Of a stretch of DNA of 34,042 nucleotides, positions 1 through 34,042 are shown one piece after another. Each line of letters starts with the position of its first letter. The first letter of the stretch is position 1. The stretch comes from Flavobacteriales bacterium. Its GTDB lineage: Bacteria; Bacteroidota; Bacteroidia; Flavobacteriales; BACL11. A program made the translations under genes and the position numbers. The DNA is taken from assembly GCA_012960805.1 (NCBI GenBank), contig DUAO01000023.1, forward strand, positions 1 to 34,042, in the 5' to 3' direction. The notes beneath the pieces are model-generated. The model did not search any database. It worked only from the letters and a program-made list of their open reading frames with translations, and was not told where the DNA came from.

Positions 1-120
1 AACTCATCTCAAGATAAGATTTCTTTTAAGGGTCGTTATAGACGATGACGTTGATAGGTCACAAGTGTAAGTGTAGAAATACATTCAGCTGAGTGATACT
101 AATTACCCGTAGACTTTGAA
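1..120 (+). rRNA. 23S ribosomal RNA, 3' end only
   Basis: The first ~120 bases match the conserved 3' end of bacterial 23S rRNA: the region around GTTGATAGGTCACAAGTG, a small stem-loop, then ACTAATTACCCG, which in the intact gene pairs with the 5' end of 23S. The gene is cut by the left window edge. The exact 3' end is estimated from the E. coli pattern (a few bases after the ACTAAT...CCG segment) and may be off by about 5 bases. The 5S gene follows after ~50 AT-rich bases, the normal rrn order. Confidence 0.92.
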
Positions 121-170
121 ATTAGCTATATATATTCATTACAATTTATGTCAAATAATATTAAAATATT

Positions 171-279
171 ATGGTGACTATAACGCCAGGGTCCACCTCT
201 TCCCATTTCGAACAGAGAAGTTAAGCCTGGTTGTGCCGATGGTACTAGAGTGATATCTGGGAGAGTAGGTAGTTGCCGC
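171..279 (+). rRNA. rrf: 5S ribosomal RNA
   Basis: The conserved 5S core is plain (CCACCTCTTCCCATTTCGAA, then CAGAGAAGTTAAGCC and GCCGATGGTACT). Bases 173-180 (GGTGACTA) pair with 270-277 (TAGTTGCC) to form helix I, which places the ends within a few bases of those given. The length of ~109 nt is normal. It lies downstream of 23S and just before a strong terminator, so it closes the rRNA operon. Confidence 0.95.
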
Positions 280-290
280 CCTATAAGGAA

Positions 291-324
291 AAGTCCTAAT
301 TCGAAAGAATTAGGACTTTTTTTT
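291..324 (+). terminator. Rho-independent terminator of the rRNA operon
   Basis: A perfect 12-bp stem, AAGTCCTAATTC (291-302) with GAATTAGGACTT (307-318), closed by a GAAA tetraloop, runs into an eight-base T tract (317-324). It follows the 5S gene by about 10 bases. Confidence 0.95.
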
Positions 325-348
325 GCAGTTTTTTATATAAAAATAAAA

Positions 349-372
349 TCGGGATGAGAGGATTGCTCTCGG
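349..372 (-). other. possible tRNA 3'-end relic in the rrn-dapD intergenic region
   Basis: Read on the - strand, 364-349 is AATCCTCTCATCCCGA. This looks like the T-arm and acceptor 3' half of a proline-type tRNA (acceptor ending CATCCCGA). The rest of a tRNA (T loop TTCGA, anticodon arm, 5' half) is not recognisable, so it is not a functional gene. The same bases also form a short hairpin, GAGAG-GATTG-CTCTC (356-370). The remaining ~200 bases up to dapD are AT-rich with no gene that I can see. The tRNA resemblance is from memory of the family and was not searched. Confidence 0.3.
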
Positions 373-569
373 ATCATTTTTACATGATTACGATAGTATT
401 TAGAACTAAAATTTTTACCTCTTTTTTCACCGCTAATAAATCTACTAAAACAAACTTAAGACTTTATTTGTATTTTAATATTTAAGCCATTTTTATTGTA
501 TCATTATTTTTACAATTCTTTTCACTTGTTTTAATTTCAAGCAAGCAACTATTAAGTAACAACTATTAC

Positions 570-577
570 TATCTTTG
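570..577 (+). promoter_or_regulatory. -7 promoter element of dapD, leaderless layout
   Basis: TATCTTTG is a perfect match to the Bacteroidota -7 consensus TAnnTTTG. The final G is only five bases from the A of the dapD ATG, so transcription should start at or within a base or two of the start codon. No TTG is present at the usual -33 distance. Just upstream, CAACTATTA occurs twice (546-554 and 560-568) with a 14-base period. Confidence 0.6.
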
Positions 578-581
578 CTTT

Positions 582-1397
582 ATGAAGGAATGGAAAAGTA
601 TAATTGAAATTGCTTGGAAAAACCGAGAATTATTAAAAGAACAAGATACTCAGGATTGCATCCGCACTATTATTGAAGAAATTGATAAAGGACGCTTGCG
701 TACTGCCGAGCCAACAACTGTTGGCTGGAAAGTAAACGATTGGGTAAAAAAAGCTGTTATCCTCTACTTCCCTATTCAAAAAATGGAAACCATAGAAATT
801 GGTCCTTTGGAATTTCACGATAAAATGAAACTTAAGACTGGTTATGCTGAGCTTGACGTAAGAGTAGTTCCTCATGCAGTTGCGCGTTATGGTGCCTTTT
901 TAGCTCCTGGCGTTATCATGATGCCCTCTTATGTAAATATTGGTGCTTATGTGGATAGCGGCACTATGGTAGACACTTGGGCAACAGTAGGTTCTTGTGC
1001 TCAAATTGGTAAGAATGTTCACCTTTCAGGTGGTGTTGGTATTGGTGGAGTTTTAGAACCTGTACAAGCTGCACCCGTTATTATTGAAGATGATGCTTTT
1101 ATTGGCTCTCGCTCCATAGTTGTTGAAGGGGTTAAAATTGAAAAAGAAGCAGTACTTGGCGCTAATGTTGTGCTTACCGCCTCTACCAAAATTATTGATG
1201 TAAGTGGCAACACTCCTATTATATACAAGGGTGTTGTCCCTAGCCGTTCAGTCGTAATTCCAGGGACTTATAACAAGGAATTTCCTTCAGGAACTTATGG
1301 TGTACCTTGTGCGCTAATTATTGGTAAGCGTAAGGAAAGTACCAATAAAAAAACATCTCTGAATGATGCACTCAGGGAATATAATGTAGCCGTATAA
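582..1397 (+). CDS. dapD: 2,3,4,5-tetrahydropyridine-2,6-dicarboxylate N-succinyltransferase
   Basis: DapD transfers a succinyl group from succinyl-CoA to tetrahydrodipicolinate in the succinylase branch of lysine and meso-diaminopimelate synthesis, in the cytoplasm. The 271-residue length is standard for the family. An N-terminal helical domain (about 1-100) precedes a left-handed beta-helix of hexapeptide repeats (about 105-235), with the typical stretches MMPSYVNIGAYVDSGTMVDT, GSCAQIGKNVHLSGGVGIGG and EDDAFIGSRS that form the active-site trimer. The ATG lies directly behind a -7 element. The stop codon shares one base with the next ATG (TAATG), so dapD leads a co-directional gene run. It supplies diaminopimelate for peptidoglycan; the glycosyltransferases behind it have no obvious metabolic tie to it. 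Confidence 0.97.
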   Translation: MKEWKSIIEIAWKNRELLKEQDTQDCIRTIIEEIDKGRLRTAEPTTVGWKVNDWVKKAVILYFPIQKMETIEIGPLEFHDKMKLKTGYAELDVRVVPHAVARYGAFLAPGVIMMPSYVNIGAYVDSGTMVDTWATVGSCAQIGKNVHLSGGVGIGGVLEPVQAAPVIIEDDAFIGSRSIVVEGVKIEKEAVLGANVVLTASTKIIDVSGNTPIIYKGVVPSRSVVIPGTYNKEFPSGTYGVPCALIIGKRKESTNKKTSLNDALREYNVAV

Positions 1398-2518
1398 TGA
1401 GAATAGGATTTGATGCAAAACGAGCGTTTTTAAACAATACAGGTCTAGGCAACTATTCCCGTGACGCCATTCGTGTACTATCCCATTTCTATGCGGATAA
1501 CAAATACTTTTTATACACACCAAAGGATAAAGAAAATAGTCGTTTACCTTTTTTGAAGGATAGCAAAAACACCTTTGTTCGCACCCCTCAATCTTTAATT
1601 AATAAGGCCTTAAAATCCTATTGGAGAAGCAAAAGTATTGTACGCGATTTATTCACCAATAAAATTGATATTTATCACGGATTAAGCAATGAACTTCCTT
1701 TGGGAATTGAAAAAACAAACATCAAAACAGTCGTTACAATTCATGATTTAATCTTCATTCGTTACCCACATTTGTTTAGGATGATTGACCGTAAAATCTA
1801 TTACAAAAAATTCAAATCAGCATGTTTAAGGGCGAATAAAATTATTGCCGTAAGCCAGCAAACCAAACAAGATATCATTGATTTCTTTTTCATTCCTGAA
1901 AAAAAAATTGAAGTAGTTTATCAAGGTTGTAATAGTATTTTTCAAAATGAAATTACAGCCAATAATAAACAAGAAACACAAATAAAGTATAATTTACCAA
2001 AGGACTATTTACTTTATGTTGGTAGTATTGAAGAGCGTAAAAACCTCCTCACACTACTTAAAACCTTAAAAGAATTAACTAATCAAAAACTAGTTGTTAT
2101 AGGTAACGGAAAAGCCTATAAAATAAAATGCTTACGCTTTATTTCTGAACACAATTTATCAAATAGAGTAGTTTTTTTAAGTGACCTTGAGATAGAAGAA
2201 ATGGCTGCCATTTACCAAAGTGCACAGATGCTCATCTATCCTTCTATTTTTGAAGGTTTTGGCATCCCAATTCTGGAAGCTTTATTTTCTAAAACTCCTG
2301 TAATTACATCAAAAGGGGGATGTTTTTCTGAAGCAGGAGGTCCTACCACTAAATACATAAGCCCGCTATCGGTTGAGCAAATGAAAGCAGCTATTCTTGA
2401 AATTCAAAATTCCTCTGATTTGCAAAAGGAAATGCAAACAAAAGGTTTTGATTATGCTCAAAATTTTACGGATGATAAAATTGCTAATAATTTAATGAGG
2501 ATTTACACATCTTTATAA
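1397..2518 (+). CDS. glycosyltransferase family 4 (GT-B fold)
   Basis: This 373-residue cytoplasmic or membrane-associated glycosyltransferase has the two Rossmann-like halves of GT-B enzymes. The N-terminal acceptor half carries NNTGLGNYSRD (13-23), DIYHGLSNELP (91-101) and the TIHDLIF segment (114-120). The C-terminal donor half carries YVGSIEERKN (207-216) and the GT4 signature EGFGIPILEAL (286-296) with the E-x7-E pair E286 and E294. Such enzymes transfer a sugar (often mannose-like) from a nucleotide donor to a lipid or polysaccharide acceptor. Donor and acceptor cannot be read from the sequence. It overlaps dapD by one base and is followed after one base by a GT2 gene, so the two transferases probably act on the same surface glycan or glycolipid. 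Confidence 0.9.
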   Translation: MRIGFDAKRAFLNNTGLGNYSRDAIRVLSHFYADNKYFLYTPKDKENSRLPFLKDSKNTFVRTPQSLINKALKSYWRSKSIVRDLFTNKIDIYHGLSNELPLGIEKTNIKTVVTIHDLIFIRYPHLFRMIDRKIYYKKFKSACLRANKIIAVSQQTKQDIIDFFFIPEKKIEVVYQGCNSIFQNEITANNKQETQIKYNLPKDYLLYVGSIEERKNLLTLLKTLKELTNQKLVVIGNGKAYKIKCLRFISEHNLSNRVVFLSDLEIEEMAAIYQSAQMLIYPSIFEGFGIPILEALFSKTPVITSKGGCFSEAGGPTTKYISPLSVEQMKAAILEIQNSSDLQKEMQTKGFDYAQNFTDDKIANNLMRIYTSL

Positions 2519-2519
2519 A

Positions 2520-3314
2520 GTGAAAACTAGCTTAATCATTGCTACTTACAATTGGCCAGAAGCGTTAGAACTTGGACTTTCAAGCATACTTAAGCAAAGC
2601 ACATTACCTAATGAAATCCTTATTGCGGATGATGGATCAACTAAGGAAACTAAGGAAGTAATTGAAAAATATGCTAAGCAGTTTCAATCAAGAATAAAAC
2701 ATATATGGCAAGAAGATAATGGCTTTCAAAAAACAAGCATCCTCAACAAAGCAATTGCACAAGCCTCAGGCAATTATATTATACAAATTGATGGCGATAT
2801 TATATTGCACCTACACTTCATAAAAGACCATATTCAATCTTCAAAATCAGGAACTTTTATTCATGGTAGTAGAGTTTTTTTAAATAATGAAATATCACAA
2901 AAAGCAATTAATAAGCTATCCTTTCAATTTTCTTTTTTCAGAAGTGGAATAGCTAATCGCATTAACGGATTACATTCGCCATTCCTCTCTAAAATTATAA
3001 GTAGTAAAAACAATAACCTAAAAGGAACTAGAGGTTGTAATTTTTCCTTTTGGAAGCAAGATTTTGTAGCCGTAAACGGATACAATGAAGAGATGATAGG
3101 CTGGGGAAAAGAGGATACTGAACTTTCTGTTCGTCTAATGAATACCGGAGTAAAAAAAATTAAGTTAAAATGCTTAGCTATTTGTTACCATCTCTATCAC
3201 AACTCTTTATCCAGAAAAGGATTGAATATGAATAATACTATTTTAGCAGAAACTATATCGAGCAAGAAAATAAGTTGCACTAACGGAATAAACAAGTATG
3301 CAAACAGAAATTAA
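2520..3314 (+). CDS. glycosyltransferase family 2 (GT-A fold), galactosyltransferase-like C-terminus
   Basis: The 264-residue protein has a family 2 nucleotide-sugar-binding domain: SLIIATYNWPEALE near the N-terminus, ADDGS at 36-40 and the metal-binding DGD at 91-93. Its C-terminal part contains RGCNFSFWKQDF and GWGKEDTELSVRL (194-206), the acidic motif typical of the GT7C / chondroitin-polymerase-like group, where E198-D199 are expected to be catalytic. The start is GTG, one base after the previous stop; no better ATG exists before the conserved SLIIATYN strand. The 3' end overlaps the next gene by 17 bases. The sugar and acceptor are unknown. Transmembrane helices are not evident, so it is probably a soluble or peripheral enzyme. 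Confidence 0.88.
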   Translation: MKTSLIIATYNWPEALELGLSSILKQSTLPNEILIADDGSTKETKEVIEKYAKQFQSRIKHIWQEDNGFQKTSILNKAIAQASGNYIIQIDGDIILHLHFIKDHIQSSKSGTFIHGSRVFLNNEISQKAINKLSFQFSFFRSGIANRINGLHSPFLSKIISSKNNNLKGTRGCNFSFWKQDFVAVNGYNEEMIGWGKEDTELSVRLMNTGVKKIKLKCLAICYHLYHNSLSRKGLNMNNTILAETISSKKISCTNGINKYANRN

Positions 3315-3840
3315 CAAGGCTTTAGCTACATTAAAAGCAGGAGGAATTATCCTTTACCCAACTGATACCATTTGGGGATTGGGTTGTGACGCGACTAATA
3401 CTGAAGCTGTTGCAAAGATTTATTTGATTAAAAAAAGAGTAGATAGCAATGCCCTTATTTCTTTAGTTGCTGATAAAAATCAGCTACAAGAACATACTAC
3501 AGTGAGCATCCAACAAGCTGAAAATTGCCTACCAACAACAATTATTTACCAACAAGTTTGCGGCTTAACGTCTAATCTACTAGGGGGAAATAAAAGTGCT
3601 GCTATTCGTATAGTGCAAGATGATTTTTGCAAACAACTCATTCAGATTTTTGGCAAGGCTATTGTTTCCACATCAGCTAATATTAGTGGAAACCAAGCCC
3701 CAAAACAATTTTCAGAAATTTCAGATGAAATAAAAAAAAATGTTGATTATATTGTAAATTTGCGCCAAAATGAATTGAGGTCTACTCCATCAACTATCCT
3801 TATGATAAATGAAGATGGTAGCATTAAAAAAATCAGATAG
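3298..3840 (+). CDS. tsaC: L-threonylcarbamoyladenylate synthase (YrdC/Sua5-type)
   Basis: The protein makes threonylcarbamoyl-AMP from threonine, bicarbonate and ATP, the first step of the universal t6A37 modification of ANN-decoding tRNAs. It is a single YrdC domain of 180 residues, near the lower end of TsaC lengths and without the extra Sua5 C-terminal domain. Visible motifs are GGIILYPTDTIWGLGCDA (15-32), the KKR segment at 45-47 and STSANISGN (124-132). The loop after KKR (VDSNALISLV) departs from the common RP..KPL form, so activity is likely but not certain. It starts inside the end of the GT2 gene, and its TAG stop shares a base with the GTG start of cca, which suggests translational coupling. 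Confidence 0.9.
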   Translation: MQTEINKALATLKAGGIILYPTDTIWGLGCDATNTEAVAKIYLIKKRVDSNALISLVADKNQLQEHTTVSIQQAENCLPTTIIYQQVCGLTSNLLGGNKSAAIRIVQDDFCKQLIQIFGKAIVSTSANISGNQAPKQFSEISDEIKKNVDYIVNLRQNELRSTPSTILMINEDGSIKKIR

Positions 3841-5261
3841 TGAATTACTCTGCTGCTTTAAAAAACCCAATTTTCAAAACTGTACAACTAGTCAGTGATG
3901 AGCTAAACTACCCTACTTATGTAGTAGGGGGTTGGGTGCGTGATTTATTACTAAACAAAGAAAAAAACAAAACGGATATTGATTTTGTTTGTGTGGGTAG
4001 CGGTATACAATTAGCAAAAAAAGTAGCAAAAAAAGTAGGTAATAAAGCAAGCTTTAAAGTATTCAAAAACTTTGGCACTGCAACGATTCATTACAAAGGA
4101 AATGATTATGAATTTGTAGGTACGCGAAAAGAATCATACCGATCGGATAGCAGAAAACCTATAGTAGAAAATGGCACTTTAGAAGATGACCAGAACAGAA
4201 GAGATTTTACTATAAATGCCATGGCAATTCAGCTAAATATCGAACATTACGGCTCATTAATTGATCCATTTAATGGGCAAGAGGATTTAGCTAATAAGAT
4301 TATTCGCACACCTGTTAATGCTGATATCACCTATTCTGATGACCCATTAAGAATGATGCGTGCTGTGCGATTTGCTACTCAACTCAATTTTAAGATTGCA
4401 GAAGAATCTTATCAATCTATTTTAAAAAATGCTGAACGACTTTCAATTATTTCTCAAGAAAGAATAACGGAAGAATTAAATAAAATTATACTAGCTGAAA
4501 CGCCTTCTGTAGGGTTTTTGATTCTATTCAACACCAAACTTCTGCACCAGTTTTTTCCACTAATGACAAAACTATATGGTGTTGAATTTATTGAAAAGCA
4601 CGGGCATAAGGACAATTTTTATCACACCCTTGAGGTATTGGATAATATCAGTAAAAATACAAATAACCTTTGGTTAAGATGGGCAGCAATACTACACGAT
4701 ATTGCTAAGCCAGAAAGCAAAAAGTATGAAGAAGGTCATGGCTGGACTTTCCATGGGCACGAGTTTATTGGAGGAAAAAATGTGCCTAAAATTTTCAGGA
4801 AGCTAAAACTTCCTTTAAATGAAAAAATGAAGTATGTACAAAAATTAGTCACTCTTCATTTACGTCCAATTGTACTGGCCCAGGACATGGTAACTGATTC
4901 AGCAATAAGGCGTTTGCTTTTTGATGCTGGAGATGACATTGATGATTTAATGACTTTGTGTGATGCTGATATTACTTCTAAAAATGAAAGAAAGGTGAAA
5001 AAATACCTCAATAATTTTAAATTAGTCCGCAAGAAACTGAAAGAAATTGAAAAAAAAGACCACATTAGAAACTTTCAACCACCAGTAAATGGAGAGGAAA
5101 TAATGAATTTGTTTGCTTTATCGGCAGGCAAAGAAATTGGTATTTTAAAAAATGCAATAAAAGATGCCATTCTTGATGGAACTATAAAAAATGAAAAAGA
5201 AGAAGCGCTAGCATTTATCATTTCTAAGGCAAAAGAATTAAACTTAACTCCAGTACAATGA
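3840..5261 (+). CDS. cca: CCA tRNA nucleotidyltransferase with HD domain
   Basis: The enzyme adds or repairs the CCA 3' terminus of tRNAs using CTP and ATP. The class II nucleotidyltransferase head is clear: GGWVRD (30-35), catalytic acidic pair D46 and D48 in DIDFV, the GTRKESY motif (94-100), RRDFTINAMA (120-129) and DDPLRMMRAVRFA (167-179). A C-terminal HD domain follows (histidines near 254 and 262, H286-D287, then H305/H307), as in the HD-containing bacterial CCA enzymes, where it adds phosphohydrolase activity. The length of 473 residues fits. The start is GTG, overlapping the tsaC stop by one base (TAGTG); the 3' end overlaps the next gene as ATGA. Confidence 0.95.
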   Translation: MNYSAALKNPIFKTVQLVSDELNYPTYVVGGWVRDLLLNKEKNKTDIDFVCVGSGIQLAKKVAKKVGNKASFKVFKNFGTATIHYKGNDYEFVGTRKESYRSDSRKPIVENGTLEDDQNRRDFTINAMAIQLNIEHYGSLIDPFNGQEDLANKIIRTPVNADITYSDDPLRMMRAVRFATQLNFKIAEESYQSILKNAERLSIISQERITEELNKIILAETPSVGFLILFNTKLLHQFFPLMTKLYGVEFIEKHGHKDNFYHTLEVLDNISKNTNNLWLRWAAILHDIAKPESKKYEEGHGWTFHGHEFIGGKNVPKIFRKLKLPLNEKMKYVQKLVTLHLRPIVLAQDMVTDSAIRRLLFDAGDDIDDLMTLCDADITSKNERKVKKYLNNFKLVRKKLKEIEKKDHIRNFQPPVNGEEIMNLFALSAGKEIGILKNAIKDAILDGTIKNEKEEALAFIISKAKELNLTPVQ

Positions 5262-5698
5262 AACATATAATTAGAATCCATCTTGAAAACAAGGAAGATA
5301 TAATTCGTGATATTGAAATTACAGTAACACATAATTTAGAGCAACTTCATTTTGCAATAATTGATGCTTTTGAACTTGAAAGAAATGAAATGGCTTCTTT
5401 TTACATGACCAATGATGAGCTTGAATTATTGCAAGAAATTCCGATTTTTAGCATTGAGGATAAAAAGAACTCAATGTTAGCTATGAATGAAATTGTTATT
5501 TCTTCTGTATTTCTATCAGAAGGAAGCCAGCTCCTTTATGTTTATGATTTTTTAAATATGTGGCGTTTCCTTGTCACCTTTCATGCAAGCTCAGAAAATA
5601 CAACAGATGAAACAATTTGTATTAATAAAATAGGAAAGATGCCAAAAGAAGCTCCTGAAATTACATTTGAAGCAGAAAAAGAATTTGATCCTTTTTGA
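5258..5698 (+). CDS. pRiA4b ORF-3-like protein
   Basis: The 146-residue protein resembles the plasmid pRiA4b ORF-3 family (IS1096 TnpR-like fold). It has an N-terminal strand pair, the segment HNLEQLHFAIIDAFELE, an aromatic stretch SFYMTNDE, and LLYVYDFLNMWRFLVTF, the family's Y-x-Y-D-F-x-x-x-W signature region. The acidic tail ends in FDPF. Biochemical function of the family is not established. Despite the family's plasmid and transposon name, nothing here looks mobile: no inverted repeats or transposase lie near, and the gene overlaps cca by four bases (ATGA). Its place between cca and miaA suggests a role near tRNA maturation, or simply co-expression. Confidence 0.75.
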   Translation: MKHIIRIHLENKEDIIRDIEITVTHNLEQLHFAIIDAFELERNEMASFYMTNDELELLQEIPIFSIEDKKNSMLAMNEIVISSVFLSEGSQLLYVYDFLNMWRFLVTFHASSENTTDETICINKIGKMPKEAPEITFEAEKEFDPF

Positions 5699-5724
5699 AG
5701 AAGCCTTTGATGAATTTAATGAGC

Positions 5725-6624
5725 ATGAAGAATACTAAACGCATCCTTGTTATTGTCGGCCCCACTGCAATAGGGAAAACAAGTCTAAGTATTGAACTTG
5801 CAAAAGCCCTAAATACTGAAATCATTTCTTGTGATTCTAGACAGTTTTATAAAGAACTGCTCATTGGAGCATTCCCCCCGAATCCAAAAGAACTATCAGA
5901 AATAAAGCATCATTTCATACAGCATTTATCGGTAGAAAATGATTTTAATGCAGGTCAGTTCGAAATAGATGCAATTGCAAAAATTGAGGAACTACATAAA
6001 ACAAAAGATACTATTATTATTGTAGGTGGCTCAGGCTTATACATTGATGCTATTTGCAAAGGGTTTGACAAAATGCCAAAAATAAATACTGAACTTAGAA
6101 TTCAATTAAACCAAGAACTTACTGAAAAAGGATTAGCATGGATTCAAAATTCTATAAAAGAAATTGACCCTGAATTCTATGCAAGTTGCGACAAACAGAA
6201 TCCGCAAAGATTATTACGTGCCTTAGAAGTTTATAAAACGACTGGAGAGAAATTCTCTTCCTACAAAACACAAAGTCCTAAAAAACGACCTTTCGAAATC
6301 ATTAAAATTGGATTAAATACTGATAGAGAGCTTTTATACAAAAAAATTAATGACAGAGTAGATGTAATGTTAGAAAATGGTTTGTTGGAAGAAGTTCGGG
6401 CTTTACTTCCTTATCAAAAAAAAAATGCTTTACAAACGGTTGGCTATAAAGAAATCTTTTCTTTTTATAATAATGAATGTACACTTGAACAAGCTGTAGC
6501 TAACATCAAAAAAAATACAAGAAGATTTGCAAAGCGTCAATTAACTTGGTTTCGAAAAGACGAAAGCACAAAGTGGTTTGAATTTCATCAAATTAAAGAA
6601 ATAAAAACCTTTATCGGAGTATAG
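5725..6624 (+). CDS. miaA: tRNA dimethylallyltransferase
   Basis: MiaA transfers a dimethylallyl group to N6 of A37 in UNN-decoding tRNAs, giving i6A. With a start at 5725 the protein has 299 residues. It shows the P-loop GPTAIGKT (12-19), the DSRQFY motif, GGSGLY, the QNPQRLLRALEVY helix, NALQTVGYKEI and the C-terminal KKNTRRFAKRQLTWFR, all hallmarks of the family. The reading frame is open back to a TTG at 5695 that overlaps the previous gene, and ATGs occur at 5710 and 5719. I chose 5725 because the core normally starts 8-12 residues before the P-loop. Its end overlaps the convergent T9SS cargo gene by 14 bases, leaving no room for a terminator. Dimethylallyl diphosphate comes from the isoprenoid route, whose last enzyme (ispH) is also in this window. 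Confidence 0.95.
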   Translation: MKNTKRILVIVGPTAIGKTSLSIELAKALNTEIISCDSRQFYKELLIGAFPPNPKELSEIKHHFIQHLSVENDFNAGQFEIDAIAKIEELHKTKDTIIIVGGSGLYIDAICKGFDKMPKINTELRIQLNQELTEKGLAWIQNSIKEIDPEFYASCDKQNPQRLLRALEVYKTTGEKFSSYKTQSPKKRPFEIIKIGLNTDRELLYKKINDRVDVMLENGLLEEVRALLPYQKKNALQTVGYKEIFSFYNNECTLEQAVANIKKNTRRFAKRQLTWFRKDESTKWFEFHQIKEIKTFIGV

Positions 6625-9610
6625 TAACACTTCCTTTAATAGCATCATACTCATGTCCAATTTCAATAGAGTAAAAATAAGCGCCATCAGGCACATCATT
6701 TCCTTTCTTATTTTTGCCATCCCATGGTGAAGCATAACCAATTGATTGAAACAATAACTTCCCATACCTTCCGTACACACTCACTTCAGAATCGCTATAC
6801 AAGAAAGTATTTTCTAAACTCCAGGTATCATTTATATTATCTGCATTCGGAGAAAAAACATTCGGCACGCATTCAGCACTCATAATTGCAATTATAAAAG
6901 CAGTGTCTTCAGTACATGCGTTATTATCCATCACTGTTACACTATAATTTCCTGGATTCAATGCAATATTTAATGGGTTTTGAGTTGAACCGCCTGACCA
7001 TTTATAAGTGTAAGGAGCAGTACCTCCACTAACAATAGCTTCTAGCTCAACATCCAAATTTTCCAAACTACATTTAATAATTGTTTCTGCAGGATCTAAA
7101 TTAATTAACAAAGGATCAATATTAAAATCAGCTCTTACTACACAGCCAATATTATCAATAACTTCTACCCAAGGCGGATCACCTGGACAAATATCGGAAT
7201 GTTGTGTGATGTCACCAGTACCCCATAAATAAGTATAAGGTGAAGCTCCCCACAAATCAGCATCCGCAAAAACTGTAGTTGTGCTTTCATCCATAATTCC
7301 ATTTGGCAGGTAATAGGTTGCAAGCAAAGTATCTATAACCGAACAATTAGATGTATTATCAGTTGTAGTAACAAAATAAGTGCCTTCACACAAATTTGAA
7401 GTAAAAGAATCAATACTAATAATATTATCCAAAACATCAGTCCACTCATAAGAAAAAGACCCTCCAGTAGAAGTAACATCAACATCAACTGAACCAATAT
7501 GAGTTACATCATCATAATATAAAGCTGTAACTAATTCAAAAGGAATTAAATTAAAATAAACTGTATCAGAATTTCCACATGAATCAATAGCAATCACCCA
7601 ATAATTAGCCCCCCATAAGGCATTTATGCTTTGTGAAATTTCTCCTGTACTCCAAATGTATTGAATAGGATTTGTACCTCCAACTGTATTAACTATTGCA
7701 CCCCCTCCACTATCACAAGTTGAATTATTAAAGGCTTCATTCTGAATGCTAAAAGGGTCTGGCTCAGAAATTATTATCTGATTATTTGATGTAGTACATC
7801 CATTAAAATCTGATACCTGACAAGAATAAATACCTGCCGGAAGCACTCTTTGAATATCTGTATTTCCATCATTCCATATTACGCTAAAAGGACCTATCCC
7901 TCCAGAAATTGTAATATCAATAGTTGTTATTTCCCCTCTACACAACAAAGGATTATCATAATTAGAAAAAGCAAAAGCAATTTGCTCAGGTTCATATAAT
8001 GTTAATGGTATGGTATCTACACATCCATTCACATCAGAAACTACTAAGGAATAAATTCCTGCAGTCAAACCATATAACGAATCAGCAGTTCCTGTTCCGT
8101 TTAACCAATAATAACTTAAAGGCCCCATTCCACCAGTCAAATTAATTTTTATACTCCCATCTGAAAGTCCATTACAAGATGGTAAATAGAAAATTGCATT
8201 AGCAGAAAATGGGTCTGATTGCCCCACAGTAAAATCTTTCATATAAATACATCCTAAAGAATCAGTAATAAACAGTGTATATGTACCCGCATATAAGGAA
8301 TCTATATTTATACCACCCCACTGAACAGAATAAGGCATTACTCCTCCATAAATTGAATCTACTTGTAAACTCCCTGTATTTGTTCCGAAACACTCTGCTA
8401 TTGTAGATGTTACATCACAATAAATTGTATTTGGAGCAATAAGGATATAATCTGAAGAATCCTTACAGCCATAAGTTAAATCCTCAATATAAGCAGTATG
8501 TGCTCCCGCTCTCTCATAAAGTATATCTGATGAAGATACTATCCAGCTATATGAAAAACTAGAATTAGTATGACCTCCAGAAACACTATCAATTTTGAGC
8601 CACGTTGAATCTTGCTCGCAAATAATATTTGGATTTATAGAAACATGTAATGTATAATCATCAGGGTCCATTACATAAATTGTAGAATCAAAAGTACAAC
8701 CAAATGAATCAACAACATGAATAGTATAATTACCTACACCCAAACTATCAAACGTAACATAATAAGGAGTTGTATCAGAGACAGCATTTGCCGACATCCC
8801 ATTTCTATCTATTATTCGGATAGTATCAGAGGAGAAATTTGTTAAATAGAAATCATAATAATTTCCGCTTTCGAACCTCTTTCCGTCTTTAATATTTACA
8901 ACAACTGAACCTGTACTCGTACCTTTACAGTGAACAGTATCAATTACTAGAGAATCTATTCTAAGTAAACTTTGCTGAAAAATAACTGAAGTATCTGATA
9001 ATCCTGTTAATGAATCAACAGGTTGAAAAACACAACCACTAAAGTCAGTAACATTAACTACATACTGCCCAGGTGATAGATTCATTAAAAGTGTATCATT
9101 TTGAGGAGAATTTCCTGAAGAATATAAAGTTCCATTTCTATACCAAGTATAAGTATAATACTCATCTCCTGAATTAGAAATGCCATCAGGGTCAAACGGT
9201 ATGCCACCAGAAACTACATGCTTTAAAGAGCCTGTAGAATCTCCAAAACATTTAATATTCTCGTGACTTTGTACGTCTGTTTCCATTGGACAGGAAATTG
9301 AGAAGAAATCAATATCTTGACCCTGACCATTATTATACCAAACTATTGCCTTATAGTTGCCACATTCGGTTGTCCAAAGGGTGTCAAAACTATTCGACCA
9401 CATTAAAGGAAAATAATTAGTAATATCTTCCCATATGCCAGCAGGGTTTTCATATTCCCATTGTATTAAAAGTGAATTAACATCAACATCAAGCGCAATG
9501 AAACCAGTATCATTACCACAACCAACACCTTGTACTGAGAAAGAATTAATTTGTGCTGATAAATTAAATGTAATTGTAAAAAATATAATTAATAATAATA
9601 TTCTTTTCAT
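6611..9610 (-). CDS. T9SS type B sorting domain protein with SprB-like repeats (putative adhesin)
   Basis: This 999-residue secreted protein begins with a signal peptide (MKRILLLIIFFTITFNLSA, cut near residue 20). About ten degenerate repeats of 65-90 residues follow. Each has a Cys-Gly-type start (such as CFGDSTGS, CFGTNTGSLQV, CNGLSDGSIKI), a GG..PY.Y.W core, and a G.Y.V.V.D..GC end, as in the SprB repeats of gliding Flavobacteriia. The final ~85 residues (from PNVFSPNADNINDTW to the terminus) are the type B (gliding-motility-associated) C-terminal domain used for type IX secretion. The likely role is a cell-surface adhesin or motility-associated protein. Its length is far below that of true SprB. 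A -7 element lies about 20 bases before the ATG. Confidence 0.93.
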   Translation of the reverse strand: MKRILLLIIFFTITFNLSAQINSFSVQGVGCGNDTGFIALDVDVNSLLIQWEYENPAGIWEDITNYFPLMWSNSFDTLWTTECGNYKAIVWYNNGQGQDIDFFSISCPMETDVQSHENIKCFGDSTGSLKHVVSGGIPFDPDGISNSGDEYYTYTWYRNGTLYSSGNSPQNDTLLMNLSPGQYVVNVTDFSGCVFQPVDSLTGLSDTSVIFQQSLLRIDSLVIDTVHCKGTSTGSVVVNIKDGKRFESGNYYDFYLTNFSSDTIRIIDRNGMSANAVSDTTPYYVTFDSLGVGNYTIHVVDSFGCTFDSTIYVMDPDDYTLHVSINPNIICEQDSTWLKIDSVSGGHTNSSFSYSWIVSSSDILYERAGAHTAYIEDLTYGCKDSSDYILIAPNTIYCDVTSTIAECFGTNTGSLQVDSIYGGVMPYSVQWGGINIDSLYAGTYTLFITDSLGCIYMKDFTVGQSDPFSANAIFYLPSCNGLSDGSIKINLTGGMGPLSYYWLNGTGTADSLYGLTAGIYSLVVSDVNGCVDTIPLTLYEPEQIAFAFSNYDNPLLCRGEITTIDITISGGIGPFSVIWNDGNTDIQRVLPAGIYSCQVSDFNGCTTSNNQIIISEPDPFSIQNEAFNNSTCDSGGGAIVNTVGGTNPIQYIWSTGEISQSINALWGANYWVIAIDSCGNSDTVYFNLIPFELVTALYYDDVTHIGSVDVDVTSTGGSFSYEWTDVLDNIISIDSFTSNLCEGTYFVTTTDNTSNCSVIDTLLATYYLPNGIMDESTTTVFADADLWGASPYTYLWGTGDITQHSDICPGDPPWVEVIDNIGCVVRADFNIDPLLINLDPAETIIKCSLENLDVELEAIVSGGTAPYTYKWSGGSTQNPLNIALNPGNYSVTVMDNNACTEDTAFIIAIMSAECVPNVFSPNADNINDTWSLENTFLYSDSEVSVYGRYGKLLFQSIGYASPWDGKNKKGNDVPDGAYFYSIEIGHEYDAIKGSVTILR

Positions 9611-9629
9611 TTTATATAAATTTTAAAGG

Positions 9630-9637
9630 CAAATATA
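9630..9637 (-). promoter_or_regulatory. -7 element for the T9SS type B cargo gene
   Basis: Read on the - strand, TATATTTG matches TAnnTTTG and sits 20 bases upstream of the ATG, predicting a leader of about 15 bases. No TTG stands at the usual -33 distance. It indicates that the gene can be transcribed separately from the upstream RNase Z unit. Confidence 0.55.
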
Positions 9638-9647
9638 CCTAAATAAA

Positions 9648-10574
9648 TTAACTATATAACTTATTAAAATCAAGGGTTAAACCTGATTCAGCCAAATAAG
9701 TATTCTTAAAGGTTTCTTTTGTTTCAATTAACAGCTCATCAAGATTTCTATACCTTTGAGAAAAATGACCAATTAATAGATTTTTTACTTCTGCTTTTTT
9801 TGCAATTGTAGCCGCATCAAAAGTTGTAGAATGACCTGTTTCTTTTGCCCTTTCTGATAATTCTTTTTTGAAAGTCGCTTCATGATACAATAAATCTACC
9901 CCTTTAATCTTTTTTATTAATGCTTCATTATACATAGTATCCGTACAAAAGGCATATGAATGTGCTGATGTATTTTCAATAGTAATTTCATTATTTACAA
10001 TCATATTTCCGCTCCCATCAAGCCAATCTGACCCATCTTTTATTGCATTATATTTCTCAAAAGGAATATTATATTTTTCAACCTTATCTTTAAGTATCTT
10101 TCGCCTACTTTTTTTCTCTTGAAAAATAAATCCTGAACATTTAAGACTGTGATTAAGTAATACATTTCGAACACTTATCGCCTCATCCTCAAATAATAAT
10201 TGCTCTTTATCATCTGCAATAGAATGAAAAAATAGTGGAAAATTTAATTCAGTATTAGAAGCTGCTAATTGTAAATCAATAATTGCCTTTAGCTGCTGAT
10301 GAGCATAAATATGTAAATCTTTATTTCTACCCAAAAGATGCATACTACTAATTAAGCCAATCAAACCAAAGTAATGGTCGCCATGCAAATGGCTAATAAA
10401 AATATGGCCTATCCTTTGATAGCTTAATTGATATTTCCTAAGTTGAACTTGAGTACCTTCCCCGCAATCAATTAAAAAAAACCGCTCATTTGCATTTAAC
10501 AATTGAGCGGTTGGATGTCTTTCTACAGTAGGAATTGCTGAGTTGCACCCTAAAACAGTTAACTTAAATGCCAT
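9648..10574 (-). CDS. rnz: ribonuclease Z
   Basis: RNase Z is the zinc-dependent endonuclease that removes 3' trailers from tRNA precursors. The 308-residue protein is a metallo-beta-lactamase with the signature HLHGDH (62-67). The other metal ligands are expected in the NHS segment near 140, in the CTDT stretch near 210, and in the HEATF and GHST region. Lys- and Gly-rich residues in the middle correspond to the flexible exosite arm of the long bacterial form. The start overlaps the preceding stop (TAATG). It is the last gene of the pyrR-pyrB-STAS-T9SS unit. It adds a fourth tRNA-maturation enzyme to the window, but on the opposite strand to the tsaC-cca-miaA block. Confidence 0.95.
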   Translation of the reverse strand: MAFKLTVLGCNSAIPTVERHPTAQLLNANERFFLIDCGEGTQVQLRKYQLSYQRIGHIFISHLHGDHYFGLIGLISSMHLLGRNKDLHIYAHQQLKAIIDLQLAASNTELNFPLFFHSIADDKEQLLFEDEAISVRNVLLNHSLKCSGFIFQEKKSRRKILKDKVEKYNIPFEKYNAIKDGSDWLDGSGNMIVNNEITIENTSAHSYAFCTDTMYNEALIKKIKGVDLLYHEATFKKELSERAKETGHSTTFDAATIAKKAEVKNLLIGHFSQRYRNLDELLIETKETFKNTYLAESGLTLDFNKLYS

Positions 10575-11407
10575 TAATTAGCTATCACCATCCTTTTAGA
10601 AATTATTTTTTCACCATTATTTACTGAGTACGTATAGATTCCAGAAGATAAATCATGACTAAATTGATAAGTGTTTACCCCTTTAGTTGCAGCAATCTTC
10701 TTAGTATAAACGCTTTTTCCAAACATATCAATGATTTCAAATGCTACATTATCAGACTTTGGAGCATTGAATTGAATATTGGTAAATTCAGTAAAAGGAT
10801 TTGGAGCGTTTTGAAAAAGCACAAAATCATCTTGATGGAAAGTTTGTATTCCTGTTGCAGAATTAACTACAATCTTATAACCATCAATAGTTTCATACGC
10901 TCCTGTGGCTGAGTACAGATCAGTTTCTACAGCAACAGGGAATCCGAATATTGTAAGGCTGCCATGAGTATATACATTTACTTCTATTGTAATTGGATAA
11001 ACCCCCACAGGATCATTTGTTGTTCCATACACATTTGCGCATCCAACAACATCTCCTTCATAAGTACAGTTGGAGGTATTACAATCTAAAATAATTCCAG
11101 AAGGAGCGCCAATTGTTGACACCATAACCATACTGTCAACTGGCCAATTTCCCACATAATGAGCAGTCCCTAATGTGTCTATTGTAGTAATTGAAGAATC
11201 TCCAGATGCAGCTTCAATTAAAGTTGTGGGTGTTTTAATGTCAATTTGGGTATAATAAGAGACTCCTTGAGTAACATGAGGAAGGTTTTGAATAGTATCT
11301 GGCCAAATATTATATAATGAGTCTTGATATAAGGGGTTTGGCGCACATTGCCCGTAACTTACAACACAGCTAAGTGTCAGTGTAAAAAATAATAGTAGTT
11401 TTTTCAT
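10574..11407 (-). CDS. T9SS type A sorting domain-containing secreted protein
   Basis: The 277-residue protein has a signal peptide (MKKLLLFFTLTLSCVVSYG) and an uncharacterised beta-rich body of about 170 residues, with four cysteines in the middle (CNTSNC and the following GDVVGC). The last ~80 residues, from LFQNAPNPF to MVIAN, are the type A C-terminal sorting domain recognised by the type IX secretion system, with the usual PNPF start, DMFGK and L.SGIYTY motifs. The function of the passenger domain is not recognised. It lies between a STAS-like gene (16 bases away) and rnz (overlapping), so it appears to be co-transcribed with pyrimidine genes, an odd partner for a secreted protein. Confidence 0.88.
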   Translation of the reverse strand: MKKLLLFFTLTLSCVVSYGQCAPNPLYQDSLYNIWPDTIQNLPHVTQGVSYYTQIDIKTPTTLIEAASGDSSITTIDTLGTAHYVGNWPVDSMVMVSTIGAPSGIILDCNTSNCTYEGDVVGCANVYGTTNDPVGVYPITIEVNVYTHGSLTIFGFPVAVETDLYSATGAYETIDGYKIVVNSATGIQTFHQDDFVLFQNAPNPFTEFTNIQFNAPKSDNVAFEIIDMFGKSVYTKKIAATKGVNTYQFSHDLSSGIYTYSVNNGEKIISKRMVIAN

Positions 11408-11423
11408 ATTAATTTATTAAATA

Positions 11424-11723
11424 TTAATTATCTAATTGTCTTGCCATTTCATCCATTTCAATGTAATCATAGGCTTCTTGTAAAGAAGGAACTATTGTTA
11501 GTCTTTCATCAAATGAAAATTCACATACAATTACAAAAGAGCCATTCATAGCCGAAACACTATTGGCAAATGTAATAAATTTATTTTTAATATTTTCAGT
11601 CACTTCTACACTTACTCCTCTTAAATCTGCAATAAAATGTTTAATCTCTGAAGTGATTTTTAAATCTGAAAAATTATTATCAGTTCCTAATTTAAAAACT
11701 AGTGTATTATCAGTAATATTCAT
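11424..11723 (-). CDS. STAS-like domain protein
   Basis: The 99-residue soluble protein has the size and alternating strand-helix pattern of a STAS / anti-sigma-factor-antagonist fold: a strand LVFKLG, an ISSEI-like helix region, the central FITFANSV helix, a buried strand GSFVIVCEF and a C-terminal helix. A phosphorylatable serine in the canonical position cannot be assigned with confidence. The gene starts three bases after pyrB and precedes a T9SS cargo gene by 16 bases. Similar small STAS-type proteins next to rnz are known to me in Bacteroidota, but the function is not established. Partner kinases or sigma regulators are not in the window. Confidence 0.6.
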   Translation of the reverse strand: MNITDNTLVFKLGTDNNFSDLKITSEIKHFIADLRGVSVEVTENIKNKFITFANSVSAMNGSFVIVCEFSFDERLTIVPSLQEAYDYIEMDEMARQLDN

Positions 11724-11726
11724 TGC

Positions 11727-12659
11727 TTAATTATTTTTTATTCCCCCGGCAAGTAAATATAATACCGCCATTCGAATAGCAACTCCATTTTCTACTTGAT
11801 CTAAAATAATAGCATGCTTGGAATCGGCAACATCTGAACTAAGTTCAACACCTCTATTAACTGGCCCAGGATGCATAATCGTTATTTCTTTGTCTAAGCT
11901 TTCAAGTACCATTTTATCAATACCGTATACCATTGCATACTCTCGTAAGGATGGGAAATAATTTACATCTTGTCGCTCCAATTGTATTCTTAAAACATTT
12001 GCTACATCACACCATTGCAAGGCTTCCTTCAAATCTGAAAAATGAGTAACCCCAAGTGAATCCAAATGTTTTGGCATTAGGGATGAAGGCCCGCATACTT
12101 TCACTTCAGCACCTAATTTTTGCAGGCAATAGATATTTGACAGGGCAACTCTTGAATGTAATATATCACCAATAATTACTATTTTTTTTCCTGCGATAAC
12201 ACCATATTTCTCACGTATTGAATACGCATCAAGCAAAGCTTGAGTTGGATGCTCATGAGTACCATCACCAGCATTTACAATTTTAGCATTTACATTTCTA
12301 GACAGAAACACTGACGCTCCTGGATTAGGATGACGCATCACAATAATATCAACCTTCATAGCTAATATATTATTTACCGTATCCAATAAAGTTTCTCCCT
12401 TTTTAACAGATGATGATGCTGAAGAAAAATTAATCACATCAGCCGAAAGCCTTTTTTCAGCTAATTCAAATGATAATTTGGTTCGAGTAGAATCTTCAAA
12501 AAATAGATTTGCAATTGTAATATCTCTTAATGACGGTACTTTTTTAATCGGCTGGTTAATAATCTTTTTAAAGTTATCAGCTGTTTTAAAAATCAAATCA
12601 ATATCTGATGTTTTTAGATATTTTATTCCTAATAAATGATTTACTGATAACTTACTCAT
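11727..12659 (-). CDS. pyrB: aspartate carbamoyltransferase catalytic subunit
   Basis: PyrB condenses carbamoyl phosphate with aspartate, the committed step of de novo pyrimidine synthesis. The 310-residue length is standard. The carbamoyl-phosphate loop STRT is at 57-60, followed by SFELAEKRL; the K86-K87-G loop, HPTQALLDAY (137-146) and HPGPVNRGVE near residue 265 complete the active site. No pyrI regulatory gene follows. The start overlaps the pyrR stop by four bases (ATGA), which points to translational coupling. Confidence 0.97.
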   Translation of the reverse strand: MSKLSVNHLLGIKYLKTSDIDLIFKTADNFKKIINQPIKKVPSLRDITIANLFFEDSTRTKLSFELAEKRLSADVINFSSASSSVKKGETLLDTVNNILAMKVDIIVMRHPNPGASVFLSRNVNAKIVNAGDGTHEHPTQALLDAYSIREKYGVIAGKKIVIIGDILHSRVALSNIYCLQKLGAEVKVCGPSSLMPKHLDSLGVTHFSDLKEALQWCDVANVLRIQLERQDVNYFPSLREYAMVYGIDKMVLESLDKEITIMHPGPVNRGVELSSDVADSKHAIILDQVENGVAIRMAVLYLLAGGIKNN

Positions 12660-13204
12660 TGTTCCGATTTTCTCATTAATATTCTGTCAGTTCCATTAGT
12701 TTCTTTCCATTCAACAATTACTTTCTCTGATTCTATTGTGTCAATTGTTCTTCCAACATAATCTGGTTGTATGGGTAAATCCCTACTAAACCTCCTATCA
12801 ATTAATGTGAGGAGTTCTACTGATTTTGGTCTGCCAAATGCCATTAATGCATCTATTGCTGATCTGATTGACCTTCCTGTAAATAAAACATCATCAATTA
12901 ACACTACATTTTTCCCTTCAAGTGACAAGTTCATATCCATAACTTGAGGCACTATAGGCTCCTCTCTTCTTCTTAAATCGTCACGATAAAATGAAATATC
13001 TAAGTTTCCTGATTCAATATTAGGTGTTTTTAATAATTGCTTAAGTTTGGTAATTATCCTATTACATAAGAATGTTCCTCTTGGTTGCACTCCAACTATT
13101 ACGGTATTATTAAAATCATTATGACGCTCAATTAATTGCTGACATAGCCTTTCAATTGTAATGTCAATATCCTGCTGATTTAATATTTGTCTTTCTTTAA
13201 TCAT
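12656..13204 (-). CDS. pyrR: PyrR: bifunctional pyr operon regulator / uracil phosphoribosyltransferase
   Basis: This PRTase-fold protein has the PRPP-binding motif VVLIDDVLFTGRS (100-112 from the chosen start), with GVQPRGTFL and a YRDDL.RR segment as in PyrR. In Firmicutes PyrR binds pyr mRNA and attenuates transcription; it also converts uracil and PRPP to UMP. I start it at 13204 (MIKERQILNQ), giving 182 residues. The frame is open further upstream, but that stretch (MGLFFCYFC) is just the rpsA terminator and promoter read as codons. The promoter -7 element lies eight bases before the ATG, so there is almost no leader and no pyr attenuator in front of the operon. Confidence 0.92.
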   Translation of the reverse strand: MIKERQILNQQDIDITIERLCQQLIERHNDFNNTVIVGVQPRGTFLCNRIITKLKQLLKTPNIESGNLDISFYRDDLRRREEPIVPQVMDMNLSLEGKNVVLIDDVLFTGRSIRSAIDALMAFGRPKSVELLTLIDRRFSRDLPIQPDYVGRTIDTIESEKVIVEWKETNGTDRILMRKSEQ

Positions 13205-13211
13205 TTCAATA

Positions 13212-13219
13212 CAAAAATA
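13212..13219 (-). promoter_or_regulatory. -7 promoter element of pyrR operon
   Basis: On the - strand TATTTTTG matches TAnnTTTG and ends eight bases before the pyrR ATG, predicting a leader of only a few bases. A TTTG (13238-13235 on the - strand) lies 15 bases upstream, inside the rpsA terminator hairpin; this is shorter than the usual spacing of about 19. Confidence 0.6.
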
Positions 13220-13220
13220 G

Positions 13221-13252
13221 CAAAAAAAAAGCCCCAAATTAATGGGGCTTTA
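13221..13252 (-). terminator. Rho-independent terminator of rpsA
   Basis: On the - strand a seven-base stem AAGCCCC / GGGGCTT with an eight-base loop (ATTAATTT) is followed by nine T's. It lies a few bases after the rpsA stop and directly abuts the pyrR -7 element. Confidence 0.9.
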
Positions 13253-13258
13253 AATTAA

Positions 13259-15358
13259 TTATTCATCTTTCTCTAAATTCTTCTTCAGCTCCGACAGCTG
13301 ATCTAAATCACCTAAAGTAGTTTGCTTTTTATTTTTATCAAGTTTTTTTATCACTTTTTTAGTTGATGCCACACTTTTCTTTCTTTTGGTTTTTGTCTCT
13401 TGCTTAAAGATTTCAGTATGCGAAACTAATATTTTTTTATTTTCTTTTGAGAACTCAAGAATTCTGAACTGCAATGTTTCACCAACTCCAGCAGCAGAAC
13501 CATCTTCTTTTTCAATATGGCTCTTTGGAGCAAAAGCTTCAATACCTTCGCCTAAAGTTACTAAGGCACCTTTATCTAATACTTCAGTAATAGTTCCTTC
13601 ATAGTCTTTTCCATCAAGAAATTGTTTAGCATAAGTATCCCAAGGATTTTTCTCTAATTGCTTGTGTCCTAAACTAATTTTTCTGTTTGATTTATCAATA
13701 TCCAAAACAACAACTTCTAATTGAGTGTCAACTTGAGTAAACTCAGCTGGGTGTTTAATTTTCTTAGTCCAAGATAAATCAGAAATATGCACTAATCCAT
13801 CAACTCCTTCAACTAACTCAACAAATATTCCAAAGTTTGTAAAATTTCTTACTTTAACACTGTGCTTTGAACCAACCGGGAAGTTAGCTTCAATATCAAC
13901 CCATGGATCTGGAGTCATTTGTTTAACACCTAATGACATCTTTCTGCTTTCCTTATCTAAGGTTAAGATTTGAGCTTTTATAACATCGCCTTTTTTATAG
14001 AAGTCATTTGCACTTCTTAAATGAGTAGACCATGACATTTCAGATACATGTAATAATGCTTCAATTCCTGTCTGCAATTCAACAAACACGCCATAATCAG
14101 CAACTACTACAACTTTCCCTTCAACTTCATCACTCACTTTTATTGATTCATCTAAATTTTCCCAAGGATGAGTTCCTAATTGTTTTAATCCTAACTGAAT
14201 TCTACTCTTCCCTTCGTCATAGTCAAGAATTACAACATTAATTATTTCATCTAAAGATACAATTTCATCCGGGTGAGAAATTCTACCCCAAGATAAATCA
14301 GTAATATGAATTAAGCCATCAATACCGCCTAAATCAACAAATACTCCATATGAAGTAATGTTTTTAACTGTTCCTTCAAGTACTTGCCCTTTTTCTAATT
14401 TAGACATTATTTCTTTAGTTTGAACCGCTAAATCAGCTTCAATTAATGCCTTATGAGATACAACAACATTTCTGAATGATTCATTTACCTTAACTACCTT
14501 GAATTCCATTTTTTTGCCAACATATTCGTCATAATCACGAATAGGTTTCACATCAATTTGAGAACCTGGCAAGAAACACTCAATACCAAATACATCAACA
14601 ATCATCCCTCCTTTAGTCCTACTTTTAATCTGACCATTAACAATCTCACCGGTTTCAAGCGCTACATTAACTTTTTCCCAAGCTCTTAATACTCTTGCTC
14701 TTTTATGAGATAATACTAACTGACCATTTTTATCTTCTTGCTTTTCAACTAAAACCTCAACAATATCACCAGCCTTAAGCTCAGGGTTATACTTAAATTC
14801 GTTAAAACTAATTATACCATCTGATTTAAAATTAATATCAATAACAACCTCCCTATCAGTTACCATTACGACAACACCATCAATAACTTGCTTAGCTATT
14901 ACATCTGGTAAAGTAGTGCTGTATTCTTTTTCAAGATCTGATCTTTCAATTTTTGTGTAGTTGTCATTCTGTGATATAGTTTCCCAATCAAACGGCACAA
15001 CTTCCTTAACTATTTTTTCTGGGGGTTTTTCTTCTTTCACTTCTTCAATAACAGCTGTTTCGATTACTGAATCTACAACAGGAGTTTCTGTTGCTTTTAC
15101 TTTCTCTTTAATTGGAGTTTCTACTGTATCTTCTACGACTTCTTCTGTTGCAGGAACTTCCTCCTCTACAACAGAAGTTGCAGCCGCTACTTCTTTATTA
15201 ATTTCCTTAGTTACAGCTGTGTCTATAACAGCCTCTACAACAGGAGTTTCTGTTGCTTTTATCTGCTCTTTAACTGGGACTTCTACTGTTTCAATCTTAT
15301 TAATTCTAGGCTTTTTAACAGCTTTTTTTGTAGTTGTTTTTTTCTTTGCTTCTGACAT
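13259..15358 (-). CDS. rpsA: 30S ribosomal protein S1
   Basis: S1 binds mRNA on the 30S subunit and helps unfold and load it. The 699-residue protein has six S1 (OB-fold) repeats between about residues 130 and 650, for example GTVKNITSYGVFVDLGGIDG, GKVVVVADYGVFVELQTGIE and VKVRNFTNFGIFVELVEGVD. A lysine-rich tail follows. The N-terminal ~115 residues are an unusual low-complexity Lys/Glu/Thr/Val extension, absent from E. coli S1, that contains an in-frame duplication (ATETPVV occurs twice, 54 codons apart). A 110-120-base structured leader precedes the ATG and a terminator follows the stop, so rpsA is a single-gene unit. Autoregulation through the leader is plausible, since S1 represses its own mRNA in gammaproteobacteria. 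Confidence 0.97.
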   Translation of the reverse strand: MSEAKKKTTTKKAVKKPRINKIETVEVPVKEQIKATETPVVEAVIDTAVTKEINKEVAAATSVVEEEVPATEEVVEDTVETPIKEKVKATETPVVDSVIETAVIEEVKEEKPPEKIVKEVVPFDWETISQNDNYTKIERSDLEKEYSTTLPDVIAKQVIDGVVVMVTDREVVIDINFKSDGIISFNEFKYNPELKAGDIVEVLVEKQEDKNGQLVLSHKRARVLRAWEKVNVALETGEIVNGQIKSRTKGGMIVDVFGIECFLPGSQIDVKPIRDYDEYVGKKMEFKVVKVNESFRNVVVSHKALIEADLAVQTKEIMSKLEKGQVLEGTVKNITSYGVFVDLGGIDGLIHITDLSWGRISHPDEIVSLDEIINVVILDYDEGKSRIQLGLKQLGTHPWENLDESIKVSDEVEGKVVVVADYGVFVELQTGIEALLHVSEMSWSTHLRSANDFYKKGDVIKAQILTLDKESRKMSLGVKQMTPDPWVDIEANFPVGSKHSVKVRNFTNFGIFVELVEGVDGLVHISDLSWTKKIKHPAEFTQVDTQLEVVVLDIDKSNRKISLGHKQLEKNPWDTYAKQFLDGKDYEGTITEVLDKGALVTLGEGIEAFAPKSHIEKEDGSAAGVGETLQFRILEFSKENKKILVSHTEIFKQETKTKRKKSVASTKKVIKKLDKNKKQTTLGDLDQLSELKKNLEKDE
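15072..15261. repeat. in-frame direct repeat inside the rpsA 5' region
   Basis: The segment TCTACAACAGGAGTTTCTGT and the following eight bases occur at 15072 and again at 15234, exactly 162 bases (54 codons) apart, with weaker similarity over about 75 bases on both sides. It encodes the duplicated ATETPVV-type segment of the S1 N-terminal extension. Confidence 0.85.
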
Positions 15359-15385
15359 TTTTGCCTTTTTCTTTGTATCTAAAAA

Positions 15386-15460
15386 GTTGGTAAGGTAATT
15401 TGTTGCAACTTTCAGAGGAATTAAACTTTATAATTTTCCTTTTCACTACCTTACAACAAC
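15386..15460 (-). promoter_or_regulatory. long-range stem in the rpsA leader (candidate autoregulatory element)
   Basis: In the - strand transcript GUUGUUGUAAGGUA (15460-15447) can pair with UACCUUACCAAC (15397-15386): four plus eight base pairs separated by a two-base bulge. The 49-base interior holds a smaller AGGAA/UUCCU stem. The element fills most of the 110-base leader between the promoter and the rpsA ATG. The downstream arm ends 27 bases before the start codon. Regulation by S1 itself is inference. Confidence 0.5.
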
Positions 15461-15476
15461 ATCCTGAAAAGGGCTG

Positions 15477-15484
15477 CAAATATA
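15477..15484 (-). promoter_or_regulatory. -7 promoter element of rpsA
   Basis: On the - strand TATATTTG matches TAnnTTTG, with TTTG 23 bases upstream (15511-15508). It is followed by CAGCCC, the same bases that follow the rpmE -7 element. The predicted transcription start near 15473 gives a leader of about 115 bases. Confidence 0.65.
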
Positions 15485-15515
15485 TAAAATATAATTAACA
15501 AGGCCGTCAAACAAA

Positions 15516-16388
15516 TTAGGATATATTTTCAATAGTATTTTGCGCATTTTCCATCAGCCATCTTGGAGTTGAAGTAGCTCCACAAATACCCACCGAATTA
15601 ATACCTTTAAGCCAATCTGGATTTATCTCATCTACATCTGAAATAAAATAAGAATTATCATTTTCTTCTTTACAAGATTGATACAACATTTTGCCATTAG
15701 AACTTTTTTGTCCACTTACAAAAACAATAACATCATTATCCTTTGAAAACTGTTTCAATTGAGGTTCGCGACCAGAAACTTGCCTGCACAAAGTATCATG
15801 CACTATGTATTTTACATTTTCCCCAGCTGCCAATTTAACCCTTTCGCCTATTACATCACTAATCACTTTATATGCTTTTGGGCTTTTTGTAGTTTGAGAA
15901 TAAATATAGATTGATTTAGAAAAATCAATCTTTTCTAAATCATCAATAGTCGTAATAATTATAGCATCATTTTTGGTTTGCCCCAATAAACCAGTAACCT
16001 CAGCATGACCCTCTTTACCAAATATAATTACTTGCCCATCAATATCTTTTATTTCCTCATAACCTTCCTTAATCTGATGTTGTAATTTTAATACAACTGG
16101 ACAAGAGGCATCTAATAATTGTATATTATTTTCAAGTGCAATGGTATAGGTTTCAGGAGGCTCTCCATGAGCTCTAATCAAAACCTTGCAATTGGAAATA
16201 TCTTTCAAATCATCATGCTTAATAATTTTCAATCCCATATTTTTTAAACGATCTACTTCCTTATTATTATGTACAATATCACCCAAACAATATAGTTGAT
16301 CTTCTTTTTCTAATATATCTTCTGCCATTTGAATAGCATATACAACACCAAAACAAAATCCTGAATATTTGTCTATAGTAACTTCCAT
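15516..16388 (-). CDS. ispH: 4-hydroxy-3-methylbut-2-enyl diphosphate reductase
   Basis: IspH is the last enzyme of the MEP isoprenoid pathway and makes IPP and DMAPP with an Fe-S cluster. The three cluster cysteines are visible: C12 in GFCFGV, C96 in DASCPVV and C201 in DTLCRQ. Substrate-binding histidines fit H40, H74 and H128 (EGHAEVTG, with the proton-relay glutamate E130), and the SSN motif is at 229-231. The length of 290 residues is normal. The start overlaps the cmk stop (TAATG). Together with porQ and cmk it forms a tight three-gene array. DMAPP from this pathway is the substrate of MiaA encoded elsewhere in the window. Confidence 0.97.
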   Translation of the reverse strand: MEVTIDKYSGFCFGVVYAIQMAEDILEKEDQLYCLGDIVHNNKEVDRLKNMGLKIIKHDDLKDISNCKVLIRAHGEPPETYTIALENNIQLLDASCPVVLKLQHQIKEGYEEIKDIDGQVIIFGKEGHAEVTGLLGQTKNDAIIITTIDDLEKIDFSKSIYIYSQTTKSPKAYKVISDVIGERVKLAAGENVKYIVHDTLCRQVSGREPQLKQFSKDNDVIVFVSGQKSSNGKMLYQSCKEENDNSYFISDVDEINPDWLKGINSVGICGATSTPRWLMENAQNTIENIS

Positions 16389-17080
16389 TATTCTCTTAAT
16401 TTAGTTATTATTAAATCGTCAATCAAATCATTTTGTTTTTGAATTGATAAATCAGAGTTATCAATTAAAATAGCATCTTTTGCTTGAATCAAAGGATTTA
16501 TTTTTCTATTTGTATCGCGCTCATCTCTTTGAGTAAGATTAGCTAACACTTCTTTATAAGTTACGTTTTCTTCTTTTTTTACCAACTCATCATACCTTCT
16601 TTGGGCTCTAATTTCTGCGCTAGCGGTAACAAACAATTTAAGTTTTGCATTAGGAAAAACTATAGACCCTATATCTCTACCATCCATCACTACATTTTTA
16701 AGTCTGCCTATTTCTTGCTGTAAAGTAATTAATTTTTCACGAACTTGCTCTATTTGTGCCACAATACTCACCTGATCAGAGACTTTAGAACCTCTAATAA
16801 TTTGCTCAACATTCTCACCATTCAAAATAGTTTCTGATTGTTTTGTTGCTGCATTAAATTCAAAATTGATTGTAATTTTATCTAATGCATTTAACAGCTT
16901 AGCCAAATCTACCTCTTTATTTGTAATAATTTTATTGCGCATGCAATACAAAGTTACTGCACGATACATAGCTCCAGTATCAATATATCGCATACCGTAT
17001 TTACTAGCCACTGCTTTTGCAATTGTACTTTTTCCACAAGATGAATGGCCATCAATCGCTATATTAAAAGGTAAGCTCAT
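16388..17080 (-). CDS. cmk: (d)CMP kinase
   Basis: Cytidylate kinase phosphorylates CMP and dCMP with ATP in pyrimidine salvage and supply. The 230-residue protein has the P-loop GHSSCGKS (11-18), YIDTGAMYRAVT, VMDGRDIGSIVFP with the CMP-binding Asp-Gly-Arg-Asp, and the C-terminal RRYDEL and QRDERDTNRKINPL lid segments. It overlaps porQ upstream (TGATG) and ispH downstream (TAATG). Confidence 0.96.
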   Translation of the reverse strand: MSLPFNIAIDGHSSCGKSTIAKAVASKYGMRYIDTGAMYRAVTLYCMRNKIITNKEVDLAKLLNALDKITINFEFNAATKQSETILNGENVEQIIRGSKVSDQVSIVAQIEQVREKLITLQQEIGRLKNVVMDGRDIGSIVFPNAKLKLFVTASAEIRAQRRYDELVKKEENVTYKEVLANLTQRDERDTNRKINPLIQAKDAILIDNSDLSIQKQNDLIDDLIITKLRE

Positions 17081-18108
17081 CAGAGGCCAAAAGTACTCAA
17101 ATTTGTAGCAATACTAAAATTATTTGGTGCGCCTGATAAATGATAAGATGCTCTACTATAATCTAATCGAAATTTTGACACCTTAAAACCTATTCCCCAT
17201 GAAAAACCTACTAGAGAAGGATAAGTAGAAAGACTCATATCAAACCTTCTATGGAAATTAAAACCACCTCTTAAAAATAAACTTTTTCTGAAAGGATTTA
17301 ATTCACCTCCAATAATCAAATGACGCAATGCAGTTTTAGCAATACTCTCTTCTTTTATTTCTAATGCTCCTGTCTCAATATTTGTTTGTGAAGTTAATTT
17401 ATAAGGAGATTTTATATCAAACTGATTAAGATGGTGAAAAGTAAGTGAATACCTAAAAGGGAGGTGCTTCAGCTCTTTACTCAATCCAAATTGGATATCA
17501 AAAGGAAGAGATTCTTTTTCGTCTGTATAAGCAATCAATTGCCTGCCTATATTCTTAAATAGCAGAGTAGAGGTAAATTGTTTTTCAGCATGATAATAAC
17601 TTGCTGACACATTTGAAGCAATAGCAAAAGCATGATAAACTTCATACTGAGAATTTAATAGATTGACATTGATTCCTAGTGTAATGTTTTTATTTAAAGG
17701 CTTTCCAAAACCCAAAGTTATGACTTGGTCATGAGCAGAAAAAGAACCTACATTATTACCAGCCTCATCATTATGTTCAAAATCACCATAATTAATTGCT
17801 TTTAAAGAAGCTGAAAACACACCAATTCCCTTTAACTGCTTGACATAAGAAAAACCTAATACATTTACATCAGAAAAATAATCAGTAACTAAAAAAGCCA
17901 ACTCATTATCCATTGCAGAGTTTAATAATGAAGGAGTGGATTGCACTAAAGTAACATCATTGTCGATAATAGCAATAGCCGAACCGCCCATAGCTTCTAT
18001 TCTAGGAGAAAGCGCTACATCAACAAATGAAAAAGCGTTTATACCGCCAACTTGAGCTAAGATACTCAATGGTAGAAAAAACGCTATAATAATGATTTTT
18101 TGAATCAT
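17080..18108 (-). CDS. porQ: type IX secretion system outer-membrane protein PorQ
   Basis: The 342-residue protein has a signal peptide (MIQKIIIIAFFLPLSILAQ). The mature N-terminus is typical of the PorQ / PorV-related FadL-like barrels (GGINAFSFVDVALSPRIEAMGG, then AIIDNDVTLVQSTPSLLN). Alternating beta strands run through to the C-terminus. In Porphyromonas and Flavobacterium relatives PorQ is associated with PorZ in the T9SS attachment complex. The gene overlaps cmk by one to three bases and starts 8 bases after an outer-membrane protein gene. The only other T9SS-related genes here are the two cargo proteins; the core motor and translocon genes are outside the window. Confidence 0.88.
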   Translation of the reverse strand: MIQKIIIIAFFLPLSILAQVGGINAFSFVDVALSPRIEAMGGSAIAIIDNDVTLVQSTPSLLNSAMDNELAFLVTDYFSDVNVLGFSYVKQLKGIGVFSASLKAINYGDFEHNDEAGNNVGSFSAHDQVITLGFGKPLNKNITLGINVNLLNSQYEVYHAFAIASNVSASYYHAEKQFTSTLLFKNIGRQLIAYTDEKESLPFDIQFGLSKELKHLPFRYSLTFHHLNQFDIKSPYKLTSQTNIETGALEIKEESIAKTALRHLIIGGELNPFRKSLFLRGGFNFHRRFDMSLSTYPSLVGFSWGIGFKVSKFRLDYSRASYHLSGAPNNFSIATNLSTFGL

Positions 18109-18116
18109 TCAGTCTT

Positions 18117-18746
18117 TTAGAAAGCAGCTCCAATATTAAATCCAATTCTTGGAATAACTCCTGTATATTCTTTCATATTAGAAGTATTGTAATAGTCTGA
18201 ATTAAAACCTTCAACTTCAGAATATTGTATCCCTCCTCCTAAAAACACCTCAAGAGAAATAATATTTCCAAATAACAATTGAGCACCCATTAGCAATCCT
18301 CCCTGAATATTTTTAATTTCTTTAGAATAAGAATTGTAATAACCTACTTCTTCAATCCAAAGATCATTTTCATCATAATATCCATTCTCTTGCACATACC
18401 ACCAATCTTCACCTTCTGACCTAAAATAAGCTCCTTTTATATAAGGAGCCACATATACGCCACTTAATACTGATTTTTGTTTCTTAAAATTAATCAAATA
18501 TTTTCTAAGTTGCAATTCTCCTGTCCAACCAATTCCATCTTCTGAGCTCCAAGAATTATCTTGCAAGTGAAACCCTCCACTAAAATTTAAAGACTTACTG
18601 TTTGAAATTGCTTTTTCATAACTCATATTAAACGTACCATCAAAAAAGTGAAACGGACTATTCTTGATTAGTGCTTTCGCGCCATCTTGAGCATTAGAAG
18701 TAAAAACTCCTAAAACCAAACTAAAAACTAATATTATTTTTTTCAT
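18117..18746 (-). CDS. outer-membrane beta-barrel protein of unknown function
   Basis: The 209-residue protein has a signal peptide (MKKIILVFSLVLGVFTSNA) and a body of alternating amphipathic strands ending in an aromatic phenylalanine (GFNIGAAF), the usual outer-membrane assembly signal. It is rich in Tyr and Trp (GEDWWYVQENGYYDENDLW). It resembles small DUF3575-type barrels, but I cannot assign a family firmly. It has its own -7 element overlapping the lon stop and is followed 8 bases later by porQ, so it may be a surface protein co-expressed with the T9SS component. Confidence 0.75.
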   Translation of the reverse strand: MKKIILVFSLVLGVFTSNAQDGAKALIKNSPFHFFDGTFNMSYEKAISNSKSLNFSGGFHLQDNSWSSEDGIGWTGELQLRKYLINFKKQKSVLSGVYVAPYIKGAYFRSEGEDWWYVQENGYYDENDLWIEEVGYYNSYSKEIKNIQGGLLMGAQLLFGNIISLEVFLGGGIQYSEVEGFNSDYYNTSNMKEYTGVIPRIGFNIGAAF

Positions 18747-18787
18747 CTTTTATTATTCCTAACGATTATTAACTCAAATTATTACTA

Positions 18788-18795
18788 CAAAAGTA
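18788..18795 (-). promoter_or_regulatory. -7 promoter element for the OM protein-porQ-cmk-ispH unit
   Basis: On the - strand TACTTTTG matches TAnnTTTG and ends immediately after the lon stop codon. A TTG 23 bases upstream lies in the 3' end of lon. The predicted leader is about 38 bases. Confidence 0.5.
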
Positions 18796-21246
18796 TTAAT
18801 TAATATCCATTGCATTTTCAACTTTTTTAGTTAATAGAGCAATATCAATTACCTCTTTTAAAGTATCAACATAATAAAAATTTATGCCTTTTACATACTT
18901 TTCATTTATTTCTAAAATATCTTTTTGGTTTTGCTTGGAAAGAATAACCTCATTAATTCCTGAACGCTTTGCTGCCAAAATCTTTTCTTTAATTCCGCCA
19001 ACAGGTAGTACTTTTCCTCTTAAAGTAAGTTCACCAGTCATGGCAATTTTCTCTTTTACTTTTCTTTGTGTAAAAGAAGAAACTAGGGAAGTAAACATGG
19101 TAATTCCTGCTGAAGGTCCATCCTTTGGAGTTGCCCCTTCAGGAACATGCACATGCACATTCCATTTATCAAATATATCAGAATTAAGTCCATACACTTC
19201 AGCATGTGCTTTCAAGTATTCCATAGCAATAGTAACAGATTCCTTCATTACTTGTCCAAGATTTCCGGTAACGGAAAGCTTACCTTTACCTTTACTTAAA
19301 CTACTCTCAATAAATAAGATATCCCCACCAACAGAAGTCCAAGCTAAACCTGTAACAACACCTGCTACTGAATTATCAGTAAAACGATCTCTGTCAAATT
19401 TTGGCGCACCCAACACTTTTTCTACCACTTCAGAAGTAGGTGAATATTCAAAAGATTCTTCCATTGCAATGCACTTAGCCACATTACGAATCATCTTACT
19501 AATCATTTTATCCAAAGTTCGAACACCGGATTCACGCGTATATTGGTCAGCAATTTTCTCTAATATTTTATCCGACAAATCAAACTGCTCCTCTTTTAAT
19601 CCATGTGATTTTAATTGTTTTGGCAATAAATGATGTTTTCCAATCTGTACTTTTTCTTCAATAGTATAGCCATTTATCTCAATAATCTCCATTCTATCAC
19701 GCAAAGCAGGCTGAATGGTTGTTAAAGAATTTGCTGTAGAGATAAACATCACTTTAGATAAATCATAATCTAACTCTAAATAATTATCATGGAATGCTTC
19801 ATTTTGTTCGGGATCTAAAACTTCTAGCAAAGCTGAGGAGGGATCGCCATGAGCATCTCTTGTGACCTTATCAATTTCATCCAAAACAAAAACAGGGTTT
19901 GATGATTTAGCCTTTTTTATAGATTTTATTATTCTCCCAGGCATTGCGCCAATATATGTTTTTCTATGCCCTCTTATTTCTGCTTCATCTCTTAATCCTC
20001 CTAAAGAAACTCTCTCATATCTTCTGCCTAAAGCATCAGCAATTGATTTACCTAATGATGTTTTTCCAACTCCAGGAGGTCCATACAGACACAAAATAGG
20101 AGATTTCATATCACCTCTTAATTTTAAGACGGCTAAATGCTCAATAATTCTTTCTTTTACTTTTTCTAATCCAAAATGATCCCTATCTAAAATTTTTCTA
20201 GCACTCTTTAAATCAAAACTATCTGTAGTGCATTCATCCCAAGGTAATTCCAAAATCAGTTCAATGTAACTTCTTTGCACGGCATAATCAGACATGGAAG
20301 AATTCATTCTTTGCAATTTTCTGAGTTCCTTATCAAAAGCATTTGCAATTTCCTTATTCCATTTCTTTTTTGCCCCTTGCTTTCGCATTTCATCAATCTC
20401 CTTTTGCGAACCACTTCCCCCTAATTCCTCCTGAATTGCTTTCATTTGCTGATTCAGATAGTATTCTCTTTGTTGCTTATCCAAATCCGTATTCACTTTA
20501 GATTGAATTTTATTCTTTATCTCCAATGATTGCAATTCTTTTGTTAATAATTCTAACACTAAAATTGCACGCTTTTTCAAATCTACCTCTTCCAATAATG
20601 CTTGTTTTTCAGTCAAGCCAATATTCATATTAGAAGAAACAAAATTGATGGCAAAAGAGCTATTTTTAATATTCTTGATTGCTATAGATGCTTCATTTGG
20701 AATATTAGGAGATTCCTTAATAATTTGCAAAGCCAAATCCTTCACTGATGAAACTAATGCTTCAAACTCTTCATCCTTTCCTACTGGCTTTACTTCTTGT
20801 AAATCAGAAATTCTAGCTTTATAGAAAGGTTCATTCTGAACCATTTCCTTAATTTTAAATCGCTTACGCCCTTGAATTACAGCTGTAATATTTCCATCAG
20901 GCATTTTTAACATTTTTAAAATATGAGCAACAGTACCTACCTCATTCAAATCCTTTAATTCAGGTAATTCTGTGTCAAAATCTTTTTGCGAAACAATTCC
21001 AATTGTTTTATTTCCAGCTTCAGCAGCCTTAATCAATTTTACGGATCGATCCCTCCCAATAGTGATAGGAATAATCACGCCAGGAAAAAGCACGGTATTT
21101 CTTAAGGGTAATATGGGTAATACATCTGGCGTATCTTCTTTTGATATTTTTGCTTCATCCTCATCACTCATCAAAGGCAAAAATTCTGTTTCTTCATTTA
21201 TTAATTCAGATAGCTCAAAACTATCCAAATGATATTTATTTTTCAT
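18796..21246 (-). CDS. lon: ATP-dependent protease La
   Basis: Lon degrades misfolded and specific regulatory proteins in the cytoplasm. The 816-residue protein has an N-terminal substrate-binding domain starting near residue 42 (LPILPLRNTVLFPG) after an acidic ~40-residue extension. The AAA+ module has Walker A GPPGVGKT (389-396) and Walker B VFVLDEID (452-459). The C-terminal serine protease domain has catalytic S712 in KDGPSAG and K753 in GGIKEK. All catalytic residues are present. No clear TAnnTTTG element stands in the 70 bases before the ATG, so its promoter is not identified. Confidence 0.98.
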   Translation of the reverse strand: MKNKYHLDSFELSELINEETEFLPLMSDEDEAKISKEDTPDVLPILPLRNTVLFPGVIIPITIGRDRSVKLIKAAEAGNKTIGIVSQKDFDTELPELKDLNEVGTVAHILKMLKMPDGNITAVIQGRKRFKIKEMVQNEPFYKARISDLQEVKPVGKDEEFEALVSSVKDLALQIIKESPNIPNEASIAIKNIKNSSFAINFVSSNMNIGLTEKQALLEEVDLKKRAILVLELLTKELQSLEIKNKIQSKVNTDLDKQQREYYLNQQMKAIQEELGGSGSQKEIDEMRKQGAKKKWNKEIANAFDKELRKLQRMNSSMSDYAVQRSYIELILELPWDECTTDSFDLKSARKILDRDHFGLEKVKERIIEHLAVLKLRGDMKSPILCLYGPPGVGKTSLGKSIADALGRRYERVSLGGLRDEAEIRGHRKTYIGAMPGRIIKSIKKAKSSNPVFVLDEIDKVTRDAHGDPSSALLEVLDPEQNEAFHDNYLELDYDLSKVMFISTANSLTTIQPALRDRMEIIEINGYTIEEKVQIGKHHLLPKQLKSHGLKEEQFDLSDKILEKIADQYTRESGVRTLDKMISKMIRNVAKCIAMEESFEYSPTSEVVEKVLGAPKFDRDRFTDNSVAGVVTGLAWTSVGGDILFIESSLSKGKGKLSVTGNLGQVMKESVTIAMEYLKAHAEVYGLNSDIFDKWNVHVHVPEGATPKDGPSAGITMFTSLVSSFTQRKVKEKIAMTGELTLRGKVLPVGGIKEKILAAKRSGINEVILSKQNQKDILEINEKYVKGINFYYVDTLKEVIDIALLTKKVENAMDIN

Positions 21247-21315
21247 AATAATTGTTTTTCATTAATCCTGTATTGCAATTAGTATGCCATAAAGTAAAAA
21301 AGGTCTTTTTGTCAG

Positions 21316-22473
21316 TTATTGCTCGTTTCTGTAGCGCTTTGTCAAGGTATATACTTCTGATAATATATTTTGTTCAACAGTATCAAAAGTTAGTTTTCTT
21401 CTAGCAAAGACCTTATCTGCCACATCAAATACTTTAGGTAATTTATAGACACTAAAACCTGCTGGTCCTCCCCAGCTAAATGAAGGGATAAAATTTCTTG
21501 GAAATCCACTACCGAAAACATTAGCGCTCACCCCTACAATGGTACCAGTATTGAACATTGTATTAATTCCACATTTGGAATGATCACCCATTATTAAGCC
21601 GCAAAATTGTAAGTCTGTTTGTTTAAAGCTTTCCGTTTTATAATTCCATAATTTTACTTGAGCATAATTATTTTTAAGATTAGAGTTATTAGTGTCTGCT
21701 CCTAAATTACACCATTCACCAATTACTGCATTTCCTAAAAACCCATCATGTGCTTTGGAAGAATAGCCAAAAAATACAGAATTATTTACTTCCCCTCCAA
21801 CCTTGCAATACGGGCCTAAAGTGGTTGCTCCATAGATTTTTGCGCCCATTTTAAGTACAGCATTTTCTCCCATTGAAAAAGGCCCTCTGATAATTGAACC
21901 CTCCATCACCTCAGCTTTTTTACCTATATATATAGGACCATTTTCTGCATTTAAAATACTGCAACTTACTTTTGCCCCCTTTTCAATAAAAATCTCTGTT
22001 CCTAATAAAGTATTGCTTTCCTCTAAAGGTTGAGATTTTCTCTTTTTGGTAAGCAAGGCAAAATCTCTTTTTATCTCTCTATCATTATCAGAAAAAATAT
22101 CCCAAATATTTCCCAAAACATCTACCGCAACATAAGAATTAATTTTATTAAGTTTTTTAGTATCAAAAACAGCAGATCTAAAAGCAAGAATCTCTCCATC
22201 TTTCTCCAAAAGCTCGCCAACTCTTAAGCTTTTAAGTTCTGTAATTAAAGCTGAGCAAGGTAAAATCTTTGCATTTATCCAGAGGTTATCTTTTTCTATT
22301 TTTAAAGGAAATTTAGCTGACAAATAATCAGCCGTTTGTACTGAAACTGATTTATAATACTTTTCCCATTTTTCTTTAATAGTTAAGATTCCTATCCTAA
22401 AATCGGAAATAGGACGAGTATAGGATAATGGATAATAATTTTCCCGATTGCTGTCAAACAGAATGATATTCAT
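21316..22473 (-). CDS. GlmU-family sugar nucleotidyltransferase/acetyltransferase-like protein
   Basis: The 385-residue protein belongs to the Bacteroidota alternative GlmU group: a short, divergent N-terminal nucleotidyltransferase-like part (NIILFDSNRENYYPLSYTRPI) and a C-terminal left-handed beta-helix of hexapeptide repeats (about 185-340, for example GPIYIGKKAEVMEGSIIRGP and NAVIGEWCNLGADTNNSN). It is predicted to make UDP-GlcNAc from glucosamine-1-phosphate. The classical LAAGxGTRM nucleotide-binding loop is absent, so the uridylyltransferase activity is inference. I start it at 22473 (MNIILFDS); the frame is open 18 codons further, but those codons are the rpmE terminator and the promoter. 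The -7 element lies six bases before this ATG. Confidence 0.85.
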   Translation of the reverse strand: MNIILFDSNRENYYPLSYTRPISDFRIGILTIKEKWEKYYKSVSVQTADYLSAKFPLKIEKDNLWINAKILPCSALITELKSLRVGELLEKDGEILAFRSAVFDTKKLNKINSYVAVDVLGNIWDIFSDNDREIKRDFALLTKKRKSQPLEESNTLLGTEIFIEKGAKVSCSILNAENGPIYIGKKAEVMEGSIIRGPFSMGENAVLKMGAKIYGATTLGPYCKVGGEVNNSVFFGYSSKAHDGFLGNAVIGEWCNLGADTNNSNLKNNYAQVKLWNYKTESFKQTDLQFCGLIMGDHSKCGINTMFNTGTIVGVSANVFGSGFPRNFIPSFSWGGPAGFSVYKLPKVFDVADKVFARRKLTFDTVEQNILSEVYTLTKRYRNEQ

Positions 22474-22478
22474 AGGCG

Positions 22479-22486
22479 CAAAGTTA
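22479..22486 (-). promoter_or_regulatory. -7 promoter element of the GlmU-like gene, leaderless layout
   Basis: On the - strand TAACTTTG matches TAnnTTTG and its last base is six bases from the A of the ATG, so the mRNA should begin at or just before the start codon. A TTTG 15 bases upstream is in the loop region of the rpmE terminator. Confidence 0.6.
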
Positions 22487-22519
22487 AAAAAAAAGCCCAC
22501 ACAAATGTGCGGGCTTTTT
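22486..22519 (-). terminator. Rho-independent terminator of rpmE
   Basis: On the - strand a 13-bp stem (AAAAAGCCCGCAC with GTGTGGGCTTTTT, one G-U pair) and an ATTT loop are followed by nine T's. It lies 20 bases after the rpmE stop, and its T tract runs directly into the -7 element of the next gene. Confidence 0.93.
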
Positions 22520-22538
22520 ACTATCAATCAAAATTCGA

Positions 22539-22793
22539 TTATTTTGCGAATTTCTTATATTTATTCTTGAACTTGTCAATTCTACCAGCAGTATCAAGCA
22601 GTTTTGCCTTACCTGTATAAAAAGGGTGAGAATCAGAAGAAATTTCCATTTTCACTAAAGGGTATTCTTTACCATCTTCCCACTTAATTGTCTCATTTGT
22701 TTCGGCACATGATTTTGTTAAAATTACAAACTCAGTTGACATATCTTTAAACACGCACAATCTGTAATCTTCTGGATGGATGTCTTTTTTCAT
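22539..22793 (-). CDS. rpmE2: 50S ribosomal protein L31 type B
   Basis: The 84-residue protein is the long type B form of L31: [29 protein letters not shown] and the C-terminal DKFKNKYKK. The CxxC zinc-binding pairs of type A L31 are absent (only Cys 13 and Cys 29 occur), so it is the zinc-independent C-minus version. Zinc starvation often induces it where a zinc form also exists; here the promoter looks like that of an ordinary ribosomal protein. It is a single-gene unit between its own promoter and terminator. Confidence 0.95.
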
Positions 22794-22818
22794 TTTCTTA
22801 AATCTTAAATTAGGGCTG

Positions 22819-22848
22819 CAAAAATAAAAAGTTTTATCTAATCAGCAA
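22819..22848 (-). promoter_or_regulatory. complete promoter of rpmE2
   Basis: On the - strand TTG (22848-22846), exactly 19 bases and TATTTTTG (22826-22819) form the best -33/-7 pair in the window. CAGCCC follows, as at rpsA. The predicted leader is about 22 bases. Confidence 0.75.
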
Positions 22849-22866
22849 TACTAATTTTAGCAAATA

Positions 22867-23802
22867 TTATAAATTTAAATCGTGGAGTAAGGTGTTGGTA
22901 GCTTTCACTCCTTCAGCTGATACTTGTAATTGATTCAATTCTGCTTCATCCAACTTAATTTCAACAATTTTTTCTATTCCATTTTTACCTAAGATAACCG
23001 GAACACCAATACATAAATCATTTAAACCAAATTCTCTATCAAGCAATACCGAACAAGTGAACATTTTTTGTTGATCGCAAGCAATAGCCTGCACCAAACT
23101 ACTTACTGCAGCACCAGGAGCATACCAGGCAGAAGTACCTAACATTCCTGTTAATGTAGCGCCCCCAACTTTAGTGTCTTCTAATACTTTTTGTAATCTT
23201 TCAGTAGATAAAAATTCAGAAACCCTAACAGAATTTCTAGTTGCTAATCGTGTTAAGGGAACCATTCCTGTATCCGAATGCCCTCCAATCACCATTCCAT
23301 CAATATCAGAAGCTGGGCATCCCATTGCTTCTGCTAATCTATATTTAAATCTTGCAGAATCCAAAGCACCACCCATTCCAATAATTCTGTTTTTTGGCAA
23401 ACCTGTTACTTTATGCGTCAAGTACGTCATAGTATCCATAGGATTACTAACAATAATTAAAATTACATCAGGGGAATATTTAATTAACTGTTCTGAAACA
23501 GACTTTACAATTCCCGCATTAATTCCAATTAACTCCTCTCTTGTCATTCCCGGTTTTCTTGGAATACCTGAAGTAATAACTGCAATATTACTGCCAGCAG
23601 TTCTAGAATAGTCATTTGTTGATCCTGTAATTTTAGTGTCAAATCCATTTAATGATGCTGTTTGCATCAAATCCATTGCTTTCCCTTCCGCAAAGCTTTC
23701 TTTAATATCAACTAATACTACTTCTGAAGCAAAGTTTTTAATTGCGATATATTCGGCACAACTTGCCCCTACGGCTCCTGCCCCTACTACTGTAACTTTC
23801 AT
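22867..23802 (-). CDS. mdh: malate dehydrogenase
   Basis: Mdh interconverts malate and oxaloacetate with NAD in the TCA cycle. The 311-residue protein is of the LDH-like type. It has the Rossmann glycine loop GAGAVGASCA (7-16), an acidic end to the second strand (VDIKE, NAD preference), IPRKPGMTR with the substrate arginines, SNPMD, GGALDSARF and catalytic His in GGHSDTG. It follows gyrB by 36 bases on the same strand, with no clear promoter of its own, so the two are probably co-transcribed. Confidence 0.97.
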   Translation of the reverse strand: MKVTVVGAGAVGASCAEYIAIKNFASEVVLVDIKESFAEGKAMDLMQTASLNGFDTKITGSTNDYSRTAGSNIAVITSGIPRKPGMTREELIGINAGIVKSVSEQLIKYSPDVILIIVSNPMDTMTYLTHKVTGLPKNRIIGMGGALDSARFKYRLAEAMGCPASDIDGMVIGGHSDTGMVPLTRLATRNSVRVSEFLSTERLQKVLEDTKVGGATLTGMLGTSAWYAPGAAVSSLVQAIACDQQKMFTCSVLLDREFGLNDLCIGVPVILGKNGIEKIVEIKLDEAELNQLQVSAEGVKATNTLLHDLNL

Positions 23803-23838
23803 TGTTTTTATCTTTCTTAATTAATTTTATTTCTTTTT

Positions 23839-25797
<1,959 letters not shown>

Positions 25798-25824
25798 TTA
25801 TTTATTGCTTATTTTTAAAACACA

Positions 25825-25832
25825 CAAATATA
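25825..25832 (-). promoter_or_regulatory. -7 promoter element of gyrB
   Basis: On the - strand TATATTTG matches TAnnTTTG; the predicted leader is about 32 bases. No TTG stands 19 bases upstream (a TTG occurs only eight bases away). Confidence 0.55.
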
Positions 25833-25907
25833 CAATTATACAATGAGGTAGTACACTGAAAAAAGCACGAAAATTAAAAGGATTTTTTCAACAAAAGTTG
25901 ATAACTT

Positions 25908-27512
25908 TTAGAAAGAATAATGAAGCCCAAAAAGCCCATTAAAACCAACTTCTCTATAGTCTTTCCAAAGCTCTTGCTTGGAGTTAGTAAGGTTGTTTAA
26001 TTGCAAATAAGCACCAATGTTTTGGGTGTAGTTGTAATACAGCCCTAAATTCGCACGGAATTGTGCAGAAAGCTCATTATTACCGACATCATAAAACCTT
26101 TTTCCTATATAACTTAAAGTTGGTTTAACTTTAATTTTATTCCTCAAATTGATAGGAGCACTTAATTCACATGTAAAGTTTGGCTTATGATATACTAATA
26201 TATCCCATTTATAAAAATCAGCATTTACATTTACTGATATAATATTATTAATTTTTCTATCATAATTTGCATTAATATGCAACTGTTTTACATCAATATA
26301 ATCTACTAAAAAACGATTATAAGAAAGGGTGTCAACGCCAACAAAATGAGCAAAATTCTCTGCATAACCATAAGCAACACTTCCTTCAAATACCTCATCC
26401 TCCCCTAATACATTACGCATTACCATATACAACTCATCTGTATCAGTTGTTCTTAAATCTTGGAGTAAGTTATTGCCATTCAAAATAGTCTGGTTTGTTC
26501 CATAAGAATGGAGATAAGGATTTTCATCAGAAAGTGATTTAAACGTATGCCTTTGCTCACTGTGGCGCAAACCACCATATATCAACAACACATCTTTTAC
26601 CAGCTCCTTAGTTATTTTTATTTGCGGGAATATCTCAAATGGAGTGTCATCCGATAGATAATGTAATTCCAATCCTAAATCAAAATCAATACCATATTTT
26701 GTAAGTGCAGTTGAAGGAGAAAAATGAAAAGATTGCACATCAGTACTTTGAGATCCTGTATTCCTATTATTATAATTCAAATAATCATTCAATTCAATTT
26801 CCAAACTAAATGGCAAACCATTTATAGTCTTACTTAAATTTGTGCTTAACTGAATTTCATTTTCTGACAATTCATTCAAATCTGAAACAAAGAAAGTAGT
26901 ATGATGTTTTAATTTATCAGCAGATAATTCTTGAGAGATAGCTGAAAGAGAAAATTTTGTGTAAGCAAAACGATTGCGGTAATTTTCATCATCCAACAAA
27001 GAATATAAAGAAGTTCTTCTATCATAATCCAAATTGCCCATAAAAATATGAGTTGCACTTATCTTTTTCGCATAAAGACGCATAGTGTTTTTACTGTTCT
27101 TTGCTATATCACTATAATACTTATTTGCAAAGTGATTGAGCAACACCCCATAACTTAATGTTTTAGATCGCATACTATTATGCACAACACTCGCCTTAGT
27201 TGTCCATGCGTTACCAAACCCAAAAGCTACTTTAGTGCCATACAATTGCGGAATCTTATCCTGCTTTACTTTTGCCGCTTTTAAGGGCCTTGTTTTGTAA
27301 TCTGATTTTAAATCAGTAGCAATAACTGTATATTCTTGCGATCTGTCTTTTTTAAGCGTATCAGAAAAAGTTGCTTTTTCATTTAGGCGACTTGCTTCAG
27401 GAATATTTGGTTTAAACCCCTCAACTACCTTCACCTCAGTAGTACCAATATCTTGCGCTAAAAGATGAGTAGCACTTAATAAAAGTAGAATTATTATTTT
27501 ATTCAATTTCAT
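25908..27512 (-). CDS. TonB-receptor-like outer-membrane beta-barrel protein
   Basis: From the chosen start (MKLNKIIILLLLSATHLLA) the protein has 534 residues: a signal peptide, a short proline-containing periplasmic stretch (EVKVVEGFKPNIPEASRL), then long amphipathic beta strands to the last residue, a phenylalanine (GLHYSF), the outer-membrane signal. There is no plug domain, so it is not a complete TonB-dependent receptor, although annotators often name such proteins so. In-frame ATGs at 27530 and 27518 are also possible, but only the later one places the signal peptide at the N-terminus. It overlaps the TPR gene by 14 bases, so the pair is surely co-expressed and probably works as one envelope unit. 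The function is not known. Confidence 0.75.
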   Translation of the reverse strand: MKLNKIIILLLLSATHLLAQDIGTTEVKVVEGFKPNIPEASRLNEKATFSDTLKKDRSQEYTVIATDLKSDYKTRPLKAAKVKQDKIPQLYGTKVAFGFGNAWTTKASVVHNSMRSKTLSYGVLLNHFANKYYSDIAKNSKNTMRLYAKKISATHIFMGNLDYDRRTSLYSLLDDENYRNRFAYTKFSLSAISQELSADKLKHHTTFFVSDLNELSENEIQLSTNLSKTINGLPFSLEIELNDYLNYNNRNTGSQSTDVQSFHFSPSTALTKYGIDFDLGLELHYLSDDTPFEIFPQIKITKELVKDVLLIYGGLRHSEQRHTFKSLSDENPYLHSYGTNQTILNGNNLLQDLRTTDTDELYMVMRNVLGEDEVFEGSVAYGYAENFAHFVGVDTLSYNRFLVDYIDVKQLHINANYDRKINNIISVNVNADFYKWDILVYHKPNFTCELSAPINLRNKIKVKPTLSYIGKRFYDVGNNELSAQFRANLGLYYNYTQNIGAYLQLNNLTNSKQELWKDYREVGFNGLFGLHYSF

Positions 27513-30500
27513 CTGCATCAATGTATCCATGATTTATTTCTATTGTATCTCTTTTAATAGTATTCAATGTATCAGGAGCTATAACCTCATAATTTACATC
27601 AATCTCTACCTGCCCAATCATGACCTCTTCCAAATCGTAATTTATCTCTTGCTCTGATATTTCAATATAACTTTGGGGGTCCTCTTTGATTTTATTTGTC
27701 AAAACTTCTCTTTCCTCCATTAACTCCCATTTTTTTCGAGCAAGATTTACCAAATCTACTCCTTCATGATTTTCAATAATACTTTCCAAAGTTGCTTTTG
27801 CCTGAAAATAATTTTCCTGAATCACATAAATATCAGCTAATAAAATAAAAGCCTTGGCAATAAAATAATCACTACTATAATTTTCAGCCAACTCAAATAT
27901 CATTTTTTCAGCCAAAGCCAAACTATCATCCAAATAAGTAAGGTAAGCCAAATAATATTTTGCTTCTGCCCCTTCATCATGAGCTGACAATTGAGTTACT
28001 TTTTCAAACGTATTTTTGGATTTCGCATAATTACCACTTTCAAACTCATAGCGAGCAATAATAATTTTCGCCCTACTCATTAGCCAATCATCCGTCTTCT
28101 CTAAATCAACGACTTGCAAAGCATACTGAAATGCAAGCTTAGTATTTATTTTTTCATTACCATACATCAACCGAATAATAGCTTCTCTTTTCAAGGAATT
28201 ATTAGCCGCTACTAATGCTAAAGTGTGATAATAGATATTTGAATTTGAAAAATCATCCATCTCATAATATTTTCGTGCCAAAAAACTTAAAGCCGATTGC
28301 TGATAAGCAGCATTTGAAACCCCTATCAATTCAGTATACAAAAGCATAGCGGCAGTAGTATCACCTAGCTTTACAGCAGAAATAGCATTATAATAAGTAG
28401 CGTCTATTTTAAATATCCCTGAGTCAAACTTTTTCAAGTACTGAGAAAAAGTAGCATTTGCCACAACATAATCGCCTTCAGAAAACTTCATAAAAGCCGT
28501 ATTATAAGTTAAGGAATCTTGCTCTGCTTTACTAATGCTAATTTCAGGCAATCCATTAACAATTTCTAGGTATTCATCCACCTTAGCTAAATTCATATAA
28601 GCGGATTGCAAGCCTGACAATGCTTCTTTGAAATATATTGTTTGCTGAAAATTATTCACTACAAATAAAAATTCCTCAATGGCATCATTCACCTTATTGC
28701 TATTAAAATAAATCATCCCTTTACTTAAATGAGCGTCAGCAATGAATTGATTATCTTTTGTAGCAGTTAATAATTTATCGTAATACTCAATAGCCAAACT
28801 ATTTTTTGAAACATTTTTATAATGACGAGCTAAATCATACAAAGCATTATCATAATATGCAGAAGATACAAAATCAGTAGTTATCTTAGTTAATAATTTT
28901 ACTTTTGAAGTGTTTTTCCCTGCCAGTCCTAAAGCAACCGATCGCTTATAAACAGCATAATCGGCATCAAATAAAGAATAGCCTATGGCTTTATCATAAT
29001 AACTTTCAGACAAAGAATATTCCTGAGTCATAAAAAAGCAATCTGCAATTCGCAAATAAACATCATTCAAATGCATACTATCTGTTGCTAGTTTTTCATA
29101 TTTCCTAAAATAAGAATTGGCTAATTTATATTCGCCTTGTTGAAAAAAAGCATACCCTAAGTTGTATTTTCTTAGCTTATCGTAACTCTCTAAATCAGTA
29201 GCATTACTAACTGAAAGACTAACATACAACCCAGCTGATTTTTCAAAATTACTTAACTGATAATAGCAGTCAGCCAACCAAAAAGTGTTTACATACGTTA
29301 TTTTATCATCTACTGGATATTGAGTAGCTAGCTGAAAATAAGTAAGTGCCGCTTTATAGGCTGCATTATTATACTGCTTAACCCCCAAAAAGAAAGTAAG
29401 TTGTTGCAGGGATTTTTGCTGTTGATGACTAGGTAAATGAATGTCTTTTAAAGCCTGAAAAGCTTCATTATACTTACTGCTACTCTGAAAAGTTTGAACC
29501 ATTAAAGTTTCAATTTCTTTTTTATGAGTGGCGTTATCATACTTTTCTATATAGGTTTTAAGCACAGCCAAAGTGTTGTCAAAAGGCAAGTCCAACTGAT
29601 AGGATAATTTTGCATAATTATAAAATGCATCTTCCTGAAGCTGCAAATCATAGCTGTAAGTAGCTGACTTTTTAAAAGCTTGCAAAGCGTAATTATACTG
29701 TTGAAGCTGTAAATAAGATACCCCTAAACAATAAGTAGCATGTTGACTAATACTATCTAATGTGACATTTACTTTCTCCAGATAATTAATTGCATTTTCA
29801 TATTCATTTATCTTAAAATAAGATTTTCCCAACAAAAAATAAACAATAGGATTAAGATCTTGTTCCTGATCAATATACGTATTAAAATGAACAATAGCAT
29901 TCTTATAATCTTCCGTTCGGTAATATGCCTCTGCCAATAAACGATTTACTTCAGCTTTTCTTGAAGGAATAACACTTTCAAGAAGAGGAGAGGCAAATGC
30001 AATTAGTTGTTTATAGCTTTGCTGGAAAAAGTAAATCTGAGTAATATAATAAGGGACAATAGTACCAAACTGCTCATCAGAAATTAATTTTTTAAACCCA
30101 TTTAAAGCCGTTTTGTACAGACCATTTTCATAAGCAATATAGGCTGAATAATACTGAGCAGTTGCAGCATACTTGTTTTTAGTATTCAATAATTTTGAAA
30201 AATAATATTGCGCATCAACCAAAGAGTCAATACTGAAATTGGCATACGCCAACTTAAACAAATGTTCATTAGAAAAAGTTTCAATCTTTAAAAAATAACT
30301 TATCGCATCAGAATATTGACTATCTCTATAATAAATCAAGGCTAAATCTGTATTCATCTTATTTTTAAAAGCCGTAAAATGAAAATTCAGTAAAAACTGC
30401 TCATATAGAAAAATTGCATCTGAAGCAAACAACTCTTTTGAGCATCTTGCATTATGATAATGAGCATTTTCATTAGAGGCATTATTATTAATTATTTGTT

Positions 30501-30633
30501 GATACAAAGTTTGTGCAGCACTATATTTTCCTTCAGAAAACAAAGTGTTTGCCTCATTTGATTTAGTATTTTGAGCCACAAGATGAACGCTTAAAAACTG
30601 TGACAAAAGAAGTATATTTACAATTTTTCGCAT
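27499..30633 (-). CDS. giant tetratricopeptide-repeat secreted or lipoprotein-like envelope protein
   Basis: From the start at 30633 (MRKIVNILLLSQFLSVHLVA) the protein has 1044 residues: a signal peptide and then TPR-type helical pairs almost throughout (for example NTLFSEGKYSAAQTLYQQII, YFKINEYENAINYLEKV, ANSYFRKYEKLA). A short acidic C-terminal tail ends the protein. No lipobox cysteine follows the signal peptide, so it should be periplasmic or bound to a partner. The frame is open another 29 codons upstream, but those residues precede the signal peptide and are not credible. The gene is divergent from the small ORF-ftsE unit and overlaps the barrel gene at its 3' end. The likely role is a scaffold; it could bind the barrel protein. 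Confidence 0.82.
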   Translation of the reverse strand: MRKIVNILLLSQFLSVHLVAQNTKSNEANTLFSEGKYSAAQTLYQQIINNNASNENAHYHNARCSKELFASDAIFLYEQFLLNFHFTAFKNKMNTDLALIYYRDSQYSDAISYFLKIETFSNEHLFKLAYANFSIDSLVDAQYYFSKLLNTKNKYAATAQYYSAYIAYENGLYKTALNGFKKLISDEQFGTIVPYYITQIYFFQQSYKQLIAFASPLLESVIPSRKAEVNRLLAEAYYRTEDYKNAIVHFNTYIDQEQDLNPIVYFLLGKSYFKINEYENAINYLEKVNVTLDSISQHATYCLGVSYLQLQQYNYALQAFKKSATYSYDLQLQEDAFYNYAKLSYQLDLPFDNTLAVLKTYIEKYDNATHKKEIETLMVQTFQSSSKYNEAFQALKDIHLPSHQQQKSLQQLTFFLGVKQYNNAAYKAALTYFQLATQYPVDDKITYVNTFWLADCYYQLSNFEKSAGLYVSLSVSNATDLESYDKLRKYNLGYAFFQQGEYKLANSYFRKYEKLATDSMHLNDVYLRIADCFFMTQEYSLSESYYDKAIGYSLFDADYAVYKRSVALGLAGKNTSKVKLLTKITTDFVSSAYYDNALYDLARHYKNVSKNSLAIEYYDKLLTATKDNQFIADAHLSKGMIYFNSNKVNDAIEEFLFVVNNFQQTIYFKEALSGLQSAYMNLAKVDEYLEIVNGLPEISISKAEQDSLTYNTAFMKFSEGDYVVANATFSQYLKKFDSGIFKIDATYYNAISAVKLGDTTAAMLLYTELIGVSNAAYQQSALSFLARKYYEMDDFSNSNIYYHTLALVAANNSLKREAIIRLMYGNEKINTKLAFQYALQVVDLEKTDDWLMSRAKIIIARYEFESGNYAKSKNTFEKVTQLSAHDEGAEAKYYLAYLTYLDDSLALAEKMIFELAENYSSDYFIAKAFILLADIYVIQENYFQAKATLESIIENHEGVDLVNLARKKWELMEEREVLTNKIKEDPQSYIEISEQEINYDLEEVMIGQVEIDVNYEVIAPDTLNTIKRDTIEINHGYIDADEIE

Positions 30634-30651
30634 AAAATTTCTTATCAGATT

Positions 30652-30680
30652 TAAAAGTAGAGAAATTAGCCTTTGTGCAA
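30652..30680 (-). promoter_or_regulatory. probable promoter of the TPR-barrel unit
   Basis: On the - strand TTG (30680-30678), 18 bases and TACTTTTA (30659-30652) match the -33/-7 pattern with one mismatch at the last base. The predicted leader is about 15 bases. A weaker + strand element, TTAATTTG (30760-30767), lies six bases before the GTG of the divergent gene. Confidence 0.5.
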
Positions 30681-30772
30681 AAAACTGATAATTGAAGTTT
30701 TCAACAGCTTTTTTTAACAATTATTACTTTAAACAAGCGTTTTATGATTAATTAATTTTTTAATTTGCCTTA

Positions 30773-30988
30773 GTGTTATATGTCTTAAAAATAAAAGGAA
30801 CAAAAACCATCCCTGACTTTGTCCAGATTAGAGATGAACACATGACCTTACGTGCCTATTTCAGGCTAAGCCAACAAGAAGTCGGATTGCTAAAAAACAA
30901 TTTAGAGGCGGAAAAAAAAGGGATTATGACTTTACTTAAAAACATTCCTTATGGAAAAATTCACAAATATTATACCAATAATGAATAA
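30773..30988 (+). CDS. short conserved-looking hypothetical protein upstream of ftsE
   Basis: The 71-residue protein (GTG start) has no recognised domain. It holds a strand-like N-terminus (LYVLKIKGTK), a charged segment IRDEHMTLRAYFRL and a Lys/Glu-rich helix. It has no signal peptide or membrane helix. Its stop overlaps the ftsE start by eight bases, and a near-consensus -7 element lies six bases before its GTG, so it should head the ftsE-murB-helicase unit. Reasons to believe it: tight coupling, promoter position and no alternative frame. Similar short ORFs in front of ftsE may exist in relatives, but I cannot check. Confidence 0.65.
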   Translation: MLYVLKIKGTKTIPDFVQIRDEHMTLRAYFRLSQQEVGLLKNNLEAEKKGIMTLLKNIPYGKIHKYYTNNE

Positions 30989-31664
30989 CCCTATTATCAA
31001 TTTAGAAGGCGTGGACCTACATCAAATGAGCCAGCAAGTATTTAGCAATATTACTTTGAAAATTGATTCCGGAGAATTTATTTATCTAATTGGCGAAACA
31101 GGAAGCGGGAAAAGTTCATTACTAAAAGCATTGTATGCAGAACTAAAAGTAAGTGCCGGAAATATAACTCTTGCTGGCATTGACTTAAATAAAATTAAAG
31201 TTAAAGAAATTCCAAATTTGAGAAGAAAGCTAGGAATTGTTTTTCAAGATTTCCAATTACTTTCAGATAGAACAGTTTTTGAAAATTTATCATTTGTACT
31301 GAAAGCAACAGGATGGACAGATAAAACAAAAATCAGTGACAGAATAAATGAGGTATTAGAAAGCGTACACCTTAGTGGGGTGAAAGATAAAATGCCATAC
31401 GCATTATCAGGTGGAGAACAACAAAGAGCAGCCATTGCTCGCGCACTTTTAAATCATCCTGAAGTTATTTTGGCGGATGAACCAACAGGAAATCTGGACC
31501 CAGCAAAATCAGGAAAAATAATTGAGTTATTACAAGAAATTAATACAACAGGAACAACCGTTGTGATCGCAACACATGACTATGCGATAATTAAGAAATA
31601 TACTGCTCGCACCCTTCAATGTGCTGATAAAAAAATTAGTGAAATTGTAATGAATCATGAGTAA
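30981..31664 (+). CDS. ftsE: cell division ATP-binding protein FtsE
   Basis: FtsE is the ABC ATPase that, with FtsX, regulates peptidoglycan hydrolases at the division site. From the start at 30981 it has 227 residues with Walker A GETGSGKSS (38-46), Q-loop VFQDFQLL, signature LSGGEQQ (141-147) and Walker B plus the family-typical DEPTGNLD (165-172). An in-frame ATG ten codons earlier (30951) would give an N-terminal extension that lies inside the upstream gene; I prefer 30981. No ftsX follows, which is usual in Bacteroidota. A lipoprotein-release (LolD-like) ABC protein cannot be fully excluded. The gene overlaps murB by eight bases. Confidence 0.88.
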   Translation: MNNPIINLEGVDLHQMSQQVFSNITLKIDSGEFIYLIGETGSGKSSLLKALYAELKVSAGNITLAGIDLNKIKVKEIPNLRRKLGIVFQDFQLLSDRTVFENLSFVLKATGWTDKTKISDRINEVLESVHLSGVKDKMPYALSGGEQQRAAIARALLNHPEVILADEPTGNLDPAKSGKIIELLQEINTTGTTVVIATHDYAIIKKYTARTLQCADKKISEIVMNHE

Positions 31665-32673
31665 TATCCTAAATAATTACTCCTTAAAATACCACAATAC
31701 TTTTGGCGTAGCTGCAAAAGCAAAATATTTTACTAGCTTTAGTTCGGAAGACCAATTAGCAGAATTACTGAAAGATAATATTTGCAAAACTGAGTCCCTT
31801 TTTATTTTAGGAGGAGGTAGTAATATTTTACTCACCCAAGACTTTGACGGCTTAGTACTAGCCAACAATATTAAAGGAATTGAAATTATTACTGAAAATG
31901 AAAAAAGTACAAGCATTGCTGTTGGAGCAGGAGAAATTTGGCATGATTTTGTTTTATGGAGTATCCAAAAAAATCTTTCAGGAATAGAAAATTTAGCGCT
32001 AATTCCTGGTTTAGTTGGCGCGTCACCCATGCAAAATATTGGGGCTTATGGCGCAGAGGTAAAAGATGTAATTACTAAAGTTAGGTATATTGAAATTGAA
32101 AGTGGAAAGCAAAAATCATTCACAAATAGTGAATGTAATTTTAGTTATCGAAATTCCATTTTTAAAGACGAACTAAAAGGAAGAGTGGTAATTACTGAAG
32201 TAGTGTGCAAACTCAGTAAAACGCCATTGAACAATACTAAATATGGGGCAATAACAGATGAACTAAAACGCTTAAATAAAGAACCTTCTCCCCAAAGCAT
32301 TGCTCAGGCGGTAATCAATATCAGAAGTAGCAAATTACCTGATCCAAAAGTATTAGGAAATAGCGGGAGTTTTTTCAAAAATCCAATTATTGAAACTATT
32401 TGGTTTAAAAAGTTGAAAAAAGATTTTCCTGAAATGGTAGGCTACAAAATTTCGGAAACCCAAACAAAAATTGCAGCCGGCTGGCTTATTGATAATGCAG
32501 GACTTAAAGGATATAGAAAAGCAGATGCAGGCGTGCACAAAAACCAAGCATTAGTACTAGTTAATTATGGCAATGCAACTGGCTTAGAAATTATCAATTT
32601 GGCTAAAGAAATACAAGAAATAATAAAAGAAAAATACGGTATACAAATTGAGCCAGAAGTAAATATTTTATAA
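31657..32673 (+). CDS. murB: UDP-N-acetylenolpyruvoylglucosamine reductase
   Basis: MurB reduces the enolpyruvyl group to form UDP-MurNAc, the second committed step of peptidoglycan precursor synthesis, using FAD and NADPH. The 338-residue protein has the FAD loop GGGSNIL (52-58), IPGLVGASPMQNIGAYGAEV, the SYRNSIFK segment and the catalytic serine in GNSGSFFKNP. The EPEVNIL end carries the conserved glutamate. The length and the tail fit the type I (E. coli-like) enzyme. It overlaps ftsE and is followed by the helicase after one base. Confidence 0.97.
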   Translation: MSNILNNYSLKYHNTFGVAAKAKYFTSFSSEDQLAELLKDNICKTESLFILGGGSNILLTQDFDGLVLANNIKGIEIITENEKSTSIAVGAGEIWHDFVLWSIQKNLSGIENLALIPGLVGASPMQNIGAYGAEVKDVITKVRYIEIESGKQKSFTNSECNFSYRNSIFKDELKGRVVITEVVCKLSKTPLNNTKYGAITDELKRLNKEPSPQSIAQAVINIRSSKLPDPKVLGNSGSFFKNPIIETIWFKKLKKDFPEMVGYKISETQTKIAAGWLIDNAGLKGYRKADAGVHKNQALVLVNYGNATGLEIINLAKEIQEIIKEKYGIQIEPEVNIL

Positions 32674-32674
32674 G

Positions 32675-34042
32675 GTGAACAGCAAGAAACTTCAAGAAAA
32701 ACTAAGACTCCATTTCCAGCACCAACCCACCAAAGAACAAGATAAATCAATTACAGACATTGCAGATTTTGTTGCTACAATTGGGAACAGAAGTATCTTT
32801 ATGCTAAAAGGTTATGCCGGAACTGGGAAAACGACCTTAGTATCTACTTTAGTAAAATCATTACCCGTTTTAGGCAAGCGTTCAGTTTTGATGGCTCCAA
32901 CTGGGAGAGCTGCAAAAGTACTTGCTAAGTATTCTAAAAAATCAGCAAGTACAATACACAAAAAGATTTATTGGATACGCACCAATAAAAGCGGTAACAC
33001 CTTCATTACTTTAAAAGAAAATACTCATAGTAACACTGTTTTTATAGTAGATGAAGCCTCTATGATTCCTGAAAATTCAGATAAAGGTTTTGGTAATCGT
33101 TCACTTTTAGATGATTTGATTGAGTATGTGTATCAAGGAATAGATTGCAAACTGATCTTAATTGGCGACACTGCTCAACTCCCGCCTGTTCATTTAGACA
33201 TAAGCCCGGCTTTAGATGAAGAAAAACTAGAAGAAAATTATAAGAAACAGGTTATTTGTAAAGAACTTACGCAAGTGGTTAGGCAAAAAGAAGATTCCTT
33301 GATCCTTAAAAATGCCACTGACCTTAGAAATAAAATAGCAAATGCTGATTATTCTTACCCTAAATTAGCAACCAACACTGAAGTGATACGACTAAATACT
33401 GGAGAAGATTTGCAGGATGCTTTGGAAACATCCTACAATAATGAAGGGATAAATAGCACTACTATACTTTGCCGATCCAACAAAAGGGCTAACCAATACA
33501 ATCAACAAGTTAGAGCAAAAATCAGATGGCAGGAAGATGAGATTTCGTCAGGAGATATACTTATGGTGGTACGTAATAATTATTATTGGCTGGACGATAG
33601 TAGTAAAGCAGGATTTATTGCCAATGGCGATATAGTAGAAGTTGTAAAAATTAAAGAGACGATTGAGCGCTATGGCTTCCGATTTGCAAAAGCAAGCGTG
33701 CAGTTAGTGGATTACCCAGAAGAAAAAGAATTGGATGTTATTTTACTATTAGACACTCTTACTTCTGAAAGCCCAGCCATAACCTATGAACAGTATCAAC
33801 AACTCTATAAAGAAGTATCCCTAGATTATAAGGGAGAAAAAGAACTCAATAAAAAGATAAAGGAAGATGAGTTCTTCAACGCCTTACAGATAAAATTTGC
33901 TTATGCCATTACTTGCCACAAATCCCAAGGAGGGCAATGGGAAAATGTGTTTGTAGATGCTGGCTACTTTACTGAAGACATGTTGGATAAGTCCTATTTG
34001 AGGTGGATGTACACTGCTCTTACGCGTGCAAGTAAAAAATTA
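32675..34042 (+). CDS. RecD-like (UvrD_C_2) helicase, 3' end missing
   Basis: The open frame runs from a GTG one base after the murB stop to the right window edge (456 codons, no stop). It is a superfamily 1 helicase of the RecD/TraA-type: Walker A GYAGTGKT (46-53), APTGRAAK (74-81), Walker B IVDEASM (124-130) and GDTAQLPPV (164-172). Further motifs are VVRQKEDSL, TILCRSNKRAN and, in the UvrD-type C-terminal part, AITCHKSQGGQWENV, with RWMYTALTRA close to the end. Only a short C-terminal piece should be missing. No recB or recC is nearby, so it is likely a stand-alone 5'-3' DNA helicase in repair or recombination. Confidence 0.9.
   Translation, partial: MNSKKLQEKLRLHFQHQPTKEQDKSITDIADFVATIGNRSIFMLKGYAGTGKTTLVSTLVKSLPVLGKRSVLMAPTGRAAKVLAKYSKKSASTIHKKIYWIRTNKSGNTFITLKENTHSNTVFIVDEASMIPENSDKGFGNRSLLDDLIEYVYQGIDCKLILIGDTAQLPPVHLDISPALDEEKLEENYKKQVICKELTQVVRQKEDSLILKNATDLRNKIANADYSYPKLATNTEVIRLNTGEDLQDALETSYNNEGINSTTILCRSNKRANQYNQQVRAKIRWQEDEISSGDILMVVRNNYYWLDDSSKAGFIANGDIVEVVKIKETIERYGFRFAKASVQLVDYPEEKELDVILLLDTLTSESPAITYEQYQQLYKEVSLDYKGEKELNKKIKEDEFFNALQIKFAYAITCHKSQGGQWENVFVDAGYFTEDMLDKSYLRWMYTALTRASKKL

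Follow-up and report, generated by a model that had tools for sequence, protein, structure and literature searches.

A covarying double pseudoknot in the rpsA leader of Flavobacteriales, a candidate operator for ribosomal protein S1

In the order Flavobacteriales, the gene for ribosomal protein S1 (rpsA) is preceded by a structured leader RNA, which is conserved across the order and linked exclusively to rpsA. Judging from covariation between species, two hairpins (P1 and P2) are joined by two loop-loop helices (A:A' and B:B'), and the resulting fold is a compact kissing double pseudoknot. The initial annotation had claimed a structured RNA at this place, and the four covarying helices, together with the order-wide conservation and the exclusive linkage to rpsA, strongly support that claim. 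We consider it probable that the leader is an autoregulatory operator, at which free S1 represses its own translation. The role of S1 in recruiting mRNA in Bacteroidota is a proposal, for which the operator-like RNA conserved at the S1 gene gives a small and mutable test object.

Locus and architecture of the leader

We analysed a stretch of 34,042 nucleotides (the window) from a metagenome-assembled genome of Flavobacteriales; 'Cryomorphaceae bacterium BACL11' belongs to the same genus. The rpsA gene is placed after cmk and ispH on the minus strand (13259..15358; 699 amino acids; NF004953, E = 3e-253). An intrinsic terminator directly 3' of rpsA (13228..13251, minus strand) precedes pyrR and pyrB, and given this terminator the rpsA transcript is probably monocistronic. 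The -7 element TATATTTG at 15477..15484 (minus strand), with TTG upstream at 15510-15508, presumably belongs to TAnnTTTG, the promoter consensus of Bacteroidota, and almost every leader of the order has TA-N-TTTGC at an equal distance. Because of this Bacteroidota-type element at 15484-15477, the putative transcription start, as read from the promoter motif, would give a leader of about 113 nt (15359..15473, minus strand). The leader matches our covariance model at 15480-15373 (87.6 bits, E = 6.3e-11), which is the sole match in the genome.

Next to the gene, in the pyrR-pyrB region (13237-12656, minus strand), the promoter-like element TATTTTTG adjoins the rpsA terminator, and several families retain a pyrR homologue next to rpsA. 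In the family of the window, the S1 protein is extended at its N-terminus by about 120 low-complexity amino acids with a repeated KATETPVV block (15000-15358 in the window, minus strand); elsewhere in the order, many families have an S1 that starts roughly at the end point of this extension.

The strands of the RNA, all on the minus strand, were assigned by comparison. P1 pairs CCUUUUC (15466..15472) with GAAAAGG (15438..15444), and P2 pairs UCUGAAAGUUG (15406..15416) with CAACUUUUUAGA (15378..15389). The P1 loop holds strand A (UGUUG, 15457..15461) and then strand B (GUAAGGUAGU, 15445..15454), and the P2 loop holds A' (CAACA, 15401..15405) and then B' (AUUACCUUAC, 15390..15399). Since the strands alternate as A, B, A', B', helices A:A' and B:B' cross each other as well as P1 and P2. 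Helix A:A' is weak in the window taken alone and is supported across the order. The invariant UACAAA (15372..15377), unpaired and directly 3' of P2, spans positions -19 to -14 relative to the start codon.

The loci outside the endosymbionts that were picked by gene position share one plan, which from 5' to 3' is the TAnnTTTGC promoter, P1, an A-rich linker, P2, UACAAA, a spacer and AUG; it is less clear by eye in a few leaders, for example L215 and L217. P1 is usually CCUUUU:AAAAGG and in almost every leader starts a few bases at most from the putative transcription start, and P2 is closed by a conserved U-A pair. The gap between A and B is 0-8 nt on the 5' side and mostly 0-7 nt on the 3' side, values that are unreliable where A is weak. 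These loop lengths are compatible with an H-type arrangement without proving it.

The initial annotation had described one long stem of 12 bp with two bulged bases, between 15460-15447 (GUUG-uu-GUAAGGUA) and 15397-15386 (UACCUUACCAAC), enclosing an inner hairpin. This stem is indeed present on the minus strand and is the nested minimum of the rpsA leader in RNAfold. The minimum free energy of the window leader is -21.9 kcal/mol (z = -0.58), and 51 of 200 shuffles fold equally well; a single-sequence fold is weak evidence alone, and the comparison between species decides. The core of the stem, GUAAGGUAGU:AUUACCUUAC, was reached by 0.4% of shuffles with a narrow pairing window and by 2.3% with a broad one. 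Across species, the eight inner base pairs are retained as the conserved B:B' helix, and the four outer ones (GUUG:CAAC) are not conserved and compete with the conserved P2 and A:A', so that the stem was rejected as the entire structure. The inner hairpin also differs from the conserved one, the conserved partners being P1 and P2, and the architecture is that of a kissing double pseudoknot instead.

Comparative tests of the helices

Leaders were taken by gene position from the genus of the window, its family, further families of the order and then most of the remaining families. In the cross-pairing test, the 5' segment of each leader was paired with the 3' segment of the same leader and with those of other species, a design which retains composition and in which shared ancestry counts against the hypothesis. 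The loop-loop helices were tested in this way because a plain MAFFT alignment shifts B' by one to two columns. With 47 leaders of less than 78% identity, the z values were 11.8 for B, 9.4 for P2, 6.7 for P1 and 6.1 for A, and none of 20000 permutations was as high as observed, while a negative control (P1 loop against linker) gave z = -2.3. Note that the pairing windows of this test were set after the data were seen; broad loop windows, which are less tuned, still gave z = 9.3. Helix A kept z = 5.1-7.3 once B was masked, and B reached z = 5.4 in the family of the window alone and 10.0 in the other families. Mononucleotide shuffling of the 3' strand agreed with the cross-pairing result.

P1 and P2 were also scored on a model-fitted alignment of 73 leaders, which favours these two helices and leaves A and B unfitted. 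Here 90.2% of the cells were paired, against 72.5% after shuffling and 41-65% after sliding, and 211 double-sided changes were counted, against 62 after shuffling. Some of the A and B column pairs (22-130, 20-128, 38-144 and 32-150) were among the better-covarying columns of the same alignment. Compensatory changes in the arms, on which the initial annotation had staked its proposal, were abundant.

The extent of these changes can be seen in individual leaders. B:B' is GUAAGG:CCUUAC in the genus of the window, ACAGGCU:AGCCUGU in L039, UUUUGCAGGC:GCCUGCAAAA in L160, GGAUAGC:GCUAUCC in L175, GGUUUGAA:UUCAAACC in L151 and UUUGAGC:GCUCAAA in L152, and A:A' is GCGCAU:GUGCGC in L173, ACGGA:UCCGU in L152, AAAUGAC:GUCAUUU in L034 and AUGUG:CACAU in L041. 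The loop sequences turn over completely between leaders, with only the fold and UACAAA being kept.

Occurrence and linkage to rpsA

A first covariance model, containing P1 and P2 only, was built from 26 leaders of the family of the window (f1); the models are home-made, and their E-values are rough. In 296 Flavobacteriales genomes, this model matched 82 at E = 0.01 or better, with one match each, in families f1-f8 and f16. All 61 matches with listed coordinates fell within 500 nt upstream of rpsA on the same strand, and with five further matches that agree by coordinates, 66 of 66 were directly upstream of rpsA. The order-wide model from the 73 leaders matched 132 of the 296 genomes, again once each, and added families f9, f13 and f14. 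Undetected leaders elsewhere in the order probably reflect strict filters and sequence turnover, since leaders recognisable by eye from gene position exist where the model failed. When 396 genomes drawn over the class were searched with the 73-leader model, there were 11 matches, every one inside Flavobacteriales, and none in the approximately 378 genomes of the class outside the order.

The RNA therefore has what is expected of a ribosomal-protein leader, namely a place in the 5' UTR of a ribosomal-protein gene, compensatory changes and restriction to rpsA in the genome. The flanking genes of rpsA vary between families (ispH, cmk or neither), and the leader therefore travels with rpsA. A genome-wide count of the word AAGATACAAA was uninformative.

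No recognisable rpsA leader was present in five endosymbiont-sized genomes of 300-600 kb (family f15, L218-L222). In the smallest of these (L220 and L221), the gene ahead apparently has a coding sequence that extends nearly up to rpsA. As a separate observation, two genomes (G010 and G015; 99% and 94% complete) gave only a weak S1-domain match for rpsA, perhaps owing to a missing stretch.

Proposed function and related leaders

The anti-Shine-Dalgarno sequence is hidden in the ribosomes of Bacteroidota. The sequence ahead of the start codon in the window, AGAAAAAGGCAAAA, is without a canonical Shine-Dalgarno core. Shine-Dalgarno pairing is unused in this phylum (PMC6847099), and the binding of S1 to unstructured leaders has been proposed as the selector of start sites in Bacteroidetes (Accetto and Avgustin, PMC3155529). 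According to the same authors, structure near the start codon represses and structure at -21 does not, a strong hairpin at -21 in Prevotella bryantii having left expression undiminished (PMC3155529).

UACAAA also served as a delimiter in our rule for leader extraction; all 51 loci outside the endosymbionts that had been selected by gene position contain it as such or in a close form. Across the order, a median of 18 nt separates P2 from AUG, which puts UACAAA at a median of about -18 to -13. We propose UACAAA as a putative contact of S1 or the 30S subunit on the mRNA, by analogy with E. coli, in which S1 domain 4 reaches nucleotides -12 to -15, and with F. johnsoniae, in which adenines at -12/-13 accompany higher initiation (Baez and colleagues, PMC6847099).

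In gamma-proteobacteria, the initiation region of rpsA is the object of a competition between free and 30S-bound S1, through which S1 represses its own mRNA (PMC10931766). From the location of the present leader, the known biology of S1, UACAAA at the predicted contact and the loss of the leader in endosymbionts, we infer binding, competition and repression by S1. Translation in these bacteria starts independently of Shine-Dalgarno pairing, so that the 30S subunit probably needs S1 to be recruited to rpsA mRNA. Free S1 in excess over 30S subunits would bind UACAAA, the A-rich tail and the pseudoknot, and the bound S1 would shut out the 30S subunit, thereby repressing its own translation. The switch would act on S1 alone because the transcript probably contains only rpsA and is ended by the intrinsic terminator. 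Since S1 has little sequence preference, the sequence-variable pseudoknot need not be its ligand, and since the hairpin at -21 was harmless in Prevotella bryantii, P2 itself may not block the ribosome.

We tentatively extend this model, with clearly less confidence, to a double pseudoknot that might be opened by ribosome-bound S1 for initiation and trapped by free S1, with RNA melting by S1 as the sensor, in an RNA that is order-wide and perhaps Bacteroidia-wide. If this extension is true, the leader would be the first defined S1 operator on mRNA in bacteria without Shine-Dalgarno pairing, and S1 autoregulation would have been invented independently with a fold unlike the enterobacterial one. 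In any case, the leader represents a further RNA family, whose kissing double pseudoknot sets it apart in structure, and it suggests an independent origin of S1 feedback control in a second phylum.

The retention of only the fold and UACAAA while the loops turn over would suit a structure-dependent translation enhancer or standby element equally well. The pseudoknot would then make UACAAA and the A-rich tail accessible to S1 on the ribosome and leave the start region open, resulting in high constitutive S1 without feedback. Strong expression of rpsA is needed without Shine-Dalgarno pairing, the structure stays clear of the start region by the median 18-nt spacer, and the hairpin at -21 in P. 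bryantii was harmless (PMC3155529), all of which speaks for such an element. However, an open start site would hardly call for four covarying helices and a link to rpsA alone, and the covariance models found the motif at no other gene, so we regard an enhancer as unlikely. It is more improbable still that the leader regulates rpsA translation by sensing a signal other than S1, such as temperature, another ribosomal protein, a metabolite or an RNA. Compact pseudoknots do serve many ligands, and the loops are without a conserved S1 site apart from UACAAA, but they are also without the invariant nucleotides that a small-molecule pocket needs, and the strict one-gene linkage favours the product of rpsA as the ligand.

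The position of P1, a few bases from the putative transcription start in almost all leaders, would agree with a 5' stabiliser, in which the pseudoknot and a P1 placed at the very 5' terminus shield rpsA mRNA from decay. We give this very little probability, since a plain hairpin would be enough for such a task, and the crossing helices, the fixed distance to AUG and the restriction to rpsA would be unneeded. As for functionless chance folding of an AT-rich leader, the unexceptional single-sequence fold (z = -0.58) speaks for it, but the order-wide compensatory change and the one-per-genome linkage to rpsA refute it, leaving it a negligible probability.

Some further candidates were examined and rejected. 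The window contains AUG-UUG-UUG-UAA as a possible upstream ORF or leader peptide, of which frame and length vary in relatives, and most other families are without an AUG there. For transcription attenuation, no U run directly follows P2 in the family of the window. An antisense promoter arising from UACAAA was discarded, CAAAnnTA being confined to the genus.

The S15 and S4 leaders of E. coli each control a ribosomal-protein gene through a pseudoknot near the start codon. Our leader would share this feature; it differs in that its separate hairpins are held together by two loop-loop helices that cross, and no rRNA-like site was recognised, short of a systematic search. The rpsA leader of the E. 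coli type is a set of hairpins. The present RNA has in common with this gamma-proteobacterial leader (PMC10931766) the location at rpsA, the missing Shine-Dalgarno sequence, a fold in the initiation region and an AU-rich single-stranded S1 contact, which is putative here; it differs in being a kissing double pseudoknot that ends about 18 nt from AUG, in a different phylum and with presumed regulation by S1. Leaders for S4, S16, L13 and other ribosomal proteins are found in Flavobacteria and Bacteroidia (Eckert and Weinberg 2020, PMC7247131), and like ours they are clade-restricted structured leaders with covariation upstream of ribosomal-protein genes; an S1 or rpsA leader is absent from the text of that survey.

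No Rfam 15 family, including Flavo-1, reached its gathering score over the rpsA leaders, and the best match on the window leader was a snoRNA (E = 3.9). We found no description of a Bacteroidota rpsA leader in the open literature, a mention in subscription papers or supplements being possible, and rpsA is unnamed in the examined main-text passages of the F. psychrophilum transcriptome paper listing 64 structured 5' regions. Flavo-1 (RF01705) is likewise a structured flavobacterial RNA, without a match to the window. In a Flavobacterium-like genome (G053), it occurs just upstream of the rpsA promoter (L139 574-649, 58 bits), and it does not overlap the rpsA leader there.

In 34 nonredundant Bacteroidales leaders, a P1-like helix was supported (z = 8.3) and a pairing between the loop and the downstream region weakly so (z = 3.0). 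Because P2 was unsupported at the equivalent place in these leaders (z = -0.2), we do not claim them as the same family. The rpsA leaders of Bacteroidales and relatives (L049-L106) nevertheless look structured, many having a conserved UUUAACC that precedes a 3' hairpin, as well as ACAAA close to the start codon, and their topology seems to vary among subgroups.
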